From Leptothermofonsia sichuanensis E412 (GTDB lineage Bacteria > Cyanobacteriota > Cyanobacteriia > Leptolyngbyales > Leptolyngbyaceae): DNA of 64,000 nt. Positions 1 to 64,000 of the stretch are shown one piece after another. Position numbers and translations under genes: made by a program. Where the stretch lies: contig NZ_CP072600.1 in the NCBI RefSeq assembly GCF_019891175.1, positions 4,092,001 to 4,156,000 of the forward strand, given 5' to 3'. Under the pieces are notes generated by a model that did no database searches, was not told the DNA's origin, and saw only the letters and a program-made list of their open reading frames with translations. Position 1 is the first letter of the stretch; every line of letters begins with the position of its first letter.

Positions 1-98
1 CTGATGGCGGGGGTAAATGCAGGCACTGAAGTTTACCTGCTTGATTCAACCCAGGATGCGATCGCCCAGATCACCAATACCTTAATGGGACGGGAAGG

Positions 99-1230
99 TA
101 TACCTTGTCAGGGTATAGTTTTTACTTGTTTAAAGGACTGAAAACGCAAGGTTAACAGTGAATCTAACTCAGGTTTATACGTCGTATGACACTGGTTGAG
201 ACAAGCAGTAATCGCCTCCTTAAATGCAGAGAAGTCAGCATAATAAATCGAATATAAGCATTGCTTCTTGACAAACTTCCACAAGCGCTCAATCAAGTTG
301 AGATTGGGAGAATAGACCGTTAGATACAACAACTCAATGTTCAATGATTGAGCCAACTCCATCACAATCGCACACTTCTGATACCGAGCGTTATCCAACA
401 CAAGCGTAATCGGAATGTCTAATCCCAGAGCTGCCAGTTTGTGCAGTAATTCACAGACACTTTGAGCGTTGATATAAGTCTCATTGGTGACGGTGATTAA
501 CGCATGAGTCACGGCGTTGAGGGCCCCTAAGACATTGAACCGTTGCCTTCCTGCCCCCGACTTGATAAACAAGCGTTCAAAGCACCACAAAAACCCTAAG
601 TAGGCCCCCAGAACAAAATGGGCAGCATCGACAAAGAAGACGGCTCTCTGACCTGCTTTTGCCTCTTGCAGTCGTGGGTCTAGTTTTTTTGACGAACTCC
701 TCCTGCGCTTCTACATCAGCTTTGGCGGGCAACATCCCCACTCGCCGACAACGCATCCCCATCGATTTGAGAAACACCCTCACTTGCTCCCGACTACGGA
801 CAATACCAGTCAGTTCTTCGATCTTGGCGCAAGCCTGCGCTAGGGTCTTTGGAGGATTTGCCCGGAAGTATGCTTCCAAAGTCTGTTGATGTTGTTTCAG
901 TTCACTCTGGGGTCGATAAAAGGTCAATTCTTTGAGATTGCCGATCCCCCCAGTTTCATAATCTCGCAGATAGCTCAACAACGTTGGTTTTGTCACCCGA
1001 AGCAACCGGGTAATTTCCTGATGCGAGTATCCTTGACTTTTGAGATACAACGCTTCCATTTTTTGTTGCACACGCGGATGTGGATGGTGAAAGCGTTCGT
1101 AATGTAGTTGCTCAATCTCTTCGGCACTAAAGCTCAGTTGGATCATTGGGAGGCACCGTGCTCAACACTCAACGGTCTACCTCATTTCTACTTTATCTAG
1201 AGGGTAAAATCTATACCCCGGCAAAGTATA
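99..1230 (-). mobile_element. IS630-family insertion sequence, copy 1
   Basis: The ends are imperfect inverted repeats of about 20 bp, TATACCTTGTCAGGGTATAG at 99-118 and CTATACCCCGGCAAAGTATA at 1211-1230, both bounded by TA, the target duplicated by IS630/Tc1-mariner elements. The body is nearly identical to the inverted copy at 4151-5283 but one base shorter (T7 at 684-690 against A8 in copy 2). It splits the DUF4347 codons, and removing it restores the host frame. Coordinates include the flanking TA dinucleotides. Confidence 0.93.
108..1146 (-). pseudogene. IS630-family transposase, frameshifted copy
   Basis: The N-terminal part starts at 1146 (MIQLSFSAEE) and holds a helix-turn-helix region (YSHQEITRLLRVTKPTLLSYL). 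The catalytic part ends at 108 and carries DDE-type residues (FVDAAHF, LVLDNARYQ, NLIERLWK). At 684-690 the run is only seven T (A7 on the coding strand), so the first frame runs on out of register for 189 residues, and a -1 slip would not reach the catalytic frame. The equivalent site in copy 2 has A8 and does allow it. This copy is therefore probably inactive unless rescued by a +1 shift or unless the homopolymer was miscalled. One Ile/Val difference (KCAIVME against KCAVVME) also separates the copies. Confidence 0.8.
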
Positions 1231-2069
1231 TTTCCAGCATCCACATTGTTTCCCACGGAGAAGCGGGCGGCATTCGCCTGGGCAGCGACTGGCTGAACCT
1301 CAACAGCCTGCAAACCTACGCCAGCCAGCTCCAGTCCTGGGGTACTGCCCTGACGGAGGATGCGGATATTTTGCTCTATGGCTGTAATGTGGCAGAAGGC
1401 GAACTGGGTCAGGCTTTTGTGCAAATCATGAGCCAGTTGACCGGGGCAGATATTGCCGCCTCCAGTAACCTGACTGGGAGTGCTGCTCTGGGAGGAGACT
1501 GGGTACTGGAAGTGAATACAGGCAACATCGAGGCATTATTACCGTTTGCATCCAGTGTCCTGGTCAATTACGGGTCAATTTTACCTGTTGGACCCGACGG
1601 CTTTGGCTACATCGCAGCATCTACTCAGCTTCAGTTAATTGACCTGGTGCCAGGCGCTCCCGATGTATTTAATACGGGTCTGGTAGGAGATGACCCCCCG
1701 GTCTTCCAATTGATCTGGGAAGCAATACCTTCCGCTTCTATGGGCAGAGCTACACCGGAAACAATCAACTGTTTGTCAGTGCCAATGGACTGATTACCTT
1801 TGGTAGCGGTAACTCTGCTTTTTCAAATACTGATTTCACTTCTAGCCCTACTCAGGCGGCGATCGCCCCTGTCTGGGATGACTGGAGAGCAGATAACGGC
1901 GGCAGCGTTCTTTATCAGTTCCGGGATTTAAACGGCGATGGCACTAACGACGAATTGATTATTGAATGGAGCACTGTTCCTCACTTCAGTAACGTGCCAG
2001 CCGGCAATGCAACCTTCCAGGCAATCCTTGAACTGAATACTGGGTCAGCCAATGGCAATATTATCTTCA

Positions 2070-2111
2070 ACTACCCCCTTCATCAACACTCCAGTTGATG
2101 AAGGGGGTAGT
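2070..2111. repeat. Perfect 18-bp inverted repeat inside the decayed surface-protein gene
   Basis: ACTACCCCCTTCATCAAC at 2070-2087 is followed by a 6-base loop and its exact reverse complement at 2094-2111. It sits exactly where the frame changes from the beta-rich module to the cadherin-like part. A perfect palindrome at a frameshift fits a template-switch mutation that turned an imperfect palindrome into a perfect one. That mechanism is inferred. Confidence 0.8.
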
Positions 2112-2235
2112 GCCACTGTGGCCATCAAAGCCGCTGACGCCCAGGGTAATAACCGGTTGCTGGTGGCTCTGAATACAACCGCTTCTCCCTATGTCGGTAC
2201 GGGTAGAGCCGTTCTGATTACAAACCGGGTGCCTA

Positions 2236-3480
2236 TTATTGACCTTGATGGCGATCAATCTCAAGCTACCAGTGGCATCGGCTACGCCACCGTATTTAAC
2301 GAAGGTGGTGGTGCTGTTTCCATCGTGGACAGCAATAATCTCCTCATCATCGATCCGGATAGCCCCAATCTGACATCTGCAACCATCACGCTTACCAATC
2401 GTCCCGATGGAATTGCAGAAGTACTGGCGATCGACACCACTGGCACTAACATTACTGCCAGTTATGATCCTGGAACAGGTATTTTGTCCCTGACGGGGAG
2501 TGACACTGTTGCTAACTATCAACAGGTGCTGCGCAGCATCACCTACAACAACACTTCAGCAAACCCAAATGCAACGACTCGTATCATTACGTTTGTCGTC
2601 AGTGATGGAAGCTATACCAGTCCGTTAGCGTCTACCACACTGGGTATCAATGCGCCTACCGTTGATCTGAATGGGGATGCCAGCGGTATTGACTACTTCA
2701 CCTTCTTCCCCGGTGGTTCAGCCGTGGCGGCAGTCGATAGGCTGAATCTGACAGTCAGTGACCCTAACGATCCAACCCTTTCTTCGGCGACCGTCACTAT
2801 TACCAACCTGCGCAATATTGGCTCAGAAATTCTGGCGGCGAATACAGATGGCACAGCCATTGTCGCCAGCTATAACCCCTCAACAGGGGTACTTAGTCTG
2901 ACAGGCTCAGATACTGTTGCTAACTATCAACAGGTGCTGCGCAGCATCACCTACAACAATACGGCGGGCAACCCGGATACCCGCGATCGCCTGATCAGCT
3001 TTGTGGCAAACGATGGCACCAACAATAGTCCGGCTGCGATAACGACTTTGCGGTATGGCGCTCCACCCGCTCCCTTACTGGATCTAAATGGACCTGGTGC
3101 TGGGATTAACTTCAGCACTACCTTCACTGAAGGCGGCGGAGCAGTTGCGATCGTGAACACTTCCGAACTGACCTTAACGGATGCAGATAGTATCAATCTG
3201 GCTTCTGCCACAATTACGCTGACCAACCGCCCGGACGGAGTTGCAGAAGTACTTGCCGCTAATACAGCAGGAACCAATATTACTGCCAGTTACAATGCTG
3301 CAACAGGTGTTCTGTCCCTCAGTGGTAGCGACACCGTTGGAAATTATCAACAGGTACTCCGCACCCTGACTTACAACAATACTTCCCCCAGTCCTTCTAC
3401 CACTGCCAGGTCGATTACATTTGTTGTGAACGATGGCATCAGCAATAGTGCGGTTGCAACAACCACGCTGTCCATCAACG
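2236..3480 (+). repeat. Three tandem cadherin-like repeats, each about 400 bp
   Basis: Three units of roughly 130 codons each begin with an (I/V/L)DLNGD-like motif, pass through a SATITLTNRPDG-like strand, and close with GSDTVANYQQVLRSITYNN and a FVVSDG-like strand. Units 1 and 2 share an almost identical stretch of about 45 bases (around 2508 and 2923). Unit 3 is more diverged. This suggests recent duplication or gene conversion of units 1 and 2. They are part of the broken gene at 1-4150. Confidence 0.8.
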
Positions 3481-4234
3481 CATCACCTGCCGGTATCAGC
3501 ATTAACGATGTCCAGGCATAGCGAAGGAACCTGTGGTAACAAAACTTATACCTTCACAGTCAGCCTATCTAAGGCAAGCAGTGAAACCATTACCGTAAAC
3601 TATACGACGGTTGATGGTACAGCAACGATTGCTGATAACGACTATGCTCTGGCTAATGGTACTCTCACCTTTGCCCCCGGCGAACTCAGCAAGACAATCA
3701 ACGTGACGGTCTTTGGTGACAGCAAACTGGAAGGCACTGAAACCTTCTCAGTTAATTTGTCCAATGTATCGGGGAATGCCCTTCTCATCAAAGACTTTGG
3801 GACTGGCATCATTGCCGATGATGATGGCAACGGACCCGACTTCAACCTGGATGGCAATGTGGACTTCCTCTGGCGCACCAACCAGTTCAGCCAAACCGGC
3901 ATCTGGTTGATGAATGGCACTTCCATCGCCTCCGTTGCCAACCTGCCCGCTGTCGATTCCAACTGGGAAATTGAAGGCATGGCTGACTTCAATGACGACG
4001 GTTTCACCGACATTTTGTGGCGCAATAAGCAAACCACCCAGGTGGGGCTGTGGTTGATGAATGGCACCACGATCGCCTCCATCGTTGACTATGGACAGTT
4101 GGGTGGCTGGCGCGTAGAAAAGATTGCTGACTTTAGCGGCGACAACCAGGTATACTTTGCCGGGGTATAGATTTTACCCTCTAGATAAAGTAGAAATGAG
4201 GTAGACCGTTGAGTGTTGAGCACGGTGCCTCCCA

Positions 4235-5274
4235 ATGATCCAACTGAGCTTTAGTGCCGAAGAGATTGAGCAACTACATTACGAACGCTTTCACCATCCA
4301 CATCCGCGTGTGCAACAAAAAATGGAAGCGTTGTATCTCAAAAGTCAAGGATACTCGCATCAGGAAATTACCCGGTTGCTTCGGGTGACAAAACCAACGT
4401 TGTTGAGCTATCTGCGAGATTATGAAACTGGGGGGATCGGCAATCTCAAAGAATTGACCTTTTATCGACCCCAGAGTGAACTGAAACAACATCAACAGAC
4501 TTTGGAAGCATACTTCCGGGCAAATCCTCCAAAGACCCTAGCGCAGGCTTGCGCCAAGATCGAAGAACTGACTGGTATTGTCCGTAGTCGGGAGCAAGTG
4601 AGGGTGTTTCTCAAATCGATGGGGATGCGTTGTCGGCGAGTGGGGATGTTGCCCGCCAAAGCTGATGTAGAAGCGCAGGAGGAGTTCGTCAAAAAAAACT
4701 AGACCCACGACTGCAAGAGGCAAAAGCAGGTCAGAGAGCCGTCTTCTTTGTCGATGCTGCCCATTTTGTTCTGGGGGCCTACTTAGGGTTTTTGTGGTGC
4801 TTTGAACGCTTGTTTATCAAGTCGGGGGCAGGAAGGCAACGGTTCAATGTCTTAGGGGCCCTCAACGCCGTGACTCATGCGTTAATCACCGTCACCAATG
4901 AGACTTATATCAACGCTCAAAGTGTCTGTGAATTACTGCACAAACTGGCAGCTCTGGGATTAGACATTCCGATTACGCTTGTGTTGGATAACGCTCGGTA
5001 TCAGAAGTGTGCGGTTGTGATGGAGTTGGCTCAATCATTGAACATTGAGTTGTTGTATCTAACGGTCTATTCTCCCAATCTCAACTTGATTGAGCGCTTG
5101 TGGAAGTTTGTCAAGAAGCAATGCTTATATTCGATTTATTATGCTGACTTCTCTGCATTTAAGGAGGCGATTACTGCTTGTCTCAACCAGTGTCATACGA
5201 CGTATAAACCTGAGTTAGATTCACTGTTAACCTTGCGTTTTCAGTCCTTTAAACAAGTAAAAACTATACCCTGA
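4235..5274 (+). CDS. IS630-family transposase, made by -1 frameshifting
   Basis: Cut-and-paste DDE transposase of the IS630/Tc1-mariner superfamily. Frame A (4235-4702, 155 codons) encodes the N-terminal helix-turn-helix DNA-binding region. Frame B, in -1 register, runs to 5274 and holds the catalytic core: first Asp in FFVDAAHF, second in LVLDNARYQ, Glu in NLIERLWK. The frames meet at A8, where A AAA AAC (4693-4699) is directly followed by TAG, a canonical -1 slippery site. The fused protein would be about 346 residues, normal for the family. Frame A alone would be a DNA-binding fragment that may act as a repressor (inference). Confidence 0.88.
4693..4702 (+). promoter_or_regulatory. Programmed -1 ribosomal frameshift site
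   Basis: The heptamer A AAA AAC in the transposase frame is followed immediately by the TAG stop of frame A. Slipping back one base opens CTA GAC CCA, which continues as the catalytic frame. The matching place in copy 1 has lost one A. Confidence 0.8.
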
Positions 5275-5411
5275 CAAGGTATAGCTCATCGAGACTTTCT
5301 TTGACTTTAACCGAGGTGACTCCAGCCATTGCAGAGGGAATCTAAACTACCCTCTCAGTCTACTCTATTTGCCCTATATCCAATTTAAATCGGTATCAGA
5401 TTATTGAAGCA

Positions 5412-5434
5412 GAGGACAGGGGATAGGGGACAGG
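5412..5434. repeat. Short tandem heptamer repeat
   Basis: Degenerate GGGGACA-like heptamers (GAGGACAGGGGATAGGGG and on) lie in the spacer between the second insertion sequence and the transporter gene. Such heptamer tracts are typical of filamentous cyanobacterial spacers. No function can be read from them. Confidence 0.6.
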
Positions 5435-5461
5435 AAGCCAGAGACAAACTCGCGCTCTTCT

Positions 5462-6172
5462 TTACCTCCCCAGCAAACTCAATGTTTCATTCTCCAGCAG
5501 GATATAGATTCCCAGCCCTACTAAAATGACGGGAACCAGAGTATCACCATAGCGGTTCAGGGCACGAGCAGTGATTGGGTGCTGGGTAAGACTGAACGCC
5601 AGTAAGCACCAGATACCCGCCATCAGGAAGAAAGTAATCAGAATGATGACCAGATGGACAGGGGTACTGCTGGCAAATAGAGGGACATAGACGCCAATAT
5701 TATCCCCCCCATTGGCAAAGGTAACGGCAGCAACACTGTAAGTCTGGGGATGGAGCAGGTGGGCGATCGCCCTGCTTAACCCATGAGATTGCTTTTTCCC
5801 GGATCGAGCGTGAGAAACCGGAGCATTTTCAGGTTTACCTTGAGCAGGATCCACTATTCCCTCTACCGCTTCTGATTCGGAGGTTTCAGCCTCTCCATCT
5901 TGTTTCAGCCATTGGCTCACCCCCATCGCGATCGGCACCAGCCCCAACAGTCCAATGATTGGCCTGGGAATCAGCATTCCCCCAAAGAAGCCTGGTAAAC
6001 TCACGAGCACCAGTGCCGTAAATCCCAGATGCAGCCCGCCAACAATGTGTTGCCAGCGGAATCGGATGTTTAACTGGGAGAAAAATATCGTCAGAATCAC
6101 CAGATTATCAATACTGGTCGCGACGAATGCCACCACGCCGGAAATAATGGCTTCCAGTATCCCATCGATCAA
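5462..6172 (-). CDS. CadD-like cadmium resistance / divalent cation transporter family protein
   Basis: An integral membrane protein of 236 residues that matches the CadD family pattern: an N-terminal helix with VAFVATSIDNLVILTIFFSQ, followed by helices near residues 36-62, 68-88, 135-160, 165-190 and 205-230. A hydrophilic loop at about 90-130 (charged, KQDGEAETSESEAVEG) splits the protein into two halves. The second half repeats the TSIDN-like motif as FANGGDNIGVYVPLF. Paired Asp-Asn motifs of this kind occur in CadD and related LysE-superfamily exporters, so efflux of cadmium or another cation is likely, but the substrate cannot be told. It ends the minus-strand run mlaF-like, mlaD-like, cadD-like, 42 bp after the MCE gene. 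Confidence 0.8.
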   Translation of the reverse strand: MIDGILEAIISGVVAFVATSIDNLVILTIFFSQLNIRFRWQHIVGGLHLGFTALVLVSLPGFFGGMLIPRPIIGLLGLVPIAMGVSQWLKQDGEAETSESEAVEGIVDPAQGKPENAPVSHARSGKKQSHGLSRAIAHLLHPQTYSVAAVTFANGGDNIGVYVPLFASSTPVHLVIILITFFLMAGIWCLLAFSLTQHPITARALNRYGDTLVPVILVGLGIYILLENETLSLLGR

Positions 6173-6214
6173 ATTAAATTTCTCCGGTAAGAGGGCACGC
6201 AGGAAATCACATTC

Positions 6215-7429
6215 CTAAGGGTGTTGGGGTTTGGCCGCAGGAGGGGTGGTTGATGGGGGTGAATCAATCAAGAGTCCTGGCGACTGGGGGGCAGCGGAGG
6301 TGGAATTGAGTGCTGCCATTGGCGCTAAAAACTGAGCATAGTAAGCCTGCTGGTTAAGTTGCCGGGTGGAAGATACGAGGTTGCTCAACCCGTTGACCAG
6401 TCGACGCAGGTTTTCTCGAAAAGTGGGATCACCCGTCAGTTCATCCAGATCGGCGGTGATTTTCTGGGCATTCTGAAAGGTGGAGCGGGCAGAGTCCAGG
6501 GTTTGTTGCAAAGCAAGAATATTGGCAGGGCTGTTGAGCGCCTTAGAAGCATCCCGCAGGCTGGCAGATGCCTCTGCCGCATTCGCTGCCAGCACTTCCA
6601 GGTTTTGAATCAGTTGCCCCTGCTGAACCCGGCTCACAATGGGGTCGAGGTTTGCGGTGGTTGTTCGCAGTTGTGCCGTAATCTGGTTGATGTTATCCAG
6701 GGTGCTAATCAGGGTTGACCGATTGCTGATCAATAGCTGGTTCACTTCATCTGCGGTCACCCCCAGCTTATTGGATGCCTGAGTAATGGACCGGGCTGCC
6801 CCGGAGAACGTCGAGATTTCCTGCCTGGCAACTTCTGCCGTTTCCCCAAACTCGCGGCTGAGTTTAGCCACTTCCAGGGCGGCTTCAGCCGTGTTTTTGG
6901 CCACAGCATTCACGTTCTCAAAGAACTTGGGATCGCTGTATACGTCAGCAAATCGGGTAGAAGCCCGGATTAGCTCATCCACACTCACACCAATTTGCCC
7001 GGGGAGGCGATCGCCATTACAGATGATTAGATTGCTGTCACAGTCAGGGTCCAGTGGGGTTGCTTTCACCACGGTTGCTAGGGGTTTGGTCGGGTTGATT
7101 TGGATGAAGGTACTTCCCAACAGCCCCGACTGGCTGGCTTCGACAATGACTGTCCTGGGAATGATGAGGTCGGCAGGAAAAATTTCAATATCGACTTCAA
7201 CCCCGTTGGGACCTGGTCGAGTGGCCGTAATCCGCCCGACGTTGACCCCCCGGTAGCGCACCTGGGCACCCACTTCTAAACCTGCAATGTTGGCAAATTC
7301 AACAATGATTCTGAAACTGCGTTGTCCCAGGGTTAGTCCGCGTAGCCACAGAATTAGCCCGGCAAAAAGACCGAGTCCTAAGAGGATGAGCAATCCTACA
7401 GAGCCTTCCCGAACTGTTCGCGATCGCAT
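6215..7429 (-). CDS. MlaD-family MCE-domain protein, lipid transport ABC system
   Basis: A 404-residue protein with one N-terminal transmembrane helix (about residues 10-30, VGLLILLGLGLFAGLILWL), an MCE domain (about 38-120, FANIAGLEVGAQVRYRGVNVGRI, then GLLGSTFIQI) and a long predicted helical region (about 150-370) rich in Ala, Gln and Asn. The tail is Pro- and Thr-rich. MCE proteins are substrate-binding parts of lipid-transporting ABC importers (bacterial Mla, chloroplast TGD2) anchored in the inner membrane. The ATPase gene lies 112 bp upstream on the same strand, so the two probably work together. The permease (MlaE/TGD1 type) is not next to them, which is common in cyanobacteria. Confidence 0.88.
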   Translation of the reverse strand: MRSRTVREGSVGLLILLGLGLFAGLILWLRGLTLGQRSFRIIVEFANIAGLEVGAQVRYRGVNVGRITATRPGPNGVEVDIEIFPADLIIPRTVIVEASQSGLLGSTFIQINPTKPLATVVKATPLDPDCDSNLIICNGDRLPGQIGVSVDELIRASTRFADVYSDPKFFENVNAVAKNTAEAALEVAKLSREFGETAEVARQEISTFSGAARSITQASNKLGVTADEVNQLLISNRSTLISTLDNINQITAQLRTTTANLDPIVSRVQQGQLIQNLEVLAANAAEASASLRDASKALNSPANILALQQTLDSARSTFQNAQKITADLDELTGDPTFRENLRRLVNGLSNLVSSTRQLNQQAYYAQFLAPMAALNSTSAAPQSPGLLIDSPPSTTPPAAKPQHP

Positions 7430-7541
7430 TGTTTAAACCTCCCTGCTATTGCTCACCTGTCAACCAAAAATGACAGCTATTCAATCCTACAAGGAAGACC
7501 TGAGAGATTTGGCAAGTTTCCAGTAGAGCAGAGTTCGGGCA

Positions 7542-8324
7542 CTAGCCAATCACCTGAATCGGACCTTCAACTTTCCCACTAAAAAACTGCCGGATCAGCG
7601 GGTTATCGGTGGAATTGACTGCATCAACGGCTCCCTCCCACTGCACTTTTCCCTGATAGAGAAACACAACCCGATCCGTTGTCCGACGGATGGTACTGTC
7701 CTGGTGAGTCACCATGACATAGGTCCCACATCCACCCTGGACACATTGCAACTGGCGAATCAAGTCTTCAATCACAGTAGAGGCGATGGGATCAAGTCCA
7801 GCTGTGGGTTCATCGTAGAGCAACACTTCAGGGGTGTCTTTCGGGTTGTCGGGGTTGGACATAATGGCGCGGGCAAAGCTAACTCGCTTGCGCATCCCAC
7901 CCGAAAGTTCTGCTGGGAAGCGATCGCTGATACCTGAGAGTCCCACCATTTCCAACCGTTGCTCAACCAGTTCCCGAATTTGTCGTCGAGACAGTTTTGA
8001 GTGCTGGTACAGCAAAAAACCAACATTTTCATCCACCGTCAACGAATCAAACAAGGCCGCCTGCTGAAACACCATCCCAATGCCAATTGGATCCTCTGAA
8101 TCATCGATCAAGCCCTGCCGTCGCTGCCCCTGGACATACACTTCTCCCGCATCGGGAGCCAGCAGCCCGGCAATAATTCGGAGGACGGTAGACTTGCCAG
8201 TCCCCGACGGACCAATAATACCCAGTGCCTCGCCCCGGTAAATGGTCAAGTCAATGTTGTCCAGCACAACGTTGCTGCCAAATGACTTAGAGACTCCCTT
8301 TAATTCAATCAGCGGTTCAGCCAT
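7542..8324 (-). CDS. MlaF-like ABC transporter ATP-binding protein
   Basis: ABC ATPase of 260 residues from the ATG at 8322-8324 (MAEPLIELKGVSKSFG). A longer frame upstream adds 18 unlikely residues. Walker A is GPSGTGKST (about residues 37-45), the Q-loop is VFQQAALFDSLTV, the signature is LSGGMRKRVSFARA, Walker B is VLLYDEPTAGLD, and the switch His is VTHQ. The LSGGMRKR signature and the FDSLTVDENV segment are typical of MlaF/TGD3-type ATPases. With the adjacent MCE gene it likely powers phospholipid movement between membranes. Whether import or export cannot be read from sequence. Confidence 0.9.
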   Translation of the reverse strand: MAEPLIELKGVSKSFGSNVVLDNIDLTIYRGEALGIIGPSGTGKSTVLRIIAGLLAPDAGEVYVQGQRRQGLIDDSEDPIGIGMVFQQAALFDSLTVDENVGFLLYQHSKLSRRQIRELVEQRLEMVGLSGISDRFPAELSGGMRKRVSFARAIMSNPDNPKDTPEVLLYDEPTAGLDPIASTVIEDLIRQLQCVQGGCGTYVMVTHQDSTIRRTTDRVVFLYQGKVQWEGAVDAVNSTDNPLIRQFFSGKVEGPIQVIG

Positions 8325-8807
8325 TGGTGGTGTGGAGCAGCGTAACCATAACCAGTCTAATCTGACAGAAACTGGCATTTCAGCCTGGAGACGCCTTTAT
8401 AGCACGGAACAGGGAACAGGGAACAGGGAACAGGGTCAGAAGAACAGCATTACAGGGGTTTGCGATCGCGAACGTGTCTTGACCCTCATGGCGATCGCTA
8501 TAAAAAACTTTTACCTTATCATGGGCGTCTGGTACTCCATCAGCCTTAAGAAGTAAATCCAGCAATATCAGATTCTAGGACCTTATCAGACCTTCACTCA
8601 GAGAAAAAACCTTCCATTCCTGTACCGGCACCTCGCTTGATGGAACGTTGTCAGTAAAAACATGGCCCATATGATGAAGGGTGGACTAAAATCTCCTGGA
8701 TTCTGGCGACAGGTTCCTGACTCTCCAAAACGCAAATGGTATCTTTAATCAGGAATCAGGTCGTCTGTTCACTGGCATCTCCGTTCTTACCCTGTTAGGG
8801 GCTAACC
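8325..8807. other. Gene-free spacer of 483 bp between divergent genes
   Basis: It separates the minus-strand lipid ABC genes from the plus-strand YvcK-like gene and must hold both promoters. It contains four copies of the heptamer GGAACAG at 8406-8433 and HIP1 or near-HIP1 sites near 8463 and 8491. I found no convincing small gene or terminator. Confidence 0.6.
8406..8435. repeat. GGAACAG heptamer tandem repeat, four units
   Basis: Four perfect copies of GGAACAG, a typical cyanobacterial short tandem repeat tract, about 80 bp upstream of the ATPase start. Copy number probably varies between strains. Confidence 0.85.
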
Positions 8808-10187
8808 ATGACAATCGGTCTACTTAAACACGCGCTTCATGTACTGCGGCAAGAGTCGTTCCACCGTGCTCCTAACCGGGTGAATCAGTGGTTCAAGTGG
8901 CTATCGCCTGGCTTGCTGGTCAAGCGATGGTTATTGTTAAGCGCCAGTGGCATGATGCTGACATTTCTGGGGCTTGCCATCTGGACAAAACGAACCCCTG
9001 TCTATCGTTTTATTCAGTTTGTTGGAGAAGCGCTACAAACCATTACCGATCTGCTACCCAGTTATGTGACAGGCCCCCTGGCGATCGCCGCTGGACTTCT
9101 ACTCGTCTGGTTGGGACAGACCCGCACGCTTGGCTCGATTACAGAAGTATTGATGCCAGATAAGGACGAAGAACTGGTGGACTTGTTGCTGACCCACCGC
9201 CGGCTGCATCGGGGACCCCGGATTGTGGTAATCGGTGGCGGCACGGGGCTATCCAATCTACTGCGGGGATTGAAGGAATACAGTGCAAACATCACCGCAA
9301 TTGTTACGGTTGCCGATGATGGTGGCTCATCCGGGCGGTTGCGGCGAGAGATTGGGGTATTACCGCCAGGGGATATCCGCAATTGTCTGGCAGCACTGGC
9401 AGATGAGGAGCGGCTCGTGACCGAACTGTTTCAGTACCGCTTTAAGGCAGGAGATGGACTGGTTGGGCATAGCTTTGGCAATCTGTTTCTGACGGCAATG
9501 AGCGAAGTGACTGGGGATTTAGAACAGGCGATCGCTGCCAGTTCCCAGGTGCTGGCGGTTCGAGGGCAGGTATTACCCGCCACCCTGAGTGATGTCTGTC
9601 TCTGGGCAGAGCTAACCGATGGCCGTCGCATTGAGGGCGAATCCAGCATTACGGAAGCAAAAGGAAGCATTGCCCGCATCGGCTGCACACCAGCCAATCC
9701 TCCAGCTTTACCAAAAGCCATCCGGGCAATCCAGGAGGCAGACTTTATCGTGATTGGTCCAGGCAGCCTCTACACCAGTATCATTCCCAACTTACTGGTG
9801 CCAGAGATTACCGAGGCGATCGCCCAGCGTAAAGTCCCCTGCATCTATGTCTGCAACATTATGACCCAGGAAGGTGAAACCCGGGGTTACAGTGTGGGGG
9901 ACCATATCCGGGCAATCGACCAGGCTTGTGGGCGTAAACTCTTTGAAGCCGTACTGGTGCAGAGAAAGGTTCCCTCAGCCAGAGCACTCATCCGCTATGC
10001 TCAGGAAAACTCGAACCCCGTTCCGCTGGATCGAGATACAGTCACCCGTCTCGGTCGCCGCGCCATCCTGGCAAACATCATGTATGAAGATGAACAAACG
10101 GGACTCATTCGCCACGACCCTATCGCCTTAGCCCGGGTGTTATTACGCTGGTATAGCCGGGTACAGGGGTTTGAGGTGAGTCGGTGA
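8808..10187 (+). CDS. YvcK/CofD-like protein (gluconeogenesis factor family), membrane-anchored
   Basis: A 459-residue protein. The first 120 residues have two transmembrane helices (about 38-60, [18 protein letters not shown]; about 82-105, [17 protein letters not shown]), then a YvcK domain from about 137: [72 protein letters not shown]. These are the nucleotide- and substrate-binding motifs of the YvcK branch of the CofD superfamily. In Bacillus YvcK binds UDP-sugars and affects gluconeogenesis and cell-wall growth. The membrane N-terminus is usual for cyanobacterial members. It is followed 211 bp on by hisG, with (A)TTCAAAA-type short repeats in the spacer near 10336-10368. Confidence 0.88.
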
Positions 10188-10398
10188 GAGAGGGGGATGG
10201 GGGTTTCAACCCACAATGCATATGGTGTAAATGGTGTAAGTAGAGATTAAAAACGAGTAGTTTTCCCCATCTCCTTATCCCTCTGCCAGTCCCTATACCT
10301 GCATATTTGCGTCTTCCCTTCTAATCTGTACTTGTATTCAAAATTCAAAGTATTCAAAACTCAAAACTTCTGACCCTCAACACCCACCCCCCTCCCCC

Positions 10399-11043
10399 AT
10401 GCTCACTGTCGCTCTCCCCAAAGGTGCCCTCTTGTCTGATAGCATTCGCCTGCTAAAGTCAATTGGGCTTGATTTCAGTGCCTTTCTAGACCCCTCTAAT
10501 CGTCTGTTGCAGATTACTGACCCGACGCATACTGCAAAAGCTCTATTGGTACGCAATCATGATGTTCCAGTGTATGTGGAGTATGGGCAGGCCCAACTGG
10601 GAATAGTGGGCTATGATGTATTGCGGGAAAAGTTACCACAGGTAGCACATCTGGCAGATTTGGGGTTTGGTAAGTGCCGCATGTCGGTCGCGGTAAAAAA
10701 GTCCAGCCCCTATCGTTCGGCATTGGAACTCCCCCTCCATGGGCGCGTCGCCTCTAAGTTTGTGCGCTGTGCCCGTGAATATTTCAACAGCCTCGATTTG
10801 CCAGTGGAGATTGTGCCCTTGTCTGGTTCCGTAGAGTTAGGACCCATCACGGGCATGTCGGAGGCGATCGTTGATCTGGTCGCAACCGGAACAACCCTGA
10901 GAGAAAACGGTTTGATTGAAACAGATGTGTTATTTGAAAGTACGGCTCGATTGATTGCCCATCCCCTCAGCTATCGGCTGAACACGGATGAAATGCAGGA
11001 ATGGATTGAAAAAATTCGGGCAACGACGGAAGTCCTAGTTTAG
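10399..11043 (+). CDS. hisG: ATP phosphoribosyltransferase catalytic subunit, short form
   Basis: First enzyme of histidine biosynthesis: it condenses ATP with PRPP to phosphoribosyl-ATP. The protein is 214 residues, with [11 protein letters not shown] at the start, [25 protein letters not shown], and the PRPP-binding loop near [18 protein letters not shown]. It ends soon after and lacks the C-terminal regulatory domain of long HisG, so it is the short form that needs HisZ, which is not in this window. The start ATG at 10399 is directly preceded by C-rich sequence with no clear ribosome binding site. Its 3' end overlaps a small minus-strand frame by 4 bp. Confidence 0.95.
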
Positions 11044-11210
11044 AAGGTGGAGGAATGCAGGGTTGCGATCGCAGGAGCATCCACCCCTCCCGGATCAAAC
11101 ACAAATTCGCTGTAGTCAGCCAAATTATCAAGTCCAACGATGGTCAACAGAATTTCTGTTGTCAGCCAGATGATGGTCTTGATTAAAGCCATTTTCCAGG
11201 AACCTTTCAT
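11040..11210 (-). CDS. Small hypothetical protein, 56 residues, convergent with hisG
   Basis: The ATG at 11208-11210 is preceded at good spacing by AGAGGTGA, a strong ribosome binding site. An alternative in-frame ATG lies at 11190-11192. The product begins [14 protein letters not shown] and continues [20 protein letters not shown] then EFVFDPGG, with one hydrophobic N-terminal stretch (about 8-24) that could be a membrane anchor. Its stop overlaps the last bases of hisG on the other strand. The sequence looks protein-like and may belong to a conserved small cyanobacterial family, but I cannot name it. Confidence 0.5.
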
Positions 11211-11564
11211 TGGAGTCACCTCTTGCCAGAAGTTGGGGGCTGGTCAAGTGGGGATTCACCCGCTTAAAGAATTCTTCAGAGGGAGGCGGAGGAGTTGCGC
11301 TGCATATTACAAATGTTTACAGGGAAAGGGGGAGGGGGCAGGAGCTTACTTTGTGCCCTTTGTGCCTTTGTGGTGAGCTTTACATGATTACATCCTCAAT
11401 CCTAAAAACTAATAACCAGCCCCTTGCTATAAGGTTGAGCAGAACTTGATTCTGTTTAAGTTAGGAAATGGTTATAGCCCTTTTCGGGTGTGAGCTACAG
11501 TGGGGTGCTCCGCACCCTCGCTGTGCCCGACACTCCCGTACTTCACCCAATTGAGAAACACTAT
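11211..11564. other. Spacer of about 350 bp upstream of the channel gene
   Basis: It holds a dispersed TTTGTG-rich repeat at 11347-11385 (second copy at 30979-31014) and a palindromic dispersed element at 11473-11566 (second copy at 58662-58756). The stretch 11211-11346 is G-rich and shows no gene. The promoter of the channel gene must lie in or beside the palindromic element. Confidence 0.6.
11347..11385 (+). repeat. Dispersed TTTGTG-rich repeat, copy 1
   Basis: TTTGTGCCCTTTGTGCCTTT followed by GTGGTGAGCTTTACA. The reverse complement of 30979-31014 is nearly the same, differing at a few positions. Both copies lie in spacers upstream of membrane protein genes. No function is known to me. Confidence 0.7.
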
Positions 11565-11566
11565 AT
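11473..11566. repeat. MITE-like palindromic repeat, copy 1, touching the channel start codon
   Basis: About 94 bp with degenerate inverted ends (TATAGCCC and ACACTATA) and a central hairpin GGTGCTCCGCACC. A related copy lies at 58662-58756: both share the GCCC(C/T)TTTC left end, TACAGTG, the GGTGC core and CAATTGAGAAAC.CTATAT right end. The right end runs into the ATG at 11565. TA-flanked ends of this sort suggest a non-autonomous IS630/mariner-type element, which is an inference. Confidence 0.7.
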
Positions 11567-13169
11567 GAGACGTGGTGGATGCAGTCGAATCTGGCTAAAC
11601 GTTTTGCGGATGCTCGGAATTGGCATCTTTCTGATGGTGAAAATCTGGCTAAGTCCGGTGGCAGCCCAGGTTCCAGCCCAGGCAGATGTGGTGTTAGACG
11701 GGCAACAAATTTTTCAGCTCAGCCGCTCAGAACAGTTTACAGCCCAGGAACGGGCTGACTTGATTAACCTGCAGTTGAGAGAGGCTGTGCAATCTAACCA
11801 ACCAATTCAAATCAGGACTGAACAGCGCAATAACCAGCCCACTATCCTGTTGAATGGTCGGCATCTGCTAACCGTAACTCAATTGGACGTAGTTCCACCA
11901 GCCTCCGCCGCTGAACAGGCGGAAGTTTGGGCAAAACAATTGCAAACAGCCCTGCAAAATGCCCAGACTGAGCGCAGCCCAGACTATTTTCGGCGTGCGG
12001 TTGTCCAGGCAGTGGGCGTTTTGCTGGTGGCGATCGCCCTGTTCTGGGGCATGGGATGGCTGACCCGCTGGTTCTCTGAAGTGGTTCAACGCCGATTGCC
12101 TGCTCAAGCGTCACCTGTGTCAGAGTCCTCTACCGGTATAGAAGCACTATCTAAACTGGTTCTGGTAGTTGCCAGAGTGATTTTGGGAATCGCGACTATT
12201 CTCTATATTGCCAACCTGTTTCCCCTCACCCGGCGCTGGAGTTACCAGATCACATCGGTCCTGCTAACAACCTTTACGGCACCCATTCTTACCCTGGATC
12301 GGGCCAGCTATTCCTTCTGGGATCTATTGATTCTGGCAGCATTGCTGTTTAGCTTAGTCGTCTTTGTCAGAATCCTGACGGACTTCTTCAAACTGCGTGT
12401 GTTGAGTGCCGCTGGAATCAATCGGGGAGCACAGGAGGCGATCGCGACCCTGATCAAATACACACTGATGACCCTGGGCGTGTTAATTCTGTTGCAAATT
12501 TGGGGACTCAACATCAGCTCTCTGGCAATCCTGGCAAGTGCCCTGGGTATTGGTATCGGTTTTGGCATGCAGGATATTGCTAAAAACTTTGTGAGTGGTT
12601 TAGTCCTGGTTTTTGAACGGCCCATTCAGGTGGGTGACTTTGTTCAGGTGGGTGATTTGCATGGTACGGTAGAACGCCTGGGTGCCCGCAGTACAGAAAT
12701 TAGAACCCTGGATCAGGTCTCCATCATCGTGCCCAACTCTCGCTTCTTACAGCAAGAGGTAATCAACTGGAGTCATGGCAATCCGATCTCGCGCCTGCAT
12801 CTGCCGGTAGGGGTTTCCTATAGTGCCAATCCAGAAAAAGTTCGAACCACGTTAATCGAAGCTGCCAGCAGTCATCCCAGTGTGCTGCAAAATCCGTCTC
12901 CCCAGGTATTCTTTAAGGGCTTTGGAGATAATGCACTGAATTTTGAACTGCTGATCTGGATTGCAGAACCGAACCGCCAGTTTGTGATCAGTAGTGACGT
13001 CTACTTTCTGGTCTATGCAGCACTGCACCAGCAACAGATCGAAATCCCTTTCCCACAACGGGATTTGCACATCCGCTCTGGCTCGCTCCGACTTCCACTG
13101 GAAGTGGAATCGGCTCTGATCCAGTTATCAGAAACCCTGCCAATACCACCATCACCAGACTCAAAATAG
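11565..13169 (+). CDS. MscS-family mechanosensitive ion channel
   Basis: The ATG at 11565 (MRRGGCSRIWLN) is chosen because the upstream 25 codons come from a dispersed repeat. The product has 534 residues: an N-terminal signal or anchor helix (about 10-30) ending in PVAAQ, a soluble region, a helix near 145-165, and further helices near 200-225, 245-265 and 310-345. It then has the MscS pore helix with ALGIGIGFGMQDIAKNFVSG (about 330-350), the beta domain VGDFVQVGDLHGTVERLGARSTEIRT, and the alpha/beta cytoplasmic domain. MscS channels release solutes on hypo-osmotic shock. The extra N-terminal soluble domain is common in cyanobacterial members. The gene is followed by the signalling cluster 210 bp on. 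Confidence 0.9.
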   Translation: MRRGGCSRIWLNVLRMLGIGIFLMVKIWLSPVAAQVPAQADVVLDGQQIFQLSRSEQFTAQERADLINLQLREAVQSNQPIQIRTEQRNNQPTILLNGRHLLTVTQLDVVPPASAAEQAEVWAKQLQTALQNAQTERSPDYFRRAVVQAVGVLLVAIALFWGMGWLTRWFSEVVQRRLPAQASPVSESSTGIEALSKLVLVVARVILGIATILYIANLFPLTRRWSYQITSVLLTTFTAPILTLDRASYSFWDLLILAALLFSLVVFVRILTDFFKLRVLSAAGINRGAQEAIATLIKYTLMTLGVLILLQIWGLNISSLAILASALGIGIGFGMQDIAKNFVSGLVLVFERPIQVGDFVQVGDLHGTVERLGARSTEIRTLDQVSIIVPNSRFLQQEVINWSHGNPISRLHLPVGVSYSANPEKVRTTLIEAASSHPSVLQNPSPQVFFKGFGDNALNFELLIWIAEPNRQFVISSDVYFLVYAALHQQQIEIPFPQRDLHIRSGSLRLPLEVESALIQLSETLPIPPSPDSK

Positions 13170-13379
13170 TGGGAGAAAGGAGGCGTCAACCCGTCGCCTG
13201 TGCCGACTCCGGAGTTTTTCCGTAAATTTGCCGAATCTTCATGTCATTCAGACTTCAATTTCATCGTTGGTGAACAATTCTGAAGTGATAATACGGAACA
13301 TTTTGGGAACTCTAACCTCAGTACTCCACTGTTAAAGGAAATCTACGTTCAATCGCTTCTTAACAACCGAGGCTACCCC

Positions 13380-16300
13380 ATGAAAAGAAACGCACTGAAG
13401 TATCTTACTGGACGAGAAATCCTGGTCGGTTTATTTCTTGTCTTTACAGTGCCGTTCATAGTGGTTGTGAATCGGTTGGTTGCTGAAATTGACAGCAGCA
13501 TTGAATTTGCCGAAAAAGAACGGATTGGTTTACAGTTCAACAACTCCCTCCGCCATCTGCTGGAAGGTCTGACCCACCATCAGCACCTTGCCCTGACGGC
13601 TCAAAGTAATCCCTCTGTGAAACCACAACTTGTGCACACGCAGGCTGAAATTGAGCAGGCGATCGCCATCACGGACAGACTGGAGCAGGATTTACGGGCA
13701 AAACTGCAAACCCACGCCCTCTGGAGTAATCTGGTAATCCAGTGGAAGCGGCTCAAGCAAGGGTTACCAGACTTTCAAAAGGAAACGACCCTGCAACTCC
13801 ATTCAATGCTGGTTCACCAACTGCTGGATCTAACAGCTCACGTGGGTAACACCTCGAACCTGATTCTGGATCCTAATCTGGATTCCTATTATTTGATGGA
13901 TGCCATCGTCAATCGCCTACCGGAGACAATCAAAAGTTCTGTGCAGGCACGAGAAATTGGTGAACAGGCCCTCCTCAATGGTTCTATGACGCTTGATGAG
14001 CGTGTGCAGCTCATTGGTTTGTCGAATGCACTGGATTCCTCTCTAAAACTGCTCGCCCGCGGGCAGGAAGTCGTCTCTGATTTCAACCCTAGCTTGAAAC
14101 CTGAACTGGCATCTGCTTACCAGCAGACAAACGCCAGCAGTAAAACCCTGGCTCAACTCATTCGTCAGGTCGGCAGTCAAACCAGATCAGTCAAACCCGG
14201 CAAAGTGGTGGCGTTAGCCGATCAGGCGATCGCTGACCAGTTCCAACTCTATGACACAGCCGCCCCCATCCTGGATCGGTTGTTCCAGATCCGGATTAAC
14301 CAGTTTGCCCGGAGAAAAAAGCAAGTACAGTTATTTGGCTTGATGGTTGTGTTAGCTGTATTTGCGATCTTTGTGGCTTTTGTCCGCAGTCTGAATCAGC
14401 GCCGACGGGTAGATCAGCGACTTCGTATCCAGTATGCAACTGCCCGCACTCTGGCGGAGGCCAGCAGCCTCCAGGAAGCGGCTCCCTCTATCCTCCAGGA
14501 AATCTGCGAAAATCTGAAGTGGGATCTGGGCAACCTCTGGCTGGTTAACCCCCATACCAATTGTCTGGAGTTTGTTCAAAGCTGGAGTCACCATCCAACC
14601 AGAACCTCAGAATTTGAAACCGAAAGTCAGCGCCTCACCTTTGCTCCTGGTGTGGGTATGAGTGGGCAGGTCTGGAGCACAGGTCAACCCATCTGGATTG
14701 CGGAGGTTACCAAAGACAATCGTTTTCTCCACAGAGAACTGGCCGTCCGCTCCGGGTTACGATCTGCTTTCGGGTTCCCGATTCGGACAGGCGATCAGGT
14801 CGTGGGGGTGATGTCATTCTTCAGTCAAAAGATCCTTAAACCGGATGCTGCCCTGATCCAGATGATGACCACAACAGGTGACCAGATTGGGCAATTCATC
14901 AAACGCCAGCAAACAGAGACAGCTTTACGAGAACAGGAAGAACTCCTGCGCGTCGCCCTGATGGCCGCCAAGATGGGGGCCTGGGAGTGGAACATTGTTA
15001 CGGGCGAAGAAAAATGGTCCCGGGAAGTGGCGGCGGTGTTTGGGGTGGATCCCGATGCCTGCCCCCCCCGCTATCAGGAATTTTTGCAGCTTGTCCACCC
15101 GGAAGACCGCAAGGCCCTTGAGCAACAACAAGCTCGTACCCTGGAACAGGATTCTGAGTATAACGCCGAGTATCGAATTATCTGGAGCGATGGCAGCATC
15201 CACTGGGTCAACAGTCGGGGGAATGTGGCACGAGATGCCAGCGGCAAGCCAATTCTGCTCAGTGGTGTAACGATGGACATTACCGAACGCAAACGGGCTG
15301 AGCTTGCCCTACAAGAGGCAGAGGAAAAATACCGCAGCATTTTTGAAAACGCTGCGGATGGAATCTTTCAGACTACTCCAGAAGGCAGGTACATCAGCGC
15401 CAACCCTGCTCTTTCAAAAATCTATGGCTATGACTCGCCTGAAGATTTGATGGCGCACCTGTCTAATCAAATTGAGCATCACCTTTACGTCGATCCGGAG
15501 CGCCGCGCCCAGTTCATTTACCTGATGGCAGAATATGGTGCGGTGAATAACTTTGAATCCCAGGTTTATCGTCGGGATGGCAGCATAATCTGGATCTCAG
15601 AGAATGCCCGTGTTGTTCGAGACAGCGAAGGTAACCTGCTCTATTACGAAGGCTTTGTTAAAGATATCACTGAACGGAAGCAAGCTGCCGAAGAACTGTT
15701 TAAGGCAAAGGAATCTGCCGAAGCGGCCAGCCGCGCCAAGAGCCAGTTTCTTGCCAACATGAGCCACGAACTCCGAACCCCACTCAATGCCATTATTGGC
15801 TACAGCGAAATGCTCCAGGAAGATGCCCTGGATATGGGCTATGAAGATATTATTCCAGATCTGGAAAAAATTCATGGAGCAGGCAAACATCTGCTGGGCT
15901 TAATCAATGACATCCTCGATATTTCCAAAATTGAAGCCGGTAAGATGGATCTCTACCTGGAAACTTTCCACGTTTCCGATGTGATCGATGAAGTCAGGGC
16001 AACTATCCAGCCCCTGATTGAGAAAAACGGTAACACTCTGATTATTCGGTGTGCAGATGACCTGGATACCATGCACGCTGACCTGACTAAAGTCCGCCAG
16101 ACCCTGCTGAATTTGCTCAGCAATGCCAGTAAGTTTACGGAGCACGGAACGATTACCTTAACGGTTGCAAAAGAGAGAATAGAGGACGAAGGACCAGAGG
16201 CTGGGGGGCGCAACGGAGCAACCGACTCTCCGTTTTCGACACCCGCCATCACATTCACGGTCGCTGACACGGGCATCGGTATGTCCCAGGAGCAGATGGC

Positions 16301-17339
16301 CAAATTATTTCAGGCGTTTACCCAGGCAGATGCCTCCACGACCCGAAAATATGGTGGCTCCGGGCTAGGGTTGGCAATCAGCCGCCGTTTCTGCCAGATG
16401 ATGGGTGGTGACATCACGGTAAAAAGTGAGCCGGGCAAAGGTTCGACCTTTACGGTCTATTTGCCGGTCAGGGTAGGCAATCCCCAGCCTGAAACGTCCC
16501 CAGATTCGGCCTTAACGTCGCCCAGGTCATCTGCGATCGCTCCCGCCAAAGGCATTACCGTGCTGGTCATTGATGATGAACCCACAGTGCGTGACCTGTT
16601 AGTGCGTTACCTGAGCAAAGAGGGGTTTCAGGTAGAAACCGCGCCCAATGGACAGGAAGGGCTGCACCTTGCCCGAAAAATCCATCCCGATGCCATCACC
16701 CTGGATGTGATGATGCCGATGATGGATGGCTGGACGGTGCTCTCAAGCCTGAAAGCAGACTCCGATCTGGCAGACATTCCAGTGATTGTTCTGACTATTG
16801 TGGATAATAAAAATCTGGGCTTTGCCCTGGGAGCCGCCGACTATCTGACCAAGCCAATTGACTATAAACGGCTGGCAATTGTTCTGGAGCGCTACCAGCC
16901 CAACCGTCCGGCGGCAGAACCGTCACCGGTGGGACAGGTACTTATTACGGAAGACGACCCCACCACACGGGAAATGTTCCATCGCATCCTGGCGAAAGAA
17001 GGTTGGGCGATCGCCGAAGCTGAAAATGGGCGGGTTGCCCTGGAACAGGTTGCTGAAGTCAAACCTGATTTGATCTTGCTGGATCTGATGATGCCAGAAA
17101 TGGATGGCTTTCAATTTATTCGGGAACTGCGTAATCAACCAGACTGGCGACAAATTCCTGTCGTAGTTGTCACCGCAATGGATTTGACCCCAGCCGATCG
17201 CCTCCAGCTCAATGGCTATGTTGAGCGCATTCTGGAAAAAGGAGCTTACACCCGGGAGGAATTGCTGGGAGAAGTGCGTGACCTTGTCCATACCTGTATT
17301 CGTCAGCGCCCCAGATCAGGAGAGGAAACCAATGGCTAA
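13380..17339 (+). CDS. Hybrid sensor histidine kinase (GAF, two PAS, HisKA, HATPase, two receivers)
   Basis: A 1319-residue sensor. Two membrane helices (about 12-33 and 317-338) enclose a helical extracytoplasmic region of about 280 residues. GAF follows at about 350-510, PAS/PAC at about 520-640 and 645-765, then HisKA with the phospho-acceptor His near 796 ([18 protein letters not shown]). HATPase is at about 900-1035 (N box [10 protein letters not shown] boxes DTGIGM and GGSGLGLAI). Two receivers follow: about 1058-1175 ([19 protein letters not shown]) and 1183-1305 ([21 protein letters not shown]). It opens a run of five signalling genes and overlaps the next start by 8 bp, so they are cotranscribed and probably translationally coupled. 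The signal is unknown. The loop before the first G box carries an extra, poorly conserved insert (encoded near 16165-16255). Confidence 0.93.
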
Positions 17340-17709
17340 AATTCTGCTAGTAGAAGATAACGAAATGAACCGGGACATGCTCTCCCGTCGCCTGGAACGA
17401 AAAGGGCATCAGATTTTAATTGCAATTGATGGCGAACAGGGCGTGAGCATGGCCTGCTCAGAGTCACCGGACCTGATTTTGATGGACATGAGCCTGCCAG
17501 TGCTGGATGGTTGGGAAGCCACGCGCCAGCTAAAAGCCTTACCCCAAACCCAGTCCATTCCAATTATTGCGCTGACGGCCCACGCGATGGCGGGCGATCG
17601 CGACAAGTGCATCCAGGCAGGCTGTGACGACTATGACACCAAACCCGTCGAGTTCCCCCGGCTAATGGGCAAAATCCAGGCATTCCTGAGTAAGGAGGTA
17701 GGGTCGTGA
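17332..17709 (+). CDS. Single-domain response regulator (CheY/DivK-like)
   Basis: A stand-alone receiver of 125 residues from the ATG at 17332 ([20 protein letters not shown]). All key residues are present: the acidic pair ED in LLVEDN, phospho-acceptor Asp in [15 protein letters not shown], Thr in IALTAHAM and Lys in YDTKPVEF. There is no output domain. The start overlaps the upstream kinase by 8 bp, and the stop overlaps the downstream GTG by 4 bp (GTGA). The position between two hybrid kinases suggests it shuttles phosphate between them or to another partner (inference). Confidence 0.93.
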
Positions 17710-19694
17710 CCGATCTACTCCATGTGCTGGTTGTCGATGATGACGAACCTACCCGCATCTACTTATCCCGCCAACTGCGCCAGTTTAATTTGCATGTGAC
17801 AGCGGTTGAAACGGGCAGAGAAGCCATTCACTGGATTCAACGCCAGCCCTTCGACCTGATCCTGCTCGACATCCTGATGCCAGGAATGGATGGGTTTCAG
17901 ACCCTGAAATTGCTCAAAGCAGATCCAGCCCTCAGTCCTATCCCAGTCATTGTGGTCTCTGGACTGGATGACCTGGACAGTTTGATTCGTTGTATCGAAT
18001 TGGGGGCAGAGGACTATCTGTTTAAGCCGCTCAACCCGGTTCTGTTAAAAGCCCGTATCAATGCTTGCCTGGAACGCAAACATCTGCGCGACCAGGAGAA
18101 GGCATACCTTGAGCAATTACAGATGGAAAAAGCTGATGCTGAGAGAGCGAACCGGGCAAAAAGCATCTTTCTGGCAAATATGAGCCATGAATTGCGCACG
18201 CCTCTGAACGCCATCATCGGCTACAGTGAAATACTTCTAGAAGACATTCAAGAACTGGACCCTGGGCTGATTCCCGACCTCGACAAAATCCATTCTTCCA
18301 GTAAGCATCTACTTGCCCTGATTAATGACATCCTGGATATTTCCAAGATTGAAGCCGGCAAGATGGATCTCTATCTTGAAAACTTTGATATTGCCCCCTT
18401 GATTGAAGAAATAGTGAAAACAACCCGGCCCTGGGTTGAGAAAAACGGCAATACACTCAGGGTTGACTACCCCAAAGACCTGGGTTATATGCACACTGAC
18501 CTGGGTAAAGTCAGGCAAATCCTCCTTAATTTGTTAAGCAACGCCAGCAAGTTTACTGAAAAGGGAGTCATCAGTTTAACCGTTGAGAAACGGTGGGTTG
18601 GTGGGGAAACGGATGTGATCTTCACCATTTCTGACACCGGCATTGGCATTCACCCGGATTTACAGGCAACTATTTTTGAAGTATTTAACCAGGGTGATAA
18701 TTCTTCAACCCGAAAATATAGTGGCACCGGGTTAGGGCTGGCCCTCAGCCAGCGGTTTTGTCATATGCTGGGAGGAACGATTTCAGTAGAAAGTACCCCC
18801 GGAGAGGGAGCGGTTTTTACCGTTTCACTCCCCGTGGATGTGATTGACCATCAAGTCTCGACAGTCTTTGCCTCAACCACACCTGCGTCCCATGCTTCAG
18901 AGGTGCCACCTCAACCAGAAGTCTTTACGTCGTCACCGGACAGTGGCTTGATTCTGGTGATTGATGACGATCGCACCGTGCGTGATTTGATGGTCAAAAC
19001 TCTAAATCAGGAAGGATTTCGAGTCGTAACCACCTGGTCTGGTGAAGAAGGACGCCGGCTGGCACGGGAACTCCGTCCCTGCCTGATTCTGCTCGATCTG
19101 ATGCTGCCAGAGGATAATAGCTGGGCAATTCTGTCGGCGCTTAAGGCAGATCCTGGACTGGCAGAAATTCCAGTGATTATGATGGCGATCGCCAGAGATC
19201 AGCGTGCCGGATTCACCCTCGGCATCTCTGACTATTTAATGAAACCGGCTGACTTCAAACGCATTACCCTGCTACTGCACCACTGCCGCAACCAGATTGC
19301 CGCTGGCACTATTCTGCTGGTTCAGGAAGACACCACTACCCGTCAGGTAATCCAGCGTTTACTGGAGAAAGAGGGCTGGACCCTTGCGATCGCGGATAAC
19401 ACCCACCTTGCTCTGGAATTAGTTCATCAGGTTCAACCTGACCTGGTGCTCCTGGATCTAATGCCGCCGGATATGAAAGGCTTAGAATTCATTGCCCATC
19501 TTCGCCAGCATCCCCATTTTCATGCGCTCCCGATTGTAGTGGCTACTGCCCAGGAGCCTGCCAGCGATCACTATCTATGGCTCAACCGTTACGTTGAAAC
19601 CTTGTTGCAGCAGGAAGAATACAGTTGCGAGAAGCTGTTAATCGAGGTGCGTAAGTTAGTCACTACTTGCGCCCAGTCAAGGGTCTGCGTCTAA
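17706..19694 (+). CDS. Cytoplasmic hybrid kinase REC-HisKA-HATPase-REC-REC with degenerate receivers
   Basis: A 662-residue protein without membrane helices; GTG start at 17706. The N-terminal receiver (1-120, [25 protein letters not shown]) leads through a coiled linker ([13 protein letters not shown]) to HisKA, with His near 161 ([18 protein letters not shown]), and HATPase (about 265-380). Two more receivers follow. In the middle one the switch Thr is Ala (MMAIARD); in the last the conserved Lys of the sister proteins (EKGAY) is Gln (QQEEY). The last two may therefore be poor phosphate acceptors and act as binding domains. Because its input is a receiver, this kinase is likely controlled by an upstream kinase, perhaps the neighbour at 13380. 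The N-terminal receiver and linker closely match those of the cyclase at 22549. Confidence 0.92.
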
Positions 19695-19725
19695 CCATGC
19701 CCAACCAACCAGAAGTTGTCTTGCC

Positions 19726-22431
19726 ATGACCTTGCGTAAACGAACCCTGTTAATCATCAGTGCCACTTTAATTGGGCTGAATGCCGTTTTATACAGCATT
19801 TCTTCAGCCCTGTTGCTGGGAAGTTCTACCAGGGCAGAAGAACAGGACACCCGCCAGATTGTGAAGGGCGTTTTGAGCATGTTTGCTCAAAATCTGGAAC
19901 AACTCAGCGAAAGCTTCAATGATTGGGCAATGTGGGATGACGCTTACCAGTTTATTCAGGATGGAAATCAAGCATTCATCCAGTCTAATCTCGTTGACCC
20001 GCAGTTCACATATATGCGCGTCAACCTGATGATGTTCATTGATACCTCCGGGAAAGTGGTGTTTGGCACCGGGTTTGACCTTAAAAGTGGCAAAAAAGTC
20101 CCCATTCCAGATGCCCTGAAACCCCATCTTGTGAAAAGCGACCCCTTACTACAGCACTATTATCCCGCCAGCAGTCTACATGGAATTGTGCTGTTGCCAG
20201 AAGGACCCATGCTGGTTGTCTCCCGTCCCATTTTGACCAGCGAGGGGCAGGGTCCCATTCGGGGTGTCTTGATTGTTGGGCGCTACCTGGATAGTGCGGA
20301 AGCTTTTCGTTTTGCCCGACTGACCCGGTTTCCCGTCTTTTTACATGGAACCAATCAAACTGAAGTTCCAGCCGGTTTACAGCCAGTTCAATCTGCCCTC
20401 CAGATGAACCCGCCCATTCTGGTAAAAGCCGTCAATGAGCAAACGATCTCTGGCTATGCCCTGCTGAACGATATTTACGGTAAACCGGCGTTATTAATCC
20501 GAACCGATACTCCCCGCACTATTTATCATCAGGGACAGGCAACCCTGCGCTTCCTGACCTGGGCAATCTGGATAGCGGGTCTGGTGTTTGGTGGAGTCAC
20601 GCTGTTGCTCCTGGAAAAGCTGGTATTATCCCGCATCAGCCGACTCAGCCAGGAAGTCAGTGGCATTGGCATTGGCGGGGATCTCTCAGGGCGGGTGTCG
20701 GCAACCGGAGAGGATGAACTGGCTGGACTGGCGTTTAATATCAACACCATGCTGGATACCTTAGGTAAGTATCAACAGGAACGGCAGCAGGCTGCGATCG
20801 ATCTACAGAAAGCAAAAGAGTCTGCGGAGCAGGCAAGCAAAGCCAAAAGCCAGTTTCTTGCCAACATGAGCCACGAATTGCGCACACCGTTGAATGCCAT
20901 CATCGGCTACAGCGAAATGCTCCAGGAAGATGCCCAGGATATGGGGCATCACGACCTGATGCCTGACTTAGAGAAAATTCATAGTGCTGGCAAACACCTG
21001 CTGGGCTTAATTAACGATATTCTGGACCTGTCGAAAATTGAAGCTGGCAAGATGGATCTTTATCTGGAAACCTTTGATCTTGCCACTGCGATCGCCGATA
21101 TCGTCCATACCGTTCAACCCCTGGTACAGAAAAATGGCAACACTCTGATTGTTAACTGCCCCAGGGATATCGGTAACATGCATGCCGATCTGGTCAAACT
21201 CCGGCAAAATCTGTTCAACCTGATCAGCAATGCCAGTAAGTTTACACACCAGGGGACCATCACGCTAACGGTGGAAAAGGAGGAAATAGGGGACAAAAAC
21301 CAGGAAACTGGGTTCCAGGAGGAAGCATCTGATAATCAGTCTCCGACCCCCGATACCCGACCCCCGATACCCTCTCTCCGTTTCACCGTCTCCGACACTG
21401 GCATTGGGATGACGGACGAGCAGATGGGCCGACTGTTTGAGGCGTTTACCCAGGCGGACGCATCCACCACCCGGAAATATGGTGGCACTGGCTTGGGGTT
21501 GGCCATCACAAAGCGCTTTTGCCAGATGATGGGCGGCGACATCACAGCAGCCAGTGAACCGGGCAGGGGAACTACCTTCACAATGACCCTGCCCATCAAG
21601 ATGACGGATCCCAGGGTCGAACCCCAGGAGAGTCCTATCCAGACTATTCATTTACCATCTCAACCCCCCGGAGCCAGTACCGTTCTGGTGATTGATGACG
21701 ACCCCACCATGCACGACCTGATGGTCCGGGTCCTCCACAAAGAAGGGTTTCGAGTGGAACTGGCAGCCAGTGGGGCAGAGGGAATTCGTAAAGCCAGGGA
21801 TTTACACCCTGATGCCATTACACTGGATGTCATGATGCCCAGCATGGATGGCTGGGCAGTGCTCTCTGCCCTTAAATCAGACCCGGAACTGGCCGATATC
21901 CCGGTCATCATGGTAACGATGGTAGATGACAAGAAAATTGGCTTTACGCTGGGGGCGTCAGACTATTTGACCAAGCCTGTGGATCGTAGTCAACTGGCGG
22001 CAGTGCTGAGGAAATATCGGTGTGAAAATCCTCCCTGCCCCATCATGCTGGTGGAAGATGACCCCGTTAACCGTGATCTGCTCCGGCAGATTCTGGAGAA
22101 GGAGGGGTGGACTGTTACTGAGGCAGAAAATGGACGGATTGCTTTGCAATTGTTGGAGAAAGACCTGCCAGAACTGATTCTGCTGGATTTGATGATGCCA
22201 GAACTGGATGGGTTCGAGCTGATTGCCGAACTGAGACAACGCCCAGAATGGCGATCGCTGCCAATCGTGGTCATTACAGCCAAAGATATTACTCCAGCGG
22301 AGCATCTGAAATTAAAGGGCGCCGTGGCTCAAATTTTCCAGAAAGGAGCCTTTAGCCGCGAAGAATTACTTACTGAAGTGAAAAATCTGGTTTCAACCTC
22401 TGTTGATCGATCGTCTTCTTTAATCACTTAA
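19726..22431 (+). CDS. CHASE4-HAMP hybrid sensor histidine kinase with two receivers
   Basis: A 901-residue membrane sensor. Helix 1 (about 7-32) is followed by a CHASE4 periplasmic domain (about 45-255, with [11 protein letters not shown] and [19 protein letters not shown]). Then come helix 2 (about 275-300), HAMP (about 300-350), HisKA with His near 383, and HATPase (about 490-630, [15 protein letters not shown]). Receivers lie at about 645-765 ([22 protein letters not shown]) and 770-890 ([21 protein letters not shown]). CHASE4 binds unknown small ligands. A loop inside HATPase carries a duplicated 14-bp repeat (21345-21372) encoding a Pro/Asp-rich insert. The gene follows its neighbour after 31 bp. 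The core is nearly the same as in the other two kinases. Confidence 0.93.
21345..21372 (+). repeat. Exact tandem duplication of a 14-mer inside a kinase gene
   Basis: Two copies of GACCCCCGATACCC, resembling the heptamer repeats of the spacers, lie in coding sequence and encode [11 protein letters not shown] between the N box and the first G box of the HATPase domain. The unit length (14) is not a multiple of three, so loss or gain of one unit would shift the frame. Confidence 0.85.
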
Positions 22432-22548
22432 GGGGGGAAAATAATGCTTGCCGATTGCCTTAAACTCCTCACATTCATTAACCGACATACCATTACCATT
22501 TCCTTGTAGATTGGAGTTGCCAGAGGTGACTGGATAGATGAGGTAGCT

Positions 22549-23604
22549 ATGAATGCCGAACAAGGCTCAATGCTTGTAGTGGATGACGTTGAAGCAAACC
22601 GCGATTTGCTTTCCCGGCGGCTTCAGCGACAGGGGCATACAGTTGTTGTAGCTGAGAACGGGCGGCAGGCACTTGAGCGCCTGAGAGAACAGCAGTTTGA
22701 TCTGATTCTCTGCGACATCATGATGCCAGAGATGAATGGCTATCAAGTACTGGAACATCTCAAAGCCGATCCAGCTCTCAGACATATTCCAGTCATTATG
22801 GTGTCTGCTCTGGACGATATTGACAGCGTGGTGCGGTGTATTGAACTGGGGGCAGAAGATTATCTCTTCAAACCATTCAACCCTACCTTGCTCAAAGCAC
22901 GCATCAATGCATGTTTGGAGAAAAAACGCCTGCGCGACCAGGAACAAGCATATCTGAAACAACTTCAAGCCGAGCAGGAAAAATCTGAGCGACTACTGTT
23001 GAGCATTCTGCCCCGCCCGGTTGCCGAACAGTTGAAACAGACCCAGAGCACAATCGCAGATAGCTTTGCTGAAGCAACTGTTCTGTTTGCAGATATTGTG
23101 GACTTTACAGGTATTTCTACTCATCGATCGCCGATTGAAATGGTCAACCTGCTAAACCACATTTTCTCTGCGTTTGACAATCTGGCAGAGAAGCACGGGC
23201 TGGAAAAAATTAAGACCATTGGGGATGCCTACATGGTGGTTGGTGGTATTCCCAAACACCGTCCAGATCATGCAGAGGCGATCGCTGACATGGCTCTCGA
23301 TATGCAGATCGCCATCTCTAAGTTTAACAGCGAGACCGGCGAGTCCTTCAGCATCCGTATCGGCATCAGCACAGGTCCCGTCGTGGCTGGAGTCATTGGC
23401 ACCAAGAAATTTATCTATGACCTCTGGGGTGACACCGTAAACACAGCCAGTCGCATGGAGTCCCACGGCTTTCCTGGTGCCATCCAGGTCACAGATAGCA
23501 CCTATCAATGTCTCAAAGACAAGTACCTGCTGGAAGAACGCGGTATGATTCCAGTCAAAGGCAAAGGAGAGATGCAAACTTTTCTGCTGAAAGGAAGAAA
23601 ATAG
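22549..23604 (+). CDS. Receiver-adenylate cyclase (class III)
   Basis: A 351-residue soluble protein. The receiver at 6-125 (VVDDVEAN with D12/D13, phospho-acceptor D56 in LCDIMMPEMNG, FKPFNP) joins by a helical linker (RLRDQEQAYLKQLQAEQEKS) to a class III cyclase domain (about 170-350). Both metal-binding Asp are present (LFADIVDFTGIS and IGDAYMVVGG). The purine-selecting pair is Lys (LEKIKTIGDAYM) and Asp (YDLWGDTVN), which marks ATP rather than GTP as substrate. NTASRME supplies the transition-state Asn and Arg. Phosphorylation of the receiver probably controls cAMP synthesis. The gene lies 117 bp after the CHASE4 kinase, on the same strand, as the likely output of the cluster. Confidence 0.94.
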   Translation: MNAEQGSMLVVDDVEANRDLLSRRLQRQGHTVVVAENGRQALERLREQQFDLILCDIMMPEMNGYQVLEHLKADPALRHIPVIMVSALDDIDSVVRCIELGAEDYLFKPFNPTLLKARINACLEKKRLRDQEQAYLKQLQAEQEKSERLLLSILPRPVAEQLKQTQSTIADSFAEATVLFADIVDFTGISTHRSPIEMVNLLNHIFSAFDNLAEKHGLEKIKTIGDAYMVVGGIPKHRPDHAEAIADMALDMQIAISKFNSETGESFSIRIGISTGPVVAGVIGTKKFIYDLWGDTVNTASRMESHGFPGAIQVTDSTYQCLKDKYLLEERGMIPVKGKGEMQTFLLKGRK

Positions 23605-23640
23605 CCATAAAAAAGTGCCTTCTCCCTGAAGAGAAGGCAC
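23605..23640 (-). terminator. Rho-independent terminator of psbA
   Basis: A perfect 10-bp stem, GTGCCTTCTC at 23615-23624 and GAGAAGGCAC at 23631-23640, with a 6-base loop. On the minus strand it is followed by a U6 run (AAAAAA at 23609-23614 of the plus strand), 47 bp after the psbA stop. It may also weakly stop the convergent cyclase transcript. Confidence 0.85.
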
Positions 23641-23687
23641 CTCACACAACTAGGAACCTGAGCTAGAAGCTCAAAGGGAACCCAGAA

Positions 23688-24770
23688 TTAGCCATTGATA
23701 GCAGGCGCGCTCAGAGCCACAGGTGCCGCTTCGCCAGCCGCCAGGTCGAGGGGGAAGTTGTGAGCATTGCGCTCGTGCATCACTTCCATCCCCAGGTTGG
23801 CACGGTTCAGAATGTCCGCCCAGGTGCTCACTACCCGTCCCTGAGAATCCATAACGCTCTGGTTGAAGTTGAACCCGTTCAGGTTAAACGCCATCGTGCT
23901 GATACCCAGTGCCGTAAACCAGATCCCAATCACTGGCCATGCACCCAGGAAGAAGTGCAGCGCACGGGAATTGTTGAACGACGCATACTGGAACACCAAC
24001 CGACCAAAGTAGCCGTGAGCAGCCACAATGTTGTAGGTCTCTTCCTCTTGCCCAAACTTGTAGCCATAGTTGGCAGACTCATCTTCTGTCGTCTCACGCA
24101 CCAGAGAAGAGGTCACTAGCGAACCATGCATGGCGCTGAACAACGCACCACCGAATACACCGGCCACACCCAGCATGTGGAAGGGGTGCATCAAAATGTT
24201 GTGCTCTGCCTGGAACACGAACATGAAGTTGAACGTACCGGAAATCCCCAATGGCATCCCGTCGGAGAAGGACCCCTGACCAATTGGGTAAATCAGGAAA
24301 ACTGCGGTCGCGGCGGCAACAGGAGCAGAGTATGCCACGCAGATCCAGGGACGCATCCCCAGCCGGTAGGACAACTCCCATTCCCGTCCCATGTAGGCAA
24401 ATACGCCAATCAGGAAGTGGAGCACAATCAGCTGGTACGGACCACCGTTGTACAGCCACTCATCCAGGGAAGCGGCTTCCCAGATGGGGTAGAAGTGCAG
24501 TCCAATGGCGTTGGAGGAGGGAACGACCGCCCCAGAGATGATGTTGTTGCCATACATCAGAGACCCGGCTACGGGTTCCCGGATGCCATCGATGTCCACA
24601 GGAGGAGCCGCGATGAAGGCGATGATGAAGCAGATGGTGGCTGCCAGCAGGGTGGGGATCATCAACACGCCGAACCAGCCCACATACAGGCGGTTCTCCG
24701 TGCTGGTCACCCATCCACAGAACTGACTCCACAGACTTTCGCGCTCAACGCGCTGAAGTGTTGTTGTCAT
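23688..24770 (-). CDS. psbA: Photosystem II reaction centre protein D1, Glu130 form
   Basis: D1 binds P680 chlorophylls, pheophytin, QB and most ligands of the Mn4CaO5 cluster in the thylakoid membrane. The canonical 360-residue protein starts at the ATG 24768-24770 ([12 protein letters not shown]); an upstream extension of 39 codons in frame is promoter sequence. His118, Tyr161 (Yz), Asp170, Glu189, His190 and His198 are all in place. The C-terminus [23 protein letters not shown] carries the CtpA site after Ala344 and a 16-residue extension. Residue 130 is Glu (GREWELS), as in the high-light D1:2 type, where it hydrogen-bonds the active-branch pheophytin. Cyanobacteria normally have several psbA copies; only one is visible here. 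Confidence 0.98.
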
Positions 24771-24806
24771 GATTCTAATGAGTGCTTGATGTAACTTTAT
24801 GTTGCT

Positions 24807-24862
24807 AAGCAGTGAGTAACTGCTTGAGATTAATTTTACATCTCTTAATTGCTTTTTGTAAA
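24807..24862 (-). promoter_or_regulatory. psbA promoter and 5' leader hairpin
   Basis: On the minus strand a -35 box TTTACA (24857-24862) and a -10 box TAAAAT (24833-24838) are 18 bp apart. The leader then folds as AAGCAGT-TACTC-ACTGCTT (24807-24825), a 7-bp hairpin like those known in cyanobacterial psbA leaders, followed by an AT-rich stretch to the start codon. The transcription start would lie near 24826. Box assignment is by eye. Confidence 0.55.
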
Positions 24863-24898
24863 GACGAGATTTCATATTTTGTTTCATTACAGGAGTAA

Positions 24899-24937
24899 AA
24901 AGGCTGAAAGCTTCTCAATCAAAAGCTTTCAGCCTTT
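24899..24937 (-). terminator. 15-bp perfect hairpin between the CHAT-FHA gene and psbA
   Basis: AAAGGCTGAAAGCTT (24899-24913), a 9-base loop and the exact complement (24923-24937). The A- and T-rich bases close to the stem allow it to work as a terminator, shielding the psbA promoter from transcription coming from the minus-strand genes upstream. It lies about 280 bp after the CHAT-FHA stop. Confidence 0.6.
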
Positions 24938-25217
24938 AAGATTCCACCGTCAAATATTAAGAATTTGTTACGGTATTCATTCCGCCCTTTAAGCCTCTTC
25001 TGTCACTTCTGCTGGAAAGAATTTATAACCAACCCTCGCTCCAGGCTTCCAGCCTAGAATGGAGGTTCAGAAGCTCTGCCTCAAGTAAACCTGAAAGGAG
25101 GAAGAGCCTCGGATTTGCGATTTCCAGGCAGAGCTGTGGAAACGAGGTATTTTCAGAATTTATCTGCTTCAAGAGTGATTAAAGAAGGTTAAGGGGTTGC
25201 ATTCACTGACTGCACAA
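24938..25217. other. Structured spacer between psbA and the CHAT-FHA gene
   Basis: It contains a small hairpin AGGCT-TCC-AGCCT (25043-25055) and a 10-bp perfect inverted repeat AGCTCTGCCT (25072-25081) and AGGCAGAGCT (25126-25135). The latter encloses a further GAGG/CCTC stem. This could be the 3' untranslated region of the CHAT-FHA transcript or an unrecognised small RNA. No protein-coding frame is convincing. Confidence 0.5.
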
Positions 25218-26924
25218 TTACTCATGCACAATAAACTCCAGCGTCTCGTTCTGGGAACTGCCAAACTTGATCTGTGCCCCTGAATGGAGGGGGACTTCCT
25301 GCCGATGGATTTTTTGCCAGCCATTTGATTCCCCTGCTGGATCCAGAATCCAGGTGCCAAACCGGGAAAAGTCTTCCAGAAAATAGGCAACCTGACTGGT
25401 TCCATCCTGCTGAGATTGGCGGCAGAAAATGACCGCATGTTTACGCGACACGCCGCTCTGGTCTTCCTGAATCACCAGATCATTTTCAGCCCGGTCTCTG
25501 CCAACCCGCATGATGCCTCCCTGAATCGTCCAGACTTTAGCTGTTTTGAGCGATCGCAGAGAAGCATTAGAAATCTCCTGTCCAAACTTGGTAATCGTTC
25601 CAGGCATTTCCGTCGGTGTTGACTCCATCGGCTTCAGGAGTTCGCCATCATACTCCGGGTGCATGTAAAGAACGGGTAAGGTCCAGGCTGGCTGGTTGAA
25701 GCGGTACAGGGTGAGCAGGTGTTGCCTGGCGACTGCCACCGCCTGGTCGATCGGCATTCGCTCTGCCAGCGCTTTAGCAAAGGCCTGGATAAAACTGAGT
25801 GCCTCTTCATCTGTAATCGGCTCCCGCATTCCTAACACCGCCGGAACTCCATGATGAATCAGCACCTCCGCCAGACTGCTGCGTGGGATGGTCTGGGAGG
25901 GATGGGAGTTGGGTGAATCGCTGGAACCCTGGCTGCTGTGATCTGGCTGGGCACCCCAACAGGCATTGAACACCGCCAGCTTAACCTGCCGTCGGGTTAG
26001 AACCTGGGCTAATTCGGTCCCATTCAGAGTCATGCCAGGACGCAGATAGAGCAGCCCGCCATCAGGAGCTGGAACCCCATGACCAGAGTAGAAGAAGACG
26101 TTGTAAGTCTGGGTTTCCAGGGTCCGAATCAGTTCTGCTGGCGTGGGTTGCACAAGGGTATCGACCTGGCAGGGGGTACTCGTCATTCTGCCAATTCCGG
26201 TACTGCCTGAGATTTTGAGAACCCGCGCCAGGGCATCCGCTTCTTGCTTGAGCTGAAGGATATGACTGTCTGGATAACCAGTTGCTTCTCCCATCAACGA
26301 TGCATCTGCTGGGGCAGCGTCCTGACCCAGCACCAGCAGGATTTTCAACATATAGTCTGACCGAAGTGGCGGCAGGACATGCACATCACTGGTGGTGCGA
26401 CTGAACAGGAGTTGCTGACTGAGAGAAATGGCTTGCTTTCCGGCAGCGTCCTGCATGATTTCCCAGGGAAGGGCAATCATATCCGGATCTCGAATTTCTA
26501 ACCTCAACCTCAGGGGTTTCCCCTGTCCCATTGCAATCCCCTGGCTTTGATTGAGGCTGTTCTGAACCAGGCCATCAAATAGCCACTGCCATAGATGGAT
26601 CCCTAAATTTTGCATCAGCCGTCCAGCCCTCCCTACACGCAGCCCATTGTCAGCCACACCTTCCATTGGGGCTGTTTCCGGCACCAGTACTGAGTCTGGA
26701 AGAGGGGTGCTGACCTGAGAAACCTGTGGCACACTCGGTAATACCCTGGTTGAGAACATTTCCTGCCATCCCTGCCACAGATTGGTCAGGGATTCTGTCC
26801 AGAGGCATTCATGCAGTACAAATCCCCCCGGATAGGGAGCTTTAGTTACATGGATCGCAAAATGCCCCGCGGTCCGCAGGGGAGCGATCGCCAGACTTAA
26901 GCAGGGTATTTCAGAAAAGGACAT
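25218..26924 (-). CDS. CHAT-domain (caspase-like) protein fused to an FHA domain
   Basis: A protein of 568 residues from the ATG at 26922-26924 (MSFSEIPCLSLAI); a GTG nine codons upstream is also possible. The CHAT domain spans about 130-440 with the His-Cys dyad: His near 282 in VFFYSGHG and Cys near 322 in LAVFNACWGAQ, followed by LIHHGVPAVLGM and FAKALAERMPIDQAV. The FHA domain spans about 465-565 (IMRVGRDRAENDLVI, SGVSRKHAVI, EDFSRFGTWIL), with the phosphothreonine-binding Arg, Ser, Arg-Lys and Asn-like positions recognisable. CHAT proteases cleave protein targets, and FHA domains bind phosphothreonine. The fusion suggests a protease-like protein brought to phosphorylated partners. A PP2C gene lies upstream on the same strand. 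No membrane helix or signal peptide is seen. Substrate unknown. Confidence 0.88.
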   Translation of the reverse strand: MSFSEIPCLSLAIAPLRTAGHFAIHVTKAPYPGGFVLHECLWTESLTNLWQGWQEMFSTRVLPSVPQVSQVSTPLPDSVLVPETAPMEGVADNGLRVGRAGRLMQNLGIHLWQWLFDGLVQNSLNQSQGIAMGQGKPLRLRLEIRDPDMIALPWEIMQDAAGKQAISLSQQLLFSRTTSDVHVLPPLRSDYMLKILLVLGQDAAPADASLMGEATGYPDSHILQLKQEADALARVLKISGSTGIGRMTSTPCQVDTLVQPTPAELIRTLETQTYNVFFYSGHGVPAPDGGLLYLRPGMTLNGTELAQVLTRRQVKLAVFNACWGAQPDHSSQGSSDSPNSHPSQTIPRSSLAEVLIHHGVPAVLGMREPITDEEALSFIQAFAKALAERMPIDQAVAVARQHLLTLYRFNQPAWTLPVLYMHPEYDGELLKPMESTPTEMPGTITKFGQEISNASLRSLKTAKVWTIQGGIMRVGRDRAENDLVIQEDQSGVSRKHAVIFCRQSQQDGTSQVAYFLEDFSRFGTWILDPAGESNGWQKIHRQEVPLHSGAQIKFGSSQNETLEFIVHE

Positions 26925-27341
26925 GCGCGGGTTTACCTGGACCCATGACACGATACGGTGTTGTTTTATTCAGTCTAGTCGGTGTTTGGTGTTCATTGTT
27001 AATGATTATTCTCAGGGGTTGAAGGACGGGAACAGAAGCCGGGAAGCAGAGATAGCCAGTCAAGGAGTAATACCGATATGGCAGGAGGCAGGATCTGGGT
27101 ATAGCGACAGCCATGCGGGTGGGGACAAATTGGCAAACACGAACTCCGTCCATTTGCTCTTTTTCAACCTGTTCCCTGTTCCCCGTTCCCTGTCCCCTGT
27201 CCCCTGTCCCCTGATCCTCTGCCCTATCAGCAAGTTATGCCAGTAAGGCGCAAGTATTGCTGAATACCCTATGAATTGCAAGTTTCTAATTTATACAACC
27301 CTTAACTTATACCCAGAATCAACCATGCGCTCAGGCCCGGC
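26925..27341. other. Gene-free spacer of about 417 bp with heptamer repeats
   Basis: It lies between the PP2C gene and the CHAT-FHA gene, both on the minus strand. The span 27169-27213 is a run of TGTTCCC/TGTCCCC heptamers. The rest shows no gene. The CHAT-FHA promoter is expected near 26950-27100, but no box is clear enough to call. Confidence 0.55.
27169..27213. repeat. TGTCCCC-type heptamer tandem repeat
   Basis: Six to seven degenerate heptamers (CTGTTCC, CTGTCCC) in a row. They are of the same kind as at 8406-8435 and 57003-57030. Confidence 0.8.
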
Positions 27342-29699
27342 TCAAGGAGCAGTGGAGGCCTGAGAAGAGGGGCTGGCGGCACAGACTCCCAGTTGGGTGG
27401 GGGTCAGGGCAAGTTCCTGAGTAACCAGAGGCGCGATCGTTGCTTCCTCAACCCAGCCAGTCTGACCTGGCTGGACTGATCGGGGGGTGACACCTGCGGC
27501 TGAAGGGACTGAACACACCTTCAGCCGCAGCCAGTTCCCCTGATTGGGCACAAATTGACGGCTGGAAATTTGCAAAACACTGCCAATCGGAATGGTGCCC
27601 GTAGCCACAATGCCCTGAGTGGCATCTGGTTTTGGTGGTTGGGGTAAAAGAGTGATGGGAAGGGGCTGGTTACCTCCTGGCAACAGGGCACTGATCTGCA
27701 CCAGAGAACCAACGCTTAAAGGCGGCAGTGGGCTGGGAGGTGGGGGTGGGGTGGGAGTAGGAGACGGAGACTCTATCACTACAGGGCTGGGACTGACAGC
27801 AGGCGTGGGAGTCATCCGCGATCGCAATTCCGGGATCACCAGAGCCGCGACCAGACTCACCAAAGTAACCACGCCAGCTGCCCCTAATACAAATGGAAGA
27901 GGATTGGCCGCCCCCCAATGATGGGATATTTCCGGTTTGAGGGTCTGCGAAGATCGCTGGGCTGTCAGGGAACCAGGCTCCCGGTCATCCGCAGGAAACT
28001 GACCCGCTGGATCCGGGAGCGGCATTGTCAGAACTTCATCCAGAGGCTTTAGCGAAGCAGGATTGTCCTGAGTTGTTTGACAATAAACCAGCCCTACGGT
28101 CACGTTATCATGGCCATTTTCGCTGTTGGCGATCGCTACCAGTCGTTGGCTGGCTGTTGCCAGGTCTACTTTGCCATCTAATACCGGCAATAATTCGGTC
28201 TGCCAGTGCTGTTCAACCCGATCGTTATCGCTTAAACCGTCTGAGCACAATAAAAATAAGCAGTCCTCATCCAAAATAAACCGCTGCACGGTCGGATGCA
28301 GCAACGAGGAGGTATTCATTCCCAGAGCCTGGATTAGTGACCCGGATCCAGGCTGTTGTAGAGCTTCCCGATAGAGGGCATAGCCTAACCGCACTTCTCT
28401 TGATGCCAGGTCATCATCTAAAGTGACTTGATGACAGCCCGTGCGACTGATCCGGTAAACACGGCTGTCTCCCACATGGGTAATGTAAAGTTCATGGTGA
28501 TGAACCAGAGACATAACCAGCGTGGTCCCCATGCGCTGACGCTCCTGCCGCTGCTCACTATCATTGCGCCGACTGATAACATCATTGGCATTGAGGGCTG
28601 CCTGTTCCAGGTGGTGGGGCAGCGCTGTGGAGTCGAGCGACGCTGGCCGGGTAAAAAGTCGTTGCAGGTTTTGTTGAATCGTGGCGATCGCCAAGTTTGA
28701 CGCCACATCTCCGCCTTCATGCCCCCCAATCCCATCACACACGACGACCAGTGAAGCCGTTGTGGCAGCTAAAGCAGAGTCTGGGTTGAACCCATCCCCA
28801 CCAGAAATGGAAACCTTTAGCACGGAGCCGCTCGGAGGATAGCAGGCATCCTCATTCCGTTGCCGACTCGGTCCCTGATCTGTGCGGGTTGCAATCTGAA
28901 TCTGACGAGATTGCTCCTGCCCACAAATCGTCAATGCCCGATCCAGAACCATTACCAGTTGCTCTGCATTTCGGATCTGTCCCTGGATCATCTGCTGACA
29001 AATTTTGTCCAAAAAGCCAGCAATTTCCATCTGGGCTGTAGGCTGCCATTGTTGCCACAGCTTTGCCAGACTACTCAGGGATGGAGTCTTCCGTCCATCT
29101 GCCTGTAACTCCAGCACTCGTACCAGCGAACCCTCTACTTTCAAACAATCTGGACAGAGGAGTGTAGAAGCTGCGCCCTCCAGACTGAACGGTTGCCACA
29201 ACTGGGCAATTTGCCACAGCCAGTTTAGTTGCCTTAAACTACTGCTGTCTTTCCAGACATCCGTCAGGGCAGGCATCAGGGTTCCTTCCAGGGATGCGGT
29301 TGACTGGTTGCCTGTTCCATCCGGGTAAATCGGGGCCTGTTCCAGGAGCAAAATCTCAGAAGTCGCCCGCTTTTGTTCGACTCTCACCAGGCCAAAGACC
29401 TGGGGGGTATGGGGCTGAAAAATTGAAAGCTTGAGATAGGTTTCCACCCATGCAGACAGTTCTTCTGGCAGTTCAGGGGGAAGACCTGGATGGGTATCTA
29501 AGACAATTCGATCCTGCTTCAACAGATACCGACCACCTAAAAAGCTGCCGGGTTGCAAGGTTTCTATTCCCTCTCCAGTTGCCCACAAATACCGTCTGGG
29601 AATAGGAGTACGGCATTGCTGACAAAATTTGTGGCTCTCAGGATTGGGAGCCTGACATAGGGGGTTAGGGCAAAAAATTGTGACCGCGTCGCTTTGCAT
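27342..29699 (-). CDS. PP2C-type Ser/Thr phosphatase with zinc ribbon, degenerate kinase-like region and membrane anchor
   Basis: A 785-residue protein. It has an N-terminal zinc ribbon (Cys10, 15, 26, 29 in CPNPLCQ and KFCQQC) and a region at about 45-260 (GSFLGGRYLL, ILLLEQAPIYPDG, LNWLWQIAQLW) that resembles a kinase fold without catalytic motifs. The PP2C domain follows at about 268-540 with metal-binding residues in RNED, VVVCDGIGGHEGG, THVGDSRVYR, LLCSDGLSD and GHDNVTVG. One transmembrane helix lies near 605-630 (FVLGAAGVVTLVSLVAALVI), then a Pro-rich linker and a C-terminal SH3-like region. PP2C enzymes remove phosphate from Ser/Thr. It lies upstream of, and on the same strand as, the FHA-containing gene, so the two may act on the same phosphoproteins (inference). 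The kinase-like reading is tentative. Confidence 0.87.
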   Translation of the reverse strand: MQSDAVTIFCPNPLCQAPNPESHKFCQQCRTPIPRRYLWATGEGIETLQPGSFLGGRYLLKQDRIVLDTHPGLPPELPEELSAWVETYLKLSIFQPHTPQVFGLVRVEQKRATSEILLLEQAPIYPDGTGNQSTASLEGTLMPALTDVWKDSSSLRQLNWLWQIAQLWQPFSLEGAASTLLCPDCLKVEGSLVRVLELQADGRKTPSLSSLAKLWQQWQPTAQMEIAGFLDKICQQMIQGQIRNAEQLVMVLDRALTICGQEQSRQIQIATRTDQGPSRQRNEDACYPPSGSVLKVSISGGDGFNPDSALAATTASLVVVCDGIGGHEGGDVASNLAIATIQQNLQRLFTRPASLDSTALPHHLEQAALNANDVISRRNDSEQRQERQRMGTTLVMSLVHHHELYITHVGDSRVYRISRTGCHQVTLDDDLASREVRLGYALYREALQQPGSGSLIQALGMNTSSLLHPTVQRFILDEDCLFLLCSDGLSDNDRVEQHWQTELLPVLDGKVDLATASQRLVAIANSENGHDNVTVGLVYCQTTQDNPASLKPLDEVLTMPLPDPAGQFPADDREPGSLTAQRSSQTLKPEISHHWGAANPLPFVLGAAGVVTLVSLVAALVIPELRSRMTPTPAVSPSPVVIESPSPTPTPPPPPSPLPPLSVGSLVQISALLPGGNQPLPITLLPQPPKPDATQGIVATGTIPIGSVLQISSRQFVPNQGNWLRLKVCSVPSAAGVTPRSVQPGQTGWVEEATIAPLVTQELALTPTQLGVCAASPSSQASTAP

Positions 29700-29747
29700 A
29701 GCGATTCCTATTGATTCCCTCTATGGTAAACCCAGGAATTTAAGTGG

Positions 29748-30656
29748 CTAACAGGAAAAAAGCATTGTCAGACAATTGGGAAAGTCGGTAATCAGTCCGT
29801 TGACCCCTGAATCAATTAACTGTCTCATGATTGTAGGGTCATTGACTGTCCAGGGAATCACTGAAAAGCCTGCTTTCTGTAGTTCTGAAACAGGTTGCAG
29901 GAATACTGGAGATTCTGGAAGCAGCGTTTCAAAGTTGGGAGAGTAAACATCGATAAAACCAGTTGCCTGGAGCAATGAAGCGAGATCTCCCTGAGCATCC
30001 TCAAACTCCAGCCCTGCCAGGAAAGGGGATGCCCGCCCTGAACCCCAGAGTGTGCTGGTTGTTTGATCATGTAGCACCAGGGCAGCGGTTTGAATGGCTG
30101 GGTTAAGCTGTTTGACCTGCCGCAACACTCGCCAATCAAAGGATTGAATGGTTGTTCGTTCAGTCACATTGTTTTGAACAATGATTTCTACCAATTTCTC
30201 AGCAAAAATTTCTGGGCTGGCAGTTGCATCAGGCTGTAAAGGGCTGACCTTACTCTCAATGTTGTAGCAAATCTGGGGATTTCTGGCTTCAGCCAGGTCA
30301 AACACCTGTTGTAAAGTCGGGATTCGAGAGCCTGGAACCGGTTTCTGTTGGGGGAAACGAACTGGATCCGGATTTAAAGTGCCACAGTCAAAAGCTTGAA
30401 TTTCTGTAACAGTCAGGTTTTTGATCCAGAGGGGCGGGGCGGGGGGGCACCGATCGCCCTTTGCATCCAGGCAGAGGGATGGATTGATAAACGGATCATG
30501 GCAAACCACCAGAACCCCATCGGCAGAAATGCCCGTGTCCATTTCCAGGGTTGTCACTCCCAGGGCGATCGCATACTCAAACCCTGCCAGGGTATTCTCA
30601 GGACGTAAACCCCTTGCGCCCCGATGCCCCTGGATATCAAACCGATTTCGACTCAT
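29748..30656 (-). CDS. Glycerophosphodiester phosphodiesterase family protein
   Basis: Hydrolyses glycerophosphodiesters to glycerol-3-phosphate and an alcohol; a TIM-barrel fold. From the ATG at 30654-30656 (MSRNRFDIQGHRGARGL) it is 302 residues. Catalytic residues are visible: His-Arg in GHRGARGLRPENT, Glu-Asp in TLEMDTGISADG, His in VVCHDP, and Glu in YNIESKVSP. The C-terminal VNDPTIMRQLIDSGVNGLITDFP is typical. No signal peptide is seen, so it is probably cytoplasmic. It overlaps the upstream small membrane protein gene by 20 bp, suggesting one transcript. Confidence 0.9.
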   Translation of the reverse strand: MSRNRFDIQGHRGARGLRPENTLAGFEYAIALGVTTLEMDTGISADGVLVVCHDPFINPSLCLDAKGDRCPPAPPLWIKNLTVTEIQAFDCGTLNPDPVRFPQQKPVPGSRIPTLQQVFDLAEARNPQICYNIESKVSPLQPDATASPEIFAEKLVEIIVQNNVTERTTIQSFDWRVLRQVKQLNPAIQTAALVLHDQTTSTLWGSGRASPFLAGLEFEDAQGDLASLLQATGFIDVYSPNFETLLPESPVFLQPVSELQKAGFSVIPWTVNDPTIMRQLIDSGVNGLITDFPNCLTMLFSC

Positions 30657-30885
30657 CTTCTTTTGACCACGCTTCCAGCAAGCCACTAGAGGCGACCAGC
30701 CGTGGATAGAGCACTAGAAAGAACACCATCCAGACTAACACCGGAACTGCCACAACCAGACTCACCCAGAGGGTTCTTGTCAGCAACCAGCTTCCGCCAA
30801 TTAGCCCACTACCGGTCAGGAAGATTGACCAGGGCTGACACCACCAGGGCTTATATGCCCAGACACTCGGAATTTTCTCTGCCAT
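30637..30885 (-). CDS. Small two-helix membrane protein (DUF6737-like)
   Basis: An 82-residue protein from the ATG at 30883-30885 (MAEKIPSVWAYKPWWCQPWS); upstream codons in frame are unlikely. Two hydrophobic helices lie at about 20-38 and 40-62, with a short charged tail EAWSKEDESKSV. I recall this pattern from a conserved cyanobacterial family of unknown function, DUF6737, but the name is from memory. It overlaps the phosphodiesterase gene by 20 bp. A dispersed repeat (30979-31014) lies about 95 bp upstream. Confidence 0.7.
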   Translation of the reverse strand: MAEKIPSVWAYKPWWCQPWSIFLTGSGLIGGSWLLTRTLWVSLVVAVPVLVWMVFFLVLYPRLVASSGLLEAWSKEDESKSV

Positions 30886-30978
30886 TGGTTTGTTATGCGT
30901 TAGTAGTTCTGGTAATAAGACGATGTATGTGACATACACAAAGGAAAATTTCTGTGAAGGATTGGGGAAGTAATCACC

Positions 30979-31014
30979 TGTAAAACTCACCACAAAGGCA
31001 CAAAGGACACAAAG
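30979..31014 (-). repeat. Dispersed TTTGTG-rich repeat, copy 2
   Basis: The reverse complement reads CTTTGTGTCCTTTGTGCCTT then TGTGGTGAGTTTTACA, nearly identical to 11347-11385. It lies in the spacer upstream of the small membrane protein gene. Confidence 0.7.
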
Positions 31015-31102
31015 CAGGCTCCTGGCACCCCTGGTCTTTTCGTGGTTCTGTTTCGGTACAGTATCTTTACTAATTTACATTGCCTACGAGAATAATTGTT
31101 TC

Positions 31103-31822
31103 TTACAAAAGAGCCCGCAGTTTAACCACTTCCCCAATCACAATCACACAGGGAGAAAGAGAAGTTCCGGCTGTCCGGTTCACAATATTCGCCAGAGTCC
31201 CTTCCCAAATCTGCTGTTGGGGATGCCCTGCCCAGCGGATAATGGCAACTGGGGTCAGAGGCGATCGCCCGTGCCGTTGAAGCTGATGCACAATTTCAGG
31301 CAGCCAGCGCCCTCCCATCAACACAACCAGCGTTTCCAGGCGAGCCAGGGCTTCCCAATCCAGCCGGTCTGGTTCGTGGGCACTGACGACCACAAACCCT
31401 CGACTTAAAACGGGATCGGTTAAGGGAATATGCGCCAGCAAAGGGGCTGCCAGCGCAGAAGATAGACCAGGAATTACCTCGTAGTCACAGTTGGCTGCCT
31501 TCAAAGCCTGAATTTCAGAGTGGGCACGCCCAAAAATAAATGGATCGCCGCTTTTCAGGCGCACAACCTGCTGTCCCTGGCGACAGTAATGGACCAGCAG
31601 ATGGTTAATTTCTGCCTGCTCCATACTGGGTTGACCACCCCGTTTACCAACGGCCAGCCGGGTGCAGGACGCTGGCACAACCCCCAGCAATTCACGATCA
31701 ACTAACCCATCATAAACCAGCACCTCTGCCTGCAAGAGAAGCTGATGCCCCCGCACCGTCAGATAGGTTAAATTGCCGGGACCTGAACCAACCAGGTACA
31801 CTTTACCAGTCTGTTGAGTCAT
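31103..31822 (-). CDS. cobA: Uroporphyrinogen-III C-methyltransferase
   Basis: Transfers two methyl groups from S-adenosylmethionine to uroporphyrinogen III, giving precorrin-2 for siroheme and cobalamin. From the ATG at 31820-31822 it is 239 residues, so a CobA-only enzyme without the CysG dehydrogenase part. Motifs are VYLVGSGPGNLTYLTVRG, EVLVYDGLV, VVRLKSGDPFIFGR, YEVIPGLSSALA, HIPLTDPVLSRGF and VVLMGG. It is alone on its strand between the small membrane protein and the KtrA-like gene, with no adjoining siroheme genes. Confidence 0.93.
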   Translation of the reverse strand: MTQQTGKVYLVGSGPGNLTYLTVRGHQLLLQAEVLVYDGLVDRELLGVVPASCTRLAVGKRGGQPSMEQAEINHLLVHYCRQGQQVVRLKSGDPFIFGRAHSEIQALKAANCDYEVIPGLSSALAAPLLAHIPLTDPVLSRGFVVVSAHEPDRLDWEALARLETLVVLMGGRWLPEIVHQLQRHGRSPLTPVAIIRWAGHPQQQIWEGTLANIVNRTAGTSLSPCVIVIGEVVKLRALL

Positions 31823-31908
31823 CAATTACTTCAGGCAGAGGAGAGAGCCGGACAGAGGCAGAAAGGAATAATGGTTAAAGGCTCAATGCTCAATTCCTGA
31901 CGCTCTTT

Positions 31909-31952
31909 CTAAATTGGCAATCGATTGATACTAAATTGGCAATCGATTGATA
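31909..31952 (-). repeat. 22-bp exact tandem duplication at the 3' end of the KtrA-like gene
   Basis: Two perfect copies, 31909-31930 and 31931-31952, each containing AAATTGGCAATCGATTGATA. The 31931 copy encodes the last residues INRLPI and the stop. The other repeats the same codons downstream of the stop. This is a recent slippage or recombination duplication. Confidence 0.9.
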
Positions 31953-32635
31953 CAGGTGTTTGAGCCAATCACCACAATCGCTGCGCCCTTTTCCAGTTGC
32001 TTACTGGGGGATGGATTAATCTCAAACTTACCATCCTGGCTGACGGCTAATACGTTTAAGCCATAATTGCTGCGGAGCCGAAGTTCAGCGATGGTTTTAC
32101 CCGCAAAGTGCTCAGGAATAATCACCTCGACGATGCTATGTTCAGGGTCTAACTCAAAGCGATCAAGAATACCAGGTTTGGTCAGCGATCGCGCCAGAGC
32201 ACAGCCAGTTTCATGCTCTGGAAACACGACATGATCTGCCCCGACCTTTAACAGTAACTTCATGTGAATTTCTGAAGAAGCTTTTGCGACCACATGGCGC
32301 ACGCCCCCTTCCTTCACATTCAGCGTTGTGATAATGCTCTCCTGAACATAATTGCCGATCGCCACGATCACCGTATCTTGCTCAAAGATTCCAGCTTCCC
32401 GGAGGGCCGTGGGCTGGGTTGAGTCAAGCTGCCGGGCATGGGCAGCGATGCGATCGGACAAAACCTGATCAACCTTTGCATTGTCACTATCGACGCAGAG
32501 CACGTCGTATCCCTGTTGATATAAGGTGGCGGCAACGGCTCGCCCAAAACGCCCTAACCCAATAACGGCAAACTGCCGGTTCTTTAAGTCAGCCCGGAGG
32601 TTATGAAAAAAGTTCAAAGACGATAAGCTAACCAA
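31931..32635 (-). CDS. ktrA: KtrA-like potassium uptake regulator (RCK_N/RCK_C)
   Basis: A cytoplasmic regulatory subunit of Ktr-type K+ uptake, 234 residues. RCK_N at about 20-140 has the nucleotide-binding FAVIGLGRFGRAVAATLYQQG, VLCVDSD and VIVAIG motifs. RCK_C is at about 145-230 (EVIIPEHFAGKTIAEL). The start appears to be TTG (32633-32635); the MVSLSSLNFF beginning suits the family. The last codons are duplicated in the 22-bp tandem repeat. The partner channel gene ktrB is often nearby in cyanobacteria but is not in this window. A single RCK protein might also serve another K+ channel. Confidence 0.88.
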   Translation of the reverse strand: MVSLSSLNFFHNLRADLKNRQFAVIGLGRFGRAVAATLYQQGYDVLCVDSDNAKVDQVLSDRIAAHARQLDSTQPTALREAGIFEQDTVIVAIGNYVQESIITTLNVKEGGVRHVVAKASSEIHMKLLLKVGADHVVFPEHETGCALARSLTKPGILDRFELDPEHSIVEVIIPEHFAGKTIAELRLRSNYGLNVLAVSQDGKFEINPSPSKQLEKGAAIVVIGSNTCINRLPI

Positions 32636-33006
32636 TGGCTATCGGCACAAACTTCCTGTGAGCAACAGTAAAGTGCCGCCTCCTATCTAAACGTCAGATC
32701 TTAAAAACAATCGACCACAGGGTCTGTTACAGACTTTAACATCTTCGTTTGACAGAAGTAATCCGGGTATCAATTTTTTGTTGGAGAGCTGAATATACAC
32801 AGATACTTGAAAACCAATTTCTGCCAGGTTTTATAGCAACCCTGTCTAAATCGTGGTCCAAAAGTCCTGCTCAGCCTTGTTTACAGAATTTTTAATTTCG
32901 ACAAACCACTGGAACGCCGGTACGAAAATCGTTTTTTTACCAGACACCCAGGTTTCGTTTAATTTCTGACAAGAAATCCGATTTCTTGGAATTCTGAACC
33001 GATGCT
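32636..33006. other. Spacer of about 370 bp between prfA and the KtrA-like gene
   Basis: It carries the upstream region of the KtrA-like gene (32640-32850) and a dispersed repeat at 32903-33010 that reaches the prfA stop. A perfect hairpin CAAGAAAT-CCG-ATTTCTTG at 32970-32988 may act as a 3' end for the ribosomal transcript. No gene seen. Confidence 0.6.
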
Positions 33007-33010
33007 CTAG
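32903..33010. repeat. About 110-bp dispersed repeat, copy 1, supplying the prfA stop codon
   Basis: Shares roughly three quarters of its bases with 56839-56950: AACCACTGGAACGCCG at one end, AGAAATCCGAT in the middle and TTCTGAAC.GATGCTCTAG at the other. It includes the TAG stop of prfA (33007-33009). An internal hairpin is perfect here and imperfect in copy 2. Confidence 0.75.
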
Positions 33011-34119
33011 ACGACGGATGGTTGATTGCTGGTTTCAGCCGCCATTGCTTCTAGCTGATCCTGCTGATCCTGGGAGATACAGGTTTGAATTAAATTTTCC
33101 AGGTCTCCCTCCAGGGCAGGGGCAAGACTGAAGTTTTGCCCCAGTCGATGATCAGTAATTCGATTATCTTTGTAGTTGTAGGTTCGAATTTTTTCAGAGC
33201 GAGATCCAGTACCTACCTGCATCCGTCGTGCAGAGGTGACGGCTTGCTGCTGCTCCTGGAGCTTCATTTCGTACAGCTTTGCTCGCAGAATCTGCATTGC
33301 CCGTTCGCGGTTTTGAAGCTGCGATCGCTCCTCCATGCACTTAATCCGAATGCCTGTTGGCTTGTGCAGAAGGTCTACCGCGGTCTCAACCTTGTTGACA
33401 TTCTGCCCGCCAGCACCCCCTGACCGGATGGTTGAAATTTCAACATCATTGGGGTCAATGTGAACCTCGACATCGTCAATTTCAGGCATGACGGCTACAG
33501 TTGCGGTTGAAGTGTGGACCCGGCCCTGGGCCTCTGTCGCCGGAACCCGCTGAACCCGATGAACACCTGCCTCAAACTTAAGTTTGCTGTATACGCGATC
33601 GCCCTGGATCTCTAAAATGGCTTCCTTGAAGCCACCCATATCTGCCGGAGACTCACTGACCAGCTTCACCCGCCAGCCCTGAGTCTCCGCATATTTAGAG
33701 TACATTCGCACCAGGTCACCGGCCCAAATGCTGGCCTCATCGCCGCCCGCCCCTGCCCGAATCTCTAACATGATGTTCTTATCATCATTGGGATCACTCG
33801 GCAGTAATAAAATCTTCAGACGAGTTTCTAACTGTTCCAGCTTCGTCTCAAGCTCGTCGACCTCCAGGGCTGCCATCTCCTGCAACTCCGGATCCGCTCC
33901 GGCATCTTTCAGGATCTGCCTTGCCCCAACCAGTTCCTGCTGAGCCGCCTTCCAGGCATTGTAGACATTGACAATATCCTCTAATGAGGAACGTGCCTTA
34001 GCAATCCGTTGCAACTCGGAGGGATCTTGAGAAACATCAGGATCTGCCAGCCGTCGGGTCAGTTCATTGAAAGTTTGCTCAACGGAACGTAGCTTGTCTA
34101 GCAAGTATGCTTCAGCCAT
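33007..34119 (-). CDS. prfA: Peptide chain release factor 1
   Basis: Reads UAA and UAG and releases the finished peptide. It has 370 residues. The GGQ catalytic motif lies in [18 protein letters not shown], and the codon-recognition region near [23 protein letters not shown] fits RF1. The final residues NQPSVV and the stop run into a dispersed repeat (32903-33010), so the C-terminal tail was probably trimmed or altered by that element. It ends the long ribosomal cluster, 103 bp after rpmE, as in many cyanobacteria. Confidence 0.96.
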
Positions 34120-34222
34120 AGAAGGGAATCACTCAGACGATAGGGGTCTAGCCAGGAAATCAAAGACTCAGTTCTCAGATGGTCAATCCAAAACCCAAAA
34201 TCCAACGTGCAGAGTCTCTACC

Positions 34223-34471
34223 CTAACGCTTTTTCTTCGTCTGAGCCGTGGTTTCTTCACCACCTTCCATCATGCCGTACTTCCGCAGGAAACGCTCAAC
34301 TCGACCTTCGGTGTCAATAATCTTCTGGGTCCCTGTATAAAAAGGATGGTTTCCCGACCACACATCAACGTGTAACTCTGGCTTGGTAGATCCGATGGTC
34401 ATCACTACTTCGCCATTACAGTAAACCTTGGCTTCCGGGTACCACTTGGGATGAATATTAGGCTTAGCCAT
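34223..34471 (-). CDS. rpmE: 50S ribosomal protein L31, zinc-free form
   Basis: An 82-residue protein with STKPELHVDVWSGNHPFYTGTQ. The four Cys of the zinc-binding L31 form are reduced to one (VYCNGE), so it is the C- type, which needs no zinc. The tail EGGEETTAQTKKKR is longer than in most relatives. It lies between rpsI and prfA. Confidence 0.95.
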   Translation of the reverse strand: MAKPNIHPKWYPEAKVYCNGEVVMTIGSTKPELHVDVWSGNHPFYTGTQKIIDTEGRVERFLRKYGMMEGGEETTAQTKKKR

Positions 34472-34573
34472 CTCTACACTCGCTTAACAATCGGACTGAC
34501 GCTTACACTTATTCTAGACCTTAACTTTCCTCGACTTCCCACAGGCAATCCACAACCTGGAGTCCAAGGAGAT

Positions 34574-34984
34574 TTAACGTTTTGAGTACTGCGGCGCTTT
34601 CCGTGCTTTCCGCAAACCATACTTCTTACGCTCTTTGGCACGGGGATCACGGGTAAGGTAACCTTCAGTTTTCAACGGTTTACGGTTGTCCGGGTCTAAC
34701 TGGCAGAGGGCACGGGCAACGCCTAAGCGAACGGCATCTGCCTGTCCTGTCAGTCCACCGCCGTGGGCATTCACCAAAATATCGTACTCACTTTCATGCC
34801 CCAGCGTCTCTAAAGGAGCCTTTGCCATCGCCAGATAGTCTGCATTGAACTGAAAGTAATGATCACCGGGCTTCCCGTTTACAATCAGTTGTCCGCTACC
34901 GGGAACCAGCCGAACACGGGCGATCGCAGATTTGCGCCGTCCGGTGCCAAAATACATGACTCGACCCTGGTCTGTTGCTTGCAT
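34574..34984 (-). CDS. rpsI: 30S ribosomal protein S9
   Basis: A 136-residue protein with the typical start ([20 protein letters not shown] after a short leader) and the C-terminal [17 protein letters not shown], whose last Arg contacts P-site tRNA. The ATG overlaps the rplM stop by one base (TAATG), so translation is coupled. Confidence 0.97.
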
Positions 34985-35439
34985 TAATTCTGTCCTCCTG
35001 GAATGGTTTTAATTTCTAACGTTTCAGGTTTCTGCGCCTGATGGGGATGTTCAGGTCCGGCATACACTTTTAGCTTGGTAAAAAGCTGGCGTCCCAGGGT
35101 ATTTTTGGGTAGCATTCCCTTAACAGCATGTTCGACGATGCGTTCAGGAACTCGTGCCTGAAGTTTGGCAAAGGTTTCTGTCTTCATGCCACCGGGGCGA
35201 CCGGAGTGACGGCGATAGAGCTTTTGGGTGCGCTTTTTGCCTGTCACATCAACTTTCTCAGCATTCACCACAATCACAAAATCCCCGGTGTCCATAAAAG
35301 GGGTATAGGTTGGCTTGTTCTTGCCTCGCAGCACCATGGCAATTTCACTCGCAAGGCGACCAAGGCGCTGATTTGTGGCATCAACCACGTACCACTTACG
35401 CTCGATAGTGTCTTGAGGGGGAAGGTAGGTTTTATTCAT
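34984..35439 (-). CDS. rplM: 50S ribosomal protein L13
   Basis: A 151-residue protein from the ATG at 35437-35439 ([20 protein letters not shown]); an upstream in-frame stretch of 17 codons is not conserved. Motifs are [14 protein letters not shown] and [12 protein letters not shown]. It pairs with rpsI as in most bacteria. Confidence 0.97.
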
Positions 35440-35530
35440 GACAGTCACGGTATTTTTCAGATGGGTTTGAGAGGGGAAAAAATCAATCAAAAGTAAATTC
35501 TTAACCGGTTCTTAACGAGACTTCCAGAAA

Positions 35531-36379
35531 CTAGATGACAGCGGACAGTTCAGGCAAAGTTGGTAAGGAAAAAGCAGGTTGGGTATCAAACCAGACATCG
35601 GGAGGAAACGGAAAATCAGGGTAGCCGACTCGCAGTAAACAAAGACCCTGAGCAGGAGCGGCGTATTTGACCTGGTCCCGATGTTGTGCCTGCCAAATTT
35701 CGGTAAAACTGAGGGGCGATCGCACCCCTCGCCCGACCTGAACCAATAGTCCCACCAACAAGCGCATCATGCCATAGAGAAAACCACTCGCCTGCACTTC
35801 AATGCAAACAAATGCCCCCCGACGCTGGCATTCAGCCACCTGTACATCCACCCATGAATGGGGACGCTTAGAGCCAGCCCGGTGAAATGCTGCCAGGTGA
35901 TGTCGCCCAAGCAAGGGAGTCAGCGCATCTTGAATCAACGACTCATCCAGTGGCTCATAGTAGTAGTGCCAGCTAAAGGGTCGAACAAACAAATTGGGAC
36001 GAGGATCGGTATAAAGGATATAGCGATAACGCCGCCAGATTGCTGAAAACCGGGCATGCCAGGTAGAACCGACAACCGCCGATGCTCGAATTAAAACGTC
36101 CTCAGACAACCGGGCATTCAGAATATCTGCCCAGCGATGGGCAGGAATCCTGGCTGGGGCGTCAAAGTGAGCAACCTGGGCAGCCGCGTGAACTCCAGTA
36201 TCCGTTCGACCAGCCGCATGAATCCGCACTGGATAGCCCAAAACCGATTCAATCGTGGTTTCAATCTCCTCTTGAACCGTCCGCTGATTGGGCTGCCGTT
36301 GCCATCCATGAAAGTGAGTGCCCAGGTATTGAATTACCAGGGCAACTCGCTGGATTGGCAGTGAGGTTTCTGAAGTCAT
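35531..36379 (-). CDS. truA: tRNA pseudouridine(38-40) synthase
   Basis: Makes pseudouridine at positions 38-40 of the tRNA anticodon arm. It has 282 residues, with the catalytic Asp in HAAGRTDTGVHAAAQVAHFD, YLGTHFHGWQRQ at the N-terminus, and FLYGMMRLLVGLLVQVG near the C-terminus. It starts only 3 bp after the rplQ stop and sits at its usual cyanobacterial place between rplQ and rplM. Confidence 0.96.
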   Translation of the reverse strand: MTSETSLPIQRVALVIQYLGTHFHGWQRQPNQRTVQEEIETTIESVLGYPVRIHAAGRTDTGVHAAAQVAHFDAPARIPAHRWADILNARLSEDVLIRASAVVGSTWHARFSAIWRRYRYILYTDPRPNLFVRPFSWHYYYEPLDESLIQDALTPLLGRHHLAAFHRAGSKRPHSWVDVQVAECQRRGAFVCIEVQASGFLYGMMRLLVGLLVQVGRGVRSPLSFTEIWQAQHRDQVKYAAPAQGLCLLRVGYPDFPFPPDVWFDTQPAFSLPTLPELSAVI

Positions 36380-36382
36380 GAA

Positions 36383-36733
36383 TCAAATGAGTTCAATGAT
36401 TGCCATCTCGGCATTATCGCCCCGACGAGAAACCGTTCGGATGATACGGGTATATCCACCTTCGCGATCGCCATAACGGTCAGCCGCTTGCTCAAATAAA
36501 GCATGAACGAGCTGCTTATCATACAGGTATCCAATCGCCTGCCGACGGGCAGCCAGGGACCCATCCTTTGCGAGCGTAATCATGCGCTCAGTTTCAGAAC
36601 GAACCGCCTTAGCACGAGTTTTAGTCGTCGTAATTCGACCATGGCGAATCAACTCGGTCGTCAACGCCCGTAGGAGGGCGCGACGCTGGTCAGCAGGCTT
36701 ACTAAGTTGAGGAACACGGCAACGGTGACGCAT
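36383..36733 (-). CDS. rplQ: 50S ribosomal protein L17
   Basis: A 116-residue protein beginning [20 protein letters not shown] and ending [20 protein letters not shown]. It lies close to the exit tunnel. The gene is 114 bp after rpoA and 3 bp before truA. Confidence 0.97.
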
Positions 36734-36847
36734 AGGACTGGACTCAATAATGTGTGGTTAGCTCTTCGTAATTAGTTCAGGCTGGTTCCCTGTGAATTAA
36801 TTTTCGTTGTTTGCCGGCAAGTAAACGAACGATCAAGAACTAATGTC

Positions 36848-37798
36848 CTATCCATTCGGCTTCGGCGACTTCTCCTGAGGTAGGGTAATACCCAGGCGCT
36901 GTTGCAGCGCCTCAACCACTTCCTCAGCAGACTTTTGCCCAAAGTTTTTAATCTCCAACAGATCCTCCTGGCTGTAGTCAAGCAGATCCGCTACAGAATT
37001 AATCTGGGCTCGTTTCAGGCAGTTGTAAGCCCGCACCGAAAGCTGCAACTCCTCAATTGGAATCTGATTAGTCGGATCCTCAATGTCATCAATATCATCG
37101 GGAGCGGCACTATCTGGAATCTCTTTTAAGGGGTTGAACAAATCAACCAGGATATTGGCTGCATGGCTCAGGGCTTCCTGGGGGGTCAGACTACCATTTG
37201 TCCAAACCTCCATAATCAAGCGATCTTTCTCGATGGCTCCGCCAACTCTGGCATCCTCTACCGTATAGTTAACCTTACGAACCGGCATGAAAACAGAATC
37301 AATCTGGAGGAAGTCTAGGGAAGCCGTTTCATCTCGATTTTTATCAACCGCTCGATAACCTTTACCCCGCTCAATCCTGAATTCCATCTCCAGGGTTGCC
37401 CCAGCAGAGAGGGTTGCAATGTACTGATTTGAATCAACCAGTTCAATCTCAGAAGGTAAGTCAAACTGACCTGTGGTAACCGTCGCAGGACCCTGCACCA
37501 GGAGACGCCCAATCTGCGGTTGAGAAGAATAACTCTTGACAACCACTTTCTTCATATTCAAAAGAATATCAAGCACGTCTTCCCGTACACCCGGAATCGT
37601 TGCAAATTCGTGATTGACGCCAGCAATACGTACCGCCGTAACGGCTGCCCCCTCCAGATTAGACAACATTACCCGCCGTAGCGCATTACCCAGCGTGGTT
37701 CCCTGTCCACGATCTAGCGGCTCAATCACAAACCGACTACTTTGACTCTGATCTCTCTCCGTTTTGGTTTCTACACATTCGACCTGAAATTGTGCCAT
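36848..37798 (-). CDS. rpoA: DNA-directed RNA polymerase alpha subunit
   Basis: A 316-residue protein. The N-terminal assembly domain (about 1-225) holds FVIEPLDRGQGTTLGNALRRV, and the C-terminal domain (about 245-305) holds LELSVRAYNCLKR-like residues and QEDLLEIKNFGQKSAEEVVE, which touch upstream promoter DNA and activators. Cyanobacteria keep rpoA in the ribosomal cluster between rpsK and rplQ, as here. Confidence 0.97.
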   Translation of the reverse strand: MAQFQVECVETKTERDQSQSSRFVIEPLDRGQGTTLGNALRRVMLSNLEGAAVTAVRIAGVNHEFATIPGVREDVLDILLNMKKVVVKSYSSQPQIGRLLVQGPATVTTGQFDLPSEIELVDSNQYIATLSAGATLEMEFRIERGKGYRAVDKNRDETASLDFLQIDSVFMPVRKVNYTVEDARVGGAIEKDRLIMEVWTNGSLTPQEALSHAANILVDLFNPLKEIPDSAAPDDIDDIEDPTNQIPIEELQLSVRAYNCLKRAQINSVADLLDYSQEDLLEIKNFGQKSAEEVVEALQQRLGITLPQEKSPKPNG

Positions 37799-37951
37799 GA
37801 AGCAACCTCCCCGCTACTGGATGAAAGGCAAACGCCTTATCAACTCCGACCTCAACAATCCATCTCACCAATTTCCCCATTCCACCCCAAACCAGGACAA
37901 GCATACGCGCCGCACTCCCAGGCGATTGACTCAAACGCCTCAGTCCTGTCA

Positions 37952-38350
37952 TTAAACCCGTCGTCGCTTGGGAGGGCGACAACCATTATGGGGAATGGGC
38001 GTCACATCCCGAATCAGAGTAATTTCCAAACCTACTCCCTGGAGGGCGCGAATGGCGGTTTCCCGACCTGCACCCGGACCACTGACCATCACTTCGATCT
38101 GCCGCATCCCCTGATCGGTCGCCCGACGAGCCGCAGCTTCCGCAGCCGTCTGGGCCGCAAACGGAGTTCCCTTTTTCGCTCCCTTAAAACCGCTGGAACC
38201 TGCTGAAGCCCAGGAGATGACTTCTCCGTTAGTGTCGGAGATCGTAACGATGGTGTTGTTAAATGTGGACTGGATGTAAGCCACTCCACTGGGCACGTTC
38301 TTTTTCTGTTTGCGTGCCCCAGTTTTTCTGGTTGGTTTTCCTGGAGGCAT
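37952..38350 (-). CDS. rpsK: 30S ribosomal protein S11
   Basis: A 132-residue protein with [37 protein letters not shown] and the C-terminal [17 protein letters not shown]. It sits on the 30S platform near the Shine-Dalgarno helix. ATG at 38348-38350. Confidence 0.97.
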
Positions 38351-38496
38351 ATTCCTGTTTCTCTCTATGGATTAGGTTATCTATTCAATGAAAAATTAAA
38401 ACCCACTCAGAAGGCTGATTGGGGCAAGAGCAACGCTTTCAGATTTACCGAAAGAACCTCTTCCATGCCAGTTCAACAAGCATTCCAGAGCCTGGA

Positions 38497-38880
38497 TTAT
38501 TTCTTACCAGGAGCTTTCTTCTTACCGGCTACGGTGCGACGCCCTCCCCGTCTGGTACGGGCATTGGTACGGGTTCGCTGCCCACGGACAGGAAGACCTA
38601 ACCGATGACGCCGTCCCCGATAGGTACCAATGTCCATCAATCGCTTGATGTTCATCGCCTCCAGTCGCCTGAGGTCACCTTCAATTTGATAGTTTTCTTC
38701 GACCTCTGCTCTTAAAGCCGCCACGTCGGCATCACTTAAGTCCCTGACACGGGTATCAGGGTTGACCCCTGTCGCCTTCAAGATCTCTTTGGAACGGGTC
38801 AACCCAATTCCATAAATATAGGTCAGACCAATCTCGACACGTTTATCCCGAGGCAGGTCAACTCCGGCAATCCTTGCCAC
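38497..38880 (-). CDS. rpsM: 30S ribosomal protein S13
   Basis: A 127-residue protein with a GTG start (38878-38880) reading [19 protein letters not shown], then [20 protein letters not shown] and a basic tail KKKAPGKK. It bridges the 30S head to the 50S subunit and P-site tRNA. Confidence 0.97.
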
Positions 38881-38973
38881 GCTCGTCTCTCCCAGTTTTT
38901 AGTTGTCGCTACAAATTTTTGTGCTATGAATGAATCAATTGCAAATCAATACAGTAACAATCTTGTGAATCTG

Positions 38974-39087
38974 CTATCCCTGGCGCTGCTTATGCTTAGG
39001 GTTTGAGCAAATCACCATGACTCTGCCACGACGACGAATGACACGGCACTTTTCACAAATTTTACGGACTGATGCTCGAACCTTCAT
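38974..39087 (-). CDS. rpmJ: 50S ribosomal protein L36
   Basis: A 37-residue protein, [20 protein letters not shown] then [17 protein letters not shown], with the zinc-ribbon ligands Cys11, Cys14, Cys27 and His32, so it is the zinc-binding form. It lies between infA and rpsM as in other cyanobacteria. Confidence 0.97.
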
Positions 39088-39229
39088 GCCTCATCTCGCC
39101 AGTATTACAAACACAACATTCTATCAATTTCTTACTAAAACTGTCAAACAAACCGTGAAATCTGATTTATTTACGGTTGGCATCCGACAAACAAAGATGT
39201 AAATATAGACACTTGGCTGCTTACATAAA

Positions 39230-39457
39230 CTATTTCTTGTTCCGCAACCGATAAGTGATGCGTCCTTTGGTCAGGTCGTAAGGAGTAAGTTCGACTTTGA
39301 CCCGGTCGCCGGGGAGAATTTTGATGTAATTCCGACGAATTTTGCCAGAAATGTGCGCCAGAACATTGAAGCCATTATCCAGATCAACGCGGAACATGGC
39401 GTTAGGCAGTGACTCAGTCACCGTTCCTTCCATTTCAATCAAGTCTTGCTTTGACAA
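39230..39457 (-). CDS. infA: Translation initiation factor IF-1
   Basis: A 75-residue OB-fold protein beginning [20 protein letters not shown] and ending [12 protein letters not shown]. It binds the 30S A site during initiation. The start codon is TTG (39455-39457), unusual for so well expressed a gene and perhaps a way of holding back its output. It lies 230 bp after adk. Confidence 0.97.
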
Positions 39458-39687
39458 ATTATTTCCCTCAATTCAATCGACACTAGATAATAGCAGTCAA
39501 CCATAGCAATTCATTACCCTTTGAGTCTAGATCATTTGACTTGGAAGCTGCATACAGGGTCTCTGAAGCTGGTGAGGCATAGAGATAACCATATTCTTCT
39601 CAACAATAGCCCCCTAATCTCCCCAGATAAGGAAAGGCAGTGTGGAGGCTATCCTCAACTTGAACAGATGCCTGAGTCATATGGAAA

Positions 39688-40236
39688 TCAGACCAAGTTC
39701 TTTAGATCAGCGGTTACTTCATCCGGAGGAGCGTTGCCATCGACAGAAACCAATTTTTGGCGCGTTTGATAGAAGTTAATCAGAGGAGCCGTTTGTTCTC
39801 GATAGACCTGCAATCGACGGCGAATCACGTCTTCAGTATCATCCTGCCGCCCTCGCCCTAATAATCTCGCAATCAGTACCTCGTCAGGCACTTCCAGATT
39901 CACCGCGTAGTTATAGAGCTGGTTAATCTCTGATAACAAGTCATCCAGAAAAGCGGCTTGAGTTACTGTGCGAGGAAATCCATCTAAAATCCAGCCAGAA
40001 TGAGCATCAGACTGAGACAATCGCTCTCGCATCAAATCAATCACCAGTTGGTCGGGAACCAATTCTCCAGAATCCATAAAGCTTTTTGCCTTCATTCCAA
40101 GGGGAGTCTGATTAGCAACTGCTTCCCGTAAAATATCGCCGGTAGAAATGTGAGGAATTTTACACAACCCTGCCAGTACTTTCGCCTGTGTTCCCTTGCC
40201 AGCTCCAGGCGCACCTAAGAAAATCAAACGTGTCAC
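39688..40236 (-). CDS. adk: Adenylate kinase, short form
   Basis: Converts ATP + AMP to two ADP. It has 182 residues, with a GTG start overlapping the secY stop by one base. The P-loop is [15 protein letters not shown]; the AMP-binding motifs are [12 protein letters not shown] and [12 protein letters not shown], and the short lid [18 protein letters not shown] is without zinc Cys. Cyanobacteria often have this short form right after secY. Confidence 0.96.
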
Positions 40237-41543
40237 TACTGTTTCACCATCCCTTCGTACCGTTGCGAAATCACGTAGGTCTGGATTTGCTTGGCTGTAT
40301 CAATCGCTACCCCAACCAGGATCAGCAAGGATGTTGCCCCCAGGCCCTGAAATGTTCTGACTCGGGTGGCACTCTCAACGGCTGTGGGTACAATGGCTAC
40401 CAGCCCAAGGAAGATTGCCCCTAGAAATGTCAGGCGGTTTAACACCCGTTCGATATACTCACTAGTTGCTTTACCAGGACGGATACCCGGAATACTCGCC
40501 CCCATCTTTTTCAAATTTTGAGACATATCTACTGGATTAATGATCAGGGAAGCGTAGAAATAACTGAAGAACAGAATGAGGAGCAGGTAAAGTGCCACGT
40601 ATGCCCAGGGGGTTGGACCACTGGGGCTGATATAAGTAGTAACTCTGGCTATGGTTTCATTGCCAGTCGCGGATGCCAGGGTTAGAGGCAGGACGAGTAC
40701 TGCCTGCGCAAAGATGATTGGCATCACTCCTCCCTGGTTCAACCGTAAGGGAAGATAGCTGCTGCGTTCCGTATACATGCGACGCCCCACCTGGCGACGG
40801 GCAGAAACAATCGGAATGCGGCGGGTTCCTTCCTGAACAAAAACAATCCCCACAATCATGACCAGGAAGACAATCAGCAAAATCACAACACCACCTACCA
40901 CATTGCGATCGCCACTCTGAGCCAGTTCCAGAGTTTGTCCCAAAGACCGTGGTAGTGTCGAAATAATGTTGACGAAAATCAGCAGCGAAGCGCCATTGCC
41001 AATCCCCCGCTCCGTAATCAATTCGCCCACCCACATAACAAACATTGCCCCCGCTGTCAGGGCAAGAACCGTTTGTCCAATGAATACAGGACCCCAGCCT
41101 TCAACGTAGGGGCGAACCCAGAGAGAAATCCCAACACTCTGGATAATTGCCCAGCCCAGGGCGACATAACGAGTAATCTGAGAAATCTTCCGACGGCCAG
41201 CTTCTCCTTCGTTCTTCTGCAAATTTTCCAGGGAAGGAATTGCCGCAGTCAACAGTTGCAAAATAATAGAAGCATTAATGTAAGGCAAAATCCCCAGAGC
41301 AAAGATCCCCAGGGTTGAAAGTCCGCCTCCAGAGAATATATCCAGGAATCCTACTAATGGACTATTGGCAACACTGGCTCTGAATGCGTCACGATTGATG
41401 CCAGGCAGCGGGAGAACCATGCCCAGACGAATTAATATGAGCATTCCAACAGTGAGCAGGATACGCCCACGTAAACCAGCCGCCTGAGCCATCTGGGCAA
41501 AGGTTTCCTGAGCACTCGGATTCTTATCTCGGTTGACGACCAT
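40236..41543 (-). CDS. secY: Preprotein translocase subunit SecY
   Basis: The core channel of the Sec translocon in plasma and thylakoid membranes. It has 435 residues and ten transmembrane helices, with a plug-region segment ([20 protein letters not shown]), the cytosolic loop with [17 protein letters not shown], and [20 protein letters not shown]. The spacer in front of it (41544-41738) carries two inverted repeats that may affect read-through from rplO. Confidence 0.97.
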
Positions 41544-41577
41544 AAAGGATTGCCTCTGTGTGTTCGTGCTTTCTCAA

Positions 41578-41693
41578 AGCCTATCTGAAAACTTCCTCAG
41601 TCTGGAATCTGGGCTTTGGCCGTTGGGACTTTTCGGATAGGCTCTTATATGGGTTTTCATATAATTATCCCCTAGTACACTCTACCAGGGGAT
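41578..41693. repeat. Two inverted repeats in the rplO-secY spacer
   Basis: AGCCTATCTGAAAA (41578-41591) pairs with TTTTCGGATAGGCT (41630-41643) at 13 of 14 positions across 38 bases. ATCCCCT (41667-41673) pairs with AGGGGAT (41687-41693). There is no U run, so a plain terminator is unlikely. They may be a small palindromic element or an RNA-processing or attenuation structure. Confidence 0.6.
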
Positions 41694-41738
41694 CCAGGTG
41701 AATGGGGATTGGAGCAGGGAAGCAACAGAAAACCTCAA

Positions 41739-42191
41739 CTATTCAGCACTCTCAAGCTCACAGGTTCCTTTTGCGGCTTCAATCTTGGCGCGAGCAGATT
41801 GGGTAAATGCAGCCGCCTTAACGGTTAAAGGAACGTTAATGTCCCCGTTACCGAGGATTTTCAAAGGACCATCATCCGAGGTTACAATTCCTGCCTCCAT
41901 GAGGGAGGTTAAGGTCACTTCTGTGTTGGCTTCCAGACCAGCCAGATCTTCCACATTCACGATCGTGTAATTTACCCGGTTAATCACAGGAAAACCCTTT
42001 AGCTTGGGCAGGCGACGATACAGGGGCATCTGTCCGCCTTCAAATCCTGGACGAGTGGGGCGACCAGAGCGAGACTTTTGCCCGCGCATCCCAAAGCCAC
42101 AGCTAGCCCCCTGTCCTGCCGAAATTCCCCGACCTACCCGGCGGCGACGCCTTTTGGAACCTTCCTTTGGTACCGCATCAATCAGTCTCAT
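41739..42191 (-). CDS. rplO: 50S ribosomal protein L15
   Basis: A 150-residue protein with [40 protein letters not shown] and LPKLKGF. It follows rpsE directly: rpmD (L30) is missing between them, the usual state in cyanobacteria. Confidence 0.97.
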
Positions 42192-42305
42192 AAGTCATCC
42201 TTAAAAGTTGTGGTTAGTGAGTTGGTGGCGTTGACTCTGCATCCGTTACCGGGTCAGTGCGAAAGACAATTTATGCGAGTGATGTGAACTATGGTCAATC
42301 AACCA

Positions 42306-42827
42306 CTAGGCATAGAGATTCTCAATGGAAACCCCACGCTCCTCAGCGACTTCAGCGAAAGTACGTAGGGTTTCTAGCGCATTCACGGCAGCTCGCGCAT
42401 TGTTTAATGGGTTGCCAGAGCCAAGCTGTTTTGCTAAAACATTACGAACACCTGCCAGTTCGAGGACTGTGCGCACAGCGCCTCCAGCAATTACCCCAGT
42501 ACCAGGAGCAGCGGGGCGCATCATTACTTTGGCACCACCACCGGCACCCGTTGCCGGATGGGGGATGGAGTTTGATTTTGTCAAAGGGACATCTACCAGA
42601 TGTTTTTTCCCGTCGGCTACACCCTTTTTCACGGCACCAATTACATCGCTGGCTTTACCAACGCCAACGCCAACCTGCCCCCGTTCGTTCCCAACCACGA
42701 CGATCGCCCGGAAGCTAAGTTTTTTACCTCCCTTGACGACTTTGGTGACCCGTCGGATTTGAACAACCCGCTCCTGCCATTCCGTCTCTTTCTCGCGACT
42801 CTTGGTGTTTTTACGACCCTTTGCCAT
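42306..42827 (-). CDS. rpsE: 30S ribosomal protein S5
   Basis: A 173-residue protein with an N-terminal double-stranded RNA-binding fold ([20 protein letters not shown]) and the C-terminal domain with [20 protein letters not shown]. It affects decoding accuracy. The upstream spacer (42836-42905) carries a repeated GTTAG/TGTTAG low-complexity tract. Confidence 0.97.
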
Positions 42828-42921
42828 AGTTTCTCCAGGTTATCGTTGTTAGCTATGAGTTGTTAGTCGTTAGCCCTCTAAACACTAATTACTTAAAAAC
42901 TAACAACCGAATTAAAACGAA

Positions 42922-43284
42922 TTAAAAATCAAGCCCGGCCTCACGCGCAGCATCTGCCAGCGCTTTTACTCGACCGTGAAACAGATTGCCTCCCCGATCA
43001 AAGACGACCTGCTTGATCCCTTTCTCCAGCGATCTCGCTGCAATTAGTTTACCGACTGCTGTAGAAGCCTCACAATTGGCACCAGAACTCAGTTCCGACT
43101 TGATAGCGGCATCCAGGGTGGAAGCTGCGGCAATGGTGTGCTGCCTGGTATCGTCAATCAGTTGGACATAAATATGTTCATTAGAACGGAAAACCGCCAA
43201 CCTTGGGCGCTCCGGAGTTCCAAATACCCGGCGGCGCACCCGGTTGTGTCGCCGTCGAGTGGATTCCTTACGACTTAGTTTCAT
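42922..43284 (-). CDS. rplR: 50S ribosomal protein L18
   Basis: A 120-residue protein that binds 5S r[23 protein letters not shown], then [15 protein letters not shown] and the end [18 protein letters not shown]. It starts 2 bp after rplF. Confidence 0.97.
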
Positions 43285-43286
43285 GA

Positions 43287-43826
43287 CTACTTCTTACCTG
43301 CCTTACCAGCCTTACGTCTAACCAACTCACCAGCATAGCGAATCCCCTTCCCCTTATAGGGTTCAGGGGGACGCACCGCCCGAATCCGAGCGGCTGTATT
43401 GCCGACCTCTTCCTTGTCAATACCGCTGACAATGACATTGACATTATTTTCGACAGCAAATTGCACTCCTTCAGGGGGTTCAAATTGAACTGGGTGACTG
43501 TAGCCCATGTTGAGGGTAAGATTTTTCCCCTGCACCTGTGCCCGGTAGCCAACCCCTTGAATCTCTAAACGCTTCTGAAACCCCTGGGACACACCTTCCA
43601 CCATGTTGGCAACTAAGGTGCGACACAATCCATGCCGTTGCCGCGCAGTCCGGGACTCATCCCGTCGAGTGACCAGGATGGTTTCACCCTCTTGAGAGAC
43701 AACTACTTCATCCGGCAAGACTCTAGAGAGTTCACCCTTGGGACCCTTGACCATCACTGACTGACCATCAATGGTCACTGTTACTTTATTGGGAATTATG
43801 ATGGGACGCTTGCCAATACGAGACAT
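43287..43826 (-). CDS. rplF: 50S ribosomal protein L6
   Basis: A 179-residue protein of two similar domains. It starts [20 protein letters not shown] and carries the C-terminal signature [20 protein letters not shown]. It lies near the factor-binding site. Confidence 0.97.
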
Positions 43827-43909
43827 AACGACTACTCCTACTCAAAACCGCTGCTATTGAAGCTCGTCAAGGCTTTTAGCTCCAGACTATCGAATACGAA
43901 CGAGATGAC

Positions 43910-44311
43910 TTACCAGACGTAGCACAAAACCTCACCGCCCAGGCCGTTACGACGAGCTTCTCGATCTGTCATAATGCCATTGGAGGTTGAGATGATGGCA
44001 ATTCCAATCCCTCCCAAAACTCGTGGTAAATCCCGACGGTTTGAGTAAACGCGAAATCCTGGCTTACTAACACGTTTGAGTGCGTTAATAATCGGGCGCT
44101 TTCCCTTTCCCTTGTATTTCAGGGAAATCATGAGATGCCGCTTAACGCCTTCGCCCACTTCCTCGTAATCGACAATAAAGCCTTCGTCTTTGAGGACTTT
44201 AGCAATACTACGGGTCATTTTGGTTGAAGGGACTTCGGTCGTCTGATGACGTGCCAAATTAGCGTTCCGAATCCGCGTTAGCATGTCTGCAATAGTGTCA
44301 TTTGCCGCCAT
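43910..44311 (-). CDS. rpsH: 30S ribosomal protein S8
   Basis: A 133-residue protein with [32 protein letters not shown] and the C-terminal [20 protein letters not shown]. rpsN (S14), which sits between rplE and rpsH in many bacteria, is absent here, as is normal for cyanobacteria. Confidence 0.97.
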
Positions 44312-44333
44312 AATTTTCCCTTGATAAAACCTG

Positions 44334-44879
44334 CTAGTTCTCCCGGAAGGGCATACCCATCTCTTTCAGCAGGGCGCGTCCCTCCTCATCGGTATTTGCA
44401 GTAGTGATGATAGAAATGTCCATGCCACGAATCTGGTCAATGCTGTCGTAGTCCACTTCTGGAAAAATCAGTTGCTCCCGCACACCCAGGGTATAATTTC
44501 CGCGTCCATCAAAGCTCTTGGGACTGATCCCGCGAAAGTCACGGATTCGGGGCAAAGCCAGATTGACCAGGCGATCTAGAAATGAATACATCCGCTCAGC
44601 TCGCAATGTAACCATAATGCCAACGGGCATGCCCTGACGAATTTTGAATCCAGCGATCGCTTTTTTGGCCCGAGTCACCACGGGTTTTTGACCTGTGATG
44701 AGGGCAATTTCAGCCAGCGAAGCCTCTAATGCCTTGGCATTCTGAGCCGCTTCTCCCAATCCCCGGTTCACGGTAATCTTTGTTAATTTGGGAACCTGAT
44801 GAATGTTGGTATAACCAAATTGCTCCATCAGTTTGGGAACTATCTTGTCCTGGTAAAGTGCTTTAAGTCGTTCTGCCAT
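44334..44879 (-). CDS. rplE: 50S ribosomal protein L5
   Basis: A 181-residue protein that binds 5S rRNA and the P-site tRNA. Motifs are [40 protein letters not shown] and the final [20 protein letters not shown]. 22 bp before rpsH. Confidence 0.97.
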
Positions 44880-44971
44880 AGTTTTGCTTCCTTTGCAGCC
44901 CTGGGCTTGGTCAGGGAATAGTGGCTGGTTGGTTGTTACAGGATAGAGCCGGGTAAAGGCTAATCAAAAAC

Positions 44972-45319
44972 CTAGTCGATAATTTCTCCAGTTTTTTTCA
45001 GCATGCGCACCTTGCGCCCATCTTCAGTGAAGGTATAGCAAACTCGACTGGCGACTTTTTGCTTTTCAGAGTAGAGCATGACATTAGAGCTATGGATAGG
45101 AGCTTCACTGGTCACAATCTGTCCTGTCTCACCTTCCTGCTGGGGCTTAACATGCTTGGTACGCATATTTACCCCTTTGACAATCACTTTACTTTCGCTG
45201 GGGATGGCTCTCAGAATCTCGCCGACTTTGCCCTTATCCCGACCGGCAATCACCTGGACGGTATCCCCTTTTTTGACATGCATCTTGAAGCGAGTTGGAG
45301 TTGTCTTGCTTTTAGCCAT
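44972..45319 (-). CDS. rplX: 50S ribosomal protein L24
   Basis: A 115-residue protein with a KOW motif near the N-terminus ([20 protein letters not shown]). The start ATG at 45317-45319 overlaps the rplN stop by one base (TGATG); an in-frame GTG one codon upstream is less likely. It is an assembly initiator of the 50S subunit. Confidence 0.96.
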
Positions 45320-45687
45320 CACAATACCTCCGGTGCCAGAGAAACAATCTTCGTAAAGTTTTTGTCGCGCAGTTCACGGGCAACTGGACCAAAAACGCGG
45401 GTACCTCTGGGATTACCATCGTTGTTGATGATGACGGCTGCATTATCATCAAACCGGATGCTCATTCCGCTTTCGCGACGCAAATTCTTGCGGGTGCGAA
45501 CAATCACTGCTTTGACCACATCAGACTTCTTCACGGCCATATTGGGAATAGCATCTTTCACAACCGCGACGATGATGTCACCCACTCCGGCATAGCGGCG
45601 ATTGCCACCGCCCAATACACGGATACACATCAGCTTGCGAGCACCGCTGTTATCGGCAACATTCAAATAACTCTCTTGTTGAATCAT
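45319..45687 (-). CDS. rplN: 50S ribosomal protein L14
   Basis: A 122-residue protein that begins [20 protein letters not shown] and contains [14 protein letters not shown] and [20 protein letters not shown]. Its stop overlaps the rplX start. Confidence 0.97.
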
Positions 45688-45700
45688 GGTTTTCCCCCCG

Positions 45701-45955
45701 CTAAGCCTGGGATGCGCTGGTATTGAGGATTTCAGTAACCGTCCAGCGCTTGGTGCGGCTCAGGGGACGAGTTTCCTGAATCCGGACGCGATCGCCGACG
45801 TGACACTTATTGTCCTCATCGTGGGCCTTGTAGCGTTTGGTGCGCGCCACAATCTTGCCGTACTTGGGATGAGCAGCCCGGTTCTCGACTGCCACCACCA
45901 CGGTTTTATCCATTTTGTCGCTGACCACTAAGCCAACTCTCTCTTTGACCGCCAT
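45701..45955 (-). CDS. rpsQ: 30S ribosomal protein S17
   Basis: An 84-residue OB-fold protein from the ATG at 45953-45955 ([20 protein letters not shown]), 4 bp after rpmC. An upstream in-frame extension overlaps rpmC and is not conserved. [20 protein letters not shown] is the family signature. Confidence 0.96.
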
Positions 45956-45959
45956 ATCC

Positions 45960-46187
45960 TTACTCCGTCTCCGCATCTGAAACAATGGATGCCAGTTGTC
46001 GCTCCCGTTCAACCGTCATTAACTGGGCCAGACGGTGACGGTTATGTTTGAACTGGTGGGATTTTTCCAGTTGGCGAGTGCCTTTTTGAAACCGCAGTTG
46101 AAACAGTTCGCGCTTAACGGCGACAATCTGCTCTTGCAGTTCCTTATCACTCAAACTGCGAGCATCTTCAATCTTGGGCAGAGGCAT
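45960..46187 (-). CDS. rpmC: 50S ribosomal protein L29
   Basis: A 75-residue helical hairpin protein: [40 protein letters not shown]. It surrounds the exit tunnel with L23. 3 bp after rplP. Confidence 0.96.
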
Positions 46188-46190
46188 AAT

Positions 46191-46610
46191 TCAGGACTCC
46201 TCCGACTCACGGGTAATAAACTTGGTCTTAATCGGCAGCTTGAAGGATGCCAGTCGCATCGCTTCTCTGGCAGTTTCTTCGGGTACTCCGGCAATTTCAA
46301 ACATGATCCGACCGGGTTTGACCACCGCCACCCAGAACTCTGGAGCGCCTTTACCAGAACCCATCCGGGTTTCAGCCGCGCGCTGCGTTACGGGCTTATC
46401 CGGGAAAATCCGGATCCAAATTTTTCCACCCCGACGAATGTAACGAGTCATGGCACGACGACTCGCTTCAATCTGACGAGAGGTGATCCAGGAAGGCTCC
46501 ATTGCCTGCAAGCCAAAATCACCAAAGTTAAGGGTGCTGCCACGGGTTGCCAAACCCTTCATCCGCCCGCGCTGCTGTTTACGAAATTTTGTTCTTCTTG
46601 GACTTAACAT
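46191..46610 (-). CDS. rplP: 50S ribosomal protein L16
   Basis: A 139-residue protein with [39 protein letters not shown] and [20 protein letters not shown]. It helps position A-site tRNA. Its upstream spacer holds GGGTGTC heptamers (46626-46645). Confidence 0.97.
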
Positions 46611-46684
46611 GGCTGTTTACCTAAAGGTGTCGGGTGTCGGGTGCCAGAGGTCAGGAATGAGTATTTTCCTTCAGTTCTGAACCT

Positions 46685-47416
46685 TTATCCTTCATTTGAG
46701 CGATCTTCAAATTGCTGACGGCGACGTTGTTGGCGGCGGCGAGGCTGGTTATTGGCAGGAGCAGAGGTTTCTTCCTGTCCCGGAATAATCTCACCTTTGA
46801 AAATCCAGACCTTGATGCCAAGGGTGCCATAGATGGTTTTGGCGATAGTGTAGGCATAATCAATATCGGCTCTCAGGGTGTGGAGAGGAACCCGACCTTC
46901 CCGGGTCCACTCAGGGCGAGCAATTTCAGCCCCATTCAGACGACCACTGACCTGAACTTTAATTCCTTCGATTCCAGCTCGTTGGGCCCGCTGAATTGCC
47001 TGACGCACAACACGGCGGAAGGAAACTCGTCGTTCCAGTTGCTGGGCAATGTACTCGGCAATCAAAGCAGCATCAGCATCAGGACGGGCGACTTCAACCA
47101 CATTGATCCGAATCTGGCGATCGCCACCGCCTAACTCTTTTTGCAGGTCTGCCCGCAGAGCCTCAATTCCCTGACCACCCCGACCAACAACCACACCAGG
47201 ACGCGCAGTTCTGACTTCCAGATCAATTTGATCCGCCTTGCGCTCAATTCTCACCTCAGAGATGCCAGCACTGCTGAGCTTTTTCCCGACAAGTTGGCGA
47301 ATTTTGTAGTCCTCTTGCAGGAGTTCTGGGTAGCGTTTGGTATCGCTAAACCAGCGCGATCGGTGCTCTTGCGTGATACCGAGGCGAAACCCAGTTGGAT
47401 GTATCTTCTGTCCCAC
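46685..47416 (-). CDS. rpsC: 30S ribosomal protein S3
   Basis: A 243-residue protein with GTG start at 47414-47416 ([20 protein letters not shown]); the longer in-frame extension of 35 codons would overlap the spacer and is not conserved. A KH domain ([20 protein letters not shown]) is followed by the S3 C-domain (GLN-like [20 protein letters not shown]) and an Arg/Gln-rich tail. It contributes to mRNA helicase activity at the entry channel. Confidence 0.96.
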
Positions 47417-47475
47417 GAGTGCGTCCCCTTTAGCAGTAGTTTGGTGTAATGGTGGTTTGCATGATAACGAGTGAT

Positions 47476-47838
47476 TTATTCCGCTTCGGCACCTGGAGCG
47501 ACTGCGATTGTAATGTGGCAAGTCGGTTTCCGAATCTGATAAGCTCGCCCCTGAGCACGGGGTCGGTAACGTTTCAATGTGGGTCCTTGATCAGCATATG
47601 CCTGGGAAATCAACAGGTCTGCTCGATCTAAGCCCTCATTATGTTCTGCATTGGCAGCCGCCGAACGGAGAACCTTCAGTACCGGCTCACAGGCACGGTA
47701 AGGCATAAATTCTAAAATAATCAGTGCTTCCCGATAGGAACGCCCCCGGATTTGATCGAGCACACGACGCACTTTGTGGGGTGACATGCGTATGTAGCGG
47801 GCACTCGCTTTAACTTCAGTGGTGGTATCAACAGCCAT
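47476..47838 (-). CDS. rplV: 50S ribosomal protein L22
   Basis: A 120-residue protein lining the exit tunnel. [20 protein letters not shown] and the tunnel loop [20 protein letters not shown] are recognisable. The spacer before it repeats AGCTACTAGC (about 47850-47876). Confidence 0.97.
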
Positions 47839-47885
47839 CTTTTTACTCCTTGAGCTACTAGCGACCAGCTACTAGCCATATGCTC

Positions 47886-48164
47886 CTATCGACGTGCTTT
47901 CTTATCCGATCCTGCATGACCTTTGAAGGTGCGGGTAGGAGCAAATTCTCCCAGCTTATGTCCTACCATCTGCTCAGTCACGTAGACTGGCACATGTTGG
48001 CGACCGTTATGAACTGCGATCGTGTGACCAATCATCTGAGGCAGGATCGTAGAAGCCCGGGACCAGGTTTTAATGACCTGTTTGTCTCCTTTAACATTTA
48101 GTGCCTCAATTTTTTTGAGTAAGTGGTCAGCCACAAATGGACCTTTCTTGAGTGAACGCCCCAT
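47886..48164 (-). CDS. rpsS: 30S ribosomal protein S19
   Basis: A 92-residue protein: [40 protein letters not shown] and the end [20 protein letters not shown]. It sits in the 30S head beside S13. Confidence 0.97.
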
Positions 48165-48183
48165 AGTTTTAATCTCCTATCAG

Positions 48184-49047
48184 TTATGACTCCCGACCGC
48201 CCTTACCTCGCTTCGAGGATTTGCGACGGCGACGAACAATCAATTTGCTACTCAGTTTCTTCTTCTTGCGAGTTTTGTAGCCCAACGCTGGTTTACCCCA
48301 GGGAGTCACAGGTCCGGGGCGACCAATAGGTGCTCTGCCTTCGCCACCACCGTGGGGATGATCAACCGGGTTCATCACGCTTCCGCGAACCTCTGGTCTG
48401 CGTCCTTTCCAGCGCTTACGCCCCGCTTTGCCATAGGTAGTATTGCGGACATCGGCATTGCCCACCTGACCAATTGTGGCGTAACACTCACGCCGGATCA
48501 TTCTCACCTCTCCAGAGGGCAGCTTGAGGGTGACAAAGTTCCCTTCCTTTGCCGCCACCTGGGCGCTGGCACCAGCTGCCCGTACAATCTGCCCACCCTT
48601 ACCAGGAACTAACTCAACATTGTGTACCACCGTACCCAGGGGAATGTTGCCTAATGGCAGCGCATTACCAACTTCAATGGGTGCATCAGGGCCAGACCGG
48701 ATAATCGTACCCACAGTTAATCCGGCAGGATGGAGAATGTAACGCTTCTCCCCATCTTCGTAGTAAAGCAGAGAGATCCGGGCATTGCGGTTTGGGTCGT
48801 ACTCAACGGAAGCAACCTTTGCCGGAATGTTGTGCTTGTCACGTCGAAAATCAATGATTCGATAGAGGCGCTTATGCCCGCCACCGCGATGGCGGCAGGT
48901 AATCACCCCACGGTTATTACGTCCTTTAGGACGATGGCGCGACTGAGTCAAAGATTTTTCTGGCTTACTGCGAGTCAGCTCGGAAAAGTCGGAGACTGCC
49001 AGAGTGCGGGTTCCAGGAGTAGTGGGTCGGTAGAAACGAATGCCCAT
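48184..49047 (-). CDS. rplB: 50S ribosomal protein L2
   Basis: A 287-residue protein from the ATG at 49045-49047 ([20 protein letters not shown]); a 65-codon in-frame extension upstream runs through the spacer and is discarded. The peptidyl-transferase signature [18 protein letters not shown], with its important His, is present. The upstream spacer contains a direct repeat TCTGTAAACTGG (about 49071 and 49086). Confidence 0.97.
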
Positions 49048-49150
49048 AACGGTTAGCTCTAGAGGACGTTGTCTGTAAACTGGAGTCTGTAAACTGGGGG
49101 TTTTAGCCTGACAGGGATCTAAAACCCAAAACACCCTTACAAAAACACGC

Positions 49151-49453
49151 TTACACTTCAGGAAACAGGGTGATAGAGTCGCCGGTTGCCAGGGTAACGA
49201 TCGCCCGCTTATATAAAGGGCGATGTCCCATGAATTTACCAACCCGGCGAGTTTTGCGGGGAGGATTTTGGGTTTTAACTGCCGTCACTTTGACATCAAA
49301 CAGGGATTCAACCGCTGCTTTAATCTCTGGCTTGGTGGCCTTGGGCGCCACCTCAAAGGTGTACTGGTTATTCTCCAGCAGGATAGTCGCTTTCTCTGTG
49401 ACAATGGGACGCCGGATCAGGTCGGCGAGTAAGCGGGGATCAAAATCAGTCAC
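49151..49453 (-). CDS. rplW: 50S ribosomal protein L23
   Basis: A 100-residue protein with GTG start (49451-49453), overlapping the end of rplD by 8 bp. [20 protein letters not shown] and [18 protein letters not shown] mark the family. It is the docking site for trigger factor and SRP at the tunnel exit. Confidence 0.95.
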
Positions 49454-50078
49454 CGTAGACCTCCTGGATTTTCGCGATCGCAGATGTAGTTGCCACAATT
49501 TGGTCCGCAGCCAGCAAGTCAAACACATTTAAGTTGGCTGCCGAAATCAAACGCAGGTTCTCAATATTTCGAGCAGATAGATAAACCGTTTCATCCCGTT
49601 CACCCAGGATCAACAGCACTTTAGATCCCGGTTCAACCCCCCAGGCAAGCAGAGCCGCTGCCATTTCCTTTGTTTTAGGGCGGGGCAACTTGTCTGCGAA
49701 ATCCTGAACCACGATTAAATCGTCAGCCCGGCTTTGCAAGGCTGTTCTTAGCGCCAGACGGCGCTCTTTACGGTTCATCTTCAGGCTGTAGTCTCTTGGC
49801 TTGGGACCAAAAATGACACCACCACCCCGCCACAGGGGAGAGCGATTAGACCCGGCACGAGCACGTCCGGTTCCTTTCTGACGCCAGGGCTTGCGTCCCC
49901 CCCCCCGCACTTCCGCCCGGGTCTTGGTGGATACCGTACCCTGCCGTGCATTTGCCATCTGACGTACCAGGGCACGGTGGACAATGTGAGCAGCGTTCGC
50001 TTCACTCGCGACCTTCAGGTCAAGCGAAGCTGTACCCGCTTCATTCCCTTGCCAATCTTTCACAACACAATCAACCAT
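49446..50078 (-). CDS. rplD: 50S ribosomal protein L4
   Basis: A 210-residue protein. The tunnel loop RPWRQ-like segment ([20 protein letters not shown]) and [17 protein letters not shown] are visible. The C-run CCCCCCCC at about 49898-49905 encodes the GG of this loop. Confidence 0.97.
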
Positions 50079-50158
50079 AGATCTACCTATCCCTGTCTCT
50101 CAGATGCTCCGAGGTTCGTCCTATTCAGTTCCACTATTGACGCTGTAAGCAGAAGAGC

Positions 50159-50797
50159 TTACTTGTTACCTACTTTCTTGGCGGGCACTATATTGACCAG
50201 GGCACCTGGTTTACCTGGGACAGCGCCCTTAATCAGCAACAGGTTACGTTCAGTATCAACTCGAATCACCGTCAGTTTACGAACTGTAGTTTGAGCCCCC
50301 CCCAAGCGACCTGCCATCTTCTTACCCGGATAGACACGACCTGGAGTCGTACCTGCCCCCGTGGAACCGGGCAGACGATGGTTCTTGGAACCATGGGCCA
50401 TCGGTCCTCGCTTAAAGTTGTGACGCTTTTGATAGCCGGCAAACCCCCGACCAATACTGGTACCAATGACATCAACGATCTGACCAGCAGAGAAAACATC
50501 GGCGGTGATCGGCTGCCCCAGTTCATACTGGCTGACATCCTCCAACCGATATTCGCACAAATGCCTCAGGGGAGATGATCCCGATTTTGCCAGATGCCCC
50601 AGTTCTGGCTTGTTCAACGCCTTCTGGGATACTTCGCCATATCCAACCTGAATGGCGGAGTAACCATCGGTCTGCGCAGTCTTGACCTGGGTAACTGCGC
50701 ATGGACCCGCCTGAATGACCGTTACAGGAATAGCTTTTCCTGCTTCGTCAAACACCTGGGTCATGCCAAGCTTTGTGCCTAGAATTCCGACAGACAC
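50159..50797 (-). CDS. rplC: 50S ribosomal protein L3
   Basis: A 212-residue protein with a GTG start (50795-50797): [20 protein letters not shown], then the extension [20 protein letters not shown]-like region ([20 protein letters not shown]). It is the first gene of the cluster; rpsJ (S10) is not upstream, since in cyanobacteria it lies with tufA. Confidence 0.97.
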
Positions 50798-51460
50798 GAT
50801 GTGGACTCCCTTTTCTACACACTAGAACCAGGCAAGGAACTAACCTGAACAATCAGCTCTCCTGCCCCACAACACATTTTCAGCCCAATAAATTCGACAG
50901 CCAAAGCTGCAAACCAGCCATCTGCCGAACAACTTACTCTGAAAACAACCAGTTACCAGTAAGCCGCAAATCTAAGCGCTGGACAGACATACACCCTATC
51001 AGGACTTGAGCAGCAAGCTACCCAGTATCCTTTTCTCAGGAGCAAATTCTTGAAGAAACCAGATAATGTCCAGTCTCGTACCGAAGCGCTCTGCAATCAC
51101 GATTTAGGCGGCAGTTATCTAATATAGAGTGAATTACTCAAGTTTGTCCAGTTTTTTGAAAAATTTGTTCTCTTGAGTTGAGCTATTAGCTACAGTCACG
51201 ATAACGATGAGAATTTAATATTGTCGAAAACAATATTGAGTCAACTTTTTCAGATATTTTTCAGATATATTTAGCAGAGGTTACGGACCTGCACAAACAG
51301 GTAATATCCAGATCCCATGATTTACAGTAGTACAATTAGACTGAATTAAAGGCGTTATGTAAAAAACTGGCGGCAGAAAAGACTCCGGAGAGTTCATTGA
51401 CAGAAGGATACCTTGGTTAATTGCCTTTATCGTTCAAGCATTCAAGATTAGAGAGACTTT
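50798..51460. other. Divergent promoter region between rplC and ndhN (663 bp)
   Basis: It must hold the promoter of the 17-kb ribosomal cluster (minus) and that of ndhN-ldpA (plus). A perfect hairpin AATATTGT-CGAAA-ACAATATT lies at 51217-51237, a tandem TTTTTCAGATAT/TTTTCAGATAT at about 51246-51268, and ACTCAAG/CTTGAGT arms at 51136-51178. TTGACA at 51398-51403 could be a -35 box for ndhN, but no clear -10 follows. No gene seen. Confidence 0.5.
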
Positions 51461-51937
51461 ATGGCACTCATCACTACTGGTGGTCAGTTGATTCGCGATC
51501 TGGAAAACTATGGTTCCCTGGGGCTGTATGTGCCGCTGGAAGGTGGATTTGAAGGGCGTTATCAGCGACGAATTCGGTCTGCTGGTTATATTTCTCTGAC
51601 TATTACGGCACGGGGACTGGGCGATCTGGCAATGTACCTGACGGGCGTTCATGGTGTGCGTCCACCCCATCTGGGTAAGAAAAGTGGAACTACGTCTGGA
51701 GCGGCAGTCGGTTATCGATATTTTGTACCGCCGATTGTGACCTACAACGTGGAACACCTCCCACCCAGTGCGAAGGGATTGTTGTTGTGGATTGTTGAGG
51801 GACATATTCTATCGAGCCAGGAACTTGAATATCTGGCGAATTTGCCAACCATTGAGCCGCGTGTGAAGGTGGTCGTGGAACTGGGAGGCGATCGCGCCTT
51901 TCGTTGGACTCCCCTCAAGCAAGCTCTGTCTGCTTGA
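51461..51937 (+). CDS. ndhN: NAD(P)H-quinone oxidoreductase subunit N
   Basis: A 158-residue peripheral subunit of the photosynthetic NDH-1 complex, found in cyanobacteria and chloroplasts. It begins MALITTGGQLIRDLENYGSL and contains RYQRRIRSAGYISLTITARG and VTYNVEHLPP. It helps ferredoxin-driven cyclic electron flow and respiration in thylakoids. The gene order ndhN-ldpA is conserved in cyanobacteria. Confidence 0.96.
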   Translation: MALITTGGQLIRDLENYGSLGLYVPLEGGFEGRYQRRIRSAGYISLTITARGLGDLAMYLTGVHGVRPPHLGKKSGTTSGAAVGYRYFVPPIVTYNVEHLPPSAKGLLLWIVEGHILSSQELEYLANLPTIEPRVKVVVELGGDRAFRWTPLKQALSA

Positions 51938-52096
51938 AGAGGGGGAAGTGCTGGTTTGCCCTCTGCTGGCTATTGCTCAACGATGGCTATTCCAATCGAT
52001 CCTCTCTAATGCCAAACTGGAGATGGATTCGATGAAAGTCGAAAACATTTCAGTGAATGCCGCGTCATTTTTAGCCAGGGGCATTAGCATGAAAGA

Positions 52097-53329
52097 GTGA
52101 TTGAACTGTACTATCCTCTGCGTTCCCTAAGGGAGGGACACTGGTTTAAACTCATTTGCGGAGCCAGCTTTCAACACCTCCCTGCGATCCGGAATCTGGT
52201 ATTAGCGTATGCTCTGGCTGGGGCTGATTGTGTTGATGTCGCCGCTGACCCAGCCGTGGTGTCGAGTGCTAAAGCAGCTTTAGCTGTCGCTGCTGGAATG
52301 GCGAAAGAGGCTCGTCAGCGCGGGTTTGGCTACCAGGGTACGCCCTGGTTGATGGTGAGCTTTAATGATGGGGAAGACCCCCATTTTCGCAAGGCAGAAT
52401 TTAGCCCGAATGATTGTCCTGAGGATTGTTTACGACCCTGCGAGCGGGTTTGTCCGGCTCAGGCAATCGACCGTTCAGGGGTGATCAGCGATCGCTGCTA
52501 TGGCTGTGGTCGTTGTTTACCAGTTTGTCCAATTCAGCAAATTAAGACGCGCTCCTATGTGTCAACTCCAGCCGCCATTGCGCCCTTGGTGTTGGAAGCT
52601 GGAGTGGATGCGATCGAGATTCACACTCAGGTTGGGCGATTAGAGGATTTTCGGCGGTTATGGGAGGCGATTGCTCCCTGGCTCAACAGCTTAAAGCTGA
52701 TTGCCATTAGCTGTCCTGACGGTGACGGACTGGTTGCCTACCTGTGGTCCCTCTACGAATTGATGGCACCTTTACCCTGTGCCCTGATCTGGCAGACCGA
52801 TGGACGCCCCATGAGTGGAGACATTGGAATTGGAACGACCAGGGCCGCTATCAAACTTGGGCAAAAGGTGCTTGCAGCAGGATTGCCAGGATATGTGCAG
52901 CTTGCCGGGGGCACCAATCAGCATACGGTGCCAAAACTCAAATCCCTTGGGTTGCTGAATAAAATCAGCTTCGAAAACAACTTACCGTCCCCAACTGAAT
53001 CGTGCCCTCCTTCCCTTCCCTTTATTGCAGGAGTTGCCTATGGCAGTTATGCGCGCACCCTGTTGATGCCCATCTTGAGCAGCTTGGAAGCAAGCCAAAT
53101 AGAAACTGCTCCACCACCGTTACCTGTGCAACCTTCCATCCCACAGTCTCCGCCAGGTAAGACTACTCCCATGTATTTAACACCCACCCTTCCTCAATCA
53201 AAATTCTCATCTTTCTGCCTGGAAGATGTTCCTGAAGCTCTCTGGCGAGCAGTTGAGCTAGCAGATTTTCTGGTTGCCCAACTAAAACCGTCTATTCGTA
53301 AGCAACTTTTGCTTGAATCCTCCCAATGA
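52097..53329 (+). CDS. ldpA: Light-dependent period protein LdpA, iron-sulfur circadian input factor
   Basis: A 410-residue protein with GTG start (52097). Two Cys clusters at about residues 107-155 (CPEDCLRPCERVCPAQ and CYGCGRCLPVCPIQQ) match two 4Fe-4S sites. The remainder is a TIM-barrel-like fold (VDAIEIHTQVG, GLPGYVQLAGGTN) known in LdpA. In Synechococcus LdpA adjusts clock period to light by sensing plastoquinone redox state. The C-terminal 80 residues (from about 330, Pro-rich) are less conserved. It lies 159 bp after ndhN. Confidence 0.93.
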   Translation: MIELYYPLRSLREGHWFKLICGASFQHLPAIRNLVLAYALAGADCVDVAADPAVVSSAKAALAVAAGMAKEARQRGFGYQGTPWLMVSFNDGEDPHFRKAEFSPNDCPEDCLRPCERVCPAQAIDRSGVISDRCYGCGRCLPVCPIQQIKTRSYVSTPAAIAPLVLEAGVDAIEIHTQVGRLEDFRRLWEAIAPWLNSLKLIAISCPDGDGLVAYLWSLYELMAPLPCALIWQTDGRPMSGDIGIGTTRAAIKLGQKVLAAGLPGYVQLAGGTNQHTVPKLKSLGLLNKISFENNLPSPTESCPPSLPFIAGVAYGSYARTLLMPILSSLEASQIETAPPPLPVQPSIPQSPPGKTTPMYLTPTLPQSKFSSFCLEDVPEALWRAVELADFLVAQLKPSIRKQLLLESSQ

Positions 53330-53393
53330 GCCATTCCCATTTCTGAATCACATTTGTTTCTAAATCCGTTTTAACCATCCATTGATTGAAAAA

Positions 53394-55379
53394 ATGGCTA
53401 AACCAGACATTTCCCATCCTTCTGACGGACAGACTGGATCTGAACTTCAAGGACAGGAACCTGAACAATCGTCTCTTCCCCCAGATGCTTTACTGAATTC
53501 TTTTGAGACCGCTTCCACTCATCATCCCAACGTCTCCCATACCAGCATGCAGATCACAGACGACCTGGATAAGTTGCTGGAAATTTTACCAGAACCCATT
53601 CAAAATCAACTGATTCGGCATCCGAGTAAGCATGTTTTGATTGAGGTGGTCATGGATCTTGGCCGCCGTCCAGAAGCCCGATTTCTTGGCAAGGCAGAAT
53701 ACCTCTCAGAGGTTCCTGTTTCACAGAATGATCTGAATGACTGTATTGCCAGGGTGGGGGATTTTGGGGGTGACAATCGCGCTGGAATTGAGCGCACCCT
53801 GCACCGGATCAGTGCCATTCGCAATCGGCGGGGTGACATTATTGGGTTAACCTGTCGGGTTGGACGTGCAATTTTTGGCACCATTGGCATGATTCGGGAC
53901 CTGGTAGAAAGTGGTAAATCTATCTTGATGCTGGGTCGTCCGGGGGTAGGTAAAACAACAGCTCTGCGGGAAATTGCCCGCGTCTTAGCCGATGAACTTG
54001 AAAAACGGGTTGTCATCATTGATACCTCGAATGAAATTGCCGGTGATGGCGATGTGCCCCACCCGGCGATTGGTCGTGCTCGTCGGATGCAGGTTTCTCG
54101 TCCGGAGCTCCAGCACCAGGTCATGATTGAAGCTGTGGAAAACCACATGCCAGAAGTCATTGTCATCGATGAGATTGGCACTGAGTTAGAGGCACTTGCT
54201 GCGCGCACGATCGCTGAGCGTGGGGTACAACTGGTTGGGACTGCCCACGGCAATCGGCTGGAAAATCTGATCAAAAACCCAACTCTTTCTGATTTGATTG
54301 GCGGCATTCAATCGGTGACGCTGGGCGATGAAGAAGCCCGGCGGCGTGGCAGTCAAAAAAGTGTATTGGAGCGAAAAGCTCCCCCCACATTTGATATTGC
54401 TGTGGAGATGCTGGAGCGCCAGCGCTGGGTTGTCCATGAGCATGTCGCAGAAACGATCGACAGTTTGTTGCGGGGTCGTTTGCCCAACCCTCAGGTACGG
54501 ACTGTGAGCGAAACTGGCAAAGTTGTCATTACCCATGAGTTATCCAGTGAAGCACCAGCCGCCTCTAACCAGGGTCGCCCTGTTCGTAGCCCCTTTAGCC
54601 AGTTCGGTGGTTTAGACAGTTTACTGGACGATCGCACCGCCGCCGGGCAGGGACGAAACAAAGGGCGTGGTTGGCGTTCCTCTGGACGAATGCGCCCACT
54701 CCCCTCCCAGGTACAAACAGAGCTACCCTCTGAACATCAACAATTTGAGCGGCTGTTGAATGAATCCTTGCAAAGGACCAATGACACCATTGGCGAACTC
54801 CCTGCAAGTCAAACTGAAGGTATCCGCCAGGATGAATTTGGTGAACCCAGACGGGAACATAGCCCTGATGGGGAAGAACTTCTCTATGTCTATCCCTATG
54901 GGGTCAGCCGACACCAGTTAGAACAGGTCATTCAAACCCTGAATCTGCCCGTGATTTTGACCAAAGATATTGATAATGCGGATTCAGTGCTGGCTTTGCG
55001 ATCGCATGTTAAAAATCATTCCAAATTGCGTCAGATTGCCAAAGCCCGTCAGGTTCCGATCCACACGATTAAAGCCAGTACCATTCCTCAAATTGCCCAC
55101 GGTCTGAGGCGGATGCTGAATATGGATGATCCTGCCATTCCTGACGCCAGTGACCTGAGTCTGTTTATGCAAAATGGCACTGATGATGAAATTGAAGCTT
55201 TAGAGGAAGCTCGTCTTGCGGTTGAGCAGATTGTCCTTCCAAAAGGACAGCCAGTTGAACTCCTTCCTCGTTCTGCGGATGTCCGGCGGATGCAGCATGA
55301 ACTGGTAGAACACTACCATCTCAAATCCCGCAGTTTTGGCGAAGAACCCAATCGGCGACTAAGGATTTATCCCGCATGA
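53394..55379 (+). CDS. AAA ATPase with R3H domain (Ycf45/SpoIIIAA-like)
   Basis: A protein of 661 residues from the ATG at 53394 ([12 protein letters not shown]); a TTG four codons upstream also opens the frame. An N-terminal acidic, low-complexity region (1-60) leads to the ATPase (about 165-340): Walker [18 protein letters not shown], Walker [15 protein letters not shown], sensor [13 protein letters not shown] variable linker follows, and the R3H domain lies near the C-terminus (about 590-650, [20 protein letters not shown]). R3H domains bind single-stranded nucleic acid. The family is conserved in cyanobacteria and algal plastids (Ycf45); its job is not firmly known. It lies just after ldpA. 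Confidence 0.88.
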
Positions 55380-55392
55380 GAGTGGAAAGTTT

Positions 55393-55427
55393 GGTACCGG
55401 GTACCGGGTATTGGGTATTGGGTACCG
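55393..55427. repeat. Five heptamers of GGTACCG/GGTATTG
   Basis: Five adjacent heptamers in the 131-bp spacer before hisC. They begin 13 bp after the ATPase stop. Confidence 0.85.
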
Positions 55428-55510
55428 GATACTGACATTTATCACTCATTGGATACAGACTATTGACTGCCTCACTAACAACCAACAAACCTTCACTTTT
55501 TTCCTTCCCC

Positions 55511-56665
55511 ATGCTTTCATTCATTCGCTCCGACCTGGCTCAGCTAAAAGCGTACACTCCCCATCCAGAAGAAACCTTGAGTCCAGATCAAGAACCCATT
55601 CAGGTTGACCATCTGGATACCAATGAAAATCCTCGCGATCTGCCGGAGGCACTCAAACAAAAGCTGGCATGGACATATCAGGAGATGATCGCAGCCAATC
55701 GATATCCGGATGGGGGGCACCAGGCCCTGAAACAGGCGATCGCAGAATATGTTAATGAATCGGCTGGTCTTTCATCTGCCCCATTGAGTTCGGTCTGTAT
55801 TTCAGTAGGAAATGGTTCAGATGAATTAATCCGTTCCATCCTGATTGCAACCTGTCTACGGGGAGAAGGCTCCATTCTAGTAGCAGAACCAACCTTCTCA
55901 ATGTACGCTATTCTGGCGCAAACGTTGGGAATTCCAGTGATCGCGGTGGGGCGATCGCCTGCGAACTTTGAAATTGACCTGCAAGCAGCCCAGACGGCTC
56001 TTTCCCAATCCCATCAACCGCCGCTCCGGGTTGTCTTTGTTGTCCACCCCAATTCGCCCACAGGCAACGCCCTGACAGAGGCAGAGATTGCCTGGTTGAA
56101 AAGTCTACCAGAGCACATTTTAGTGGTAATTGACGAGGCGTATTTTGAATTTAGCCAGACGACCCTTGCCCCAGAATTACTCCAGCGCCCTAACTGGCTC
56201 ATCTTACGAACATTCTCCAAGGCTTTTCGTCTGGCAGCTCATCGGGTGGGCTACGCGATCGCCCACCCTGACCTTACCACTATTTTGGAAAAAGTTCGTC
56301 TCCCCTACAATCTGCCTGCCTTTTCCCAGGCCGCAGCACTAACAGCCCTGGCTCATCGGCAGGAGCTTTTGCAAGCCATTTCTGAAATCTTAGAACAGCG
56401 AGATCAGGTCATCCGAACCCTGGCGAAGCATCCTGCCCTCAGAGTCTGGTCGAGCACTGCCAACTTTGTCTACCTGCGCAGTAAGGCAGAAAACCCAACC
56501 CGTGATCCCTGGCTCCAGGATATTCACCAGCACCTCAAATCCCAGGGCACCCTGGTCCGTTACATCAACAACGGACTGAGGATTACCATCGGTAGCCCTG
56601 CCGAGAATACAAGAATGCTCACTCGACTCCTGCAAGCCCTTCCACCGGGTAGTCATCAACTTTAA
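55511..56665 (+). CDS. hisC: Histidinol-phosphate aminotransferase
   Basis: A PLP enzyme that converts imidazole-acetol phosphate to histidinol phosphate. From the ATG at 55511 ([19 protein letters not shown]) it has 384 residues; an upstream in-frame ATG-like start adds 16 residues from the spacer. [27 protein letters not shown] and the PLP-binding Lys in [18 protein letters not shown] are present. It may be the second HisC of the genome or the only one. hisG lies far away at 10399, so the pathway is scattered. Confidence 0.93.
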
Positions 56666-56729
56666 GTTGATCAATCCGGTATGTGAGAAAGGATATTTTT
56701 CGAGGGTTTTCAACCCACAAAATATAACT

Positions 56730-56822
56730 GTCGCCACCAGGCTTAGGACGGGGTGCAGGAGTTCCACCCCTGGCTGGGGGCGAAGCCCCCCTTAAAACCA
56801 ATGTCCTAAGCAACCTGGCGAC
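56730..56822. repeat. Cloverleaf-like palindromic element downstream of hisC
   Basis: The outer stem pairs GTCGCCA (56730-56736) with TGGCGAC (56816-56822) and, past a 4 by 4 internal loop, GCTTAGGAC (56741-56749) with GTCCTAAGC (56803-56811). Two hairpins are nested inside: GGGGTG (56750-56755) with CACCCC (56765-56770), and GGGGGC-GAA-GCCCCC (56776-56790). The result is a three-way junction of 93 bp. It may be a mobile palindromic element or a structured RNA at the hisC 3' end. Confidence 0.7.
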
Positions 56823-56838
56823 GGCTATAATGCTTGAC

Positions 56839-56950
56839 AGACCACTGTAACGCCGTTATGGAAATCGGATTTCTCCTGCCGAAACCCAAGTTTCGTTGAA
56901 TTTCTCGCAAGAAATCCGATCTCTTGAAATTCTGAACGGATGCTCTAGAG
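56839..56950. repeat. About 110-bp dispersed repeat, copy 2
   Basis: Aligns with 32903-33010 over its whole length (ACCACTGTAACGCCG at one end, TTCTGAACGGATGCTCTAG at the other) with about one quarter of positions changed. Here it contains a second inverted pair, AAATCGGATTTCT and AGAAATCCGAT. Confidence 0.75.
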
Positions 56951-57002
56951 CAGGACACATTAGAGCGCTCAAAGTCTGATTCTGTCATCCTTATCTCCTC
57001 TA

Positions 57003-57030
57003 TACCCTGTACCCTATTCCCTGTTCCCTG
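57003..57030. repeat. CCCTGT-type heptamer repeat
   Basis: Four degenerate heptamers (TACCCTG, TACCCTA, TTCCCTG, TTCCCTG), just after the stop of the 57054 gene on the minus strand. Confidence 0.75.
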
Positions 57031-57053
57031 CTATAAGCACTACGAAGAATAGA

Positions 57054-57548
57054 CTACATTTTTATCCGGATATCAAGATTTTCAGAGTTGCGGCGCATAA
57101 TCCTGACGGTCTGAGGAAGCACACCTACCAGCAATGCAAACGCTTCATCAGGCAAATCAGCAACCGTTTCGGGACCAAAATAGTTCTCAAATTGATTCAG
57201 AATCAGTTGTGCTCGTTGCAGAGGGACAGGATTATCCGTTAGTTGCTGAGTTAATCGAATCCATTGCCGCCGGATCAGGTACCCTTTTTGACGCTCTTCC
57301 TGTGACTCAGGATAAACCAGTGAAAGATCCCCAACAGGAATTACCCGCGAACAATCCACGTCAAAAAAACTGCCAACGGCCGCACCGGGTCCAGCAAATT
57401 CAGCATGGAACCGTTTATAGATGATCAACCCATTCCGTCTGCGACTGTTTACCACAAGCAGTTGACCACTATTCAACTGTGTCAAAATGTCAAAGTCATT
57501 GGGATGTTCAATCAACTCTTGACGGACATTCAGACTTTCATCTCGCAT
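57054..57548 (-). CDS. Conserved-looking hypothetical protein, 164 residues
   Basis: I do not recognise the family with confidence. The ATG at 57546-57548 gives MRDESLNVRQELIEHPNDFD. The protein is soluble, with a beta-rich first half (GQLLVVNSRRRNGLIIYKRF, AAVGSFFDVDCSRVIPVGDL) and a helical second half ending LLVGVLPQTVRIMRRNSENL. There are no transmembrane helices and no recognisable catalytic motif. It is monocistronic between the repeat-rich spacer and a 425-bp gap. Confidence 0.7.
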   Translation of the reverse strand: MRDESLNVRQELIEHPNDFDILTQLNSGQLLVVNSRRRNGLIIYKRFHAEFAGPGAAVGSFFDVDCSRVIPVGDLSLVYPESQEERQKGYLIRRQWIRLTQQLTDNPVPLQRAQLILNQFENYFGPETVADLPDEAFALLVGVLPQTVRIMRRNSENLDIRIKM

Positions 57549-57973
57549 AGGGCTGAAGACCTGGAAGTGCTAGTAAAGAGAGCCTGATGAGGGAAAACCT
57601 ATAAATTTTGGCAGCGTAATATGACCCCACACAATTCACCCTCTATCCCAACGTTAACTTTTTCTTTCTAGTCTGCACCAGGACTTATATCTGCTAACTT
57701 AAATAAAAGTTAGCCGTATTAAAAATCTCAACTCAACAATTTTATGGCTCAACCTATTCAGGACTGGTAACGCTATTTCCTCAAAATTTCGGTGATGCAT
57801 CCAGTTTCTGATCATTCACCACTTATTTTAGGGCATTCGTCAACCTGTACCTGGTTGGAAAAGTAAGGAAAGTTTGAAGTAGTACTGTCAAATATACAGA
57901 TTCATTTGAAGAACAGGTAAAGATGATTTTTGGCCTGTTCTATCTCCACCCAAACAACCTCTGATTCCAAATC
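57549..57973. other. Gene-free spacer of 425 bp
   Basis: AT-rich. An inverted pair AGAACAGG (57910-57917) and CCTGTTCT (57934-57941) lies 33 bp after the acetyltransferase stop and could be its 3' hairpin. A short frame MAQPIQDW at 57744 is too small to claim. Nothing else seen. Confidence 0.55.
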
Positions 57974-58597
57974 CTACCCCCACAGGTGGGTTAATCCGGC
58001 TGTCAGTTGTTTATGCAGTAAAAACCGCCGCGGTTGTCTGAATAACCAGCTACACCAGAATGGATCTGACTGCTTAAGTCCATAGTCAACCTTGAAATAT
58101 AGTTGTCTGGCAGGGTAGTTATCTTCTAAAACATGCAGATAAAGATCCTGGAGTCCCTGGCTCAGCACAATTTCTTCACAGGCTTTCAATAGCTTTTGGG
58201 CAACCCCCCGCCTGCGATAAGCTGGCTGCACCGCTAAATTAGACAGATAGGGATAGGGTAAGCTCCGAATTTGTAAGGGATAGACTGAACGAAGGGCAAC
58301 CTCAACCGTTCCTACGATAGAAGCATGGGGAGTGGATGGAGCTGCAATGGCAACCAGACAAATGTAATCGGCTGAAGCCGGCGATCGCAGCCTTTGCCGC
58401 AGGTCCTCATACATTCCCATGCGCAGAATTGGTAAAAACCAGCGTGTCATCCCACTATGCGAGTGAAAACTGGTTGAGAGAAGGTCAACCAGTTCAGTCA
58501 GATCGGCTTGTTGAGCCGCACGAATCACTAAATTCGAAGACTCAAAGAGAACTCCATCAAGCAATTGTCGATAGTTCCAGGAAGAAGAAGTGCCCAC
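57974..58597 (-). CDS. GNAT-family N-acetyltransferase
   Basis: A 207-residue protein with GTG start (58595-58597). The GNAT fold is visible: NLVIRAAQQADLTELVDLLS at the start, YLSNLAVQPAYRRRGVAQKL (the acetyl-CoA-binding RxxGxA motif at about 143-150), LYLHVLEDNYPARQLYFKVD. The C-terminal 30 residues (WCSWLFRQPRRFLLHKQL) are an extra tail. The acceptor substrate cannot be told; in cyanobacteria the class is often found near photosystem genes without a known link. Same strand as psbT-psbB. Confidence 0.85.
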   Translation of the reverse strand: MGTSSSWNYRQLLDGVLFESSNLVIRAAQQADLTELVDLLSTSFHSHSGMTRWFLPILRMGMYEDLRQRLRSPASADYICLVAIAAPSTPHASIVGTVEVALRSVYPLQIRSLPYPYLSNLAVQPAYRRRGVAQKLLKACEEIVLSQGLQDLYLHVLEDNYPARQLYFKVDYGLKQSDPFWCSWLFRQPRRFLLHKQLTAGLTHLWG

Positions 58598-58661
58598 AAA
58601 TACTCAAAGACCCAATAAGAATTACTCCATGAAATCAGGGCAATGAGCTTAAAAAGCATTG

Positions 58662-58756
58662 ACAGCCCCTTTCAAGGATATGAGGTACAGTGAAGGTGCG
58701 GAGCACCCCACTGTACCTCACATTTCCGTAACTCACTCAATTGAGAAACGCTATAT
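58662..58756. repeat. MITE-like palindromic repeat, copy 2
   Basis: GAGGTACAGTG then AAGGTGCGGAGCACCCCACTGTACCTC forms a strong hairpin: GAGGTACAGTG (58683-58692 region) with CACTGTACCTC, around the GGTGC/GCACC core. The right end CAATTGAGAAACGCTATAT matches copy 1 at 11473-11566. It lies between the acetyltransferase and psbT genes. Confidence 0.75.
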
Positions 58757-58766
58757 CAAAGATAAC

Positions 58767-58784
58767 CGTTTGCCCAGGCAAACG
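58767..58784. repeat. Small perfect palindrome downstream of psbT
   Basis: CGTTTGCC-CA-GGCAAACG, about 90 bp after the psbT stop. It could be the 3' end of the psbB-psbT transcript, although no U run follows on the minus strand. Confidence 0.5.
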
Positions 58785-58872
58785 ACCAGTTAATTGACCA
58801 AAGCCCGTTCATGGAGTAGTTAAGTGAATAAATCGTTGACCGACACCGGGTGTCAATCAACGGCTGATCTGG

Positions 58873-58968
58873 CTACTTTCCAATTCGGGGAGGTTCCCGA
58901 AACGCAACCGCAAAAAAGAGGATACCGATTGACACGGCAAGGATAAAGATGTAAGCGACGTTTTCCAT
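58873..58968 (-). CDS. psbT: Photosystem II protein PsbT
   Basis: A 31-residue single-helix protein, [20 protein letters not shown] then [11 protein letters not shown], at the PSII dimer interface near D1. It lies 133 bp after psbB on the same strand, the usual cyanobacterial order. Confidence 0.97.
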
Positions 58969-59101
58969 ATCAAAAATTCCTGATTATCTATTCAAAGTCG
59001 ATTGGTTAGACAAAAGCAGAGAAGGGGAATTACAAACTTTCACCAGAACGTTCCAGTGATCATGGTGTAAACCCCTCCCCCATGACATTCAGAAATGAGT
59101 A

Positions 59102-60634
59102 CTAAATAGGCTCTGCACGACGAGTAGTCTTGTCACCCACCTTCTGGTAGAATCCCCACTCGACTTGCTCTTCCGAGAGATCGGGATCAATTCCAGCAAA
59201 CACATCGCGAAAGATGGTGCGAGTGCCGTGCCAGATATGCCCAAAGAAAAAGAGCAGAGCAAATACGGCATGACCAAAAGTGAACCAACCTCTCGGACTG
59301 GTACGGAAAACCCCGTCGGAATTGAGAGTCTCCCGATCAAACTCGAACGGTTCACCCAATTGGGCAGCACGAGCATAGCGCTTTACAATCGCGGGATCTT
59401 TGAAGGTTTGACCATCCAGGGCACCACCATAAAAGCTAACAGTTACACCCGTCTGCTCAAAGCTGTACTTAGACTCCGCCTTCCGGAAAGGAATATCAGC
59501 CCGAACAACGCCATCCTTATCAGTTAAGACGACAGGAAAGTTCTCAAAGAAATTCGGCAAACGGCGAACAGAGAGGACTCTACCTTCCTTATCTTTGAAA
59601 ACCGGGTGTCCCAACCATTCCTGGGCAATCCCGTCACCTTTATTCATCTGACCGGTGCGGAACAACCCTCCTTTAGCAGGACTGTTGCCCACATAGTCAT
59701 AGAAAGCCAACTTCTCAGGAATAGCTGAGTAGGCTGCCGAGAGCGATGCTCCATTAGCAACGTCAGCTTGAACGCGGCGCTCAATTTCTTGCTGGAAGTA
59801 ACCGCTATCCCACTGATAACGGGTAGGACCAAACAGTTCAATTGGAGTCGCTGCACTGCCATACCACATGGTGCCTGCCACAACAAAAGCAGCAAAGAAG
59901 ACTGCCGCAATACTGCTGGACAACACCGTTTCAATGTTCCCCATCCTGAGAGCTTTATAAAGCCGTTCCGGTGGGCGAACACTTAGATGGAATAAACCTG
60001 CAATAATACCTACAATTCCAGCCGCTATATGGTGAGCAACAATCCCGCCTGGATTGAAAGGATTAAATCCAGAAGGGCCCCATTCAGGAGCAACAGGCTG
60101 AATGCTACCAGTTAATCCATAGGGGTCTGAAACCCACATGCCGGGACCGTACAAGCCGGTCAAATGAAAGGCACCGAATCCAAAGCAAAGAAGACCTGAA
60201 AGGAATAAGTGAATTCCAAACATCTTCGGCAGGTCAAGGGCAGGTTCTCCTGTACGCGGATCCTGGAAAAGTTCCAGATCCCAGTAGACCCAATGCCACA
60301 CGGCTGCCAGGAACAAAAGTCCCGAAAGAATAATGTGAGCGGCTGCCACTCCCTCAAATGACCAAAAACCTGGGTTGGCTCCAGACTCTCCAGTGATGCT
60401 CCATCCACCCCAAGATCCTGTGACACCCAAACGTGCCATAAAGGGCAGGACAAACATGCCCTGACGCCACATCGGGTTTAAAACCGGGTCACTTGGGTCA
60501 AAAATCGCCAGTTCATACAGCGCCATTGAACCCGCCCACCCTGCCACCAAGGCAGTGTGCATCAGGTGGGTCGCAATCAACCGTCCCGGATCATTGATCA
60601 GGACAGTATGTACTCGATACCAGGGTAGCCCCAT
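59102..60634 (-). CDS. psbB: Photosystem II core antenna CP47
   Basis: A 510-residue protein with six transmembrane helices and a large lumenal loop (about 257-450) between helices 5 and 6. It starts [20 protein letters not shown]. Chlorophyll-binding His are in [45 protein letters not shown] and [17 protein letters not shown]. It passes excitation from phycobilisomes and antenna to the D1/D2 centre. Confidence 0.98.
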
Positions 60635-61035
60635 CGACTACGCTCCTCCTTTGACTAGCTCTAGTTCAACGCTTTCTTAAGCATTTTATTAAAGCGACGG
60701 ACATTGGTAAATCTACCAGATCCGAAGCTCCTTCGACCGTCAACTCCTCAATATGGTCTACTGAATCCACTCTTTTCAGGGTGGGGCAGCCATCTGACAA
60801 TAGATTGATGAAAATGAAAGTGTATATAGAAGTGTAAACAGTGGTGGGGGCTATTGCAAGTAATTTGTAATCTTGTGGAACAGTCCGGCGGGAAAAATGG
60901 GTAAGCCCCAGGATTTCTTGAGCGATGAGTGATGCCAAATTACATAACTTGACAATAGATGTGTAACGATTTTGTTATATGTAACAATTTTGTTAGATTT
61001 CTACTTCTCCCCTAAACCCTCCAGGAGTTATAACG
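60635..61035. other. Divergent spacer between psbB and the ferredoxin gene (401 bp)
   Basis: It holds the psbB promoter region on the minus strand, with no boxes I would commit to, and the ferredoxin promoter on the plus strand (60949-60995). Nothing protein-coding is seen. Confidence 0.6.
60949..60995 (+). promoter_or_regulatory. Putative ferredoxin promoter with tandem palindromic boxes
   Basis: TTGACA (60949-60954) is followed after 17 bp by TTGTTA(TAT) as -10. Overlapping the -10 and start region are two 15-bp direct repeats, GTAACGATTTTGTTA (60963-60977) and GTAACAATTTTGTTA (60981-60995), 18 bp apart. Each is a near-palindrome with TAAC and GTTA arms, so a repressor or activator could bind here. 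Confidence 0.5.
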
Positions 61036-61374
61036 ATGACCACCAAGAGCCAGGAAAGGACCCCTGAGAACCAAACAATGACCACTATCAAATTTTTGAA
61101 GGAAAATCAGGAGTTTGTTGTCGCAGATGGGGCAAACCTGAGGCTCAAAGCCCTTGAAAATAGAATTGACCTTTATACCCTGTCTGGCAAGCTGATGAAC
61201 TGTGGCGGTTATGGTCAATGCGGAACCTGTATCGTTGAAGTTATAGAGGGAATGGAAAACCTGTCCCCTCGCACTGACGTTGAGAACCGGAAACTGAGGA
61301 AGAAGCCTGAGAACTATCGGTTAGCCTGTCAAACCCTGGTTCATGGTCCAGTTAGCATTAATACCAAGCCTTAA
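61036..61374 (+). CDS. 2Fe-2S ferredoxin-like protein of the psbB-psbM locus
   Basis: A small iron-sulfur protein with the 2Fe-2S ligands Cys-x5-Cys-x2-Cys in [11 protein letters not shown] and a distant Cys in RLACQTL. From 61036 it has 112 residues; an in-frame ATG at 61078 ([13 protein letters not shown]) gives 98 and is where most relatives start. AGGAG 9 bases before 61036 favours the longer form. It differs from photosynthetic PetF in having no CRAGAC loop. In many cyanobacteria this gene stands between psbB and psbM, hinting at a role in PSII biogenesis or redox sensing. Its partner is unknown. Confidence 0.9.
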
Positions 61375-61493
61375 CCTGTTCCAGGCTGTTGCCTCTCCAT
61401 TCCCTGAATCAGGGTTTGCAGCATGACTGAAAAGATGTACCCACAGTGGTATCCTAAATACGTTGACTCTGAGGTTGTCTACAGGCAGGTTTT

Positions 61494-61610
61494 ATGCAAG
61501 TCAATGATTTAGGCTTTATCGCAAGCATTTTATTCGTTCTGGTTCCGTCCGTTTTTTTGCTGATTCTTTACATTCAGACCGCAAGTCGTCAGGCAAATAA
61601 GGATTCCTAA
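61494..61610 (+). CDS. psbM: Photosystem II protein PsbM
   Basis: A 38-residue single-helix protein, [20 protein letters not shown] then [18 protein letters not shown], at the PSII dimer interface near PsbT. It lies 119 bp after the ferredoxin gene and has its own terminator. Confidence 0.97.
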
Positions 61611-61663
61611 AGGGAACTACCTGTCATCTGGATAATGTGGATACTGTATTAAGTTTTATTAAG

Positions 61664-61694
61664 CGTCGGAGGGATAACTTCCGGCGTTTTTTTT
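61664..61694 (+). terminator. Rho-independent terminator of psbM
   Basis: CGTCGGAGG (61664-61672 region) pairs with CTTCCGGCG, two of nine pairs being G-U wobbles, directly followed by eight T. Confidence 0.85.
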
Positions 61695-61827
61695 ACTATT
61701 AACGCCATGTGCAACCTGGAAGCCAAGATCCCCGGTGTCTCGTGGAATTCAAGCGAATTCGCTGGCGGCTCTCTCCAGACATCGGGGACCCGAAGGTTGT
61801 CGCACTTCGCGTTATTAATTATTTTGT

Positions 61828-62205
61828 CTAGTTATTCGGCTTGTATTCCTCTGGTAATTCCTTTGGTAACAAGTGGTTGTTTGGCAATGTTGGGATGCCT
61901 TCGATCGCTTCAGATGGTTGCAAGTTCGCCAATAGGGCTTGCAGTTTCATTCTGTAGATATAAGGCCATCCCCCTGTGGTTTCAATGTCTCTGAGCAATC
62001 CATAGAGAGCCTGTCGGTTATCGGGTAAAGACTCCTGGAACAGTCCGTCTCGAATCGTTTGGTGGAGTCTTTCCAGGGTTCTCAAGAGTGCCAAAAGGGC
62101 CAGACTATCTCCTCGCCGCGCCTCTGCCAGTTCTTGAATGGTTTCAGCGAGCACTTGTAGTTGGGGTTCCAGTGGTTGGGTGTTTAAGCGATCGCGTTCA
62201 CTCAT
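61828..62205 (-). CDS. Hypothetical protein, about 125 residues
   Basis: The ATG at 62203-62205 gives MSERDRLNTQPLEPQLQVLA; a TTG six codons upstream is less likely. The product is largely helical with Leu/Gln-rich segments (LAETIQELAEARRGDSLALL, LLRTLERLHQTIRDGLFQES) and a Pro-rich tail (LLPKELPEEYKPNN). No membrane helix or catalytic motif. I do not know the family; the clean frame and cyanobacterial codon usage support a real gene. Confidence 0.6.
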   Translation of the reverse strand: MSERDRLNTQPLEPQLQVLAETIQELAEARRGDSLALLALLRTLERLHQTIRDGLFQESLPDNRQALYGLLRDIETTGGWPYIYRMKLQALLANLQPSEAIEGIPTLPNNHLLPKELPEEYKPNN

Positions 62206-62953
62206 CTGGAAAGTCCTTGACAATACTTAAACTTAATGTAAAAGAAGACCGTATTCTGCCGGATTGTCTTCACAATAAAATCCCAAAGTTTTTACATCAA
62301 TGGCTTTCCGCGCCCTTACCTTACAACATAGCCGACTCAGTTGGCGAGGAATCTACCTGTTATGGCAAGCCAGGTGGAAAGCCGGAACTGCAAGGCGAAA
62401 CTTTACGTTTAATCATAATTACACAGGGCTTTAACTGGAAGAATGGAGATTAGCCGAATGGCACTGACATCAGGAGTTAAAGATCTCCAACTTCTTCGAG
62501 AAGTTGGAGATCTGAGCGATCGCATTTGGCTTAATTCAGTGACATTCGAGATTAGCCCCCTAACTTTCTGAGAAAAGGAAGGCAAATGATTTAACATTTT
62601 GATACCTTTCCAGGCATTCTGTTAAGGTTGTTCCCGCTTCAAAAGAGGTCAATTTCTCACTCAAAACAAGGGAATGGCAACATTGCCATGTAGAATGCTT
62701 TATGAAACGTTTGTTAAATCATTCCGGGAATCACAAGAAAACTTAGTCAGGTGTGGGACGCGGTTTAATGGGTCTTTCGTCTATGCGCTGCTGATATGAT
62801 TCAACTCGCGTTGGGGTCTATATTACAGCTTCTCCATGAGATTTTTCTTTTGTTGAGGGGTAACTTGGATCCCATCATGTCGGAAGACTGTTGAAGCCCG
62901 GCTCCTGATTGCACTGGCAGAAAATTACTTAGCGTTGATATTTGAGGTTGTTC
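62206..62953. other. Gene-free spacer of about 750 bp upstream of psbO
   Basis: Contains the nested palindromic element at 62456-62547 and about 400 bp of leader or promoter sequence before psbO. No coding frame is convincing. No -35/-10 pair is strong enough to assign. Confidence 0.6.
62456..62547. repeat. Nested palindromic, MITE-like element upstream of psbO
   Basis: Outer arms GAATGGCACTGA (62456-62467) and TCAGTGACATTC (62536-62547) pair at 11 of 12 positions. Inside is a perfect 15-bp hairpin, AGATCTCCAACTTCT-TCG-AGAAGTTGGAGATCT (62481-62513). A GCGATCGC octamer lies between inner and outer arms. About 92 bp in all; it resembles a small non-autonomous mobile element. Confidence 0.75.
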
Positions 62954-63865
62954 ATGAGGTACCGTGCTCTTATCGTTGCACTTCTGGCATTTTGCTTCAG
63001 CTTTTTAACTGCCTGCGCTGAGAGTCCAGCTTTAAGCAGGGAGTCGATTACCAGTTATGACCAGATACGAGGGACTGGCTTAGCCAATACCTGTATTCAA
63101 TTGGACGAAACGGCCCGCGGATCGATCCCTATTGATCCTAATAAGTCTTATGCCATCACCAATCTTTGTTTACAGCCAACCAGTTACTTTATCAAGGAAG
63201 AGGCTGAGAACAAGCGGCAGAAGGCGGAATTTGTTCCAGGAAAACTGATGACCCGCTATACTTCCACAATTGAAGGGGTATCAGGCACGCTAAAAGTAAA
63301 CCCAGACAAGAGTTTAACGTTTGTTGAAGAAGATGGTCTGGACTTCCAGCCTGTTACTGTTCAACTCCCCGGCGGCGAGCGAGTTCCCTTTCTGTTTACG
63401 ATCAAGAGCCTGGTGGCTACAACCCAGCCTGGTCTGACCAGTATCAATGGTTCGACTGATTTTGAAGGAGAGTTTAAAGTTCCTTCTTACCGGACTTCTA
63501 ACTTCCTTGATCCTAAGGGGCGCGGTTTGACGGCGGGCTATGACAATGCAGTTGCGCTTCCTCCCATGGCAGACAGTGAAGAGCTGACCAAGGAAAACAT
63601 TAAGCGCTTTCAACTGGACAAAGGCAAAATCTCATTACAGGTTGCCAAGGTTGATCCTGCAACCGGAGAAATTGCCGGAACATTTGAAAGTCTCCAGCCT
63701 TCTGAAACTGACATGGGTTCTCACCCCGCCAAAGATGTGAAGGTTCGAGGAATTTTCTATGCCCAGGTAGTGTCTAAGGCAAACTCTGGGGCCAAAGCTG
63801 TGAAATCATCGCCTGCAAAAGTCTCAGAGCCTGTCGAAACTGAACAGTTCTCCTTTGAGGAATAG
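62954..63865 (+). CDS. psbO: Photosystem II manganese-stabilizing protein PsbO, predicted lipoprotein
   Basis: A 303-residue lumenal protein that shields the oxygen-evolving Mn cluster. From the ATG at 62954 (MRYRALIVALLAFCFSFLTAC) it has a signal peptide ending in an LTAC lipobox (Cys21), so it is probably lipid-anchored. The mature part has TGLANTCIQLDETARGS, VEEDGLDFQPVTVQLPGGER, FLDPKGRGLTAGYDNAVALP and the two disulfide Cys. The last 30 residues (SKANSGAKAVKSSPAKVSEP and on) extend past the usual end in a Ser/Lys/Ala-rich tail. A TTG four codons upstream is an unlikely start. Confidence 0.96.
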   Translation: MRYRALIVALLAFCFSFLTACAESPALSRESITSYDQIRGTGLANTCIQLDETARGSIPIDPNKSYAITNLCLQPTSYFIKEEAENKRQKAEFVPGKLMTRYTSTIEGVSGTLKVNPDKSLTFVEEDGLDFQPVTVQLPGGERVPFLFTIKSLVATTQPGLTSINGSTDFEGEFKVPSYRTSNFLDPKGRGLTAGYDNAVALPPMADSEELTKENIKRFQLDKGKISLQVAKVDPATGEIAGTFESLQPSETDMGSHPAKDVKVRGIFYAQVVSKANSGAKAVKSSPAKVSEPVETEQFSFEE

Positions 63866-63904
63866 ACTCTAAATTGTGGCGGTTGAAATACTAAATCTTT
63901 TGGC

Positions 63905-63927
63905 AAAGGGGCTGAATGCCCCTTTTT
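63905..63927 (+). terminator. Rho-independent terminator of psbO
   Basis: AAAGGGGC-TGAAT-GCCCCTTT followed by further T, 40 bp after the psbO stop. The remaining bases to 64000 show no feature. Confidence 0.88.
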
Positions 63928-64000
63928 TAATGTGATTATTTGATGCTCCTACCTGGATCAACGGTACAAGTAGTGCTTTTGAGCCGAAAATTCCGCCCTT

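Follow-up and report, generated by a model that had tools for sequence, protein, structure and literature searches.

Separase is held by securin, SAVED-CHAT proteases belong to defence systems and, to our knowledge, control in the known CHAT systems is exerted by guide RNA, cyclic nucleotides or TPR partners. The mycobacterial proteins EmbR and GarA and the corynebacterial OdhI, which share the FHA fold and have no protease fusion, are phospho-readers of kinase systems. In Craspase (type III-E CRISPR), a defence system, the CHAT protease Csx29 cleaves Csx30, a product of its own locus (accessible part of PMC10028731), and the available text of PMC10907252 places CHAT domains in putative conflict systems of multicellular bacteria. 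HetF combines TPR repeats with a transmembrane part and is a putative protease that interacts with FtsI and loses its function when the active site is mutated (accessible part of PMC8406250). In Anabaena, the plasma-membrane PP2C PrpJ (all1731) is involved in heterocyst maturation, according to the partial account available.

Here we analysed a locus in a 64-kb stretch of cyanobacterial DNA (the window) in which a gene for a fused CHAT-FHA protein lies near a gene for a PP2C phosphatase (Table 1). No description of a CHAT-FHA protein in cyanobacteria was found in the accessible parts of the open-access literature, a scope that leaves most subscription journals outside. In many cyanobacteria this protein is encoded beside a membrane phosphatase and almost never without a third gene, fam1, which suggests an undescribed proteolytic switch controlled by phosphorylation. 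Scans of the window with Rfam (gathering threshold) and for tRNAs gave no matches.

Table 1. Features of the CHAT-FHA and PP2C genes (positions in the window)
Feature	Position	Strand	Remarks
CHAT-FHA gene	25218..26924	(-)	568 aa, probable ATG start at 26924
FHA domain	25260..25508	(-)	Pfam, residues 482-564 of the 577-aa ORF
CHAT protease domain	25698..26600	(-)	Pfam, residues 118-418 of the 577-aa ORF
Catalytic Cys322 (FNACWGAQ)	25959..25961	(-)	Invariant in 81/81 aligned proteins
Catalytic His282 (YSGHG)	26079..26081	(-)	Invariant in 81/81 aligned proteins
PP2C phosphatase gene, zinc ribbon and transmembrane segment	27342..29699	(-)	785 aa, Pfam PP2C_2 and PP2C
Hydrophobic, probably transmembrane segment, residues 604-622	27834..27890	(-)	19-residue window >1.6 in 32/32 relatives
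PP2C catalytic domain, residues ~265-540	28080..28907	(-)	Pfam; metal-binding Asp motifs intact
Region of unknown fold, residues 36-262 of the PP2C protein	28914..29594	(-)	"Degenerate kinase" of the first-pass annotation
Zinc ribbon, Cys10, Cys15, Cys26, Cys29	29613..29672	(-)	All four Cys invariant in 32 rows

The CHAT-FHA protein

The listed reading frame of CHAT-FHA, 25218-26951 on the minus strand, encodes 577 amino acids from a GTG at 26951. The alignments of most orthologues begin at about residue 8-13 of this frame, which makes the ATG given in Table 1 the probable start. CHAT (PF12770, 76.7 bits against a cut-off of 24, E 2.7e-21) and FHA (PF00498, 45.6 bits against 20.7, E 9.8e-12) are the sole Pfam matches of the protein, with no TPR model among them up to E 1. 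For the alignment (A1) we used the window protein and 37 of 80 loci, while residues were counted over all 80 loci and the window, 81 proteins in total. The first-pass annotation of this DNA had read a caspase-like domain with an intact His-Cys dyad, fused to an FHA domain, and both the Pfam scores and the invariance of the dyad bear it out. A hydrophobic membrane segment (19-residue window above 1.6) occurs in none of the 38 rows. Judging from the sequence, we predict that CHAT-FHA is a cysteine protease with proteolytic activity.

The structure model of CHAT-FHA is of middling confidence (pLDDT 70.7, pTM 0.51). Its best structural match is SAVED-CHAT (Z 18.7, 183 residues, 2.8 Å), which, like separase, has the fold and the His-Cys dyad in common with CHAT-FHA and differs in the regulatory domain. 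Model residues 5-431, which take in an N-terminal half besides the CHAT domain, align with Csx29 and separase: among the matches listed, Csx29/TPR-CHAT gave Z 13.7-16.4 over 284-314 residues, and separase reached Z 14.9 over 284-299 residues. Besides the CHAT fold, Csx29 shares with CHAT-FHA the company of a locus-encoded partner, Csx30 in the one case and fam1 in the other. However, Csx29 has TPR and is controlled by guide RNA, whereas the control of CHAT-FHA would lie with a phospho-reader.

Inside the same genomes, the closest relative of CHAT-FHA is HetF; the match, of 37% identity, spans residues 114-447 in the genome of the window and scores 153 bits in G000, where the next CHAT-like matches reach at most 29 bits. 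An FHA domain replaces the TPR repeats and transmembrane part of HetF in the window protein, which at 163.1 bits stays below the 1200-bit cut-off of the HetF equivalog NF045509. Two genomes (G001 and G033) carry HetF-like CHAT matches and lack both CHAT-FHA and fam1, so the two systems are separable.

The FHA part of the model matches the FHA domains of EmbR (Z 15.2), GarA and OdhI (both 14.4), Chk2 and Rad53. The first-pass annotation took this domain for a phosphothreonine reader, a view that the contact residues, which we take to be Arg, Ser and Asn, support in part. In the window protein the Gly-Arg and Ser-x-x-His positions are retained (Arg476, Ser493), but the Asn of "NGT" is replaced by Phe522. 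Among the 81 proteins, Arg is present in 65, Ser in 80 and Asn in only 5, the last position being aromatic in 74; the canonical Asn is thus mostly lost, unlike in the FHA domains of EmbR, GarA and OdhI. In 10 of the 16 loci that have lost Arg476, a PP2C gene is found within 5 kb upstream, and loss of the Arg is therefore not coupled to loss of the phosphatase neighbour. CHAT-FHA may bind phosphopeptides through its FHA domain.

The neighbouring phosphatase

The PP2C protein was aligned from the window and 31 of 39 PP2C loci (A2). Its PP2C domain (PF13672, 52.7 bits against a cut-off of 24) reached a best E of 2.2e-34 in a profile comparison with solved PP2Cs, and the motifs DG.GG, GDSR, SDGLSD and DN are invariant in the 32 rows. 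The N-terminal ribbon gave sub-threshold matches to zinc-ribbon and 4-Cys-prefix-kinase models; together with its four invariant cysteines, these results uphold the zinc-ribbon PP2C of the first-pass annotation. Beyond the hydrophobic segment come a Pro-rich linker and then a C-terminal part, in which two Cys (729 and 773) are invariant. The PP2C domain is shared with the zinc-ribbon PP2Cs PRK14559 and NF011149, although the window protein scores 274 bits against the 374-bit cut-off of PRK14559. PrpJ, likewise a membrane PP2C, is a candidate for comparison by its description only.

The same annotation had also read a degenerate kinase-like part in this protein, for which neither Pfam (32 relatives) nor hhalign (15 kinases) gave a significant match. 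No kinase catalytic model was matched at E<=1 by any of the 32 relatives, and weak matches to the PknG rubredoxin domain appeared in two of them (E 0.15 at best). Against 15 kinase domains encoded in the same genome, residues 36-262 gave a weak hhalign match in a kinase-like register (probability 0.7%, E 0.087); with the whole-length protein, the profile alignment fell elsewhere. In view of that register, the region may be a strongly eroded kinase lobe.

fam1 and the distribution of the locus

CHAT-FHA is carried by 148 of 290 genomes of the class, with orthologues in 80 of 131 genera and a single match per genome in 146 of the carriers (in the other two, the match is in two pieces). Across the 290 genomes, whose counts are not phylogenetically independent, 147 have both CHAT-FHA and fam1, 141 have neither and only two are discordant. 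In the first of these (G181) CHAT-FHA ends 136 bases short of a contig end, and in the second (G057) a remnant of CHAT-FHA sits between the PP2C and fam1 genes. A Fisher p-value for these counts takes no account of relatedness and is given no weight here. We here call a gene upstream or downstream if it lies on the same strand within 1.5 kb, with a small intervening gene possible. By this definition fam1 follows CHAT-FHA in 118 of the 147 genomes. The co-occurrence persists in the remaining 29, where fam1 lies over 0.5 Mb from CHAT-FHA on the same contig (5) or on a different one (24, some perhaps through assembly breaks).

The product of fam1 is a helical protein of about 210 residues from no known family, usually encoded just downstream of CHAT-FHA. 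Its conservation is concentrated in a helical C-terminal part and a YPWNP motif (alignment A3, 32 of 67 fam1 loci), and no hydrophobic membrane segment was found in any of the 32 members. Scans covered these 32 members and 3 further proteins with Pfam, 2 proteins with NCBIfam and 3 with PADLOC. The profile search gave only weak helical matches, led by a designed bundle (E 0.005). The fold has no convincing relative in the PDB (best Foldseek E 0.23, best VIA Z 5.8), and the first 78 residues are barely covered. No Csx30 chain is among the matches listed for fam1, with kinship still possible. The first-pass annotation missed this nearly obligate partner since it lies outside the window, far from CHAT-FHA in the window's own genome.

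The first-pass annotation had proposed conservation of the gene pair in cyanobacteria as a check, and the pair is indeed conserved: of the 127 cyanobacterial genomes that could be evaluated (out of 145 CHAT-FHA-positive genomes with a PP2C match), 94 have PP2C upstream of CHAT-FHA, an adjacency that spans at least 10 families as read by hand. Among near relatives, PP2C is not seen adjacent in 12 of 32 CHAT-FHA carriers. Of the 142 genomes that lack CHAT-FHA, 80 contain relatives of the phosphatase (E<=1e-130, paralogues included), which indicates that the phosphatase also serves other functions; such relatives were missed in 3 of the 148 carriers. The phi coefficient with CHAT-FHA is 0.99 for fam1, 0.50 for PP2C and 0.27 for a control neighbour, FHA-PrsW, a value on which the latter was rejected as a third partner. 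No kinase was seen among the recurrent neighbour families, which were read by eye.

Proposed mechanism and alternatives

In our preferred reading, to which we assign a probability of roughly 40%, the locus encodes a protease of the HetF/separase/Csx29 type that is gated by phosphorylation, with fam1 as its dedicated substrate or regulator and the phosphatase as its reset. CHAT-FHA would be a soluble cysteine protease of caspase/separase fold, with HetF as nearest kin, whose FHA domain, standing in for the TPR and membrane parts of HetF, would dock a phosphothreonine-bearing protein. A Ser/Thr kinase would write the phospho-mark, the FHA domain would unite the marked protein with the protease, and the membrane PP2C encoded upstream would remove the mark and reset the switch, perhaps when its extracytoplasmic end senses a signal. 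By analogy with Csx30, the target of Csx29, fam1 would be either the substrate itself or a regulator that presents the substrate. The domains, the intact dyad, the fold, the membrane anchor, the conservation of the gene pair and the near-obligate co-occurrence with fam1 are supported by the computation. From these we infer phospho-gating, action of the PP2C on the CHAT-FHA pathway, cleavage with fam1 as a putative substrate, and the output of the switch. The phosphorylation-linked protease module of the first-pass annotation thus survives in its anatomy and gene-pair conservation but loses its kinase-like part.

That the CHAT protease, the phosphothreonine reader, their own substrate fam1 and their own membrane phosphatase form a dedicated cyanobacterial separase-like switch, phospho-gated and inherited as one unit, is a tentative proposal. 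If true, Ser/Thr phosphorylation would join the known modes of control of CHAT proteases as a new one, with cleavage of an unnamed protein family as output, and roughly every second cyanobacterial genome in the sample would hold a single unit that couples bacterial Ser/Thr phosphorylation to caspase-like proteolysis. CHAT proteases that are encoded alongside their targets would then reach beyond CRISPR defence into ordinary cell regulation. Singled out purely from gene content, fam1 forms a defined pair with an uncharacterised protease and can be tested as its candidate substrate.

The near-perfect co-occurrence and frequent adjacency of fam1 would suit any obligate partner. fam1 might thus be an inhibitor, chaperone or activating subunit in the manner of securin, with the real substrates elsewhere and release controlled by phosphorylation of fam1 or of the target. 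This is possible though rather doubtful: separase is among the structural matches of CHAT-FHA, and the conserved helical part, the YPWNP motif and the lack of a hydrophobic membrane segment fit such a role, but neither its sequence nor its structural matches tied fam1 to a known inhibitor. The looser tracking of PP2C, its apparent lack of adjacency to CHAT-FHA in a part of the near relatives and the loss of the FHA Arg in 16 proteins would agree with a working unit of CHAT-FHA and fam1 alone, in which the phosphatase adjoins only by shared transcription or old linkage and the FHA domain docks independently of phosphate. Against this reading, also on the doubtful side, stand the upstream position of PP2C across many families and the phosphate-contact Ser, retained in all proteins but one.

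The kinship with HetF, its interaction with FtsI and the role of PrpJ would also allow CHAT-FHA to act, chiefly as a binding partner of divisome or developmental proteins, in cell division or filament development, with the phosphatase as a shared regulatory input. We consider this unlikely, as the protein has no membrane segment, scores far below the HetF cut-off and is absent, together with fam1, from two genomes with HetF-like matches. An anti-phage or programmed-death module is very improbable. It is favoured by the same-fold CHAT proteases of Craspase and SAVED-CHAT and by the putative conflict systems mentioned above, but the locus is present, nearly always once, in about half of the 290 genomes. 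The PADLOC models, applied without cut-offs, gave weak matches only (best E 0.0065, with CHAT-FHA, and 0.013; 0.024 for one fam1; none for PP2C and FHA-PrsW), nor does fam1 have a hydrophobic membrane segment. Among the neighbour families read by eye, none was recognisable as a toxin or pore partner, and a frequent neighbour (24 of 80 loci) is peptide deformylase-like by eye; the role in cell death that the first-pass annotation had allowed for is therefore disfavoured.

In a mirror-tree analysis, distance correlations were 0.87 for CHAT-FHA and fam1 (67 loci) and 0.86 for CHAT-FHA and the deformylase-like gene (24 loci). After controlling for the latter, partial correlations with CHAT-FHA were 0.51 for fam1 (24 loci), 0.61 for PP2C (12) and 0.43 for FHA-PrsW (24); the test does not discriminate and singles out no pair. 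Among the 150 CHAT-FHA match rows, 137 contain no stop and 13 contain one.

Domain structure and distribution of CHAT-FHA

Both domains of the CHAT-FHA open reading frame score above the Pfam curated cut-offs, and the catalytic histidine and cysteine are invariant in all 81 aligned proteins, which bears out the fusion with an intact His-Cys dyad proposed in the first-pass annotation. Because most orthologues align only from residue 8-13 of the frame, the start is most likely the ATG at 26924, giving a 568-residue product.

Coordinates of the features discussed (window positions unless a genome or locus is named)
Feature	Position	Strand	Basis or remark
CHAT-FHA open reading frame	25218-26951	-	CHAT and FHA above Pfam curated cut-offs
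Catalytic His (YSGHG)	26079-26081	-	read from DNA
Catalytic Cys (FNACWGAQ)	25959-25961	-	read from DNA
PP2C phosphatase, 785 residues	27342-29699	-	Pfam
DUF6737 protein	30637-30993	-	upstream of PP2C
Small ORF resembling DUF6737 gene	L077:1841-2086	+	by eye
fam1 of the window's own genome	G000:C1:4669964-4670716		apart from CHAT-FHA
FHA-PrsW	L069:7732-9123	-	convergent to fam1
FHA-PrsW	L119:7940-9325	-	convergent to fam1
Locus L146, CHAT-FHA remnant	G057:C16:52000-60000		
FHA-like stretch in a 711-codon frame	G006:C1:2565310-2565693		
Three adjacent signalling genes	17706-23604		left of psbA-like gene

Within the genomes that carry it, the closest relatives of CHAT-FHA were HetF proteins, cyanobacterial CHAT proteins described in PMC8406250; in the window's genome HetF gave 37% identity and 153 bits, and the remaining CHAT-like matches there reached at most 29 bits. 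Unlike HetF, CHAT-FHA has no membrane segment, and it scores far under the HetF cut-off. Its predicted structure was of middling confidence (pLDDT 70.7, pTM 0.51). Residues 5-431 of the model matched SAVED-CHAT (Z 18.7, 183 residues, 2.8 Å), Csx29/TPR-CHAT of Craspase (Z 13.7-16.4, 284-314 residues) and human separase (Z up to 14.9), the Csx29/TPR-CHAT and separase matches taking in the N-terminal half of the model; residues 448-568 matched the FHA domains of EmbR, GarA, OdhI, Chk2 and Rad53. CHAT-FHA thus belongs to the CHAT proteins but has an FHA domain instead of the TPR or SAVED regulator. Domains, dyad and fold are in this way supported by computation, as are pair conservation and the fam1 partnership.

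Three draft genomes (G009:C5, G011:C107, G222:C173) hold CHAT-FHA split into two or three pieces, and 13 of 150 class-wide match rows contain one stop; assembly errors, start-region overhang and decaying genes are possible alternatives for such copies. Part of a different open frame in genome G006 shares 53% identity with the FHA end of CHAT-FHA (residues 444-576) and may be either the source of the domain or a duplicate of it.

The fam1 partner

The first-pass annotation missed one partner, here called fam1, a family of ORFs with a median of 210 residues. A member was found in 67 of 80 loci, and in 61 of the 74 evaluable loci it closely follows CHAT-FHA on the same strand. No credible model matched fam1 in Pfam, NCBIfam or PADLOC, none of 32 sequences has a hydrophobic membrane segment, and structural comparison of the predicted fold, which is almost wholly helical (pLDDT 81.9, pTM 0.62), returned no convincing relative.

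Among 39 genomes, 32 carry both genes and seven carry neither, including one (G001) from the window's own genus. Across the class-wide sample of 290 genomes, each gene occurs in 148, with 147 carrying both, 141 neither and two discordant (phi 0.99), counts that are inflated by genome relatedness. Joint absence recurs within families, namely in G001 within f1 and in four genomes of genus g58 versus g124 and g127 within f30. As a control we used FHA-PrsW, an FHA-linked membrane protease of the same neighbourhood, for which phi with CHAT-FHA is 0.27 (102 genomes with both, 46 with CHAT-FHA only, 60 with the control only, 82 with neither). Physical linkage alone is insufficient to account for the match between CHAT-FHA and fam1, since the two were not seen adjacent in 29 of the 147 genomes: 24 have them on separate contigs, in some cases perhaps through assembly breaks, and five on a single contig more than 0.5 Mb apart. 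The window's own genome is one of the 29.

In G181, one of the discordant genomes, CHAT-FHA terminates 136 bases before the contig end, so fam1 could lie off the contig. In the other, G057, the ~0.7 kb that separates PP2C from fam1 still holds a recognisable remnant of the CHAT-FHA C-terminus (37.5% by tblastn over CHAT-FHA residues 510-565; search space 8 kb, E 2e-5), a natural loss of CHAT-FHA. Genes at this locus run in the order PP2C, remnant, fam1 (intact), FHA-PrsW, deformylase-like gene.

FHA-PrsW, a fusion of FHA with a PrsW intramembrane protease, is a second FHA-linked protease near CHAT-FHA. It was seen in 30 of 80 loci and lies convergent to fam1 in many genomes; by eye the FHA motif looks canonical, and its presence does not follow CHAT-FHA.

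The PP2C neighbour

The pairing of CHAT-FHA with the phosphatase proved to be conserved in cyanobacteria. In the first search, CHAT-FHA was present in 32 of 39 genomes, the other seven giving no match or HetF-like matches only, and hand-read coordinates place a same-strand PP2C just upstream of it in 20 of those 32. Of 80 named loci, 69 reached far enough upstream to be scored, and PP2C stood just ahead of CHAT-FHA in 35 of the 69; the order PP2C, CHAT-FHA, fam1 is complete in 27 of 66 evaluable loci. Class-wide, where a distance of up to 1.5 kb was allowed, PP2C was just upstream of CHAT-FHA in 94 of 127 evaluable genomes (median gap 132.5 bases), which by hand reading span ten or more families (f1, f4, f8, f13, f17, f23, f24, f27, f31, f37). 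PP2C relatives are not exclusive to carriers: at E<=1e-130 they turned up in 145 of the 148 CHAT-FHA genomes and also in 80 of the 142 that lack the gene.

The phosphatase has four cysteines near its N-terminus that, like its PP2C metal motifs, are invariant over 32 rows, and the C-terminal part has two invariant cysteines. A hydrophobic segment, which begins at residue 604 and has a counterpart in 32/32 relatives, is probably transmembrane. The degenerate kinase-like part attributed to this protein is unsupported: no kinase catalytic model matched any of the 32 relatives, and hhalign gave a probability of 0.7%. Aligned alone, the supposed region did yield one weak match (E 0.087) in a kinase-like register, so a strongly eroded kinase lobe may be present. 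A small ORF resembling the DUF6737 gene was seen upstream in 10 of 80 loci.

Possible phosphopeptide reading and output

The phosphate-contact arginine is retained in 65 of 81 CHAT-FHA proteins and the serine, which contacts phosphate in known FHA domains, in 80. The asparagine position of the NGT motif is occupied by Tyr, Phe or Trp in 74 of the 81, by Cys in two and by Asn in only five; the window's protein has Arg and Ser, with Phe in place of Asn. In the remaining 16 proteins the Arg position carries Ser, Met, Cys, Lys, Phe or Val in an otherwise preserved domain (loci L068, L073, L075, L076, not all of L078-L081, L083, L089, L097, L099, L102, L109, L113, L114). Ten of these 16 still have PP2C upstream, so Arg loss does not track loss of the PP2C neighbour. 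Judged from these residues, most of the family plausibly binds phosphopeptides, an ability that several lineages may have lost.

The FHA domain would give the protease a phosphorylation input, which the neighbouring membrane PP2C would reset. Csx29, which is among the structural matches, cuts Csx30, encoded at the same locus (PMC10028731), and this parallel makes fam1 the leading candidate for a substrate or obligate regulator of CHAT-FHA. Here we infer protease activity, phospho-gating, substrate identity and output. As to output, the cell death suggested earlier looks unlikely, as does phage defence, because 146 of the 148 carriers have a single CHAT-FHA match, a deformylase-like gene (named by eye) is frequent nearby (24 of 80 loci) and PADLOC matches are weak only. 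CHAT proteases, FHA domains and PP2Cs are each already known, and the literature mentions PrpJ, a membrane PP2C of Anabaena; we found no report of the fusion, its phosphatase neighbour or the fam1 partnership in the open literature, a scope outside which most subscription journals fall.

Elsewhere in the window, two of the three adjacent signalling genes are by eye histidine-kinase/receiver hybrids, and one is a receiver-nucleotide cyclase.
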